The notes under the pieces are model-generated. The model was not told where the DNA came from, ran no database searches, and saw only the letters and a program-made list of their open reading frames with translations. A stretch of DNA of 34,522 nucleotides from an archaeon (GTDB lineage: Archaea > Micrarchaeota > Micrarchaeia > Anstonellales > Anstonellaceae): assembly GCA_020056635.1 (NCBI GenBank), contig JAGVHI010000009.1, positions 1 through 34,522 on the forward strand. The letters run 5' to 3'. Below, piece after piece: positions 1-34,522 of this stretch. A program made the translations under genes and the position numbers. Position 1 is the first letter of the stretch. The number at the start of each line of letters is the position of its first letter.

Positions 1-969
1 CATCTGCAGGCATTTGTTGCCTGCACTAATCGCAATATAATTGCCAAACCTCCGTGCAATATCCAGAAGGCCCGCATAGTCGTCAGACAATTCAATGTAT
101 CTCCTTGCAGCATCGATTTTGACGTGGTAGTCGATATCTCTATCGAAGGCAAGCCCGTACCACCTGTTAAGAACTAGCTCCTGCAGTCCGCCATCAACCA
201 TCCCAGCAGCCACACATTTCATGTAGGCTGCATCAAAAACTTCACCCAATGCGCTGTTTGTGCCGCAGGCTCCAGCCAGCGCAAATAATTTGTCATAATC
301 AGTAGAGGCAGACACATACTTTAGCCCGGCCTCCGCCCGCACGTCCAAATCCGCGTCTCTGCTAAATGCAACCTCGTACAATATTTCGAGTTCGTTGCTC
401 GCTGCGCACCTTTTCCAGGCAGCAGCCCTAGCCATTTCATATCTGCTTGCCCTGGCCAACTCCAGCAGATTTTGGTAATTGTCAGACAACTCCACATATT
501 TTATTGCGGCAGCCTCGCCTACATCCTTCAGAACTTTTGCGGAGGTTGCCATCGTGAATAATTCCGCATCGTCCCAGCAATTCGTGACAAAGCAGAATCC
601 TGCTTCCATCCTGACTTCTGAAGATGCATGAGGGTCCATCGCGGTTTTCTTTAATTCGTTTAAAACGTCGTTGTTACTTCCAGGATCGGCATCGGGCGTT
701 TCCTGCTGCCACGCAGGCGCTGCACTGGGGCTTGGGGATGGTGTTCTTTCCTGCACAGTAAGCCCGTCATCAAATTTCTGCCTTTTTGCATCATCGCTCA
801 GTATCGCGTATGCCAGCCCGATAACCTTGAATTTTTCCTCTGCAACAGTGTCTCCCCTGTTGCGGTCGGGGTGGTGCTGCATCGCAAGTTTGCGGTAGGC
901 TTTTTTCATTTCCTCTGAAGTAGCGCTGCTGCTAACCCCCAAAACTTCGTAGTAATTAACAAACCCCAT
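1..969 (-). CDS. DnaJ-domain protein with alpha-solenoid repeats (3' end outside window)
   Basis: The minus strand is open from an ATG at 969 to the window edge (323 residues, no stop), so the C-terminus is missing. Residues 1-67 form a J-domain: a YYEVLGV start, KKAYRKLA helix and the HPD triad at 33-35, which in this family stimulates Hsp70 ATPase. There is no G/F region or zinc-finger section as in true DnaJ. After a proline-rich linker (about 75-100) come helical repeats of about 50 residues, with recurring blocks such as [20 protein letters not shown] and [10 protein letters not shown], followed by LSDxYxxLLxxA. I read these as HEAT/TPR-like protein-binding repeats. A TATA-like TTTATAAA at about 1006-1013 and a GTGAT-type ribosome site precede the ATG. 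It is probably a cochaperone adaptor; its client is unknown. Confidence 0.85.
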
Positions 970-1181
970 TCTAATCACTTAAGGATAATATTATGCGCCA
1001 GATTCTTTATAAATGTTGTTAAAAGAAAATTAAGATGGAAGAAGTTAGGGCGCAAATCATCTGAAACTACTCGCATTTGACATCCCCAGATACGGTGACT
1101 AATTTTCCATAACAATACATTTATTAACTCTATTAACCATATTTATGTTGCTGAACATCATAGTTAGAGGTAGGTGAAAAA
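970..1181. promoter_or_regulatory. Divergent promoter region between the DnaJ-like and vWA genes
   Basis: A TATA-like TTTATAAA near 1006-1013 fits the minus-strand DnaJ-like gene. A TATA-like CATATTTATG near 1138-1147 lies about 26 bases before the expected transcript start of the plus-strand vWA gene. GAGGTAGGTG at 1167-1176 is a good Shine-Dalgarno site for the ATG at 1182. Nothing else stands out in the gap. Confidence 0.55.
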
Positions 1182-2114
1182 ATGAGCTTCAAACAACTAA
1201 TAGGGATGGGTGGGGGTAGCAAACCAGATAGCAATCTTGTTCGGCCTAGTTCCACTAACCTGACTCTTTCCCGTAACGGTAGCCAGGCGCCAACTATCGT
1301 TCTTCCACGGCAAAACTCAAATGGGCGCATGTCAACGACATTCAATAAGAGATACCCACTTGTCGGCAGGATTGCCACAAAGTTTGCAGAGTCGGACCCT
1401 GCCGCGGTAGTATTCGACGGAACCGGGTCAATGGGTACAGATCCAGAAATTTTCATGCGCGAGCTGCCTAATCTAATGTCCCATGCAGATGGGCTTGGGA
1501 AGTACTCGCGCTCACCCGAAGTGGCGTTTGGAGTAATAGGGGATGCCAGAAATAACGAGAACTATCCGATTCAGCTGTGTGGCTTTACTTCCAATATCGT
1601 TGAAGCAAGAAAGAGCCTGGAATCACTTTATCCCGAAGGGAACGGCGGCGGTAACGGCGGGGAGAGTTATGACTTGGGCTTCTATGGGCTTGCAAGCAGG
1701 ATTGACCTTGCCCCAAAACAGAAAGGTTTTGTCGTATTCCTAGGGGATGAACCGTTTTTCCGTGACATCCGCCCGAACGAGGTACAGACCTATTTCGGCG
1801 AGCAGGCGAAGTTTGCATCTATCCAGCAAGCCGTAGCTGCCATCAGGCAGAAGGGCCTTGATGTTTACATGCTACTGAGGAATGAAGCCGTCAAATCATT
1901 ATGGACCGAGCTTCTTGGCAAGGGGTTTGTATCGATGCTTGATTCGCCTGAAAAAGTTGTCCAGGCAATTGTCGGCATCATGGCTGGAAGGGCAGGAAGA
2001 AAAGAGGAATTTGTCATAGGCCTTAGGTCTGGAGCTCACAAATCCATAGCTACCCCGGTCGTCAAGGCACTGGATGAGCTTAATATACCCCCAAAGGGGC
2101 TTATAGGCCCGTGA
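1182..2114 (+). CDS. von Willebrand factor A (vWA)-domain protein
   Basis: A 310-residue protein. Residues about 73-270 look like a vWA/integrin-I fold: a hydrophobic strand AAVVFDGTGSMG with a metal-ion-dependent adhesion site of the D-x-T-x-S form (D79, T81, S83), a Gly-rich GGGNGGESYDLG loop (155-166) and a second acidic strand end FVVFLGDEPF (183-192). The first 70 residues are polar and probably disordered. There is no signal peptide or membrane helix, so it should be cytosolic. vWA domains bind partners through a metal ion, often in multiprotein machines. The ATG at 1182 is chosen for its Shine-Dalgarno site. The next gene starts five bases after the stop, so the two are almost certainly co-transcribed. 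The specific role is unknown; prokaryotic vWA proteins occur in tellurite-resistance-like and conflict systems, but nothing here proves that. Confidence 0.8.
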   Translation: MSFKQLIGMGGGSKPDSNLVRPSSTNLTLSRNGSQAPTIVLPRQNSNGRMSTTFNKRYPLVGRIATKFAESDPAAVVFDGTGSMGTDPEIFMRELPNLMSHADGLGKYSRSPEVAFGVIGDARNNENYPIQLCGFTSNIVEARKSLESLYPEGNGGGNGGESYDLGFYGLASRIDLAPKQKGFVVFLGDEPFFRDIRPNEVQTYFGEQAKFASIQQAVAAIRQKGLDVYMLLRNEAVKSLWTELLGKGFVSMLDSPEKVVQAIVGIMAGRAGRKEEFVIGLRSGAHKSIATPVVKALDELNIPPKGLIGP

Positions 2115-2118
2115 TTTC

Positions 2119-2916
2119 ATGGCCGCGCACAAGCAAGTTATATCGCTGCATTTCAGCTTCGGACCACATTTTTCCAAAGGCCATGCAAAAAACGCCAGGA
2201 GCCAGCTTGAGCAGAAAGGGCCCTTTGACCTCTACTCGCCCGAGGTTGCCATACCGCGGGGGCAGTCCGGGTTTTATATACGCAACCTCAAGATCAAGAA
2301 CGAACTGATACGGGAAGCGAATCTTGAAGAGAACCGTAATGCTTCAAGGATACGGGTGCCAAGCGCCTTCTTCAAGGCATTGGGCGAATCCCATGATTTC
2401 GGCGATTTTGCCCAAAAGGAATTCGAGCTTTGTTTCCAAAAGGGTCTACCGTATGTTCCTATTTCAGTGCATGAAATACCGGCGGATCGGATGCACGTTT
2501 ACTCCATTGCCGGGCGAGCCGAGGAAGACATCGCATGGGAGCGGGATTTTGTCGCCAACCTGCGCCCTAACTTGGCCGGGGCTCTTGAACAGATGCAGGA
2601 CATTTGGCCTTCATTGATACGCCAGGATTCCATCCACATCTTTTGCAGGTTTGGAACGGAGCACGCTCCGCTATATGCGTTGAGCCAAACGGCTTATCCG
2701 GGCGACCCCTCCACCCGGTTTTCCTATTCCTTTGACAGAAAATCGGATGAGAAGGCATTCATGGCTATGGTTGGTTCTGGCAATTTTGAGCATGGTAATT
2801 TGGAAAGCCGCATGCGCTGGATGGAATACGTGGCAAAGAACCCGGGTTTGTCCGGCTTGGTTGATGACCTAAAACAGTTGCCGAGAATAATATTGAACGT
2901 ATTCTCAAGAAACTAA
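2119..2916 (+). CDS. Unknown protein coupled to the vWA gene
   Basis: A 265-residue soluble protein that I do not recognise. The ATG lies four bases after the TGA of the vWA gene, so translation is probably coupled and the proteins probably act together. It has no signal peptide, membrane segment or clear catalytic motif. Visible features are an N-terminal strand-rich stretch (about 5-60), a charged middle with several aromatic and histidine residues (for example HVYSIAG and HIFCRFG), and a helical C-terminus ending LPRIILNVFSRN. The stop is followed 21 bases later by the first copy of the dispersed repeat. A vWA partner, substrate-binding or conflict-system component is possible but unsupported by sequence. 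Confidence 0.7.
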   Translation: MAAHKQVISLHFSFGPHFSKGHAKNARSQLEQKGPFDLYSPEVAIPRGQSGFYIRNLKIKNELIREANLEENRNASRIRVPSAFFKALGESHDFGDFAQKEFELCFQKGLPYVPISVHEIPADRMHVYSIAGRAEEDIAWERDFVANLRPNLAGALEQMQDIWPSLIRQDSIHIFCRFGTEHAPLYALSQTAYPGDPSTRFSYSFDRKSDEKAFMAMVGSGNFEHGNLESRMRWMEYVAKNPGLSGLVDDLKQLPRIILNVFSRN

Positions 2917-2937
2917 TTTAGGCACCGGATAATCAGT

Positions 2938-3040
2938 CAGACTCTAGCATCATCCTTGTGTTTCTCCCCCTGCATCTAGCATCATACTATAGTCTTACGG
3001 CTGCGTCTCGTCAAGCCCCTAACTCCGCTTAGACAATCCA
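2938..3040 (+). repeat. Dispersed repeat, copy A (full length)
   Basis: A 37-base core at 2938-2974 (containing AGCATCATCCTTGTG and TTTCTCCCCCTGCA) is followed by a less conserved hairpin-prone segment and a tail (about 2991-3040) ending in CCCCTAACTCCGCTTAG. The core is identical over 37 bases to copy C (8515-8551), differs at 2 bases from copy D (12937-12973), and shares its first 21 bases with copy B (7914-7934). The tail matches 4696-4745. TCTAGCATCAT occurs twice within this copy. It sits just after the vWA pair and before the radical SAM gene. Confidence 0.85.
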
Positions 3041-3170
3041 CTGGCGTAAAATCATGCCTAGCGCTAGCCAAGATTGAAAATCCAATTTTTTAGTTATTCC
3101 TTTAGGAATTTTTCTATCAATAAATTATTAATAGTCGCCGAGTAGAAATGAAGCATGAGAAAAAATCGAG

Positions 3171-4703
3171 GTGATTGAACTTTGCAGAATTATAAAACCA
3201 AAATTGAACGAAGCTCCGGGAACTGTTGCGCGCTGGGAGGGCACTGTTTCGAATTGGGAGAAGACCCTCTCCAGGTTCAACCTCCTGGCTTCAGCCAAGA
3301 TAGCCGACCTCTGCCCCGGATCCGACGCAAAGGTGGAGGCTGCATTGTCCAGCCTTGGCTATTCCGGAAAGGTTCTTGCAGTGGATTTGTCCGGGCAAAG
3401 GCTCCGGGAGCTTGAGCGGGATGCGGCAAGCGGCCCATTCCGCCTTCTTCCCCTGTGCGCGAATATTGCCTGCACCCCGCTCCCGCCATGCGATGCGATT
3501 GTCTCGAACCATCCGATAGACGATCTTGCGCTGTATTTTTTTGCAGTGAAAAGGGGACGGGATTATGATTTCTATTTCGAGAATTTCCGGAAGGACCCGG
3601 AGTTCTCAAGAAGGATATGGGGCGAAATTGCGGCTGATGCTGGGATTCGAGAGGATGTTGTCGGGCTGCTGTGCGGCATAGCGCTGCGGGACAGGCGCGC
3701 GGGGCATTTCGCGATATCACAATACGAGAGCAAGTATGAGCGGCAGAACGGAATGGCGGCGGAAACAGCTTTTTGCAAATCGGTCCTTGAAGAAGTAGGG
3801 CGCAGGCTGGTTGCAAGCGGGGAGTTTGCGAGGGAAGAGAGCGAACGCTCTTGGCTGGTGCTCAAACGGGCAGAAAAGGGGAGCTTCACGAAACTGTGCC
3901 TGAACCTTACGGAGAATTGCAATCTTTCCTGCGTGGACTGCTGCTCGGATGCCAAATCCGGCGGCGCTGCAGCAGGCATTGGCTTGGATATTATCAAGCT
4001 GGTGGCAGGGGGATTCCCGCCCCGCACGTGCAGCATAAAATTGTCTGGCGGAGAGCCGTTCTGCTATTCTCACCTTGCCAATGCCACCGCGATTTTATCT
4101 GGGGAGGGATTTGGCATAACTATCACCACCAATGGGACATTGCATTATATGCGAACGATTGACGCGCTTAGGGAATCCGAGCCTGCGATAAAGGTTTCTA
4201 TTCGAGGCCCGGAGCGCATCCACGATGCGATAACCGGGACAAAAGGCTCATTCCAGAGAGCAATCGGGGGGATACGGCTGTTCCTGAAGGACGGATTCGA
4301 TGTCTGCATCCAGACGGGAGTGCATTTCGGGGATGCTGCAGCGTGCCTCGGAATTGTCGATATTGCAAAACAGGAGGGTGTCCGGAAGATAAGCGTACTT
4401 TCGCTGATAGAGCAGGGCAGGGCGGCATCATTCGGGCTCGTTTCCTGCAAAGAGGAATTCTTTGCAAGGGTGGAGGGAATGAGGCACCATGCCGAACGCA
4501 TCAGCTGGGGCGGTGAAATAAAACCGAAATACTGGCAGGCGGACGGGCATTATGTCATAATCGGCCCGGATGGCGATGTGAGCGCAAACCCGGTGAAAAA
4601 CACGGAGGGGCGGATTGTGTTTGGGAGCATTTTGAAGGACAGCCCGGAAACGCTTTGGGAAAAATATCCGTACAAGGAAGCACACCTGAACCAAAAGTCT
4701 TAG
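3171..4703 (+). CDS. Methyltransferase-like / radical SAM fusion protein
   Basis: A 510-residue protein. Residues about 40-125 resemble a class I SAM-binding Rossmann domain: a glycine-containing loop after ADLCPGSDAK, an acidic strand end VLAVDLS (68-74) and a motif-IV-like IVSNHP (110-115). From about 240 there is a radical SAM domain with the canonical CX3CX2C cluster site (C250, C254, C257), LSGGEP at 291-296 and a TTNGTL strand. The C-terminus (460-510) resembles the end of SPASM-type proteins but has no auxiliary-cluster cysteines. Radical SAM enzymes cleave SAM to a 5'-deoxyadenosyl radical; the substrate here is unknown. The GTG at 3171 is the only reasonable in-frame start, although GAGGTGAT overlaps it, so the start is uncertain. 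The gene lies between tail copies of the dispersed repeat, and its TAG stop is inside the downstream one. Transfer as a cassette is an inference. Confidence 0.8.
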   Translation: MIELCRIIKPKLNEAPGTVARWEGTVSNWEKTLSRFNLLASAKIADLCPGSDAKVEAALSSLGYSGKVLAVDLSGQRLRELERDAASGPFRLLPLCANIACTPLPPCDAIVSNHPIDDLALYFFAVKRGRDYDFYFENFRKDPEFSRRIWGEIAADAGIREDVVGLLCGIALRDRRAGHFAISQYESKYERQNGMAAETAFCKSVLEEVGRRLVASGEFAREESERSWLVLKRAEKGSFTKLCLNLTENCNLSCVDCCSDAKSGGAAAGIGLDIIKLVAGGFPPRTCSIKLSGGEPFCYSHLANATAILSGEGFGITITTNGTLHYMRTIDALRESEPAIKVSIRGPERIHDAITGTKGSFQRAIGGIRLFLKDGFDVCIQTGVHFGDAAACLGIVDIAKQEGVRKISVLSLIEQGRAASFGLVSCKEEFFARVEGMRHHAERISWGGEIKPKYWQADGHYVIIGPDGDVSANPVKNTEGRIVFGSILKDSPETLWEKYPYKEAHLNQKS

Positions 4704-4745
4704 CGAGGGTCTTAGTCAGTGCCCTAACCCCGCTTAGTCAATCTA
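4696..4745 (+). repeat. Dispersed repeat, tail-only copy E
   Basis: AGTCTTAG, then a variable stretch, then GCCCTAACCCCGCTTAGTC and AATCTAC align with the tail of copy A (2991-3040: AGTCTTACGG ... CCCCTAACTCCGCTTAG ... AATCCAC). The 37-base core is absent. The stop codon of the radical SAM gene (4701-4703) lies inside it, so the repeat boundary coincides with the gene end. The radical SAM gene is therefore flanked by direct repeats. Confidence 0.65.
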
Positions 4746-4746
4746 C

Positions 4747-4786
4747 GAGGTGGGCAGCGGCAAGCCACCTCAGCTAACTATATATA
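4747..4786 (+). promoter_or_regulatory. Integrase promoter with upstream inverted-repeat operator
   Basis: A perfect 7-base inverted repeat, GAGGTGG (4747-4753) and CCACCTC (4765-4771), lies directly before a strong TATA box, TATATATA (4779-4786). The TATA centre is about 28 bases before the ATG at 4811, which predicts a leaderless or nearly leaderless transcript. The inverted repeat occupies the BRE/upstream position, so a dimeric regulator bound there could block or recruit TFB/TBP. Confidence 0.6.
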
Positions 4787-4810
4787 GAACTTCGAGCAGG
4801 ACAAGGCCCC

Positions 4811-6004
4811 ATGAACGAATACACGATGTACAAAAGCCAGACCAATTTCGAGCAGGAGCTGGGAAGATTGAAGGCTTCCTCTTTGCCCGCTAAAGCCAAA
4901 ACGCAAATTGAGAACTTCGCCCGGATGCGGCTTGCGAAAGGCTCAGGCAAGCTGCGCGTCGTGAAGTGCATGTATTGCGTGCGCTTGCTGGCTGCGTGGC
5001 TTAACAAGGATTTCTCGACTGCCACAAAGACTGATTTGATACGGTTAGTCACCGACATTGATTCCAAGAATTACTCCGAATACACAAAATATGATTTCAA
5101 AATAGTGCTCAAAATGTTCTACAAATGGCTGAAAGGCAAGGACGAAGAGTTTCCCAAGGTCATAAAATGGCTCAAGCCAAAACTGAACAACAAGGCGCAC
5201 AAGCTGCCAGAAGAGTTATTGACTGTTGAGGAAGCCCAAACACTTGCCAATTCCACAACCAATTCGCGTGACAAGGCGCTTATTTTGCTATTATACGAGT
5301 CTGGATGCAGAATCGGTGAGTTGCTATACCTGAAGCTCAGGAACGTCCAGTTTGACAATTACGGGGCTGTTTTGATTGTTAATGGCAAGACCGGAAGCCG
5401 CAGGGTTCGCATTATCGCAAGTGTTCAAATTCTCTCCCAGTGGCTGCAGGAGCACCCGGACAAGGGCAATCCCGATGCGCCCTTATGGCCTGCGAGGCTT
5501 GCGAGATATCAACCCATTCCTTGCGCTTACCCTTCAATTCTGGCGATGTTGAAGCGCACGCAGAAGGAGAGCGGAATAAGGAAGCGGATTTATCCGCATC
5601 TTTTCAGGCATTCGAGGGCAACCTCCTTGGCAAGCAAATTGACGGAAGCGCAAATGAAAGAATATTTTGGCTGGACGCAGGGAAGCGAGATGGCTGCGAC
5701 TTACGTTCATTTATCCGGGCGGGATGTGGATTCCACTCTTTTGCAGATGTATTCTCTGAAGGATAAACCCATTGAAAAAGAGCCAAAACTGGATTTGAGA
5801 ATCTGCCCCCGCTGCAAAGAACGAAATTCACCAACGCAATCATTTTGCGGAAAGTGCGGCAACCCGTTCGATGACCGGCTGCTCGTTCAGGATTACAACA
5901 AGCAGGGAAACGATCTGATGAACGCACTGTTCCAAGACCCGGAAGTAAAGGAATTTCTCATGAAGAAAGTTATCGAGAGAGGATTGGACAAATCACTTCT
6001 TTAA
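4811..6004 (+). CDS. Tyrosine recombinase/integrase with C-terminal zinc ribbon
   Basis: A 397-residue Xer-like site-specific recombinase. Residues about 10-125 form the SAM-like N-terminal DNA-binding domain. The catalytic domain (about 135-310) shows Arg in GCRIGEL (R167), Lys in GKTGSRR (K193), the HxxR box HLFRH (H263, R266) and the nucleophile in TYVHL (Y298). The usual second histidine (LGH) is replaced by Trp (GWTQ, W288), which is tolerated in some family members. Residues 332-349 form a zinc ribbon (CPRC ... CGKC) typical of some archaeal recombinases, followed by a charged helical tail. It cuts and rejoins DNA through a 3'-phosphotyrosine intermediate. It is preceded by repeat E and its own operator-promoter and followed directly by the module array. 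It could mobilise the surrounding repeat-bounded genes, or be a replicon-dimer resolvase. Confidence 0.92.
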   Translation: MNEYTMYKSQTNFEQELGRLKASSLPAKAKTQIENFARMRLAKGSGKLRVVKCMYCVRLLAAWLNKDFSTATKTDLIRLVTDIDSKNYSEYTKYDFKIVLKMFYKWLKGKDEEFPKVIKWLKPKLNNKAHKLPEELLTVEEAQTLANSTTNSRDKALILLLYESGCRIGELLYLKLRNVQFDNYGAVLIVNGKTGSRRVRIIASVQILSQWLQEHPDKGNPDAPLWPARLARYQPIPCAYPSILAMLKRTQKESGIRKRIYPHLFRHSRATSLASKLTEAQMKEYFGWTQGSEMAATYVHLSGRDVDSTLLQMYSLKDKPIEKEPKLDLRICPRCKERNSPTQSFCGKCGNPFDDRLLVQDYNKQGNDLMNALFQDPEVKEFLMKKVIERGLDKSLL

Positions 6005-6025
6005 GCGCAGCTAGGCGAGCTGCGC
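6005..6025 (+). repeat. Hairpin right after the integrase stop
   Basis: GCGCAGCT (6005-6012) and AGCTGCGC (6018-6025) form a perfect 8-base inverted repeat with a 5-base loop, starting at the base after the TAA stop. The right arm is also the left arm of module a. It could act as a terminator or 3' stem, or simply be part of the array. Confidence 0.6.
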
Positions 6026-6054
6026 AATCGCATATAAACTTCTTAGCGCAGCTC
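6017..6054 (+). promoter_or_regulatory. Array module a: 9-base inverted repeat enclosing a TATA box
   Basis: GAGCTGCGC (6017-6025) pairs perfectly with GCGCAGCTC (6046-6054). The intervening 20 bases contain ATATAAA (6032-6038). A dimer bound to the two arms would cover the TATA box. The counterpart is module c, 146 bases downstream, where both arms carry matching base changes. Confidence 0.65.
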
Positions 6055-6098
6055 AAACGTTGATTTTCACTTGATAAGAGCTATCCAAACGCCATTCT

Positions 6099-6145
6099 TT
6101 GCGCAGCTTTTCACTCCAGTATATACTACCTGCGGAGCTGCGCAA
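6099..6145 (+). promoter_or_regulatory. Array module b: 10-base inverted repeat enclosing a TATA box
   Basis: TTGCGCAGCT (6099-6108) pairs perfectly with AGCTGCGCAA (6136-6145). Between them lies the palindromic AGTATATACT (6118-6127). Another GCGCAA follows at 6151-6156. The counterpart is module d. Confidence 0.65.
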
Positions 6146-6162
6146 TAACTGCGCAAAGTTCT

Positions 6163-6200
6163 GAGCTGCTCAATCGTATATAACCATCTTTGAGCAGCTC
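6163..6200 (+). promoter_or_regulatory. Array module c: 10-base inverted repeat enclosing a TATA box
   Basis: GAGCTGCTCA (6163-6172) pairs perfectly with TGAGCAGCTC (6191-6200), with GTATATAA (6176-6183) between them. Compared with module a, G to T in the left arm is balanced by C to A in the right arm, so the dyad is kept while its sequence changes. CAAAC and GATTTT follow both a and c. Confidence 0.65.
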
Positions 6201-6242
6201 AAACCTCGATTTTTGCGCGTTCTGGTTGCCCAAACCAAAAAG

Positions 6243-6301
6243 ATTGAGCAGCTTTTTAGCTAGGTATAATATACGTGCCGAGCTGCCTAGAGCTGCTCAA
6301 T
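6243..6301 (+). promoter_or_regulatory. Array module d: 11-base inverted repeat enclosing a TATA box
   Basis: ATTGAGCAGCT (6243-6253) pairs perfectly with AGCTGCTCAAT (6291-6301). The 37-base interior holds TATAATATA (6265-6273). It is the diverged copy of module b, with both half-sites changed in the same way (GCGC to GAGC or GCTC). Confidence 0.65.
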
Positions 6302-6325
6302 GCGGACCATAATTCTTAGCTAGCG

Positions 6326-6449
6326 TTCTCGTGTCATTTTTGGCTAATCCTATTCGACGAAGCCTTAATTTTCTCGTGTAAATCTCGTGTTATTTCTATA
6401 AATAGAAAATAAGCGAAAAGCAGAAGGGGCGCTCGTGTCAATCTCGAGT
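6326..6449 (+). promoter_or_regulatory. Array module e: CTCGTGT words and a TATA box
   Basis: TTCTCGTGT occurs at 6326-6334 and 6371-6379, ATCTCGTGT at 6382-6390, CTCGTGT at 6432-6438 and a variant ATCTCGAGT at 6441-6449. A TATA-like TCTATAAATAG (6395-6405) follows the doublet. TCCTATTCGA (6348-6357) recurs beside the same word upstream of the subtilisin gene (8665-8674). Confidence 0.55.
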
Positions 6450-6524
6450 TGATGTTTGATAGTTTAGCTAGTAGCAGACAATAATATGTGGCATGTTTTA
6501 AGGGGCATTTTCTATTCAGTAAAG

Positions 6525-6639
6525 CTCGCGCATTTCTCGCGTCTTTTTCTATATATACTCTGCGCGAGAATGTGCAGCGCAAGACCTCGCGTCATTTCTC
6601 GCGCATCGTTTTTGCTGTTTATGGCGTAGCATATACTAG
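6525..6639 (+). promoter_or_regulatory. Array module f: duplicated CTCGCG doublets with TATA boxes
   Basis: Two doublets of the form CTCGCG-N5-CTCGCG occur, near 6525-6542 and 6586-6604. The first is followed by TCTATATATACT (6548-6559) and an inverted copy GCGCGAGAA (6562-6570). The second is followed by GCATATACTAG (6629-6639). The word is a one- or two-base variant of module e's CTCGTGT. Confidence 0.55.
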
Positions 6640-6660
6640 TAGGAAGCCGAACTTCGTATT

Positions 6661-6720
6661 TTCGCGCAATTGGCAATCAGAACGCAAGTTTACGCGCATT
6701 TTACGCGCAAGTTATTTTTA
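6661..6720 (+). promoter_or_regulatory. Array module g: TTTACGCGCA tandem words
   Basis: GCGCAATTG near the left edge is followed by CAGAACG, then TTTACGCGCA at 6689-6698 and 6700-6709 (11-base spacing, one helical turn), then the T/A-rich GTTATTTTTAAAG. The order matches module h closely. Extra GCGCA words at 6752-6756 and 6764-6770 lie between g and h. Confidence 0.55.
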
Positions 6721-6805
6721 AAGAAAAAGTGCAGGTTGCGCTCAGTTTTTTCGCGCAGGATTACGCGCAACGCAGGCAAATATTATCTGGGAGAAAAACT
6801 TGTGA

Positions 6806-6880
6806 TTTAAGCGCAATTGATTGCCAGAACGACGATTTAAGCGCAGAATAAGCGCAACTCCATCGTCCGTAAGTTTTTAT
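6806..6880 (+). promoter_or_regulatory. Array module h: TTTAAGCGCA words
   Basis: TTTAAGCGCAATTG (6806-6819), CCAGAACG (6824-6831), TTTAAGCGCAGAA (6836-6848) and TAAGCGCAAC (6849-6858) are followed by GTTTTTATC, a weak TATA-like sequence. The order copies module g with a changed word. TTAAGCGCAGAA plus GCGCAA also occurs upstream of the subtilisin gene (8727-8747). Confidence 0.55.
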
Positions 6881-6932
6881 CAGAGTGCAGAAAAAAGTAA
6901 GCGAGTGAATAAGCGCCTACTTCGGAGAGGTA

Positions 6933-6971
6933 GATTTATAAAGTGTTTTAACATAGATATATGTGGAGGAG
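6933..6971 (+). promoter_or_regulatory. Promoter and ribosome site of the ankyrin gene
   Basis: The TATA box GATTTATAAAG lies at about 6933-6943. The strong Shine-Dalgarno GGAGGAG (6965-6971) is five bases before the in-frame GTG at 6977. This pair decides the start and rejects the longer open frame from 6821, which runs through module h. Confidence 0.65.
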
Positions 6972-6976
6972 ATGTT

Positions 6977-7795
6977 GTGGCTACTCTTGCGTTCAATCCA
7001 GCGAAACCAGTTTCTGTAAGCAATATTCCAGTTGTCCTTTTTGGTGACCGCACACTTACAGTCAGGCTACTTCGCCCGTTTGACGATATCGTTAGAGGTG
7101 AGAGAAAATTATTCAATGCCATTTTTAGCGGAGATATAGATTCCCTAAAATCGCAGCTGAATAACGGAGCAAATCCCAACGCCACCCTAAAATGCAGGGC
7201 AGGAGCTTATCTGTCCGAAAGTTTGAGAGGGGGAACACCACTGCATGCAACAGTTGTATCTTACATATTGGCTTATGATGCGATTCGTGGCGATATTGGC
7301 AATGCCCTACATCTAAAAGGCGGGGATAGAATTCCAGAACCGTATTACTCGACTTATGACAAGGCCGTGGAACCGGTGAAGGCTGCTCAGCTGAAAATGG
7401 TAAAACTGCTGCTTTCAAAAGGAGCCGATCTCAATGGTCGTAATGCATACGGCTTCACGCCGCTTATGGCAGCCGCTTTCTGGGGCGAAACAGAGCTTGC
7501 CAAGCATTTTATCGAAAATGGCGCGGATTTGAACACCCAAGTAAAACTCCATCCAAGAGGTCATGTGTTCGAAAATTTCGTTGGATTCACTGCCCTTATG
7601 TTCGCCATAAAGCAGAATAGGTTTGACATCGCGCGCTTGCTTATCGAAAATGGGGCAGACACAAAAATAACATCAACCAGTGGAGAAACAGCCGTAAGCC
7701 TGGCAAAACATTGGGCTTCGACAGTAAAAGGATCTGAAGCGCACAACTATACTAATTGGCAGGAAGCCGAACGGCTAATCGTGATGATGGCTTAG
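6977..7795 (+). CDS. Ankyrin-repeat protein
   Basis: A 272-residue protein when started at GTG 6977, which has a perfectly spaced GGAGGAG ribosome site. The first 40 residues form a short unrecognised beta-rich lead. Then come ankyrin repeats: a first one around ERKLFNAIFSGDIDSLKSQL with NGANPN, an interrupted second one starting GGTPLHATV with a long insert of about 50 residues, a regular third (GFTPLMAAAFWGETELAKHF, then NGADLN) and a fourth (GFTALMFAIKQNRFDIARLL, then NGADTK). Ankyrin repeats bind other proteins. There is no signal peptide, so it is probably cytosolic. It follows the operator-like array and is the first gene that array could control. Such proteins are often exchanged on mobile DNA. 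The partner is unknown. Confidence 0.85.
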   Translation: MATLAFNPAKPVSVSNIPVVLFGDRTLTVRLLRPFDDIVRGERKLFNAIFSGDIDSLKSQLNNGANPNATLKCRAGAYLSESLRGGTPLHATVVSYILAYDAIRGDIGNALHLKGGDRIPEPYYSTYDKAVEPVKAAQLKMVKLLLSKGADLNGRNAYGFTPLMAAAFWGETELAKHFIENGADLNTQVKLHPRGHVFENFVGFTALMFAIKQNRFDIARLLIENGADTKITSTSGETAVSLAKHWASTVKGSEAHNYTNWQEAERLIVMMA

Positions 7796-7925
7796 AGAGC
7801 AAAGCAATGAGTGCGATTATTATAAAGTTCTCTCGCTTCCAGAGGCCGCCTAGGGAAACGCTATCCGAACGGTGGCACCTCTTGAATCAGTCAAGACGAG
7901 CACCGAGGGCATTCAGACTCTAGCA
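7796..7925. other. Gap between ankyrin and toxin genes
   Basis: The gap holds a TATA-like ATTATAAAG near 7820-7828 on the plus strand with no open frame behind it, and the short repeat copy B at the right edge. A transcript from that TATA box would run antisense into the 3' end of the toxin gene, but there is no direct evidence for one. Confidence 0.3.
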
Positions 7926-7934
7926 TCATCCTTG
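7914..7934 (+). repeat. Dispersed repeat, truncated copy B
   Basis: The first 21 bases of the repeat core are kept exactly (CAGACTCTAG then CATCATCCTTG), after which the match ends. The toxin gene's stop codon (7926-7928) lies inside it, so the last toxin codons derive from repeat sequence. Confidence 0.75.
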
Positions 7935-8210
7935 AGTTGCCTGCTTTTCTTTAGGCAGCCGTTTGTAAACCCTTTTCCGGTGGTCAACGAGAGTCACTTC
8001 TATCCTTCTTGTGCCGTGGTCTATGTCAGCAATCACCCTATAATCGCCCACGCGCATCTTGTAGTCCTGCCTCCCTTCCAGCCGCTCGAAAAAGTGCATC
8101 GGATTCTCCTTTGCAGCGGTTGCCCGCTCAAAAATCCTCTGGCGCAATTCCTTTGGCAAGCCTTCAAGGAATTCAAGGGCCTTCCTGTCGAAAATAAGCT
8201 CGTAGCTCAC
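7926..8210 (-). CDS. RelE/ParE-family toxin
   Basis: A 94-residue basic protein with the RelE-like fold signature: an N-terminal strand and helix (YELIFDRKALEFLEGLPKEL), a central KMRVGDYRVIADID (51-64) and a C-terminal VDHRKRVYKRL (75-85). Family members are ribosome-dependent mRNA endonucleases (RelE) or gyrase inhibitors (ParE); the basic C-terminus with H and R residues favours the RelE type. Its ATG overlaps the stop of the upstream antitoxin by four bases (ATGA), so the two are translationally coupled. Its 3' end is formed by repeat copy B. The toxin-antitoxin pair is the only cassette on the minus strand of the island, and such pairs commonly stabilise mobile arrays. Confidence 0.9.
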   Translation of the reverse strand: MSYELIFDRKALEFLEGLPKELRQRIFERATAAKENPMHFFERLEGRQDYKMRVGDYRVIADIDHGTRRIEVTLVDHRKRVYKRLPKEKQATQG

Positions 8211-8452
8211 AGGCCCAGCCCCTTTCTTGCCTCATCCTCAGTCACAAAGTTGCCGGCCCTTATCCTTTGCCGCGCCTTCTCAATACGCTCAACCGCATCC
8301 CTGGAAAGCGTTGGCTCCGTCTTGACCGCCTTCACGATGTTTACAAGCTTCATTACGACCTCGTCGTAACTCTCGTTCCGGTATTCCCGGTACCTGTCAA
8401 GGTGGGATTTGGTTTTCCTGTGCAGCCTGATCGTAGCTATGTCCATATACAT
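8207..8452 (-). CDS. Antitoxin of the RelE-type pair
   Basis: An 81-residue protein from the ATG at 8452; a GTG at 8455 would add one residue. The N-terminal stretch IATIRLHRKTKSHLDRY looks like a ribbon-helix-helix DNA-binding strand plus helix. The acidic and basic C-terminal half (DAVERIEKARQRIRAGNF) would wrap the toxin. Such antitoxins neutralise the toxin and repress their own promoter as dimers. The TATA-like CTTAAATATCC on the minus strand (about 8478-8488) is about 30 bases upstream of the start, implying a leaderless mRNA. Confidence 0.8.
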   Translation of the reverse strand: MYMDIATIRLHRKTKSHLDRYREYRNESYDEVVMKLVNIVKAVKTEPTLSRDAVERIEKARQRIRAGNFVTEDEARKGLGL

Positions 8453-8475
8453 CACGCATACTTAGATATATGCAT

Positions 8476-8490
8476 GGATATTTAAGCCTA
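8476..8490 (-). promoter_or_regulatory. Toxin-antitoxin promoter
   Basis: Read on the minus strand, AGGCTTAAATATCC is a TATA-like box 25-30 bases before the antitoxin start, with no room for a Shine-Dalgarno leader. Confidence 0.5.
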
Positions 8491-8514
8491 TCCTCAGGAA
8501 GCACGTGGTTCGGT

Positions 8515-8600
8515 CAGACTCTAGCATCATCCTTGTGTTTCTCCCCCTGCACCTAGTATTTTACACTAGTCTTACCGCTGGCTCCCAGTCAATAGCCTAA
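8515..8600 (+). repeat. Dispersed repeat, copy C (full length)
   Basis: The 37-base core (8515-8551) is identical to copy A. It is followed by a small hairpin, CTAGT (8553-8557) with ACTAG (8565-8569), and a diverged tail (AGTCTTAC ... AGTCAATAGCCTAA). It separates the toxin-antitoxin pair from the subtilisin gene. Confidence 0.85.
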
Positions 8601-8645
8601 GGTGTTTCCGTTCATCCACTTTCGGCTTTTTCTTGCGCCTATTTT

Positions 8646-8806
8646 GACGCTTAAATTCTCGTGTTCCTATTCGAGGAACAGAAAGACTGAAAATACGCTT
8701 AACTGTTTTCTGCGCACTTTTTGGGATTAAGCGCAGAAGATGCGCAAGCGAGCCGAGTGGGAAATAATTTCGGGATAGCACATCTCATCGAGCATGCATT
8801 TATAAG
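8646..8806 (+). promoter_or_regulatory. Subtilisin upstream region with array words and TATA box
   Basis: TTCTCGTGT (8656-8664) and TCCTATTCGA (8665-8674) repeat the words of array module e. TTAAGCGCAGAA (8727-8738) and GCGCAA (8742-8747) repeat module h, and TACGCTTAA (8694-8702) is an inverted variant. The TATA box TTTATAAG is at 8799-8806. This links the subtilisin gene to the 6005-6880 array, probably through a common regulator or common ancestry. Confidence 0.6.
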
Positions 8807-8846
8807 CACTTTAACACATAAATTGACACATAGAGGTGCGTTTCCA

Positions 8847-11800
8847 ATGGTAGTTGCTGCCACTTACGACAAGTCTGCTAAACTTATTCTTGCCCTTCTG
8901 CTGTGTTTGAACTTCGTTGCCGCGTACCAAATCCCGGCAGAGAGTATATCACCCCCTTCCTCCAGTCCCACACTTCCACTTGCCGATATAAGTAAGTTGA
9001 GCGATTATCGCTCGGATGTTAGTCCAGTTTGGAATATTGCTTCCAACGCGCAAGATGCGGGCAGTTCTTTAGACTCGACTGACACTTACCACGGGTATAT
9101 CATTCAGCTTACGGAGCCTGCAATCGCCGAATATCAAGGCCTGAACCAGAAAGTCGGTGGCGCTTCGGCAGGCTCTGGCGGGTATAAGAATAATCTCATA
9201 GAATCCCATGCCGAAGTCAAGAGTCGCCTGGCTAGGATTATTCCATTGACATTGGTCAAACGCGAGTACTTTTCGGTTTTCAACGGCCTTTTTGTAGATG
9301 TTTCCGATAAAGACATTGAGCGAATAAAGCTTATCCCGGGAGTTAAAGCCGTCTACAAGAATTATGAGGTAAAGGCAGCGTTAATGGACTCCGTTCCATT
9401 GATAAACGCGGACGACGCCTGGGCACTCGGCTATTCCGGGCAAGGGACGACGATTGCAATAATCGACACAGGTATAGATTATACGCATCCAGACCTGGGC
9501 GGATGCTTTGGAGCAGGCTGCAAAGTCGCAGGCGGATACGACTTCGTCAACGGCGATGCCGACCCTATGGACGACCATGGCCACGGAACGCATGTGGCAG
9601 GAATCGCAGCCGGAAACGGGGCGCTTAAAGGCGTCGCCCCAAATACAACCCTCTACGCGTATAAGGTGCTCAATTCGGGAGGTTCTGGTTGGGACAGCGA
9701 CGTTGTAGCAGCAATAGAACGCAGTGTCGATCCCAACGGAGACGGAAATACTTCTGACCATGCAGACGTAATCAGCATGAGCCTCGGGGTTAGTTCAATT
9801 TATTTCAATGACTGTTATGATGTTGCTTCTTCACAGGCAGTGGATAACACGGCTGACGCTGGAGCCGTTGTCGTAGTGGCCGCCGGAAATGATGAGTACG
9901 TCTCGACTATCGCCGCACCGGGCTGCGCTAAGGGGGCCATCACGGTTGGGGCAAGCAATAAGCAAGACGCCGTCGCAGATTTCAGCTCGCGTGGCCCCAC
10001 AAAGGATTTGCGTTTCAAGCCCGATGTCGTAGCCCCGGGCGTCGAGATTTGCTCGGCGCAGCATGACGACGCTTGGTCGTGGCTAAATTGCTATGACGAC
10101 AGCCATGTTGCCATATCTGGCACCAGCATGGCGACCCCGCATGTAGCTGGGGCATCTGCGCTGATGCTGCAAGCACATCCGGATTGGACCCCCATGCAAA
10201 TCAAGCAAGCACTCCGCCGAAGTGCAATTGATATAGGTTCCGACCCGCTTTCCCAAGGCTTCGGGCGCATCGATGTAATGGGTGCAATCCAATCCCCAAA
10301 CTTTCCAACCTCCGTGCTAACGACATCGGGTCCGGTCGAAGGGAGCGTTCCCATCACGGGAACAGCAGCGGGAAACGGGTTCACATCTTATATTCTGGAC
10401 TTCGGGAACGGCATCTCCCCAAGCAGCTGGCAAACCATAGCAGCAGGTTCGAGCCCCGTCGAGAACGGAACTCTTGGAACTCTTGATGCAGAATCACTCC
10501 CTGAAGGCGGGGTGTATGCATTGCGGCTGCGCACTTATGCCGGCGTCGATTACGCTGAGGACAAATCGTTTATTGCTGTGCCCGGTGAAGCAACGTGCTC
10601 TTCCTGTGAAGAGTGCGATCTCGACGCAGACATTCCTGGTATCAATCTAACCCTGAACCAGGACATCGGTTCTTATGGAAGCTGCATCCGTATTGATGCG
10701 GACAACGTAACCCTCGATTGCGCGGGCCATTCCATCAGGAACATGCCCTCTGAATCCTCGGCCTCAGGAATTAAGGCAGATTGGCGGAATAACGTAACGG
10801 TCAAGAATTGCGTCATCGAAGGGTATGGACGCTATGGCGCCTATGCTTTAAGCCTGAGAGGCGTCTTTGATTCATCCATTTTAGGGAATACATTGAATGG
10901 CAGCTATTGGGGATTGCGGCTCGACGGGGCAGACAACGTTATGAGAGACAATGCTATTGAAGAAAGGTATCAAGGGCCAAACCAAGGGCCGAATATGTTC
11001 GTATCCGGAGGCGTTAACGACATAGACACCTCGAACCTGATCGACGGCTTACCTGTTTATTACTTCCATGACGCCCACGACATGGAGGTAAGTGGCCTTG
11101 ACACGAAGTTCATCCATTTCGCCTTCAGCTCGAACGTAACAGTGCGAAACATCACCATGGACGGCGGTGACGGCATCTACTTCCAGCACACGGACAACAG
11201 CATGATTTCTGACAATGTCCTAACAAATGGCAGCGGACAGCACATTCTCCTGCAATATAGCGGCTCAAACAAAATAGAACGCAACACGCTCGAGAACGCT
11301 TATTTCGACGGAATCCTAATAACCTTCGACTCAACGGAAAACATCGTTAGGGACAACACAATACGCAACTCCTACTACGGAGTTTCGCTTTCCTCCTCGC
11401 AAAGAAACGTAGTCGAAGAAAATACTCTCGAGAACAACTATATTGGCCTTTTCGTCACTGACGATGGCAATACTGTCAGAAACAACAATATCTCTTTTGG
11501 GAATCTAGTGGATAACGAATGGAACAGCGGGGACGCAATAGGAGTTGCATTGGTGGAAGCAGACGGAAACGATATATCGAATAATACGATTAGGAGCACA
11601 GGAGAAGGATACTATTTCCGGGGTACCGGAATAATGCTGTGGGTTTGCCCCTCAAACAATAACTCATTAGTCGGCAATAGGATACTCAATACTACGGAAG
11701 GCATTAAGATTAACGGTTATGGTACAAATCCAGGATGCGACAACAACATCGTTCGGCAGAATGAGATAGCCTGGCAGCAATGCACATTTCGAGATAGCTG

Positions 11801-12911
11801 GCCGTATGGAAGTAACCCTGGACGCGGTTTAATATTGAGCTACAATAACGTGGGCAACAGAATAGAAGAGAATTCAATACATGATGTTGCAGGTTGCCCT
11901 GGCAATCAGGCCTACGGCATCCAAATCCTTTCCTCCCCGCAAAATATCATCATGCATAATTCGATAACTAATATAACAAATCAAAGCATAGCCATCCCAG
12001 TCTACGCAGACACTGCTTTCAATTTGTCTTTCCAACTTCAGGGAAACTATTGGGGAAGGACCTTGCCTCCATTATTCTGCGAGTACGAAAACCAGCATCC
12101 GAATTGCACAGATGACTGGGATTCCAATCGGGCGGATGTCATAGACTCCTGCCCATACGACAGAGCTTACCCGTACGGCGAATGGCCTGCTTCACCGGTT
12201 TGCTCCGTGAATTATTCCTTCACCTGCGACACCATGCAGCCAACCCAAACAGTGAACGTGCAGGACGGGCAGCAGCACTACTTCTCCATATTCAATGTCA
12301 CTCCAAACGAGTTCGTGCCCTACCGGAATCTTACTGTTTGCAGGCAATTCAACCTCACGAATGCAGGTGCAATCAGCAGCATGAGGCTGCGCAACGTGCT
12401 TATTGACGATGAAGGCTACATCGTGGCCAACGGGCACGTGGTTTCCTACTGGCCGGACCATCCGCGCGCCCCCCTTACGGTTGATATCAACACAGACATA
12501 ACGCCTTACATAAATACCGGCGCAGGCCAGACCAATTCGATCCTTGTATATGTGCAGGACAACCATCGGGTGGTTTACGGGGGCACCGTGCACATTGACA
12601 TAGGTTCGGGCGCAAGCTGCACCGCGACTGGCTCACTAGCTTCCCAGGATTCCGAGTGCTGCACAGGCATCTTAAGCGATGGGATTTGCGCCTGCAGGCC
12701 AAACGGCTCGTATGCCGAGAACCAGACTGCTTCGCTCTGCTGCAGCGGAATATACGCCGACCGCACATGTTCCACAAGACGGACTATTTTTCCCATCCCA
12801 ACAGAACCGCGCATAATAGATGATGGCGTCGGTACAATAGAGGATGCCGAGATTGGGATTCCTCCGCACTCTCAACCTCCTCCAAAAGGGGCAGCGACCT
12901 TTCCCGAATGA
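8847..12911 (+). CDS. Secreted subtilisin-like protease with beta-helix and C-terminal shared domain
   Basis: A 1354-residue protein from the ATG at 8847, chosen for the TATA box at 8799-8806 and GAGGTG at 8833-8838. It has a Sec signal peptide (1-26, cleaved near VAA-YQ), an I9-type propeptide (about 82-178), and a peptidase S8 domain (about 185-525) with D207 (IIDTGI), H246 (HGTHVAG), oxyanion N348 (AAGND) and S427 (GTSMATPH), so the triad is complete. A short beta-sandwich follows, then a right-handed parallel beta-helix of NosD/PbH1 type from about 590 to 1070 (repeating N-x-I-x-x-N rungs). The last part (about 1125-1310) is a domain shared with the metalloprotease at 29391-33203, ending in two CC-containing mini-modules. 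Secreted proteases of this kind degrade extracellular proteins; the beta-helix may bind glycans. It is bounded by repeats C and D. Confidence 0.93.
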   Translation: MVVAATYDKSAKLILALLLCLNFVAAYQIPAESISPPSSSPTLPLADISKLSDYRSDVSPVWNIASNAQDAGSSLDSTDTYHGYIIQLTEPAIAEYQGLNQKVGGASAGSGGYKNNLIESHAEVKSRLARIIPLTLVKREYFSVFNGLFVDVSDKDIERIKLIPGVKAVYKNYEVKAALMDSVPLINADDAWALGYSGQGTTIAIIDTGIDYTHPDLGGCFGAGCKVAGGYDFVNGDADPMDDHGHGTHVAGIAAGNGALKGVAPNTTLYAYKVLNSGGSGWDSDVVAAIERSVDPNGDGNTSDHADVISMSLGVSSIYFNDCYDVASSQAVDNTADAGAVVVVAAGNDEYVSTIAAPGCAKGAITVGASNKQDAVADFSSRGPTKDLRFKPDVVAPGVEICSAQHDDAWSWLNCYDDSHVAISGTSMATPHVAGASALMLQAHPDWTPMQIKQALRRSAIDIGSDPLSQGFGRIDVMGAIQSPNFPTSVLTTSGPVEGSVPITGTAAGNGFTSYILDFGNGISPSSWQTIAAGSSPVENGTLGTLDAESLPEGGVYALRLRTYAGVDYAEDKSFIAVPGEATCSSCEECDLDADIPGINLTLNQDIGSYGSCIRIDADNVTLDCAGHSIRNMPSESSASGIKADWRNNVTVKNCVIEGYGRYGAYALSLRGVFDSSILGNTLNGSYWGLRLDGADNVMRDNAIEERYQGPNQGPNMFVSGGVNDIDTSNLIDGLPVYYFHDAHDMEVSGLDTKFIHFAFSSNVTVRNITMDGGDGIYFQHTDNSMISDNVLTNGSGQHILLQYSGSNKIERNTLENAYFDGILITFDSTENIVRDNTIRNSYYGVSLSSSQRNVVEENTLENNYIGLFVTDDGNTVRNNNISFGNLVDNEWNSGDAIGVALVEADGNDISNNTIRSTGEGYYFRGTGIMLWVCPSNNNSLVGNRILNTTEGIKINGYGTNPGCDNNIVRQNEIAWQQCTFRDSWPYGSNPGRGLILSYNNVGNRIEENSIHDVAGCPGNQAYGIQILSSPQNIIMHNSITNITNQSIAIPVYADTAFNLSFQLQGNYWGRTLPPLFCEYENQHPNCTDDWDSNRADVIDSCPYDRAYPYGEWPASPVCSVNYSFTCDTMQPTQTVNVQDGQQHYFSIFNVTPNEFVPYRNLTVCRQFNLTNAGAISSMRLRNVLIDDEGYIVANGHVVSYWPDHPRAPLTVDINTDITPYINTGAGQTNSILVYVQDNHRVVYGGTVHIDIGSGASCTATGSLASQDSECCTGILSDGICACRPNGSYAENQTASLCCSGIYADRTCSTRRTIFPIPTEPRIIDDGVGTIEDAEIGIPPHSQPPPKGAATFPE

Positions 12912-12936
12912 CGCTGGAACGCAGTGATAAATCCCT

Positions 12937-12996
12937 CAGACCCAAGCATCATCCTTGTGTTTCTCCCCCTGCACTATACTTATGCCTGAGTGCACT
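12937..12996 (+). repeat. Dispersed repeat, copy D
   Basis: The core at 12937-12973 matches copies A and C at 35 of 37 bases. It is followed by a perfect hairpin, TGCACT (12970-12975) with AGTGCA (12989-12994). It starts 25 bases after the subtilisin stop and is the rightmost copy seen; typical chromosomal genes follow. Confidence 0.85.
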
Positions 12997-13087
12997 ACCT
13001 CACGAAATTACATAAGTGCCCTTTGCCCGAATGGGACACGCTCTAGAGGTTTAAGCAAATACTCCGTTCAGACGATTATGTTTTCTG

Positions 13088-13110
13088 TAGATTAAAGAAA
13101 GTTTAATCTA
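13088..13110. terminator. Perfect AT-rich hairpin between convergent genes
   Basis: TAGATTAAA (13088-13096) and TTTAATCTA (13102-13110) form a 9-base perfect stem with a GAAAG loop. It lies between the 3' ends of the subtilisin (plus) and membrane-protein (minus) genes, so a bidirectional terminator is a plausible role. It could also be an island-edge site. Confidence 0.5.
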
Positions 13111-13171
13111 GTAATGAGAAGTATCGTTAATGGGAATTCAAGGCTCGTAATTTGATGGGCGGAGTTGCCAG

Positions 13172-14317
13172 TCAGCCTTTTGACGCATTGAGCGGGCTGA
13201 CCTTCGTCTTGGTTATGTAAAACACGCCTTGCCCGCAGCCTTCGGACAGGGTCTTGGAAAGAAGAAGCCTGGGGTTTACCCCAGTCACGCCTTCGTAAAC
13301 CGCAATGTCCCCGAAAGCGCTCACTTTGCCGCATTGGAATTGCTTTTCAAAAACGCATGAGGGGTAGATTGCAGCGGTCAGCACTTGCCAGTAGCGGTGC
13401 GCCCCTGCGCTGACGCACACATCTGATGACCATCGGTCTGTTATCACGCCCGACCTGGGAAAGAAGTAGAGCGGCGCCAAAAGAGCCACAAGGAAAAGCG
13501 GGAAGAGCACTCTCGGCTTTTCCAGCGCAACCATCAATGCATAGAAGAAAACGAAAAAAGGGAGCGAAAGCTCAAATAGTTCGTACGGCGGGTACCTGAT
13601 GCAAAGGAGAATGAACCAGCCTGCAGCTGCAGCCGCGCTCCAAGCAAGCCTGTGCTTCTTTGCAAAGAAATATGCCAGGAGAATGGCAAATGCAATTGAT
13701 TCGTAATTGAGAATCCCCCCATCCACTGCACTTTTCAGAGAGGAGAATGATAGCAGGATAAATGCAACCTTTTCAGGGCCGCCTTTCAGGCTCGGGTAGA
13801 ATAGAACGCAGCATGCGGCCGCTGCAATCACCAAGGCAAGCCCGGCATATTGGTAGAAAGGCGGCAGGAACGGGAGCATTGGCCTTGCGCAGTCATAATC
13901 ATCCGAGGGCATGAACGGGCAGAGCGCGGTCTTGAGCGCATGGTTGTGATTTATCTCAGTTGAGGTGTAGCCCCTGGAATCGAATGCAAAATATTTGGCT
14001 TCAGTCGAGCCAGTGGTCGCTTGGAGGAAATATGCCTGCCCGAACAGCCCGAATGCAAAAACAGCGGCAATTGCAATTGCAACGCCGCGCATATCGACCT
14101 TGAAAAACGGGCGGGCAAAGGCAAGCGCCACCAAATAAGCTGCAAATGCATAGAGCTTGCCATAGCTTGTGCCATTCGCAAACGTGTCCATGAAGGGCTT
14201 GAGCGCCTGCGGGATGGCAAGCGCCAATAGCAGGAACGCTAGGGCGGCTATTTTTTCCGCTTCGATTTTCCTACCAAATATGCATATTTTATGACCAGAA
14301 TCCCTTCGGCCTGCCAT
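13172..14317 (-). CDS. Multi-pass membrane protein of unknown function
   Basis: A 381-residue protein with about eight or nine hydrophobic segments, for example IAALAFLLLALAIPQAL near the N-terminus, VAIAIAAVFAFGLFGQAYFL, YAGLALVIAAAACCVLFY and VLFPLFLVALLAPLYFF. A polar loop after the second or third helix (about 100-145, with FDSRGYTSTEINHNHALK and CPFMPSDDYDCARPM) has acidic, His and Cys residues and probably faces outside. The overall plan, a polytopic N-terminus and a soluble C-terminal tail, recalls GT-C glycosyltransferases, but I see no decisive motif. A TATA-like TTTTTAATC about 27 bases upstream of the ATG suggests a leaderless transcript. It is the first typical chromosomal gene right of the island. 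Confidence 0.75.
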   Translation of the reverse strand: MAGRRDSGHKICIFGRKIEAEKIAALAFLLLALAIPQALKPFMDTFANGTSYGKLYAFAAYLVALAFARPFFKVDMRGVAIAIAAVFAFGLFGQAYFLQATTGSTEAKYFAFDSRGYTSTEINHNHALKTALCPFMPSDDYDCARPMLPFLPPFYQYAGLALVIAAAACCVLFYPSLKGGPEKVAFILLSFSSLKSAVDGGILNYESIAFAILLAYFFAKKHRLAWSAAAAAGWFILLCIRYPPYELFELSLPFFVFFYALMVALEKPRVLFPLFLVALLAPLYFFPRSGVITDRWSSDVCVSAGAHRYWQVLTAAIYPSCVFEKQFQCGKVSAFGDIAVYEGVTGVNPRLLLSKTLSEGCGQGVFYITKTKVSPLNASKG

Positions 14318-14417
14318 ATTGGGGAGAATTGCAGAAGCCCGATTAAAAACATGTAGGACAATGCAAAGGCAAAGCTAGCGGATTGGGTGGCAAAATTCTA
14401 CAATTTCGCAAAAGCCC

Positions 14418-14609
14418 TTAGACCTTTTTTACGTTCTTTGCGCGTGGCCCGCGCTCTCCAGCCTCAACGTCGTACTCAACAGCGTCGCCGGATGCGAGAA
14501 CCGCACCGCCTGCAATGGACGAGCTGTGCACGTACACGTCCTTGCCGTCGTCGCCAGTTATGAATCCAAAACCGCGCTCGGTATTGAACATCTTTACTTT
14601 CCCTTTCAT
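14418..14609 (-). CDS. cspA: Cold-shock domain protein
   Basis: A 63-residue protein that is a single cold-shock domain: KVKMFN start, RNP1 GFGFITG (13-19) and RNP2 DVYVHSS (24-30). These five-strand barrels bind single-stranded RNA and DNA and act as RNA chaperones. Length and motif spacing match bacterial CspA-type proteins, which occur in only some archaea; horizontal origin is possible. GGTGAT lies three bases before the ATG, and a TATA-like CTTATAAGC is at about 14648-14656. A short leader lies between them. Confidence 0.95.
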   Translation of the reverse strand: MKGKVKMFNTERGFGFITGDDGKDVYVHSSSIAGGAVLASGDAVEYDVEAGERGPRAKNVKKV

Positions 14610-14647
14610 TAGATCACCTTACTCCATATAGTGTTTGAAGCGCATAG

Positions 14648-14656
14648 CTTATAAGT
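14648..14656 (-). promoter_or_regulatory. Cold-shock gene TATA box
   Basis: On the minus strand, CTTATAAG sits about 25 bases before a predicted transcript start near 14626. The leader would be about 16 bases and contain the GGTGAT ribosome site. This gene is therefore not leaderless, unlike most neighbours. Confidence 0.5.
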
Positions 14657-14671
14657 TTTTATTCTGCGCGC

Positions 14672-15469
14672 TTATTCACTGGTTTTCCCGTCAAAGTGCT
14701 CTTCTGATGCCTCTGCCTCCTTCTTCGTGTGCCTGAGAACCTTATCTTTGTGCTCGGGAGGAGAGTAAATAGTATAGAGCTTGAGAGAGGATGTTTTAGA
14801 GACATTAATCACGTTGTGCTGCGCCCCTGCTGGAACAATTACCCCATCTCCGTCTTTTACCTTGTACTCGTTCTTATCTATGAATACTTTCCCAACGCCT
14901 TCATCAAACCGGAAGAACTGGTCATGGGTTTCATGCACTTCCATTCCGATTTCTTCCCCGGGCGCAAGGCACATGAGAACAAGCTGGCTGAATTTCCCGG
15001 TATAAAGAACCTTGCGGAAATCCGTGTTCTTCTTAGTTGCCTGCTCAAGACCAGTCATAAAACCTTTCATTTGGCCCACCCCTGATTCATTTTTTTTAAA
15101 TTCAAGCGAGCATGAGTTTATGCAAAACCTCTTTCCTGTTTTGGTCGGGCCGTCATTAAAAAGATGCCCCAAATGCCCGCCGCATTGTTTGCAAATTATC
15201 TCAGTCCGTGACATTCCAAGCGTTGAGTCGATTTTCAGCTCAATGTTCCGTGTGTTTGCAGGCGAATCGAACGAGGGCCAGCCAGTGCCTGAATCGAATT
15301 TCGCATCAGAGGAAAACAATTCCGCACCGCAGCCAGCGCACATGTACATCCCATTTTCCTTATTGTGCAATAGCTTGCCAGTGAAGGAAAGCTCGGTCCC
15401 TTTCTTGCGAAGCACGCGATACTGCTCGGGCGTAAGCTTTGATTTCCAATCCTTTTCTGATTCTGCCAT
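14672..15469 (-). CDS. msrB: Peptide methionine-(R)-S-oxide reductase fused to a cupin domain
   Basis: A 265-residue protein. Residues 1-125 are MsrB: it starts [19 protein letters not shown], has zinc-site pairs CAGC (44-47) and CKQC (93-96), the GTGWPSF block (61-67) and the catalytic Cys of RFCIN (C116). It reduces methionine-R-sulfoxide in oxidised proteins. Residues about 150-240 are a cupin barrel ([14 protein letters not shown] with H179 and H182, and VPAGAQHNV with H218) that normally occurs as a separate protein. The fusion suggests a metal- or ligand-sensing or additional oxidoreductive activity. The AT-rich box at about 15488-15500 lies between this gene and the divergent glutaredoxin and could supply both TATA elements. 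Shared expression under oxidative stress is likely. Confidence 0.92.
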
Positions 15470-15528
15470 GCAAATGCCACTCGCGCATTTTTAATATTGG
15501 TTTGCCCAAGTAGGATGCGGTGTTTTGG

Positions 15529-15858
15529 ATGACCGATTGGGAATTGGAAAGGCTAAAGGAGAAGAAAATGGACGAGATGCTCAAGGAACAGGCAAAAAAA
15601 GCCGGTGCCCAGAGTGCAAAAGTAATTGTTTACAGCACAAGCACTTGCCCCTACTGCGTGCTGGCAAAGCAATACCTGAATTCAATAGGAGTTAAATACG
15701 AGGATGTGAATGTGGGGACAGACAAGGCAAGGGCGCAGGAGATGATGCATAAAAGCGGGCAGGTTGGAGTGCCGGTTCTGGATATTAATGGGCAAATAGT
15801 GATTGGGTTTGACAGGCCTGCAATCAATGCCGCGCTTGCGAATCCAGCGAAAAAGTAG
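15529..15858 (+). CDS. Glutaredoxin-like protein
   Basis: A 109-residue protein from the ATG at 15529; a GTG at 15520 in the same frame is close to the predicted transcript start and cannot be excluded. After a basic helical lead (DWELERLKEKKMDEMLKEQ) comes a thioredoxin-fold glutaredoxin domain with the redox centre CPYC in TSTCPYCVLAKQYL, the cis-proline in VGVPVLDINGQ and IGFD near the end. It would reduce disulfides or transfer thiols. It is divergent from and adjacent to the MsrB-cupin gene, which needs a thiol reductant, so the two probably work together. The helical N-terminal extension is not part of ordinary Grx and looks somewhat like the start of archaeal PDCD5-type proteins. Confidence 0.9.
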   Translation: MTDWELERLKEKKMDEMLKEQAKKAGAQSAKVIVYSTSTCPYCVLAKQYLNSIGVKYEDVNVGTDKARAQEMMHKSGQVGVPVLDINGQIVIGFDRPAINAALANPAKK

Positions 15859-15879
15859 CTGCACATTTTTCATTGCACA

Positions 15880-17028
15880 CTAAGAAGAAGAGCGCTTCCT
15901 GCGCGAGATTTCAACCGCTTTTTCAGGCTGGTCGCAGAGCGCATCGAACATCTCATCCGCCTCTTTTGGATCCAATCCCGCATCCTTCAATTTTTCCTTG
16001 AGCAGCGCCATCCCCATATCCCGAACCGAGAGGTCGGATTTGCGAAGCGCGCGTATCTGCTCCATTTTCTGCTTCAAGGAGCCGCTCTCAAGGAAATTGT
16101 CTATGAAAACGAATTCGCCAGCGCTTGGGGCGGATATGTCGCTCTTTTGCAAGCCTTGGGCAAGCGAACCAGAGAGCTTTAACCTCAAAATCGGCTTTGG
16201 CTCGTCTTTTTCGTGCGATTGCAGCTCTTTTTGCACTGCCTCTTCGATTGCGTGGGGAGTTGCGTTCTCGAACTTGAGCTCGCGGAACAAAAATGGCCTT
16301 GAGTTGATCTGGACGAATTCGTGAGCCTTTTTCTCCGTATCGTAAATGACGAACCCTTTTTTCTGCCCCTCATCCTCCTTTAGTTGCGTGATTACCGTGC
16401 TTCCAGGTATTATGAACTTCCCGCCCATTGCAACAGTGTGCTTGTGTATGTGCCCGCAAACGTACAGGTCATAGCCAGGGGGCAAATCCTCAAGCGACAT
16501 GAACTGCTCGTGCGGGTCGAACAGGAATTCCTTCAGTGACTGGTGCAGCGCGAAAATGTTGAAAGCGCCAGGCACAATCGCGCATTTTGCCTGCTTCATT
16601 GCTTCCGCAGCCAAATCTTCAGGAACCCCTCCCACTCCGCTTATTGCGACCTTTTCCCCGTTTTTCTCAAAAAGGACCGTTTTGTTGTGCACATCAATCC
16701 ACAAATCAAGAGTGTCGAACAATTGGATTGGGTTTGCAAGCCCGCGCCCCCTCCGCTCGTGCGTCCCGTGTATTGCGGCAATCGGGCTAGCAGTCTCCCG
16801 CCCAGGAACGTGTGCGCCCCATTTCCGCACAGAAAGGCGCTTTAGCACCTGCGCAACGTCCGAAATGGTTTCCAGCCTTGGGATGTGCGCATCAAAAATG
16901 TCCCCGGGCATAAGGAGCAAATCGCATTTTTCAGCGGCTGAAAGGAGCGCTTCCGTTCCCTGGGAAAGCGCATCCTGCTCGAATCTGCGGTAGCCAAAAT
17001 GGGTGTCCGAAACGATGCCAATTTTCAT
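15880..17028 (-). CDS. mre11: Mre11/SbcD-type DNA repair nuclease
   Basis: A 382-residue calcineurin-like phosphoesterase. The metal-binding motifs are D8 and H10 (SDTHFG), D43 (PGDIFD), G-T-H (88-90), H162 (ALHQS) and GHIH (192-195). The third motif is GTHERR, where most Mre11 proteins have GNHD: the metal-bridging Asn position is Thr. This variant may change activity or be normal in this lineage. Residues about 260-382 form a capping and helical tail as in archaeal Mre11. Mre11 with Rad50 processes double-strand break ends; no rad50 is visible in the window. A TATA-like CTTTAAATAGG on the minus strand (about 17043-17053) predicts a leaderless start at ATG 17028. Confidence 0.88.
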   Translation of the reverse strand: MKIGIVSDTHFGYRRFEQDALSQGTEALLSAAEKCDLLLMPGDIFDAHIPRLETISDVAQVLKRLSVRKWGAHVPGRETASPIAAIHGTHERRGRGLANPIQLFDTLDLWIDVHNKTVLFEKNGEKVAISGVGGVPEDLAAEAMKQAKCAIVPGAFNIFALHQSLKEFLFDPHEQFMSLEDLPPGYDLYVCGHIHKHTVAMGGKFIIPGSTVITQLKEDEGQKKGFVIYDTEKKAHEFVQINSRPFLFRELKFENATPHAIEEAVQKELQSHEKDEPKPILRLKLSGSLAQGLQKSDISAPSAGEFVFIDNFLESGSLKQKMEQIRALRKSDLSVRDMGMALLKEKLKDAGLDPKEADEMFDALCDQPEKAVEISRRKRSSS

Positions 17029-17074
17029 GTGGAACCAGCAACCTATTTAAAGCGGGCAAAGGTAAAAAGGGATT

Positions 17075-17149
17075 ATGCTTGACAAGCTGATTTTTGCAGT
17101 AATACTGATAGGGATTATCGTGATTGCAGTCTACTTCCTCACGCGCTAG
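17075..17149 (+). CDS. Possible single-helix membrane microprotein
   Basis: A 24-residue frame reading MLDKL, then a continuous hydrophobic stretch (IFAVILIGIIVIAVYFL), then TR. It has the shape of a single transmembrane helix with charged ends. The near-palindromic TATTTAAAG at about 17044-17052 is about 26 bases before the ATG, so a leaderless mRNA is possible, although the same box serves mre11 on the other strand. The last 11 bases overlap the 3' end of the minus-strand gene at 17139. Such short frames can arise by chance. Confidence 0.4.
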   Translation: MLDKLIFAVILIGIIVIAVYFLTR

Positions 17150-17786
17150 TGGCTTTGCTTTCGCGAAGCAGGGAAACGGCCTCGTTTGCTGCGCGCAATG
17201 TTTCATGCGCTATTCCAGAAATTGCGTGGAGTTCCTGAAGCTCAAGCGAAAGAATGGAGATGTTTGCAACCGCCAGCTCCGCATCCACGCCCCCGCTTCC
17301 AAAAAGAGGCCCGATAGTGGAGAGCTCGAGAATCATCTGCTCGCGAACCCCTTTTAGCTCCTGCGTGATGACAGGAAATTGCTCGTTTAGGTTGGAAATG
17401 ACCTGCATGAGCCCTCCCACATCTTTCATCTCCACAAGCTTTGCAATCGCATTGGCGCAGGCGCGCCTTGACTCGTTCACCTGGCTGCGAACCCTTCCGG
17501 CTGCGGTATCAAGTTCGCTCTCATTAAAAAGGGTGATTTCTGGAGAGCTTGCAACATCTACAAGCACGCTGCGCTCGCAAAAGCGCTCTTCAAGGTTCGG
17601 CTTTTCTGCCCTAAGGGAGAGACGCGCGTTGAATGCACGGTGAAAGCGTGCTTCATCCTGTTCCTGCAGCCTGCCGGATTCCATCCGTTTCATGCCCCAT
17701 AGGTAGAATGCGTTTCGTGCCAGGCTCTGCTTGCGGCGCACCGCATAGGTTGAAGAAGGAGAGAATATTGTACCAGGGCCTACCAT
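17139..17786 (-). CDS. Unknown helical protein
   Basis: A 215-residue protein from the ATG at 17786, about 26 bases after a minus-strand TATA-like TAATTTATATT (about 17809-17819); a longer open frame to 17825 would start inside that TATA box and is rejected. I do not recognise it. The N-terminus (MVGPGTIFSPSS) is small and polar, and residues 20-60 are basic. From about 80 the protein is almost wholly helical with heptad-like leucines, especially the C-terminal 100 residues (for example ELAVANISILSLELQELHAI), so coiled coil or helical bundle is likely. There is no membrane helix or catalytic motif. It sits just downstream of TFB on the same strand but has its own promoter. Confidence 0.7.
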   Translation of the reverse strand: MVGPGTIFSPSSTYAVRRKQSLARNAFYLWGMKRMESGRLQEQDEARFHRAFNARLSLRAEKPNLEERFCERSVLVDVASSPEITLFNESELDTAAGRVRSQVNESRRACANAIAKLVEMKDVGGLMQVISNLNEQFPVITQELKGVREQMILELSTIGPLFGSGGVDAELAVANISILSLELQELHAISGIAHETLRAANEAVSLLRESKATSA

Positions 17787-17857
17787 ATGGAGATTTGGGG
17801 GAAAGAAAATATAAATTAGTGGCAAAAGGAAGAAAGAAAAGTAAAAGAGCAGCGCCC

Positions 17858-18763
17858 TTAGAGCGCCACTTTCAAGCCCAGTTCCTTATTCAGCTCGCGG
17901 TAGCGGTTCCGAATAGTCACTTCAGTAACCCCTGCCACATCCGCAACCTCTTTCTGCGTCCTGCGCTCGCCGTACATTGCGGATGCGATGTATACCGCGG
18001 CAGCCGCAACGCCAGTCGGGCCCCGCCCGGAGATTAGCCCTTTTGCAATTGCCTTTTTCAGAAGGGAGATTGCCCTTCCCTGCACCTGCCCGGAGAGCTT
18101 GAGTGCAGCGGTGAACTTGGGCACGTACTGCGCTGGGTCTGTTAGAGGCACTTCTAGTCCAAGCTCGCGCCTAACGAACCGGTAAGCGCGCCCTATCTCT
18201 TTCTTTTCTATCCCTGAAACTCGCGCAATCTCATCCAATGTCCTTGGAATCCCGTGCGTCCTGCAAGTGGCGTATATAACCGCGGAAACCACGGATTCGA
18301 TCAGCCTTCCCCGGATAAGCTCGGCTTTTATGCAGCGCCTGTAGAGCAGTGCCGCAGACTCGCGGATTGAGTCCGGGAGCCCCAAATAGGAGGCTATCCT
18401 GTCCAATTCCGAGAGCGCAATAGCCAGATTCCGCTCCATTGAGGAGGCGATTGAGGCACGCTTGTGCCATTTCCTCATCCTATAGAGCTGTGCCTGCTTC
18501 TTAGGCGAAATCTTAGCCCCCCGAATATCGCGGTTGTACTGGTCTATCTCAGTTACAAGCCCCTTGTTCGGGCGCATGAATTTTATCGGAGCGCCGCCTC
18601 TTGCGCGCTTTTCGCGCTGCTCGGCGTCGAATGCCCTCCACTCAGGGCCTGCATCGGCGATGTTCTCATCTACGATGTAACCGCAGTTTGAGCAGATGAG
18701 CTCTCCTTTCTCGTAGTCGCGCGTAAGGCGCGCGTTTCCGCATTCTGGGCATTTGGCTGACAT
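17858..18763 (-). CDS. tfb: Transcription initiation factor B (TFB)
   Basis: A 301-residue archaeal TFIIB homologue. The zinc ribbon is at 4-31 (CPECGNARLTRDYEKG then ICSNCG). The B-reader/linker follows (GPEWRAFD, then KRARGGAP). Two cyclin folds span about 105-195 and 205-300; the second ends with a helix-turn-helix that reads the BRE (TQKEVADVAGVTEVTIRNRY). TFB recruits RNA polymerase to TBP-bound TATA boxes, consistent with the many TATA-driven genes here. The ATG at 18763 has the Shine-Dalgarno GGGAGGT seven bases upstream; a TTG two codons earlier is less likely. T-rich DNA follows the stop and could terminate transcription. Confidence 0.97.
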   Translation of the reverse strand: MSAKCPECGNARLTRDYEKGELICSNCGYIVDENIADAGPEWRAFDAEQREKRARGGAPIKFMRPNKGLVTEIDQYNRDIRGAKISPKKQAQLYRMRKWHKRASIASSMERNLAIALSELDRIASYLGLPDSIRESAALLYRRCIKAELIRGRLIESVVSAVIYATCRTHGIPRTLDEIARVSGIEKKEIGRAYRFVRRELGLEVPLTDPAQYVPKFTAALKLSGQVQGRAISLLKKAIAKGLISGRGPTGVAAAAVYIASAMYGERRTQKEVADVAGVTEVTIRNRYRELNKELGLKVAL

Positions 18764-18876
18764 GTTCAATACCTCCCGTTCATCGAGTAATAAGCAAAAC
18801 GTTTATAAAAGTAATGAATATTTTAGTGGGCAATGGTTTAAAAGATTATCTGCGGAACCTCTCTCGAAGTGGTCTT

Positions 18877-19227
18877 ATGGTAGAAGACACGTTGAAACTG
18901 GCTGTTTACATAAGCAACATGCTAATCTCGTTCGGGCTTACCGCGGTATTCGTGATGTCCGCGCGAAAAAGCAAGGTTCCCTCGATGCAGAGGACCTACG
19001 CGATACTTGCATTCTCCTCGATTACGTTCTTCGTTTTCACAGGCCTTGAGGTGGCAGGGGTTGCGCCCGAGTTCTACTGGGACGTGCTGCACGGCGGGAT
19101 GGAGTTTGTGCTCCTGCTCACGCTGCTCTCCGCTTTCAGGAACCTGTACGAGAAGACCGAGATGTTCGAGAAGCTTGAGCCCCTGCTCCAAAAGAAGCAG
19201 AAACAGAAGGGCGAAATTGCAGTATAG
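18877..19227 (+). CDS. Small three-helix membrane protein, unknown
   Basis: A 116-residue protein from the ATG at 18877, preceded by a TATA-like GTTTAAAAG near 18835-18843; the open frame extends to an ATG at 18814 that lies before this box. Three hydrophobic segments are visible: LKLAVYISNMLISFGLTAVF, YAILAFSSITFFVFTGL and MEFVLLLTLLSAF. The N-terminus is short and the C-terminus is a charged helix with a lysine/glutamine tail (LLQKKQKQKG). It resembles small archaeal sensor-like or scaffold membrane proteins in layout, but I recognise no family. It is divergent from TFB. Confidence 0.7.
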   Translation: MVEDTLKLAVYISNMLISFGLTAVFVMSARKSKVPSMQRTYAILAFSSITFFVFTGLEVAGVAPEFYWDVLHGGMEFVLLLTLLSAFRNLYEKTEMFEKLEPLLQKKQKQKGEIAV

Positions 19228-19349
19228 CCCGCATTTTAGGGCATTGTAGGAAAGTGCATCTATACCCAGCTGAAGCTAGTTAGTAAGATTATTGGACTCT
19301 GTGATTTTGTTACGCCGGTTTTTATGCCATATATGCCGTAATTATAGGC

Positions 19350-19850
19350 ATGGCACAGCATGCAATAGGCAGCAACCTAGTCCCCAGTTTCCTGCGTTAT
19401 AACCAGAAGAGGGACTTTGGGAAATTGCTTACCCTAAACGACCGTGCGATGGACTCATCGCCCATAGGCCCTACCTGGAAAAAGGAGTGGAACAGTTCAT
19501 ACCGGAGCATCAGGCAGCGTTACATCAAAAAGGGCAAGGGCGATTTCCTGGTCCTGTATATAGGGGATGCCATGGTTGGGATGGGCGGCTTGGAAATGAA
19601 GGATGGGAAAACCGCGATGTTCCGGCGTTTGCGAATTGACCCTGGCTTTCGGGGCCGAAGGCTTGCCGAGCTGTTCGATTCAGTGCGCGAACTGCGCGCA
19701 AGGGAGTTAGGCTATGAATATGCCGAATTGGAAATCCAGACAATCAACATCCCAAGGCAAAAGCTTGCGCAGAAGATGGGTTATGTTGCAGCTGGCGGGC
19801 GTTCTGATGGATATGGCCACGAGTTCATAGTTTATAGAAAGAAATTATGA
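19350..19850 (+). CDS. GNAT-family acetyltransferase
   Basis: A 166-residue protein with the GNAT layout: N-terminal strand and helix, strands FLVLYIGDAMVGMGGLEM and MFRRLRIDPGF (89-99), then the acetyl-CoA pyrophosphate loop RGRRLAELF (101-109) matching the R/Q-x-x-G-x-G/A motif, the helix, and the terminal strands with NIPRQKLAQKMGYV. GNAT enzymes transfer an acetyl group to an amine; the acceptor could be a ribosomal protein, a small molecule or tRNA-linked but cannot be told. The ATG at 19350 lies 27 bases after a TATA-like TTTTTATG (19319-19326), implying a leaderless mRNA. It is convergent with the TRAM gene. Confidence 0.85.
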   Translation: MAQHAIGSNLVPSFLRYNQKRDFGKLLTLNDRAMDSSPIGPTWKKEWNSSYRSIRQRYIKKGKGDFLVLYIGDAMVGMGGLEMKDGKTAMFRRLRIDPGFRGRRLAELFDSVRELRARELGYEYAELEIQTINIPRQKLAQKMGYVAAGGRSDGYGHEFIVYRKKL

Positions 19851-19851
19851 A

Positions 19852-19883
19852 AAACTGTAAAAAAAGAATAAAAAAGAAAAAAG
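19852..19883 (-). terminator. Oligo-T terminator after the TRAM gene
   Basis: Read on the minus strand, directly after the TRAM stop, there are three successive T-runs (in CCCCTTTTTTC, TTTTTTATTC and TTTTTTTAC). Runs of T on the coding strand are the usual archaeal intrinsic termination signal. Confidence 0.6.
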
Positions 19884-19890
19884 GGGAAAC

Positions 19891-20175
19891 TCACTCAGCC
19901 GGCGCGTCTGCAGCTGCCTCGCCGCCCTCGACTTTCTGGGCAACCGCGCACCTGCTCTTTACCTCTGTCACCTTGATTTTGATTTTCTCGCCTTCCTTTG
20001 CGCCCGGAACGAATATGACAAATCCGTCCTTCTTGGCGATGCCGTCGCCTTTCGCTGCAACTGCCTCGATGGTAACTTCAAGCTCGTCGCCTGGCTTTAC
20101 CGGCTTGGGCATGTCGTTGCCGCCGAAATCGCCGCGTCCGCCACCAAATCCGCCTCTATCTCTTCCAAATCCCAT
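19891..20175 (-). CDS. TRAM-domain RNA-binding protein with RGG-like N-terminus
   Basis: A 94-residue protein from the ATG at 20175, five bases after GGAGTGAG; an in-frame ATG at 20193 is also possible. The first 20 residues are a glycine-arginine-phenylalanine tail (GFGRDRGGFGGGRGDFGG), and residues about 24-82 are a TRAM domain (VKPGDELEVTIEAVAAKGDG, then GFVIFVPGA and GEKIKIKVTEVK). Single TRAM proteins are abundant archaeal RNA-binding proteins, some acting as cold-responsive RNA chaperones comparable to CspA. The acidic end (EGGEAAADAPAE) is typical. A TATA-like GTTTATAAGC at about 20287-20296 implies a leader of roughly 90 bases, which is unusual here and could host regulation. Confidence 0.9.
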   Translation of the reverse strand: MGFGRDRGGFGGGRGDFGGNDMPKPVKPGDELEVTIEAVAAKGDGIAKKDGFVIFVPGAKEGEKIKIKVTEVKSRCAVAQKVEGGEAAADAPAE

Positions 20176-20407
20176 TCTCTCACTCCATTCCATTAAGAAG
20201 TTGTGCTTCATTCTTAGTCCGTGCCGTAAAGCAGAACAAGTCCTGCACCTTCCATAATGTCTGTGAGATATGGTATAATTAGCCAAGCTTATAAACTTGA
20301 GTATCAGCGGAAATCGCAGCTGCATTCAAAAAAACAGCCAGTTGCAGCAGAAGCACTTTTGTGCTCCCTTTTTATATTTTAAATATAGATTAGTAGCGGG
20401 ATGTGCA

Positions 20408-21658
20408 ATGATGAGGGTAAATGGGATTAGGAGGCATGGGGTGCCCCGAAATTTGCAGAGGGGCTTATTTTTAGCATATGGGCCGGATGGGACCAGGAAG
20501 CAGATGGAGCCTTTGCGGAAAACCGAAAGGGCATTTCCGATTAAATCAACGATTGAAAAGCCTGAAAAGCAAGAGGAAACCGCCTCTTTTTTGAAGAAAA
20601 TTGCCAAGCATGCCGCAATTCCGCTTGTGCTTGCCGCAAACCAGTTCTTCCTGCACAGCCCGTGGGTTGCAGGCGGGAGCGCAGAGAAAGCAGCCCGGCG
20701 AGTGCTTGAGCTGAACAGGAAAAAGATGCATGCCATTGTTTGCTATTTGGGCGAGCACCTCACCTCGCGAGAGGAAGTGGAGGGGATGGTGCGGGAATAC
20801 TTGAGACTCATAGATTTGCTTGCGAACCGGGGGGCATACGGCACTACGATTGCGGTACGGCCCTCCTCGTTCGGAACCGAGATTCCGGATTCTGACAGGC
20901 TGGAATTTTGCTGGAGGAACCTTGATTTGCTTGCAGCAAGGTGCAAAGAAAGGGGGATTCGCATTTGCATTGATATGGAGAGCAGCGAATTTGCGGATTA
21001 CACGCTTGAACTCTACCGGAATCTTAGGGATGAGCATGGGTGGAGCAGGGTGGGAACTGTGCTGCAGGCCAATTTGAGGCGAAGCGCTGAGGATTTGCGC
21101 GCAATAATCCAGGATTCGCAAGCGGAGGAGCACCCGGTCCTCCCAAGGCTGGTTCGTGGCATATACCGGGAAAAGGGGCCTGGTGCGATTGAGGAGTATG
21201 ATGCGATACATGCCAATTTTTCGGAATTGATACGGATTGCATTTGAGGAGAGCAAGCAAGGGACGCATATAATATTGGCAACGCACCACGAGGGCAGGAT
21301 ACTTGAGGCACTCAAGCTCGCAAAGGCGCACCCGGACAAAATATTGGAGATACAGATGCTAAAGGGCATTAAGCCCGAGCTGCAGGAGAAGCTTAGGAAA
21401 GCAGGGGTTTATGTGACCGAATATGTTCCTTATGGGCCAAATTGCTTCCCGTACTGCGTCCGGCGCATGGGCGAGTCCCCTGACTTTTTCAGGATGACGC
21501 TTGAAACCGGGATGCCAAAATTCCTAAAGCCCTTCATCAAGCCCAAATGGATTATGAAAGTGTATTCTTGGTACACCGAGCACGAGCTTAACACGAGCAG
21601 CTCCAAAGGGAGCGAGAAGGATGCAAGGGAATTGGATGCGTACCTTTCTCTAAAATAA
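20408..21658 (+). CDS. Proline dehydrogenase-family protein
   Basis: A 416-residue protein from the ATG at 20408, about 26 bases after the AT-rich TATA region at 20370-20387. From about residue 60 it matches the PRODH (beta-alpha)8 barrel: LGEHLTSREEVEGMVREYLR, CIDMESS, a substrate-loop LVRGIYREKG where typical enzymes have RGAYxKE, ATHHEGRI, and the C-terminal YGPNCFPYCVRRMGE, which corresponds to the conserved YG...PY..RR..E that binds proline carboxylate. The enzyme oxidises proline to pyrroline-5-carboxylate with FAD. The N-terminal 60 residues are basic and lineage-specific. No P5C dehydrogenase is in the window. Its stop overlaps the convergent VTT gene by nine bases. Confidence 0.88.
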   Translation: MMRVNGIRRHGVPRNLQRGLFLAYGPDGTRKQMEPLRKTERAFPIKSTIEKPEKQEETASFLKKIAKHAAIPLVLAANQFFLHSPWVAGGSAEKAARRVLELNRKKMHAIVCYLGEHLTSREEVEGMVREYLRLIDLLANRGAYGTTIAVRPSSFGTEIPDSDRLEFCWRNLDLLAARCKERGIRICIDMESSEFADYTLELYRNLRDEHGWSRVGTVLQANLRRSAEDLRAIIQDSQAEEHPVLPRLVRGIYREKGPGAIEEYDAIHANFSELIRIAFEESKQGTHIILATHHEGRILEALKLAKAHPDKILEIQMLKGIKPELQEKLRKAGVYVTEYVPYGPNCFPYCVRRMGESPDFFRMTLETGMPKFLKPFIKPKWIMKVYSWYTEHELNTSSSKGSEKDARELDAYLSLK

Positions 21659-22177
21659 GAGAAGCGTGAGCAGCCCCAGTTCAGCTAAAATGAGAGTTTT
21701 CACTATTTTTCCCAGCATGCATGGGAGCAGGAACCGCCAAATGGGCATTTTTAATGCGCCCGCAGCTATGCCTGCCAAATCAAATAGCGGGTTTGGGATT
21801 GCAGCAAGAAAGAATATGCCTGCCATGTCGTATTTTTTCAGCCATTTTTTCTGTTTCCCGAACTCCTTCATCTTCTTCATATCCACTGCGTTTGAGCCCC
21901 CGTACCCAAGCAGGTAGCCTGAAAGCTCCCCTAGCCCCGAACCAATTCCTGCCGCAAGTGCAAGCGGAATCGGGTCCAGCACCCTGCCCATTGCTATAAT
22001 TATAGCCCAGCCAGGGGCAGGCAGGAGAACGGATGCATTTGAAACAAGCGCTATAATGAATGCCCCAAAGTACCCCAGGGACTGAACCTGCTCCAAATAG
22101 GGGGCAAGCAGGAATGCAAGCACTGTAGCGATTATTGCGCCTAAAACAGGGAGGATTGCGCCAAATTTCAATTCCAT
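21650..22177 (-). CDS. VTT/DedA-like membrane protein
   Basis: A 175-residue protein with an N-terminal membrane helix (VLGAIIATVLAFLLAPYL), further helices and the VTT (SNARE-associated, TVP38/TMEM64/DedA) signature: GSGLGELSGYLLGY (79-92) and a re-entrant loop around FFLAAIPNPLFDLAGIAAG. Family members are scramblase- or proton-coupled transporter-like proteins affecting lipid carrier recycling and membrane homeostasis. The length is typical of the shorter archaeal members. It lies 45 bases downstream of purE on the same strand and could be co-transcribed, although the functions are unrelated. Confidence 0.85.
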   Translation of the reverse strand: MELKFGAILPVLGAIIATVLAFLLAPYLEQVQSLGYFGAFIIALVSNASVLLPAPGWAIIIAMGRVLDPIPLALAAGIGSGLGELSGYLLGYGGSNAVDMKKMKEFGKQKKWLKKYDMAGIFFLAAIPNPLFDLAGIAAGALKMPIWRFLLPCMLGKIVKTLILAELGLLTLLLF

Positions 22178-22222
22178 TTTACCCTTTCCCTTTCACTTTT
22201 TAGCCAATCCTGCCTTATCCGC

Positions 22223-22663
22223 CTATTTTTTCGCCAAACCAGCCTTGTAATCAGCAAGCTTTTTTGCAACCCTCTGATCCGAGAGCGCGATAATTTCCGC
22301 AGCCAGTATTCCTGCGTTCTTTGCGCCGTCTATTGCAACTGTTGCAACAGGCACACCTGTTGGCATCTGCATTGAGGAGAGGAGCGCATCCAATCCCTCA
22401 AGCTTCACATTAAGCGGAACCCCTATAACTGGCTTGATTGTTTTAGCAGCCACTGTTCCGGGGAGAGCTGCAGACAGCCCGGCCATTGCTATGAACACCT
22501 TCGCGCTTGAGCCCTTTACCAATGCATCCAGCTTTTCAGGATTCCTGTGCGCGGACGCAACCGCTATTTCAGCCCCTATCCCGAACTGCTCAAGCTGCTC
22601 TTTGCATTTTTTCGCATGCCCCAAATCCGATTCGCTTCCAAGCACTATTTGCACATCTACCAT
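22223..22663 (-). CDS. purE: N5-carboxyaminoimidazole ribonucleotide mutase (PurE)
   Basis: A 146-residue protein from the ATG at 22663 with AGGTGAT just upstream; an in-frame GTG at 22672 overlaps that ribosome site and is rejected. Class I PurE motifs are present: GSESD (9-13), ASAHRNP (36-42) with the catalytic histidine, AGLSAALPG (61-69), PVIGVP and the GVPVATVAIDGAKNAG stretch. It converts N5-CAIR to CAIR in purine synthesis. It follows purC by 61 bases on the same strand, so the two make consecutive steps from one transcript. Confidence 0.96.
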   Translation of the reverse strand: MVDVQIVLGSESDLGHAKKCKEQLEQFGIGAEIAVASAHRNPEKLDALVKGSSAKVFIAMAGLSAALPGTVAAKTIKPVIGVPLNVKLEGLDALLSSMQMPTGVPVATVAIDGAKNAGILAAEIIALSDQRVAKKLADYKAGLAKK

Positions 22664-22724
22664 CGCAATCACCTATGCAATCTCAAATGATTTTCCAATC
22701 CGCTCTCGCACATCATCCTGCCAT

Positions 22725-23603
22725 TCACTCAAACTCAAATTTCTTCCCGGTAATTTTCTCGTACGCCTGCACGTATTTTTCAGTGGTTTTAGCAATCACG
22801 TCATCAGGGAGCTTTGGGGGAGGGGGAGTTTTGTTCCAGCCTATCGATTCCAGATAATTCCTCACAAACTGCTTATCGAAGCTCTCCTGCTCCTTTCCAG
22901 GGGAGTACTTGTCCGCTGGCCAGTACCTGCTCGAATCTGGAGTGAGCGCCTCATCCGCAAGTATTATTTTCCCCTCGGAAAACCCAAACTCGAACTTAGT
23001 ATCTGCAAGGATTATTCCCCTGGTTTGCGCATACTCCGAAGCTGCACTGTACAGCCTTAGGGTATAATCCTGCAGCTGGTTGAACATGTCCATGCTCCCG
23101 ATTATTTTTTCCGCTTCCTTCCCAGTCACGTTAATATCATGCCCCACTGATGCTTTGGTGCTCGGGGTGAAAATAGGCGTTGGGAGCTTGCTTGCATTCT
23201 GCAGCCCAGCAGGAAGCGATATTCCGCAGACCGATTGGGATTTCTGGTACTCTTTCCAGCCCGAACCTGCGAGATAGCCGCGCACCACGCACTCAAGCGG
23301 GAATATTTCGGCTTTTTTCACCACCATTGAGCGGTGCTTGAGCCAGTCGGGGAGCCCTTTTGGAACCTCTGCGGTGATTAAGTGGTTTGGGATTATGTTA
23401 GATAGTTTCTGGAGCCAGAAAAGAGTGAGCTGCGTGAGCACTGCGCCTTTTTTCGGTATCCCCTCGTTGAACACCACATCAAAAGCAGAGAGCCGGTCTG
23501 TTGCAACCATCAAAAGAGAGTTCCCCAAATCATACGTGTCCCGGACCTTCCCCCTTGAATGCAGCTTCAGCCCGGGTATTGAAGTTGAGGTAATGGTCTG
23601 CAT
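22725..23603 (-). CDS. purC: SAICAR synthetase (PurC)
   Basis: A 292-residue protein from the ATG at 23603, 27 bases after the TATA box AATTTATATT (minus strand, 23626-23635); the open frame runs on to 23801 but would cross the TATA box and a GC-rich block. Motifs are GKVRDTYDL (18-26), the ATP-binding DRLSAFDVV, CVVRGYLAGSGWKEY, ILADTKFEFGF and DEALTPDSSRYWP. Length matches the long form of PurC. It joins CAIR and aspartate using ATP to give SAICAR, using the PurE product. The TATA box is shared with the divergent gene at 23650. Confidence 0.96.
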   Translation of the reverse strand: MQTITSTSIPGLKLHSRGKVRDTYDLGNSLLMVATDRLSAFDVVFNEGIPKKGAVLTQLTLFWLQKLSNIIPNHLITAEVPKGLPDWLKHRSMVVKKAEIFPLECVVRGYLAGSGWKEYQKSQSVCGISLPAGLQNASKLPTPIFTPSTKASVGHDINVTGKEAEKIIGSMDMFNQLQDYTLRLYSAASEYAQTRGIILADTKFEFGFSEGKIILADEALTPDSSRYWPADKYSPGKEQESFDKQFVRNYLESIGWNKTPPPPKLPDDVIAKTTEKYVQAYEKITGKKFEFE

Positions 23604-23625
23604 AAGAGTGTTATTAAAACAAGCA

Positions 23626-23635
23626 ATATAAATTC
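23626..23635. promoter_or_regulatory. Shared TATA box between purC and the LAGLIDADG-like gene
   Basis: AATATAAATT reads as a TATA box on both strands. On the minus strand it is 27 bases from the purC ATG (leaderless). On the plus strand it is about 20-25 bases from the TTG at 23650. Confidence 0.55.
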
Positions 23636-23649
23636 TCTCTGGTGCTTGC

Positions 23650-24117
23650 TTGAAAATCAAATTTTCCCCTTCCCTTGCGTACGTGCTTGGGGCATGGTGC
23701 GGCAGGGGGACCCCGGAAGGGGTCGGGGTCGGGGGGCAGGAGTCCCTTCGCTCGGCATTCCTTTCCTCATGCTTTTCGCTTGGGTTCGCTTCCCCCGACA
23801 AGGTGAAGGTGGCTGAGCGCTCTGTCCATTTCTACCATTCCGCGCTCAAGGCAGCTTTGCTTGGGTGGAAAGAAGAGCGTGTGAATAAGCTGGTTTACAA
23901 GAACGATTACTCCGCCTCCTATTTTGCAGGGCTTTTTGATGCGGTGGGAGGGTTTGACGGGGGGTTCCCGGTGCTTGCGCACTCGGATAAAACTGATGAG
24001 ATAGTATTGCTTAGGCTTGGGTTCCGGGTGAAAAAAGCAGGGAGGAAACTGCTTGTGATTTCAAAAGAGGAGTTTATTTCATTTATTAAGCAGAAGCAGA
24101 AAGTCATGAACGGCTAG
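23650..24117 (+). CDS. Degenerate LAGLIDADG-like protein
   Basis: A 155-residue protein with a TTG start at 23650; an in-frame stop lies just upstream and no early ATG exists, so the start is uncertain. Two LAGLIDADG-type helices are visible: LAYVLGAWCGRG (9-20) and YFAGLFDAVGGF (91-102). In active homing endonucleases the acidic metal ligand follows each helix (GDG and DADG); here those positions are R19 and V99, so cleavage is very unlikely. Between the helices, residues 20-50 come from a GC-rich low-complexity stretch that looks inserted. It stands alone rather than inside an intron or intein. A role as DNA-binding regulator, as for WhiA-like relatives, is possible. Its stop overlaps the convergent gene at 24114 by four bases. 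Confidence 0.6.
   Translation: MKIKFSPSLAYVLGAWCGRGTPEGVGVGGQESLRSAFLSSCFSLGFASPDKVKVAERSVHFYHSALKAALLGWKEERVNKLVYKNDYSASYFAGLFDAVGGFDGGFPVLAHSDKTDEIVLLRLGFRVKKAGRKLLVISKEEFISFIKQKQKVMNG
23705..23736 (+). other. Four-run guanine tract, possible G-quadruplex
   Basis: G-runs of 5, 4, 4 and 6 bases (23705-23709, 23719-23722, 23725-23728, 23731-23736) are separated by loops of 9, 2 and 2 bases. This fits a G-quadruplex pattern. It is followed by pyrimidine-rich DNA and lies inside the LAGLIDADG-like frame, about 100 bases upstream of the purC start. Composition differs sharply from the surroundings. Confidence 0.55.
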
Positions 24118-24974
24118 CTTGATTGCGAAAATTGTATTTTTGCAGAAAAAGCAAGCACTTCATCGATTATTTTCTCAAGCTCGCGCTTTCCCTTGGGGGC
24201 AAGCTCACCATCCACTTCTTTGTATTCTTTGGAGTTCTGGATCCTTTGCTTTGCCTCTTTCTCATCTATTTTTCCATCGCCCACCATCTTGGAGTATTCA
24301 TCCACCTTGCGCTCCACTTCCGCAAGCTCCTTGCTAAGCTTCGCGTTCTGCGCCACTATCTGGGCAGCAGCCGCCCTGAAATTGGACTGTATGAACGCGG
24401 CTATCTGGCTGGGCGTGAAACCCACGGTTGCAAGCACCTCGGAACTCAATTTGCCGGTAAGCTCGGACATTTCCTTTGCAAATTCAAGGTTGAACCGCTG
24501 CCATCGCCTGTGCACCTGCACACCCATACTCCGCAGTATCTCCTCCCTTTTCGCCATATTTCCCTCTGAGAGTAGGGTGGCTGCCAAATAAGGGGAGATT
24601 TTTACCGCGAACTCGGCAGTCTGCGACTCGTATTGTGCATGTATAACCGCATTTACGACCTTTCCCTGCCCCCTTCTCCTTGCATGGCGGGCCACGCGGT
24701 TCAAATCCCCACGGTATTTGCGCGAAACGTCCCTTAGGAATTCAACAGGCTGCTGCTCCATTAGCTTCTCATCCTCTTTGTATTTCTCGTTTATCTTGTC
24801 TTCGGGGATGAGCTTGCACACGTTCCCTATGCACACATACACTTGCCTTGCTGCCGCCTCGGGGGATGATTTGGAGAGCTTCATGCTGGATAGCGCATTG
24901 CTGTGCTGCTCTGCCACGGGCTGCACCATCCCTGAAAAATCGATTATTGGTGTGCTTTTTTGCGTTATTGACAT
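24114..24974 (-). CDS. Unknown helical protein (second gene of a pair)
   Basis: A 286-residue soluble protein that I do not recognise. The first 45 residues are polar; then a region with paired cysteines (VYVCIGNVCKLI, 46-57) and a basic block (RKYRGDLNRVARHARRRGQG, about 85-104) that might bind nucleic acid. From about 130 it is helical, ending in a charged coiled coil (KELAEVERKVDEYSKMVGDG). There is no signal peptide or membrane helix. The ATG is 12 bases after the stop of the upstream gene at 24987, which indicates one transcript and a joint role. Confidence 0.7.
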   Translation of the reverse strand: MSITQKSTPIIDFSGMVQPVAEQHSNALSSMKLSKSSPEAAARQVYVCIGNVCKLIPEDKINEKYKEDEKLMEQQPVEFLRDVSRKYRGDLNRVARHARRRGQGKVVNAVIHAQYESQTAEFAVKISPYLAATLLSEGNMAKREEILRSMGVQVHRRWQRFNLEFAKEMSELTGKLSSEVLATVGFTPSQIAAFIQSNFRAAAAQIVAQNAKLSKELAEVERKVDEYSKMVGDGKIDEKEAKQRIQNSKEYKEVDGELAPKGKRELEKIIDEVLAFSAKIQFSQSS

Positions 24975-24986
24975 GTTGGCACCTGC

Positions 24987-25988
24987 TCATGCGATATTGG
25001 ATTCGAGGTTCAGCACCGGGGTATTGCCCAGCTTGAAGTTCGGGTTGGTGTAAAGCACGAAATTCTGCTCGTCTTGCCCGTTCAATAGCGCGGTGAGCTG
25101 CTGCACGGACATTTCGTTTTTCTTCGCGGTTTCGATTGCGTAGAGTATTTGCCCTTCCATGAATGAGGATGCGTTTGCAGGGTCGGCATCCACCTTTTCC
25201 TTTAGGAATGCGCCGAACCTGCTTTTGGCCGCCTCCTTTTCCGCCTCCAGAGCTTCCTTCGCTTCTTTATACGTTTCACGGTTGTCCGCCGCCTGTTGCA
25301 GCATCTTTTGCGCATCCGAAATCATGCTTGCAATCATTGCCATCGGAGTCCTTGAGGGGGTGTACTTTGCAATCGGGTAATGCTCGCCAAACCAGCCCAT
25401 ATTGAAACTGTCCAGCGTAGCGTATTTGTAATCTGCCTTATACGCCGCACCAAGCAGCGCTTTGCCGTATTTTGCAATTGCCCTTGAATTGTCGTTAGGG
25501 GTGCCCAGTTTTATTGAAACGCCCTTAATCACGTCATTTATTACCGCACCTTCCTCAAGCCCGAGTGCCATGGCCTCCTGTCTCAGGTGTGATAGCCCGG
25601 TTTGCAGCGCGCCTGAGTTGCCTGCCATAAGTGGGTCAGAGAGCCCAAAGCCGCGGGTGTGGAACGCGATGTGCCTCATGACCTTTTCCTGCAGATTTTT
25701 GTCAGAGAGCAGCGCTTCAAGCTGAGACCTCAAATCCTGAGAAAAGAGCGCGTATAATGCCTGCCTTAGCTGGTCGCGCTTGGATTCATTTAATTCGCCA
25801 AAATAGGAGAATAGCATGTCACGCTTGCTTTCATTCCCAGCCCTGTAAATATCGTTTGAAATGGGCCGGTGAGTTGTTTCCACCTGGTTGCGGACTGACT
25901 GGTCAGTGGAAGTTCGGGAAGACGCATATTGATTTGTGTATGATTGATAAGAATTCGCAACAGAAGCCGCCACTTGGAAAAGGAACAT
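24987..25988 (-). CDS. Unknown protein (first gene of a pair)
   Basis: A 333-residue protein of unknown family. The N-terminus is rich in Ser, Thr, Gln and Asn (residues 8-50). Residues 55-100 contain a helical repeat-like pair (NESKRDMLFSYFGEL and NESKRDQLRQALYAL). The middle is mixed, and residues about 225-265 form a charged helix (EALEAEKEAAKSRFGAFLKE). There is no clear signal peptide. The TATA-like TTTTTAAAG on the minus strand at 26009-26017 is 25 bases before the ATG at 25988, giving a leaderless mRNA that would also cover the gene at 24114. The two are conserved-hypothetical-like partners, possibly structural. Confidence 0.7.
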   Translation of the reverse strand: MFLFQVAASVANSYQSYTNQYASSRTSTDQSVRNQVETTHRPISNDIYRAGNESKRDMLFSYFGELNESKRDQLRQALYALFSQDLRSQLEALLSDKNLQEKVMRHIAFHTRGFGLSDPLMAGNSGALQTGLSHLRQEAMALGLEEGAVINDVIKGVSIKLGTPNDNSRAIAKYGKALLGAAYKADYKYATLDSFNMGWFGEHYPIAKYTPSRTPMAMIASMISDAQKMLQQAADNRETYKEAKEALEAEKEAAKSRFGAFLKEKVDADPANASSFMEGQILYAIETAKKNEMSVQQLTALLNGQDEQNFVLYTNPNFKLGNTPVLNLESNIA

Positions 25989-26017
25989 GTCATTATTTCT
26001 TCTTTGGACTTTAAAAA

Positions 26018-26719
26018 TTATCGTACAGAAGCAAGGACTCCACTGCTGCCAGGAAGGAAGAATTTACTTCCATCGGAACTTACTGAAACAACAGGCATAT
26101 CAGCCTGAGGACTTTGGTTGGGATAATCTGCAGCCATGACGTAGATTGTAAATGACGAATGATTTACTTCGAGTGTTAGTGAAACATATGTTAATTGTTT
26201 TCCTGTTTTTTCAAAGTAGGCTTTAGCCAAATCTTTCAAGTCATAGGCATCTTTTACCTTCCCATTATCCCCTAATACGAGACCTGCATCAAAACCACCT
26301 GGAACACAGCCCGGTTGTTTGCAGATATTTGCCCAAACTAGGAAGGGTTTGCCAGCAAAATCAACATCAATGTCAGTCATAAAGGCCACTTGGTCGTTTC
26401 GGGATAGTCTGCCCCGTCTTAATGACTGTCTGTCCAGTATTCTCAATTTTTCAAGTGAAATCTTGTTCTGCACAGGAACTGGCCCGCTAGCCACAACTGT
26501 CCGTTCAGGCTCCCCAGCAAAAGCGGGCAAAACAGCCCTATCCATTGCTATGGAGATAGCAGAAAACGCCAGAATTGTCCGGATTGGGTGCTTAACGCCC
26601 CAGTTTACGACTGCGCCTGCTGCACGCAGGAGCGCCATCCTATCCCTTTTAGCATGAGTTCGATTAACAAAAGTAGGCTGTTGAACGCTAGTAATAGCCT
26701 TAGGCTGCATCCCGCTCAT
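26018..26719 (-). CDS. Unknown membrane-anchored or secreted protein
   Basis: A 233-residue protein from the ATG at 26719; a GTG at 26725 fits a leaderless start from the TATA-like TTTATAGC (about 26745-26752) slightly better, so two extra residues are possible. After a basic stretch of about 45 residues comes one hydrophobic segment (TILAFSAISIAMDRAVLPAFA), which is an anchor or an internal signal peptide. The rest (about 70-233) is a soluble domain with strands such as AFMTDIDVDF and LTYVSLTLEV and two cysteines (CKQPGC) that could form an external disulfide. No family is recognised. Confidence 0.65.
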   Translation of the reverse strand: MSGMQPKAITSVQQPTFVNRTHAKRDRMALLRAAGAVVNWGVKHPIRTILAFSAISIAMDRAVLPAFAGEPERTVVASGPVPVQNKISLEKLRILDRQSLRRGRLSRNDQVAFMTDIDVDFAGKPFLVWANICKQPGCVPGGFDAGLVLGDNGKVKDAYDLKDLAKAYFEKTGKQLTYVSLTLEVNHSSFTIYVMAADYPNQSPQADMPVVSVSSDGSKFFLPGSSGVLASVR

Positions 26720-26862
26720 ATGCACTTAATTGTTCCGTCTGAGCTATAAAATTGTTGCAGTATTTTTAAAGAAATGGAAGAATTTTGCAATTATTGGAAA
26801 TAGGGCAAAAATTAGCTGGAATTGAAAAAAGAGTATATAAAGAGTGGGAAAAAAGCGGGAAA

Positions 26863-29349
26863 TCAGGCTGCCTTGCAGCCCCCGGCATCGCAGAAGAACC
26901 CGTCGCAGCAGCCCCTGCCCTGCGGGTCCTTGTCACCACAAGTAGTGGTGGAGCATGCATTGCAATCTTTAGTAATGTCATTGCATGTGTACCCATAGCA
27001 GCAGGGCTGGGTTGAGCAGAACTCGTATGAGCAGTCCTTGCAGATCCCCTCAACACATGTGGAGCCGTAGCAGCAGGGTGCATCCCTGCAGTCGCCATTC
27101 ATTTCAACACAGGAGGCGCATTTGTTGTCCGCGCCGCATGCAAGCCCTGAGCAGCACGGGGTGTCCGGGCTGCATGATTCCATTGAGCATATGGTGCATT
27201 CGTTATTGTCGCACGAAAGCCCTTCCCCTTCGCAGCATGTGTGGGTCAGGTCGCAGAATTCCCCCTTGTTCGAGCAGCCTGGCAGCTGTTGCTCGCAGAT
27301 GTTTGATGCGCATTGGTAGCCGTCGCAGCAGAAGTGAGGCGTGAGGCAGCTGCCCCCGGTAGTTGAGCATTCGGTCATGCAAGTCCCGCCTTCGCACGTA
27401 AGCCCTTCGCAGCATGGTTCTAGTTCGCTGCACGAGCCTGTTGAGCACCCGTGGCAATAACTGTCTCCACCGCAGTAGAGCCCTGCACAACATGGTTTTG
27501 TCGGAGTGCAGGTGGTGAATTCGCCAACGCATGTGGTGCAGGTGCCACTTATGCACGTGCTGTCAGCGCAGCAGGGCTGCCCATCCTTGCATACCGAGCC
27601 ACTTTCAACGCATGTGATGCAGTTCCCGCCCTCGCATGCCTTTCCGGAGCAGCAGGGTGTAAGCGGGCTGCATGTTTTATCAGAACATATCCTGCACCTT
27701 CCGCTTATGCAGCCAAATCCATCGCAGCAGAGGTTCGTTCCGCTGCAGGTCTGGCCTTCTAAGGCGCACCCGGTGCAGAAGCCGTTGGTGCAGACAGTGC
27801 CCTCGCAGCACGTTGACCCGTCCTTGCATGAACCGCCCGAGGGGGTGCAGACATCTGCGCATACTCCCTCATCGCACATGAGGTTCTCGCAGCAATCAGA
27901 ATCGCCCTCACAATCCGCCCCTTTAGCCACGCACACTTCGCATAGGAAATTCGGGTAGCTGCCTGTGCACTTGTAACCATCACAGCATGCGACCTTGCCA
28001 GGGGTGCACCTGTCAGGTGGCATTGCACAGTTCCTGCACTCGTATTCGCCATCATGCTCAGAGCAAACATATGAGTTGCAGCAGGGATTAAGCTCGTCGC
28101 AGAGCTGCCCGCCTATGCCGCACGGGACGCACTCACCTGAAATGCATTTATTATCCCCGCAGCACGGGTTTGCAAGCGAGCAGGATTCATTCACGCAGAC
28201 TGTGCAGACATGGGTATTGTAGTTGCATGCCATTCCAGGGCAGCAGTCAGCATCGTAAGAGCAGTAATGCCCTTCAGGTGTGCATCCGCTGTCCGTTTCC
28301 GCGCATATCCCGTCATTGCAGTACTGGTAGCAGCAGTCATAATCGTGCATGCATTGTTCTCCAGACGGAAGGCACTGGTACCATCCGTTGCACGCATAGG
28401 AGAGGTTCCCAGTCGGGCTGCAGTAATAATCAGAGCAGCAGGTGCCGTTCGCATAAGGAGGGTTGGAAGGGGTGCAGGAAGAAGGCGGTTCTCCGCAGCC
28501 GCCATCAAGAGGCGACCCGCCTCCGCATGTGTAGGTGGTTGCATTGCAGTTTGCATTGCAGCAGAGGTCATCGCTTGGGTCGCAGAAGCCGTCATCTGGA
28601 ACGCATAGGCATGTTGGAGAACATTGAACATATTCACTTGGGTTGCAGGAGGTTTCTCCACCGCAACTTGCCAATTCATCTTCTGTACAGGTGCTTTCCC
28701 AAGTTCCAGCGCACACAAGTGTTGGATTGCTTGACTGACATCTTGCATCGCAGCCGCTCGAAGTGGCTGAGCAGGTGCCGAATGTGCACCTGCCTGAGAT
28801 GCATTCAGAATTGTCTGTGCAGGTGCCGGATATTTTTACGCAGTTTCCGTTGTAATTCACTGAGCCTGAGCAGCAGGTGCCAGTGGCAGGAGAGCCTGCT
28901 GGGATGCAGGCAGGCGTGTTTGGGTCGCAATTGGAGAGGTACAGTGGCACATTCCCCTGTTCAATCAAGTCCAAATCACCGTATAAATAGTAAATCATGA
29001 GGTCATGCTCGCAATCATTTGAGCGGTTGGTGAAATTGAGAAGCAATGATTCACCAGGCCCAAGCTCTGCAAAAAGCGGGTTTGACATGCCGTCCAAATC
29101 AATCCTAGTGATTGTGATTCTCTCATCGTCATTGTTTGTGAATGCAACGGCTGCCGAGCCATCCGGGTTGAGCGTGCTGTCAAGTATCCCTAGAGGGCGC
29201 ATGGCGCGCCAATAGGCATCGGATTGCAGCTGGCGCGCATTTGGAATCCCCCCAGTTCCTGCAAGCGCAACTAAGGAAGCAACAATAACGCCAATCAAAA
29301 GGACAACAGCCACAAGAAGAAGATAATCGGTTGCACCCTGACCCCTCAT
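26863..29349 (-). CDS. Giant cysteine-rich surface protein with class III signal peptide
   Basis: An 828-residue protein from the ATG at 29349, about 27 bases after the TATA-like TTTTATAAAT (minus strand, 29371-29380), so leaderless. It opens MRGQGATDYLLL, then a hydrophobic VAVVLLIGVIVASLVAL: a class III signal peptide, cut after MRG by an archaellin/pilin-type peptidase so the helix can pack into a filament. Residues about 35-125 are a pilin-like beta domain. The rest is about 20 tandem disulfide modules, each near C-x5/6-C-x3/5-CC-x3/4-C-x4/6-C-x2-C, resembling knottin or Dickkopf-type folds. A filament or stalk carrying a very stable, protease-resistant extracellular rod is likely. The T-rich minus-strand DNA after the stop may terminate transcription. 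It lies 41 bases downstream of the metalloprotease gene. Confidence 0.88.
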   Translation of the reverse strand: MRGQGATDYLLLVAVVLLIGVIVASLVALAGTGGIPNARQLQSDAYWRAMRPLGILDSTLNPDGSAAVAFTNNDDERITITRIDLDGMSNPLFAELGPGESLLLNFTNRSNDCEHDLMIYYLYGDLDLIEQGNVPLYLSNCDPNTPACIPAGSPATGTCCSGSVNYNGNCVKISGTCTDNSECISGRCTFGTCSATSSGCDARCQSSNPTLVCAGTWESTCTEDELASCGGETSCNPSEYVQCSPTCLCVPDDGFCDPSDDLCCNANCNATTYTCGGGSPLDGGCGEPPSSCTPSNPPYANGTCCSDYYCSPTGNLSYACNGWYQCLPSGEQCMHDYDCCYQYCNDGICAETDSGCTPEGHYCSYDADCCPGMACNYNTHVCTVCVNESCSLANPCCGDNKCISGECVPCGIGGQLCDELNPCCNSYVCSEHDGEYECRNCAMPPDRCTPGKVACCDGYKCTGSYPNFLCEVCVAKGADCEGDSDCCENLMCDEGVCADVCTPSGGSCKDGSTCCEGTVCTNGFCTGCALEGQTCSGTNLCCDGFGCISGRCRICSDKTCSPLTPCCSGKACEGGNCITCVESGSVCKDGQPCCADSTCISGTCTTCVGEFTTCTPTKPCCAGLYCGGDSYCHGCSTGSCSELEPCCEGLTCEGGTCMTECSTTGGSCLTPHFCCDGYQCASNICEQQLPGCSNKGEFCDLTHTCCEGEGLSCDNNECTICSMESCSPDTPCCSGLACGADNKCASCVEMNGDCRDAPCCYGSTCVEGICKDCSYEFCSTQPCCYGYTCNDITKDCNACSTTTCGDKDPQGRGCCDGFFCDAGGCKAA
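28516..28667 (-). repeat. 152-base near-identical segment, copy 1
   Basis: It matches 34371-34522 at 141 of 152 bases with no gaps. It encodes the stretch from CGGETSCNP through CVPDD to NATTYTCGGG in the cysteine-rich protein. Neighbouring modules of the two genes are far less alike, which points to recent duplication or gene conversion. Copy 2 reaches the window edge, so the true length is unknown. Confidence 0.85.
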
Positions 29350-29370
29350 GGAAGAGGATTTGCATTGACA

Positions 29371-29380
29371 ATTTATAAAA
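29371..29380 (-). promoter_or_regulatory. TATA box of the giant cysteine-rich gene
   Basis: TTTTATAAAT read on the minus strand is centred about 26 bases before ATG 29349. It decides the leaderless start and rejects the longer open frame to 29475. Confidence 0.6.
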
Positions 29381-29390
29381 TCACCTTTTT

Positions 29391-32300
29391 TCAGGCGCAC
29401 CTGCTTGGAGCCATTGAATCCATGTACAGGTTGGTGATGCAGACATTTGAGCAGCACTGTGAATTCATATTGCATTCTGATTCAGGAGGCAAACAGACCG
29501 GCAGTATTGGGAATACTTCTATGACTTCACCTATTTCTTCACCAATGCCGCCCGGTATTCCGCTTCCTCCAAGCACTACGCAAGAGTATTGGATGGGCGG
29601 GGTTTCTTCATAAGAAGGCTGATTGGAATTGCCTATTTCATCATTTTCTGAAATCCCTCCGTTGCCAGGCTGGGGGAGCACATCGCCCCGTATGCCGCTG
29701 CTCCCGCCCTGCCCTATGCAGTCCGTACCTTGCGGACATGAGCAATCCTGTAAACATGAGTTGCAATTTTCCCCTCCTGCAGCATCGCATGCGCCATCTC
29801 CGCAATTGAAGAGAGGAGGTGCCCCGCTTGCAGAGCACCTTCTTGCATAGTAAATTCCGCTGCAGCAGAGGCTTGCGCTCCATTCTTCAGCTTCAGCGTA
29901 AGTTCCATTGGGCTTGCACACGCACACTCCATCCTGGCTTAAACCTGTGCAGCATTCGGAAGGCTGGCTTGCTGCATTGCCAGCTGCAATGCATCCTGCG
30001 CCTGAGCCAACATCAATTTGGACAGTCCCTCCATATACAACACTGTATATGTCCCCCACATATGCAAGTATTTCGTTGGTTTCCCCTGCACCAGTCCTGA
30101 GGCTAGCATTGGACAGGTCAAAGTCTATATCCATTGTAAGGGGCGCCCTTTCCCTTGGCCACCAGTAATGCACAAGGTGCCCGTTCACCACCAGGTAGCC
30201 CTCATCATCAAAGAGGAGATTCCTGATTTTCATGCTGGTGATTGGCCCGGAATTGGTAAGATTGAAGTACCTGCAGGCGGTTTGGGTTGAATAGGGGGGG
30301 AATTCATTTGGAGTGATATTGAATATTGAGAAGTAGTGCTGCTGCCCTTCCTGCGCATTAACATCCTGCGTTGGCCGCATTATATCACAGGTGAATGGAT
30401 AGCCACAGTACCCATCATTGCATGCCCCCCCGCAGCATTGCGAATCATTGCTGCAGAATGCGCCGTTTGGCATGCAGCCTAGCACTTGGAAGCCGGGCAG
30501 GGTGATGCCCTTAATCGGGTCGTAATTCTCTGTGTAAAGCCCGTTCTGGTCAAGGTCAACTATCAAGTCATATGAGCCAGGTTCTGGGTTCTGCCAGAGC
30601 ACATAGCTTGCATCCCCCCCAAGGCTGTTCCAGGTCCATACATACCTGTCAAGCGGGTCGCCATTGCTCCATGCCCTGTCATATGGCAGGTAAACCGGAA
30701 GCTGGGCATTTGGGGGGAATCCTAGGTAATTTGCGATTATTGGAGTTGCAGGGGGGAATTGGTCGCTGTCAGGGCCGAATGCAGAGCTGCTTGTAGTCAC
30801 ATGCGGAGCATATACTATGAATGCAACTGAGGACGAGCCGATGTTGTTTGAGGAATCATTTGCCCAAGCCCTAAGAACATTTGAACCAAGGTCGAATTGC
30901 CTGTAGATTGGAGCCGAATAAGTATAGTTTGTGCCGTTCCACTCATACCAGACCCTTGAGCAGGCGCCTGCGCAGGTAGAGGAGAGGTTGATTAGGATTG
31001 ATTCATTCATGTAGCTCGTGTTTAGCGGCGATAAAATAGTGACTGAAGGCGCAATGACTGAGAATGAGGTAGTTGAATCTATGCTTGAGTTGTAGAGCCC
31101 GTCCCGGTCAGTGTCTATGATTATATCAAAATCGCCTGCTTGGTTGGCTGTCCAAAGAGATGCATTGAACTTTCCGTAAACATCCATTGGCTGGTTAAGC
31201 TGCACTATCGAACCTTGAATTGATTCACCATCATCCCTGCTTGCTGAGTGGGGCATAATATAGATGTTCGCACTTGTCCTTGGTGCGAATGAAGAGCCGT
31301 TTGCCCATACTTGGGAGTTCAGGGTGAAATTGTATTTTGGAGTGAATGGGGAGCCTGAACTTGGATTGGCTGCACCTTTGCGTGCGCAATAGGTATCAGG
31401 GTATACTCCAGGCAAGAAAGAATGATTGAAATTGAAAGCATCGCAGATTGCGCGGCGGTCAGGCGAAGCGAATATATCGCCATTGCCTTGGTATGCCGCG
31501 CCTGAGGCGACCTGAATGAGCGTGTCAAAGAATTGCGAATAGTTCCTTGGCGTGAATTTGTAAGTTTGGAGGATTATTGCATCTGCACGGAGTGTGCCGT
31601 TGTTTGTGAAACTGTTTCCGGAATAGCCGTAGTTCTGGAGGAAGTTCTTGCGGAGGTCCCATTTTGAACCAGTAAGTAGTTTACTGCTCCCATAGCACTC
31701 ACCAGTTAGGTCTATTGGGTAACGCTTGGAATTGCTAACATTTCGCGTGGTCGGGTTGACAACTGATTCATTATTTATTGAAGTTGCAAAATAATCCCCC
31801 AAGGCTTCATCCATTGCGTCTCCTTCAGATGGACCACAAGGATTAGAGTCACCTATAAAGTTAGTATCAGTGTAAAGAGAATTACCAATGAGAATGTGGC
31901 CGTATTCATGATATGTCACGTCCGAATATAGAGCGTTATTACATGTTGTATCGTTCCCATATTTGATATACAGCCCACTACTGGCTGCTGAAGCATTTGT
32001 ACAACCAGTTAGATTGTTTAGTTTGCCAGATACACGGACATTCATTTCAGTCAGATTAAAAGGGTCGTATCCTCTTACATAAAAATCATGAATCTTATTC
32101 AGATGGTAAAAGACGTTAGGCTCTTGATATCGGTCACGGTATGGATAAGAAAGATCATTCCAAATCCAATTGTTATACGCAGGATCCACTGGTATAGTAT
32201 AATTATAAGATGTTCTTATTTGACCATTTCGTAATTCTACCATTACCCAAGGATTTCTGAAGTTTTGATTCAACCCGCTATAATAGCTTAGTGTCGAGTA

Positions 32301-33203
32301 TAACATCGAGGCCGCGGGTGGAGGATTATAAGTGATAACAAAACTACCGTTTGGATTAGTTGTTGCAAATCCAAATGATTGTGTAGGACTCGTCCTATTC
32401 ACCACCGAAACGTTCAAATCCTTGAACGGAACTGCAATCGCAGCCCCATGATCCGGGTCGTGCGGCCAAATCATGCCAGTCACGTTGCCGCTTATTGTTG
32501 CATGCGCTTCCAAAGAGGTCTTGCTCAACAGCTTTCCAGTTTGAGCGTCTATAATTACACGATAGGAGTCGGTTTCAGAATCCGAGGCAAGGTCAATGAG
32601 CCAAACTAAAGCTGCCTTTGCCCCATCTTCTGAAATTGGCAAGATGACAAGTTTGGAAGTGTAGATGGTTTCATCATCCTTCTTATTGCCGTCAACTGCC
32701 GTTTTCGCTATTCCAACTGCCCTTTTCTCGTTTACTTTCGGAACAGCATTCACATTTATCTTTGGGTAATATTTAGCCCCCATTGAAGCAAGCTTGTCGT
32801 CAATGTAAAGGAATTTCACTTCAGAGCCGTAAACTGGCACATTGTTGTACTGCTGCTCAAAAAATACAAAAAAATAGCCGCTTGTGCTAACCCCAGGAGG
32901 CTTATCATTGGTTATTTTTTGGAGCTTCAAGTTCGAAGGTCTTATGCCCAGTTCCTTGTTTTCAGAAAGGAGTTGCCTGGAAACTGATTCTATAGATTTG
33001 GAGTTGATGGCTGATTTCTGAACTGAGGTTATTTGCCCAATTGGGAGGAATTTTGAGAAGAATAATGAGTCTGAATAGCCAGCCTTGCTGTAGGAGACTG
33101 AAGCATCTTTCAAATAAGGCTTGAGAGGCTGCGCAAACGTCAAGGAGATTAGGGAATAAACAATAAGTAGTATGAATGCATTCCTTGTGATGCTTGGTCG
33201 CAT
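29391..33203 (-). CDS. Secreted thermolysin/fungalysin-like metalloprotease with C-terminal shared domain
   Basis: A 1270-residue protein. Signal peptide at 1-24 (AFILLIVYSLISLTFA). An FTP/PepSY-type propeptide spans about 70-230 (YFFVFFEQQYNNVPVYGSEV, ID--AQTGKLLSKTS). The gluzincin domain (about 340-620) has NVFYHLNKIHDFY, the zinc motif HEYGH (H432, E433, H436) and a third ligand in DEALGDYFA (E466). Many N-x-S/T sites follow. Then come Ig-like domains (about 720-900), a CC module, and the domain shared with the subtilisin at 8847-12911 (about 937-1125). The tail ends with a Cys-rich stretch (CGDGACDAAGGENCNSC, then CNMNSQCC). It would degrade extracellular protein. The TATA box at 33227-33236 predicts a leaderless mRNA. 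Confidence 0.92.
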   Translation of the reverse strand: MRPSITRNAFILLIVYSLISLTFAQPLKPYLKDASVSYSKAGYSDSLFFSKFLPIGQITSVQKSAINSKSIESVSRQLLSENKELGIRPSNLKLQKITNDKPPGVSTSGYFFVFFEQQYNNVPVYGSEVKFLYIDDKLASMGAKYYPKINVNAVPKVNEKRAVGIAKTAVDGNKKDDETIYTSKLVILPISEDGAKAALVWLIDLASDSETDSYRVIIDAQTGKLLSKTSLEAHATISGNVTGMIWPHDPDHGAAIAVPFKDLNVSVVNRTSPTQSFGFATTNPNGSFVITYNPPPAASMLYSTLSYYSGLNQNFRNPWVMVELRNGQIRTSYNYTIPVDPAYNNWIWNDLSYPYRDRYQEPNVFYHLNKIHDFYVRGYDPFNLTEMNVRVSGKLNNLTGCTNASAASSGLYIKYGNDTTCNNALYSDVTYHEYGHILIGNSLYTDTNFIGDSNPCGPSEGDAMDEALGDYFATSINNESVVNPTTRNVSNSKRYPIDLTGECYGSSKLLTGSKWDLRKNFLQNYGYSGNSFTNNGTLRADAIILQTYKFTPRNYSQFFDTLIQVASGAAYQGNGDIFASPDRRAICDAFNFNHSFLPGVYPDTYCARKGAANPSSGSPFTPKYNFTLNSQVWANGSSFAPRTSANIYIMPHSASRDDGESIQGSIVQLNQPMDVYGKFNASLWTANQAGDFDIIIDTDRDGLYNSSIDSTTSFSVIAPSVTILSPLNTSYMNESILINLSSTCAGACSRVWYEWNGTNYTYSAPIYRQFDLGSNVLRAWANDSSNNIGSSSVAFIVYAPHVTTSSSAFGPDSDQFPPATPIIANYLGFPPNAQLPVYLPYDRAWSNGDPLDRYVWTWNSLGGDASYVLWQNPEPGSYDLIVDLDQNGLYTENYDPIKGITLPGFQVLGCMPNGAFCSNDSQCCGGACNDGYCGYPFTCDIMRPTQDVNAQEGQQHYFSIFNITPNEFPPYSTQTACRYFNLTNSGPITSMKIRNLLFDDEGYLVVNGHLVHYWWPRERAPLTMDIDFDLSNASLRTGAGETNEILAYVGDIYSVVYGGTVQIDVGSGAGCIAAGNAASQPSECCTGLSQDGVCVCKPNGTYAEAEEWSASLCCSGIYYARRCSASGAPPLFNCGDGACDAAGGENCNSCLQDCSCPQGTDCIGQGGSSGIRGDVLPQPGNGGISENDEIGNSNQPSYEETPPIQYSCVVLGGSGIPGGIGEEIGEVIEVFPILPVCLPPESECNMNSQCCSNVCITNLYMDSMAPSRCA

Positions 33204-33226
33204 GGCAGTTAAAGTTGAGCCATGGG

Positions 33227-33236
33227 CTGTTTATAA
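33227..33236 (-). promoter_or_regulatory. TATA box of the metalloprotease gene
   Basis: GTTTATAAAC, palindromic, is centred about 28 bases before the ATG at 33203 and 16 bases after the stop of the upstream cysteine-rich gene. Confidence 0.6.
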
Positions 33237-33251
33237 ACGTTTGTGCTAGTT

Positions 33252-34522
33252 TCAGGGATTGCAATACACTTGGGAATTGCAGGAATTGGAGCAGCAGTCC
33301 GAGTCCCGCCTGCATGACTCATACTCTACGTGGCAGGTGTATTCAGGAACACAGATGTCAACAAAGCAGTAATAGCCAAAGCAGCACTCAGAATCATCAT
33401 TGCAAAAGCCTTGGTAGGGGCTTATGCACTCTACGCATACTCCAGCCCCATATTCACTGCATATGTAGCCGGAGCAGCATTGTGAATCCTGTGAGCAGCT
33501 CTCCCCTTGCTCATTGCATGTGCACGCATCAGCCTGGCATTGGCCTCCACAGCAGTTGCCAGAGCAGCAAAATCCATCGCTAAAACATGAGTCACCGTTA
33601 TTTACGCAGCAGGTGCCTTGTGCCTCATTGCAACTGCCTGAGCAGCATTGGCCATCGGAGGTGCATGCGTATGCCCCGTCTTCTGCGCAAACGCCGCAGC
33701 TCCTAGTCATTGAATTGCAGTTAGAGTTGCAACAGTCAGATAGTTCATCGCATTGGCCGCCATCAGGAACACAGGCTGCAACGCACGAGCCGTCAGCGCA
33801 AATTCCTGAGCAACATTCGTCATTTTCATCGCAATTTCCACCAGGGGGTTTGCAAAGCCTGCAGGTGCCTTCACCATACCTAAATTGGCAAGTTACAAGT
33901 GGAGCGCAACAGTCCTCAGTGGAATTGCATGGCTGGCCGATTTGGTCGCATGCAGGTTCTGAGCAGGTGCCTTTATAACAAGTTAATCCATCACAGCAAT
34001 CCCCGCCATACGGACCTGGGCAAGAATCTTCAGGCCCTAAGCAACCAGTACATCCATGATAAGAGTAGCTGCAGTATGTCCCTGAACAGCAGCCGCCGGA
34101 TTCAGGAGGCATGGGCAGGCAGGAGCCTGAGCCAGTCATGCACTGCCTGCAAGTGCCATCGGAACAGAAACTGCCCGTACCAGGATATTCACAGCAGTCA
34201 GAATCGCCTATGCATGTTCCCTGCCCGTTTGGAATGCATGAGTATGATGCGCCGCATGAGTAGTTGCCCTCTCCGCTTGGGTTGCAGTAACCCTCACAGC
34301 AATCCCCTTGGCCGCCGCTTTCACCAGGGTTGCATACTTCGCCTTCGCCTATGCAATCGGTCAACCCAGCCCCGCCTCCGCATGTGTAAGTGGTTGCATT
34401 GCAGTTCGCATTGCAGCAGAGGTCATTTGCTGGGTCGCAGAAAGAGTCATCAGGAACGCATAGGCATGTTGGAGAACATTGAACATATTCACTTGGGTTG
34501 CAGGAGGTTTCTCCATCGCAAC
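33252..34522 (-). CDS. Cysteine-rich disulfide-module protein (5' end outside window)
   Basis: The minus strand is open from the window edge to the TGA at 33252-33254 (423 complete codons). The start is missing: the TTG near 34364 is internal, because the frame continues upstream and encodes sequence almost identical to the giant cysteine-rich protein (CNPSEYVQCSPTCLCVPDD, then CCNANCNATTYTCGGG). The visible part contains about 14 CC dipeptides in modules of the same plan, for example CSQDSQCCSGYIC and CEYPGTGSFCSDGTC. It is presumably secreted and rich in disulfides, and probably also carries an N-terminal export signal outside the window. It is the upstream paralogue of the gene at 26863-29349, with the metalloprotease between them. 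Confidence 0.85.
   Translation of the reverse strand, partial: CDGETSCNPSEYVQCSPTCLCVPDDSFCDPANDLCCNANCNATTYTCGGGAGLTDCIGEGEVCNPGESGGQGDCCEGYCNPSGEGNYSCGASYSCIPNGQGTCIGDSDCCEYPGTGSFCSDGTCRQCMTGSGSCLPMPPESGGCCSGTYCSYSYHGCTGCLGPEDSCPGPYGGDCCDGLTCYKGTCSEPACDQIGQPCNSTEDCCAPLVTCQFRYGEGTCRLCKPPGGNCDENDECCSGICADGSCVAACVPDGGQCDELSDCCNSNCNSMTRSCGVCAEDGAYACTSDGQCCSGSCNEAQGTCCVNNGDSCFSDGFCCSGNCCGGQCQADACTCNEQGESCSQDSQCCSGYICSEYGAGVCVECISPYQGFCNDDSECCFGYYCFVDICVPEYTCHVEYESCRRDSDCCSNSCNSQVYCNP
34371..34522 (-). repeat. 152-base near-identical segment, copy 2 (cut by window edge)
   Basis: Ungapped match at 141 of 152 bases to 28516-28667. It runs into the window edge, so the duplication may extend further. 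Confidence 0.85.

Follow-up and report, generated by a model that had tools for sequence, protein, structure and literature searches.

A stack of six origin-like modules in an initiator-less integrase cassette of Micrarchaeota: candidate Orc1/Cdc6 origins, probably captured from conjugative-type elements

Introduction

Directly behind an integrase gene in a Micrarchaeota genome of 1.1 Mb lies a non-coding array in which short words are repeated around TATA-like sequences. What does such an array do, which proteins would recognize its words, and why should one cassette carry several of them? The original prediction, made from the window (the whole stretch of 34,522 nucleotides that was analyzed, a contig of that genome), described about eight promoter-like modules in some 880 bases, and saw in them the trace of co-evolution with several dimeric DNA-binding proteins, each specific for its word, a small-RNA family, or recombinase accessory sites. 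We have followed the array through its relatives in the phylum and weighed the explanations that its structure and neighborhood allow.

Results

Structure of the array

The array was compared with 1000 dinucleotide-preserving shuffles of positions 6005–6880. Repeated 8-mers number 95 against 27.7 ± 6.3 in the shuffles, inverted arms of 9 bp at a spacing of 13–35 bp number 9 against 0.19, and direct 7-mers at 10–12 bp number 11 against 0.35; none of the 1000 shuffles reached any of these counts, and the highest copy number of a single 8-mer, 5, was attained in 9 of 1000. The predicted dyads and duplication are present as described, the latter as a 51-bp direct repeat (6017–6067 and 6163–6213), and examples of the inverted arms are 6017–6025/6046–6054, 6099–6108/6136–6145 and 6190–6200/6290–6300. 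The array is thus real, but HMMs built from relatives resolve six gene-less modules rather than eight, in 6013–6918, with an end about 40 bp beyond the 6880 given before. Each module is one short word repeated around an AT-rich center. Words are common within a module and differ between modules, a concerted change that upholds this part of the prediction; the first two arms agree in 18 of 18 aligned modules of class M1.

All six modules were found by HMM on the forward strand. Module 1 (class M1a, 6013–6152) has AGCTGCGCAA as its word, arranged as two dyads that each enclose a TATA-like, AT-rich core, and module 2 (class M1b, 6161–6295) carries AGCTGCTCAA, with an extra word copy on the 3' side at 6291–6300. 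Module 3 (class M5, 6293–6452) has a direct pair of CTCGTGT ahead of TATAAATA, and module 4 (class M4, 6466–6608) has the word CTCGCGC. Module 5 (M3-like, 6629–6770) repeats TACGCGCA, and module 6 (class M3, 6770–6918) has TTTAAGCGCA in an 11-bp direct pair. By exact 7-mer count, modules 4 and 5 are individually non-significant (CTCGCGC, p 0.08; TACGCGCA, p 0.14), and both match relatives; among all modules, 39 of 61 reach p ≤ 0.01 and most others have three or four word copies.

The cassettes of the window

Att sites on the forward strand at 2938–2974 (core CAGACTCTAGCATCATCCTTGTGTTTCTCCCCCTGCA, similar to the 3' end of tRNA-Leu; the end of one cassette and the start of the next), 8515–8551 and 12937–12973, and a truncated one at 7914–7941 that closes the array-bearing cassette, place the array in one of several tandem cassettes. 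No tRNA gene was found in the window contig itself; the att sites resemble the tRNA-Leu 3' end, and the same sites bound integrase cassettes of relatives behind tRNA-Leu. The motif of the first site recurs at cassette ends in G004, G013, G018 and G019, an intact tRNA-Leu 3' end stands ahead of the first cassette in L167, L033 and L037, and related integrases lie behind tRNA-Thr (L048, L170) or tRNA-Leu (L058). The chromosomal flank beyond the last site is common to G004:C99. As in integrative elements of tRNA genes, an integrase is combined with direct repeats of a tRNA 3' end as cassette ends.

Upstream of the array is the tyrosine recombinase (integrase) gene (4811–6004, forward), which encodes a Phage_integrase domain and zinc-ribbon-like cysteines at the C-terminus. 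Downstream is the cargo, a gene for an ankyrin-repeat protein (6977–7795, forward; start codon uncertain) that has its own promoter-like sequence, TTTATAAA, on the 3' side of the array. A ParE-type toxin gene (7926–8210, reverse strand) and its partner gene (8207–8455) make up a toxin-antitoxin cassette lacking an integrase. Between 2938 and 12973 the tandem cassettes carry in turn a radical SAM gene, the integrase with the ankyrin gene, the ParE toxin system and a subtilase with a beta-helix, an integron-like accretion. A second origin-like module (8628–8747, forward) has the inverted words TAAGCG/GGCGCAA, of the AAGCGCA type; its homologues in L032, L034 and L035 follow integrase, membrane and nuclease-like genes.

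Relatives in other Micrarchaeota

Homologous arrays, with modules in other orders and numbers, lie in tRNA-anchored cassettes of other Micrarchaeota, after integrases in G013, G016 and G018 and after other first genes in G004 and G008. Two architectures recur. M1 modules consist of dyads of AGCTGC[GT]CAA around a TATA-like core whose columns are nearly invariant across the 18 aligned copies. M2 to M5 modules are built on a single word, with an 11-bp direct pair and, beyond a spacer, a further word set, and within this recognizable frame four or five words change together (variants AAGCGCA, AGGCGCA, ACGCTCA, CTTGCTCA, AGGCGTA, CTCGCGC, CTCGTGT, CCGCGC and others). More distant families follow the same pattern, with ATTGTGTT (L038, L059, L082) and AGGTCGTAA/AGGTCAAA (L039). 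The M1, M4 and L038/L059 types have the layout of an origin; in the M3/M2 types direct pairs of the word prevail, and the second set lies some 60 bp off. One M1 module in L137 (1495–1636) is a hybrid, its first dyad reading GCGC and its second GAGC, which suggests recombination between modules at the level of the dyad.

The genes that flank the arrays vary, their stop codons abut modules, and the arrays are mosaic and mostly finish at the 3' ends of reversed genes. AbiE-like (L137) and ParDE-like genes are carried on the cassettes. In L082 (4895–6720, on a contig labelled Lokiarchaeota), a gene for a DUF234-like ATPase lies between modules of different words, CAGTGTG and ATTGTG.

Single modules beside an initiator gene

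A search of the phylum with one M3 module returned copies outside integrase cassettes. These stand in a fixed order, orc1/cdc6 initiator, histone-fold gene, module and reversed virB4, so that the VirB4/TraG ATPase gene is tail-to-tail with the genes before it. Searching with the Orc1/Cdc6-like initiator brought up more such elements. Every one has a single module at this position, and the word varies by element: AAGCGCA (L232, L196, L197), CCGCGC (L229), GTCGCG (L230, L231), CGTGTA (L239), CTCGT (L240), AGCTGCGC (L169) and AGCTGCGA (L275). The initiators are real Orc1/Cdc6 proteins, with Pfam Cdc6_lid and AAA matches and a profile match of 2.2e-61 to the solved structure of S. solfataricus Cdc6-1 (2qby). 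Their similarity does not follow the words in a simple way, as L197 (AAGCGCA) is 65% identical to L229 (CCGCGC) and only 52% to L232 (AAGCGCA), and for the word types ACGCTCA, ATTGTGTT and AGGTCGTAA no initiator partner has been found yet.

The gene between orc1/cdc6 and the origin encodes a single histone fold of 56–59 residues (L169, L196, L229–L233, L275), with profile matches to 8fvx and 8cmp at about 3e-6 and to the DUF1931 structure 9qt0 at 4e-10. Palindromes of another kind, TTTCCGCGGAAA or TTTCCTAGGAAA, are found upstream of orc (L229, L253, L255) and of a gene for a small HTH protein (L041–L045, L051, L064); their central bases seem to co-vary between copies, and they may be a second co-varying regulator-operator pair.

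Cassette modules compared with initiator-linked modules

Module 1 of the window agrees with the orc1-linked module of L169 at every word position (32 of 32). Module 4 is weakly homologous to the orc1-linked modules of L230 and L231 and shares a 16-bp header with L229, and module 6 is homologous to modules beside orc1/virB4 in L232, L193 and L197. Over ten pairs of initiator-linked and cassette modules, which are not independent and whose words were chosen as repeats, 268 of 275 word positions are identical (97%) against 644 of 920 other positions (70%), a large contrast nonetheless. Over 87 bp the L140_238 module shares 94% identity with the L229 origin, which lies in the same genome, and over 85 bp the L137 module shares 88% with the L193 origin, from the same genus. 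The header of an M3 cassette module encodes in frame VADKYSQEAIRLIS followed by a stop codon, matching the VirB4 C-terminus LADKYSQKAKRLKS. By these sequences, the cassette copies appear to descend from initiator-linked modules. Since the conserved frame goes back in part to VirB4 sequence, its conservation is by itself no evidence of function.

Adjacency to orc1/cdc6 is present for the homologous single modules and absent for the window array and the other stacks. Each of ten initiator-linked elements has exactly one HMM-detected module, and twelve initiator-less arrays, in whose loci no orc1 homologue was found, have two to six each (Mann-Whitney p 5.5e-5, a value on which we place no weight, the arrays being partly hand-counted and not independent). 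The contrast is a tendency, since single-module initiator-less cassettes exist too (L059, L092). In L170 (L104) the histone-fold gene is kept beside a five-module array with no orc1, which is the intermediate that would be expected under origin capture.

Discussion

Since single copies sit at a fixed place beside orc1/cdc6, with a word that differs by element, we read the modules as Orc1/Cdc6 replication origins, and we regard this as very probable. The words would then be ORB-like boxes and the TATA-like sequence a DNA unwinding element, and probably neither is a promoter. Published archaeal origins have an AT-rich region with inverted ORBs on both sides next to cdc6, and cdc6 and ORB are linked in specificity (PMC4010727, PMC3528665); the present modules likewise hold several copies of one repeat per origin. 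The predicted co-evolution with specific DNA-binding proteins is the best fit of the earlier proposals, but these proteins are most likely the Orc1/Cdc6 initiators of other mobile elements. Directly observed are the homology of the modules and their position beside orc1/cdc6, the conservation of the words, the lack of orc1 near the arrays and the att/tRNA boundaries.

How could six origins of different specificity come together without an initiator? We propose that an integrase cassette anchored at a tRNA captured the origins of several conjugative elements, one after another, each word being the ORB for the initiator of one such element and each AT-rich core its unwinding element. The tyrosine integrase would excise the cassette, and any helper present in the cell would supply the Orc1/Cdc6 for its replication in trans, so that a cassette with stacked origins could use more helpers. 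We infer that initiators bind the words, that the origins fire, that the cassette is excised and that it gains from having several helpers. In Haloferax and Haloarcula, autonomous replication does not require cdc6 in cis (PMC4010727). Neither a helper orc1 nor VirB4 was found in the window's own genome, which is 79% complete, and for this reason the cassette may be resting between helpers. This finding counts against the account, as do the loose relation between initiator similarity and words, the word types that lack an initiator partner and the two individually weak modules of the window. We hold the full account, with six captured origins, an initiator-less tRNA-anchored cassette and replication in trans, to be somewhat favored; on the role of the array in trans, taken for itself, we are evenly divided. 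The chances are about equal, too, that initiator-less cassettes of Micrarchaeota are multi-host replication satellites in general, with heterologous origins re-tuned in concert with the initiators of their helpers, any of several of which could be used.

The main rival to replication in trans is titration. The array could be a decoy, a cluster of origins or boxes that titrates the initiators of incoming conjugative elements, for incompatibility or defence, and does not replicate the cassette. There is a precedent in Haloarcula, where an ORB cluster downstream of oriC2 was proposed to repress that origin by Cdc6 titration (PMC4010727). Words for several different initiators would suit a broad defence, and the AbiE-like and ParDE-like genes on the cassettes fit with it. 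However, a decoy would have no need of the AT-rich cores and whole-origin spacing that are retained (TATA columns of M1, n=18), and the presence of an integrase and att sites points to an excised circle as a stage of the life cycle. We consider titration rather unlikely, if still the reading to be taken most seriously after replication in trans.

A recombination scar is improbable. It would consist of 3' tails of conjugative elements that stayed behind after rounds of recombination or of co-integration driven by homology and that have no present function, and the VirB4 C-terminal relics in the headers, the mosaic arrays and the variable genes whose stop codons abut modules on both sides are what it would leave. 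The far stronger conservation of the words than of the rest and the retention of complete modules across many loci and genera argue against it. Least probable of all is that the modules are small-RNA genes, or promoters or operators recognized by a family of regulators that the elements encode: inverted words do lie on both sides of TATA-like boxes, with co-varying regulator operators nearby, but the constant neighbor is orc1 and not a transcription regulator, forward cargo such as the ankyrin gene comes with a promoter-like sequence of its own, most arrays end where reversed genes have their 3' ends, and direct-repeat modules have no RNA fold.

The label "promoter-like" was probably wrong, as a TATA-like sequence between inverted words matches the unwinding element of archaeal origins. 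A small-RNA family was likewise rejected: a fold better than that of shuffles is limited to the dyad (M1) modules (z −3.8 and −6.5), Rfam matches are at chance level, and no consistent fold, nor a conserved one with compensatory changes outside the protein-site words, was found outside the dyads. Recombinase accessory sites, or integrase arm and core sites, do not account for modules that stand beside orc1/cdc6 and virB4 and occur where there is no integrase, with words independent of integrase type. Integron attC sites were rejected as well; the cassette ends are tRNA-like sites elsewhere, and modules lacking an integrase are found beside orc1. In chromosomal-type orc1 loci the words occur at most as scattered copies, one or two together, and form no array-like cluster, which speaks against a host chromosomal origin. 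An origin with iterons from a known plasmid or virus had been named as the finding that would overturn the prediction. This is half borne out: the type is probably that of an origin, but blastn gave no match in plasmid and phage collections, and viral contigs held neither the M1 pattern nor a relative of the initiator; such arrays were found in none of these. In the part of the open-access literature that was covered, we found neither multi-origin arrays that lack an initiator nor these Micrarchaeota elements described.

If the account is true, borrowing replication origins, several at once, is an added mode of parasitism between mobile elements, and a conjugative-type helper and cassette system, both parts apparently undescribed, is defined for uncultured Micrarchaeota. 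The elements would also supply natural pairs of an initiator and its matching boxes, with four to five boxes changing at once, on which the evolution of Orc1/Cdc6 specificity could be tested directly.

Comparison with known systems

The closest likeness is to archaeal origins with ORBs beside orc1/cdc6, especially those of haloarchaeal multi-origin replicons (PMC3528665, PMC4010727), which also have an AT-rich core between inverted origin-specific repeats, a word specificity tied to the neighboring orc1/cdc6, and origins gained from extrachromosomal elements. Those origins lie beside their own initiator, one per initiator, whereas here up to six specificities stand head to tail in 0.9 kb with no initiator. 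The clusters at Haloarcula hispanica oriC2 and E. coli datA, which are linked to titration (PMC4010727), are likewise groups of initiator boxes away from the initiator gene, but their boxes are of one specificity and serve the replicon's own initiator. Integrons resemble the cassettes in that a repeat array comes after the integrase, att-like sites part the gene cassettes, and sites start at stop codons; they differ in that attC-like sites are absent here, tRNA-like att sites at other places, and not the array, are the sites of recombination, and the integrase is a general archaeal tyrosine integrase. Integrative and mobilizable elements with tandem accretion at tRNA genes (PMC5704250) share the integrase, att sites at tRNA 3' ends, tandem accretion, integrase-less cassettes and an apparent parasitism of conjugative elements. 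Known relaxase-less islands, such as the MGIs mobilized by SXT, borrow the oriT of a helper; the cassettes described here would borrow the replication origins of several.

Follow-up and report, generated by a model that had tools for sequence, protein, structure and literature searches.

Type IV pilins of bacteria can be large and modular. In Streptococcus sanguinis, PilB carries a vWA module and PilC a lectin-like module, and the graft in PilB mediates adhesion; in a survey, more than 1,200 modular pilins with 264 architectures were found, one of them with 12 repeats in 860 residues (PMC8179133). In the available text of that paper the family searched is bacterial, and the word "archaea" does not occur. 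Several archaeal pilus components contain cysteines and likely disulfides, and some loci encode large proteins which are possible adhesins or minor pilins; knottin-type arrays on pilins are not described in the available part of that report (PMC4858521). Titles and abstract openings of the open-licence PMC literature yielded no description of knottin arrays on archaeal pilins.

The window considered here (the whole stretch of 34,522 nucleotides that was analysed) is contig C12 of a 1.10 Mb genome assembly in 27 contigs, which is 78.8% complete and is designated G000. A first-pass annotation had assigned it to a DPANN cell, in agreement with its affiliation to the Micrarchaeota and with a pilus ATPase closest to that of Candidatus Micrarchaeota, to which 67 of the 80 named relatives retained are ascribed; contaminant or eukaryotic DNA was rejected on account of archaeal neighbours and relatives. 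The same annotation drew attention to a protein of 828 residues with a pilin-type (class III) signal and about 20 disulfide-type, knottin-like modules. This protein, termed array pilin, its parts and its neighbours are as follows (basis of assignment in brackets).

26863–29349, minus strand: array pilin, 828 residues, with class III signal, pilin domain, Cys-rich linker and 19 knottin-like modules (translation, Cys counts, pattern test)
29257–29349, minus strand: class III signal and first hydrophobic helix, residues 1–31 (sequence; helix 5–31 in the model)
28927–29349, minus strand: pilin domain, residues 1–141, closing at the last Cys of the small pilins (alignment, model, Foldseek)
28606–28926, minus strand: irregular Cys-rich stretch, residues 142–248, its DNA largely near-identical to that of the tandem paralog (sequence, DNA comparison, dS)
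26875–28605, minus strand: 19 six-cysteine modules, residues 249–825, joined mostly by 2–3 residues (pattern test, linkers, PDB profile, model)
29372–29379, no strand assigned: putative TATA-box-like octamer TTTATAAA, 22 bases before the start codon of the array pilin (word count)
29391–33203, minus strand: secreted fungalysin-like metallopeptidase, 1270 residues, with the motif HEYGH and knottin-like modules that occur singly; situated between two array pilins (sequence)
33230–33237, no strand assigned: putative TATA-box-like octamer TTTATAAA before the metallopeptidase (word count)
33252–34520, minus strand: tandem paralog, likewise an array pilin, with 12 modules; the window contains its C-terminal 422 residues (head on contig C20, positions 1–717)

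Throughout the reading frame of the array pilin the minus strand is open and the plus strand is full of stops. The mechanical open reading frame begins 42 codons further upstream, at 29475; we prefer the start at 29349, since this is where the class III signal begins and since TTTATAAA precedes it by 22 bases. This octamer occurs five times in the window (at 1006, 6935, 18802, 29372 and 33230), compared with 0.65 expected copies, and none of 100 shuffles reached five. Four of the five copies are situated not more than 35 bases before a gene start, a placement which suggests leaderless mRNAs. With the whole array pilin, no Pfam family scored above the cut-off and no NCBIfam match was obtained; an 80-residue piece matched Toxin_12 just above the Pfam cut-off (24.2 versus 21 bits). 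Close relatives were not confirmed in a general search of genome contigs, from which its own and very near records were possibly excluded. For a phage or viral origin there was no support either: the array pilin had no match among phages, nor among viral contigs in a search that is sensitive to close relatives only.

The N-terminus of the array pilin fits a class III prepilin signal, with Gly at −1, Asp at +5 and a hydrophobic stretch thereafter. Residues 1–141 can be aligned in their entirety with the small pilins which related genomes encode, as far as the last Cys of the latter; by this alignment, the head is homologous to ordinary pilins of 150–170 residues from related Micrarchaeota. Three ordinary small pilins (155–161 residues) are also grouped on contig C25 of G000. 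The Pfam family of the class III signal, PF04021, matched 38 of 51 aligned heads; for the array pilin's own head no family was found at E 0.01, PF04021 included. An AF2 model of the head, based on the 51 aligned heads (pLDDT 90.5, pTM 0.71), contains helices at residues 5–31 and 38–49, followed by seven strands. The two top matches of this model in a Foldseek search of the PDB were the pilus structures 8q30 (S. acidocaldarius AAP, E 1.9e-4) and 8fk7 (P. calidifontis, E 1.0e-3), and the sequence profile of the head also retrieved 8fk7 (E 5.9e-4) and 8q30 (E 0.031). With VIA-align, the pili reached Z values of 7.5 and 7.2, which were tied with those of unrelated beta sandwiches. The pilin-type signal claimed in the first pass was thus confirmed, and with it a real pilin domain, as judged from alignment, model and Foldseek.

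Residues 249–825 contain 19 modules with the pattern C-x(4-6)-C-x(4-9)-CC-x(3-6)-C-x(4-8)-C, close to the earlier estimate; with this one fixed pattern, 1000 residue shuffles gave a mean of 1.2 and a maximum of 5, and a chance pattern of Cys was rejected on these grounds. The whole protein contains 138 Cys and 21 "CC" pairs; since residues 142–248 are Cys-rich but irregular, the regular modules are regarded as confined to residues 249–825. In 54 three-module stretches 15 Cys columns were invariant and 3 nearly so, and no other residue was conserved to this extent. A profile of 32 two-module stretches found 68 PDB sequences at E ≤ 1, the best 60 of which were almost all knottins, plus Dickkopf; Xt3a (2.8e-5), Dkk4 (1.2e-4) and double-knot toxin (1.9e-4) were at the top, within a leading group of two-knot proteins and Dickkopf-4 extending up to 2.5e-4. 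A three-module model (pLDDT 86.5, pTM 0.54) superposed on single knottins at 0.6–1.1 Å, and its comparison with Dickkopf-1 gave a VIA Z of 5.3 over 54 residues. Foldseek E-values were weak (best 0.084), as expected for such short chains. According to the profile matches and the predicted three-module fold, the modules appear to be knottin-like, as had been proposed.

The composition of residues 142–828 (19.8% Cys, net charge of −62 calculated as K+R−D−E) could also be that of a metal- or redox-active chain, which would bind metals or transfer electrons through thiolates in place of disulfides; Micrarchaeota are often found in anoxic, metal-rich waters. However, the order of the cysteines and the conserved Gly match those of knottins, the module model folds as knottins do and DsbA-like proteins are encoded in the genome, which makes such a function very improbable. 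The anatomy proposed here, i.e., a pilin head with knottin-type modules, is very likely. By sequence and model, the array pilin is an archaeal modular pilin, in which a complete pilin domain is followed directly by a stretch rich in Cys and by the 19 modules of knottin type.

The ends of contigs C12 and C20 share 20 bases, and the joined frame of the tandem paralog is open, with 655 residues, 98 Cys and 12 modules. Since the contig breaks within the near-identical stretch of the tandem paralogs, the end of the window is an assembly break caused by the repeat. Between the tandem copies, a dN of 0.106 versus a dS of 1.55 was obtained for residues 1–60, and synonymous change was saturated in residues 61–141; as far as substitution rates indicate, the pilin head is kept under purifying selection. 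For residues 160–280, dS was only 0.276, and from residue 156 the DNA identity was 87–98% in six consecutive steps of 60 bases. From this drop of dS inside one gene pair we infer a recent sequence exchange between the tandem copies.

The metallopeptidase between them was matched by PepSY with E 2.4e-4, below the Pfam cut-off, and by the M36 model of NCBIfam with E 1.3e-4, far below the cut-off. The three minus-strand genes are separated by gaps of 41 and 48 bases; in spite of these short distances an operon of three genes is not claimed, because two of the genes have a TATA-like octamer of their own. A stretch of about 170 residues at the C-terminus is similar, by eye, in the metallopeptidase and in a beta-helix subtilase (8721–12911), and suggests a surface-attachment or sorting domain shared by the two. 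The secreted metallopeptidase, whose gene is located 41 bases upstream of the array pilin, could be thought of as a processing enzyme, which would cut a precursor into free knottin peptides acting on neighbour cells; the framework of the modules is indeed that of secreted knottins. Yet the linkers are mostly of 2–3 residues, residues 142–828 contain no dibasic site and the metallopeptidase carries knottin-like modules itself. Also, such a peptidase was not evident beside other array genes, in gene lists showing only the beginnings of proteins. Free peptides as the product can hardly be considered probable at all.

The linked pilus assembly ATPase for which the first-pass annotation had recommended a search was found, together with two TadC-like proteins, on contig C20. 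The T2SSE ATPase (E 9.4e-41) is encoded about 11 kb from the start of the tandem paralog, and the two proteins beside it, at 7–9 kb, were named TadC-like by sequence reading only; all three are situated 7–13 kb beyond the tandem paralog. Matches to T2SSE above the cut-off were present at three places in G000, and a pilus ATPase was present in each of the 25 genomes searched. Of the two proteins on whose presence the earlier reading had been made to depend, the ATPase therefore exists. No A24 prepilin peptidase scored above the cut-off in the 78.8%-complete G000, and one was detected in 34 of 39 genomes searched, including all 19 other members of the family; gaps in the assembly are probably the best explanation for the missing match in G000. 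A weak match of PF01478 at position 98302 of contig C25 was rejected as prepilin peptidase, as it falls within a small pilin.

The need for an extracellular disulfide-forming system had also been stressed in the first pass, and this expectation held in part. G000 encodes three DsbA-like proteins (PF13462), which are candidates for thiol oxidoreductases acting outside the cytoplasm: a small protein with lipoprotein-like start and the motif CPAC; a CPYC domain within a secreted protein of 1468 residues (L205:1456-5862, on C20) with repeated domains of beta-rich appearance; and a membrane protein with CFSC. A VKOR-like protein of 92 residues (L037:1468-1746) has kept the loop pair of Cys, but the second half, in which the CxxC motif is located, is absent. 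Half-length VKOR-like proteins are strongly alike in G000 and G004 (L088 near 1501-1725), both of which are rich in array pilins. Neither VKOR nor PF13462 was matched in the family member G001, which is rated 100% complete and encodes an array of 24 modules in an array pilin of 853 residues; the link of arrays to a disulfide system is consequently not uniform.

In the stretches of G000 that were read, 18 proteins with at least two modules were present, 17 of them with a pilin-type N-terminus, which is divergent in its signal in two cases (L039:17066 and L039:17939). These stretches had been picked around head matches, and a profile scan blind to heads was therefore added. It gave at least 22 matches at E ≤ 1e-6 in at least 13 genes; 23 of 123 candidates were scored, and all 22 scored matches were in genes with a pilin-type N-terminus. 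The view of an unusual single appendage protein was not supported as first put forward: G000 encodes at least 17 such proteins, the array pilin included, and bacteria are known to possess large modular pilins. Array pilins range up to about 2500 residues, and CARDB, a domain related to adhesion, was detected in all six other large array pilins scanned (from G000 and G004). A cut-off protein at the end of contig C22 (L039:19655-19999) has knottin modules directly after a putative C-terminal motif of a Hint/intein domain. Some Cys-rich, lipoprotein-like proteins (L209:1890-4673, L038:18671-19999) contain another Cys repeat without the knottin pattern; one example has 927 residues and 69 Cys.

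Throughout the phylum, 18 of 295 genomes, G000 included, had a match to the module profile at E ≤ 1e-6. In the family of the window these were 4 of 20 genomes (G000, G001, G004 and G015), all with pilin-headed arrays, and the notion of a curiosity of a single genome was rejected on account of the three others. G004, which corresponds to archaeon DeMMO2_7 (JAGVIA010000090.1) by identical match places, encodes many array pilins; G015 encodes one of 262 residues and, additionally, a Sec-type secreted protein with modules. Three genomes from outside the Micrarchaeota (one of Woesearchaeota, two of Aenigmatarchaeota), a number too small for a conclusion, gave no matches to knottin arrays. In a tree of 70 heads, the label "array" changed 7 times (bootstrap 6–9), and for G000 and G004 the array-bearing heads clustered mostly by genome. 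Only 2 of these changes are forced by the starred branches; several independent attachments of arrays to pilin heads are likely, although not proven, and a single origin is doubtful.

In families f7 and f17, the N-terminus is complete in 10 array proteins; in 9 of them a plain N-terminal membrane segment preceded the modules, the tenth (L058) being ambiguous, and no class III signal was detected in the first 75 residues of these 10 proteins. Three loci with cut 5' end or uncertain start (G025, and G283 twice) were left out of this count; outside these families are G159 (f23, cut) and G226 (f22, lipoprotein-like). Since arrays are borne by plain membrane anchors elsewhere in the phylum, their display need not involve pili, and array pilins of about 2500 residues would be hard to fit along the shaft of a filament. 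Both observations, and the number of at least 17 array pilins in one genome, would suit the main rival to display on filaments, namely a membrane-bound coat, in which the class III head is an anchor only and single rods form a disulfide-rich glycocalyx or a substitute for an S-layer. Against such a coat are the retention of an entire pilin domain under purifying selection, not of the helix alone, and the linked ATPase with its two TadC-like proteins. A coat without filaments appears rather unlikely to us.

Modular pilins which display knottin rods on a filament, for purposes of adhesion, are the explanation we favour, and we hold it to be probable, though by no means secure. A prepilin would be threaded into the membrane through its class III signal and cleaved after Gly3; the linked ATPase/TadC machine would then incorporate the mature array pilin into a filament of the type IV kind, or into the tip of one. 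If the bacterial modular pilins, as far as the available text describes them (PMC8179133), are taken as a model, the array would probably be at or near the tip of the filament, for binding. Outside the cell the modules could oxidise with the help of the DsbA-like proteins, and the oxidised array should be rod-like, stiff, acidic and resistant to proteases, with a length of some tens of nm; its variable inter-cysteine loops may bind a surface, a polymer or a partner cell. A role in adhesion would fit the rigid framework with variable loops, CARDB in sister proteins and the lineage-specific expansion. The many paralogs, together with sequence exchange between tandem copies, could vary the displayed repertoire. 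That the paralogs present different arrays on type IV pili, reshuffled by gene conversion, for host recognition by an ultra-small cell of symbiotic or predatory habit, is an extension which we regard as unlikely at present. In any case, array pilins are concrete, sequence-defined surface proteins with a linked machine, which could allow DPANN archaea to recognise or hold partner cells.

With respect to known systems, the array pilin resembles the archaeal adhesion pili (S. acidocaldarius AAP, 8q30; Pyrobaculum, 8fk7 and 6w8u) in its long N-terminal helix and beta-sandwich head; in contrast to it, the matched chains have 136–144 residues and no room for a graft. The C..C..CC..C..C spacing, the profile and, tentatively, the predicted fold are those of knottins (Xt3a, 7rz3; double-knot toxin, 7l2m; Dickkopf, 9x64 and 3s2k). 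The solved knottins which were matched contain one or two knots each and either come from animals or plants or were designed, whereas the array pilin has 19 in tandem and is archaeal. Short Cys patterns can converge, and this likeness may be due to convergence. Long tandem arrays of the knottin framework, which is familiar mainly from venoms and from inhibitors of plants, are now placed in the Archaea, and such very stable, simply built rods may be of interest to protein engineers. Candidatus Fermentimicrarchaeum limneticum Sv326 (CP058998.1; G099 in our set, by identical match places) possesses tandem modules recognised by the same profile, 14 in 544 residues, but these follow an ordinary N-terminal membrane segment and not a pilin head. 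Like the bacterial modular pilins (PMC8179133, as far as available), the array pilin combines a small N-terminal pilin module with a larger graft which is not specific to pili. It differs from them as an archaeal class III pilin with a knottin array for a graft and with many paralogs per genome, and the concept of modular pilins is extended by it from bacteria to the class III pilins of archaea.
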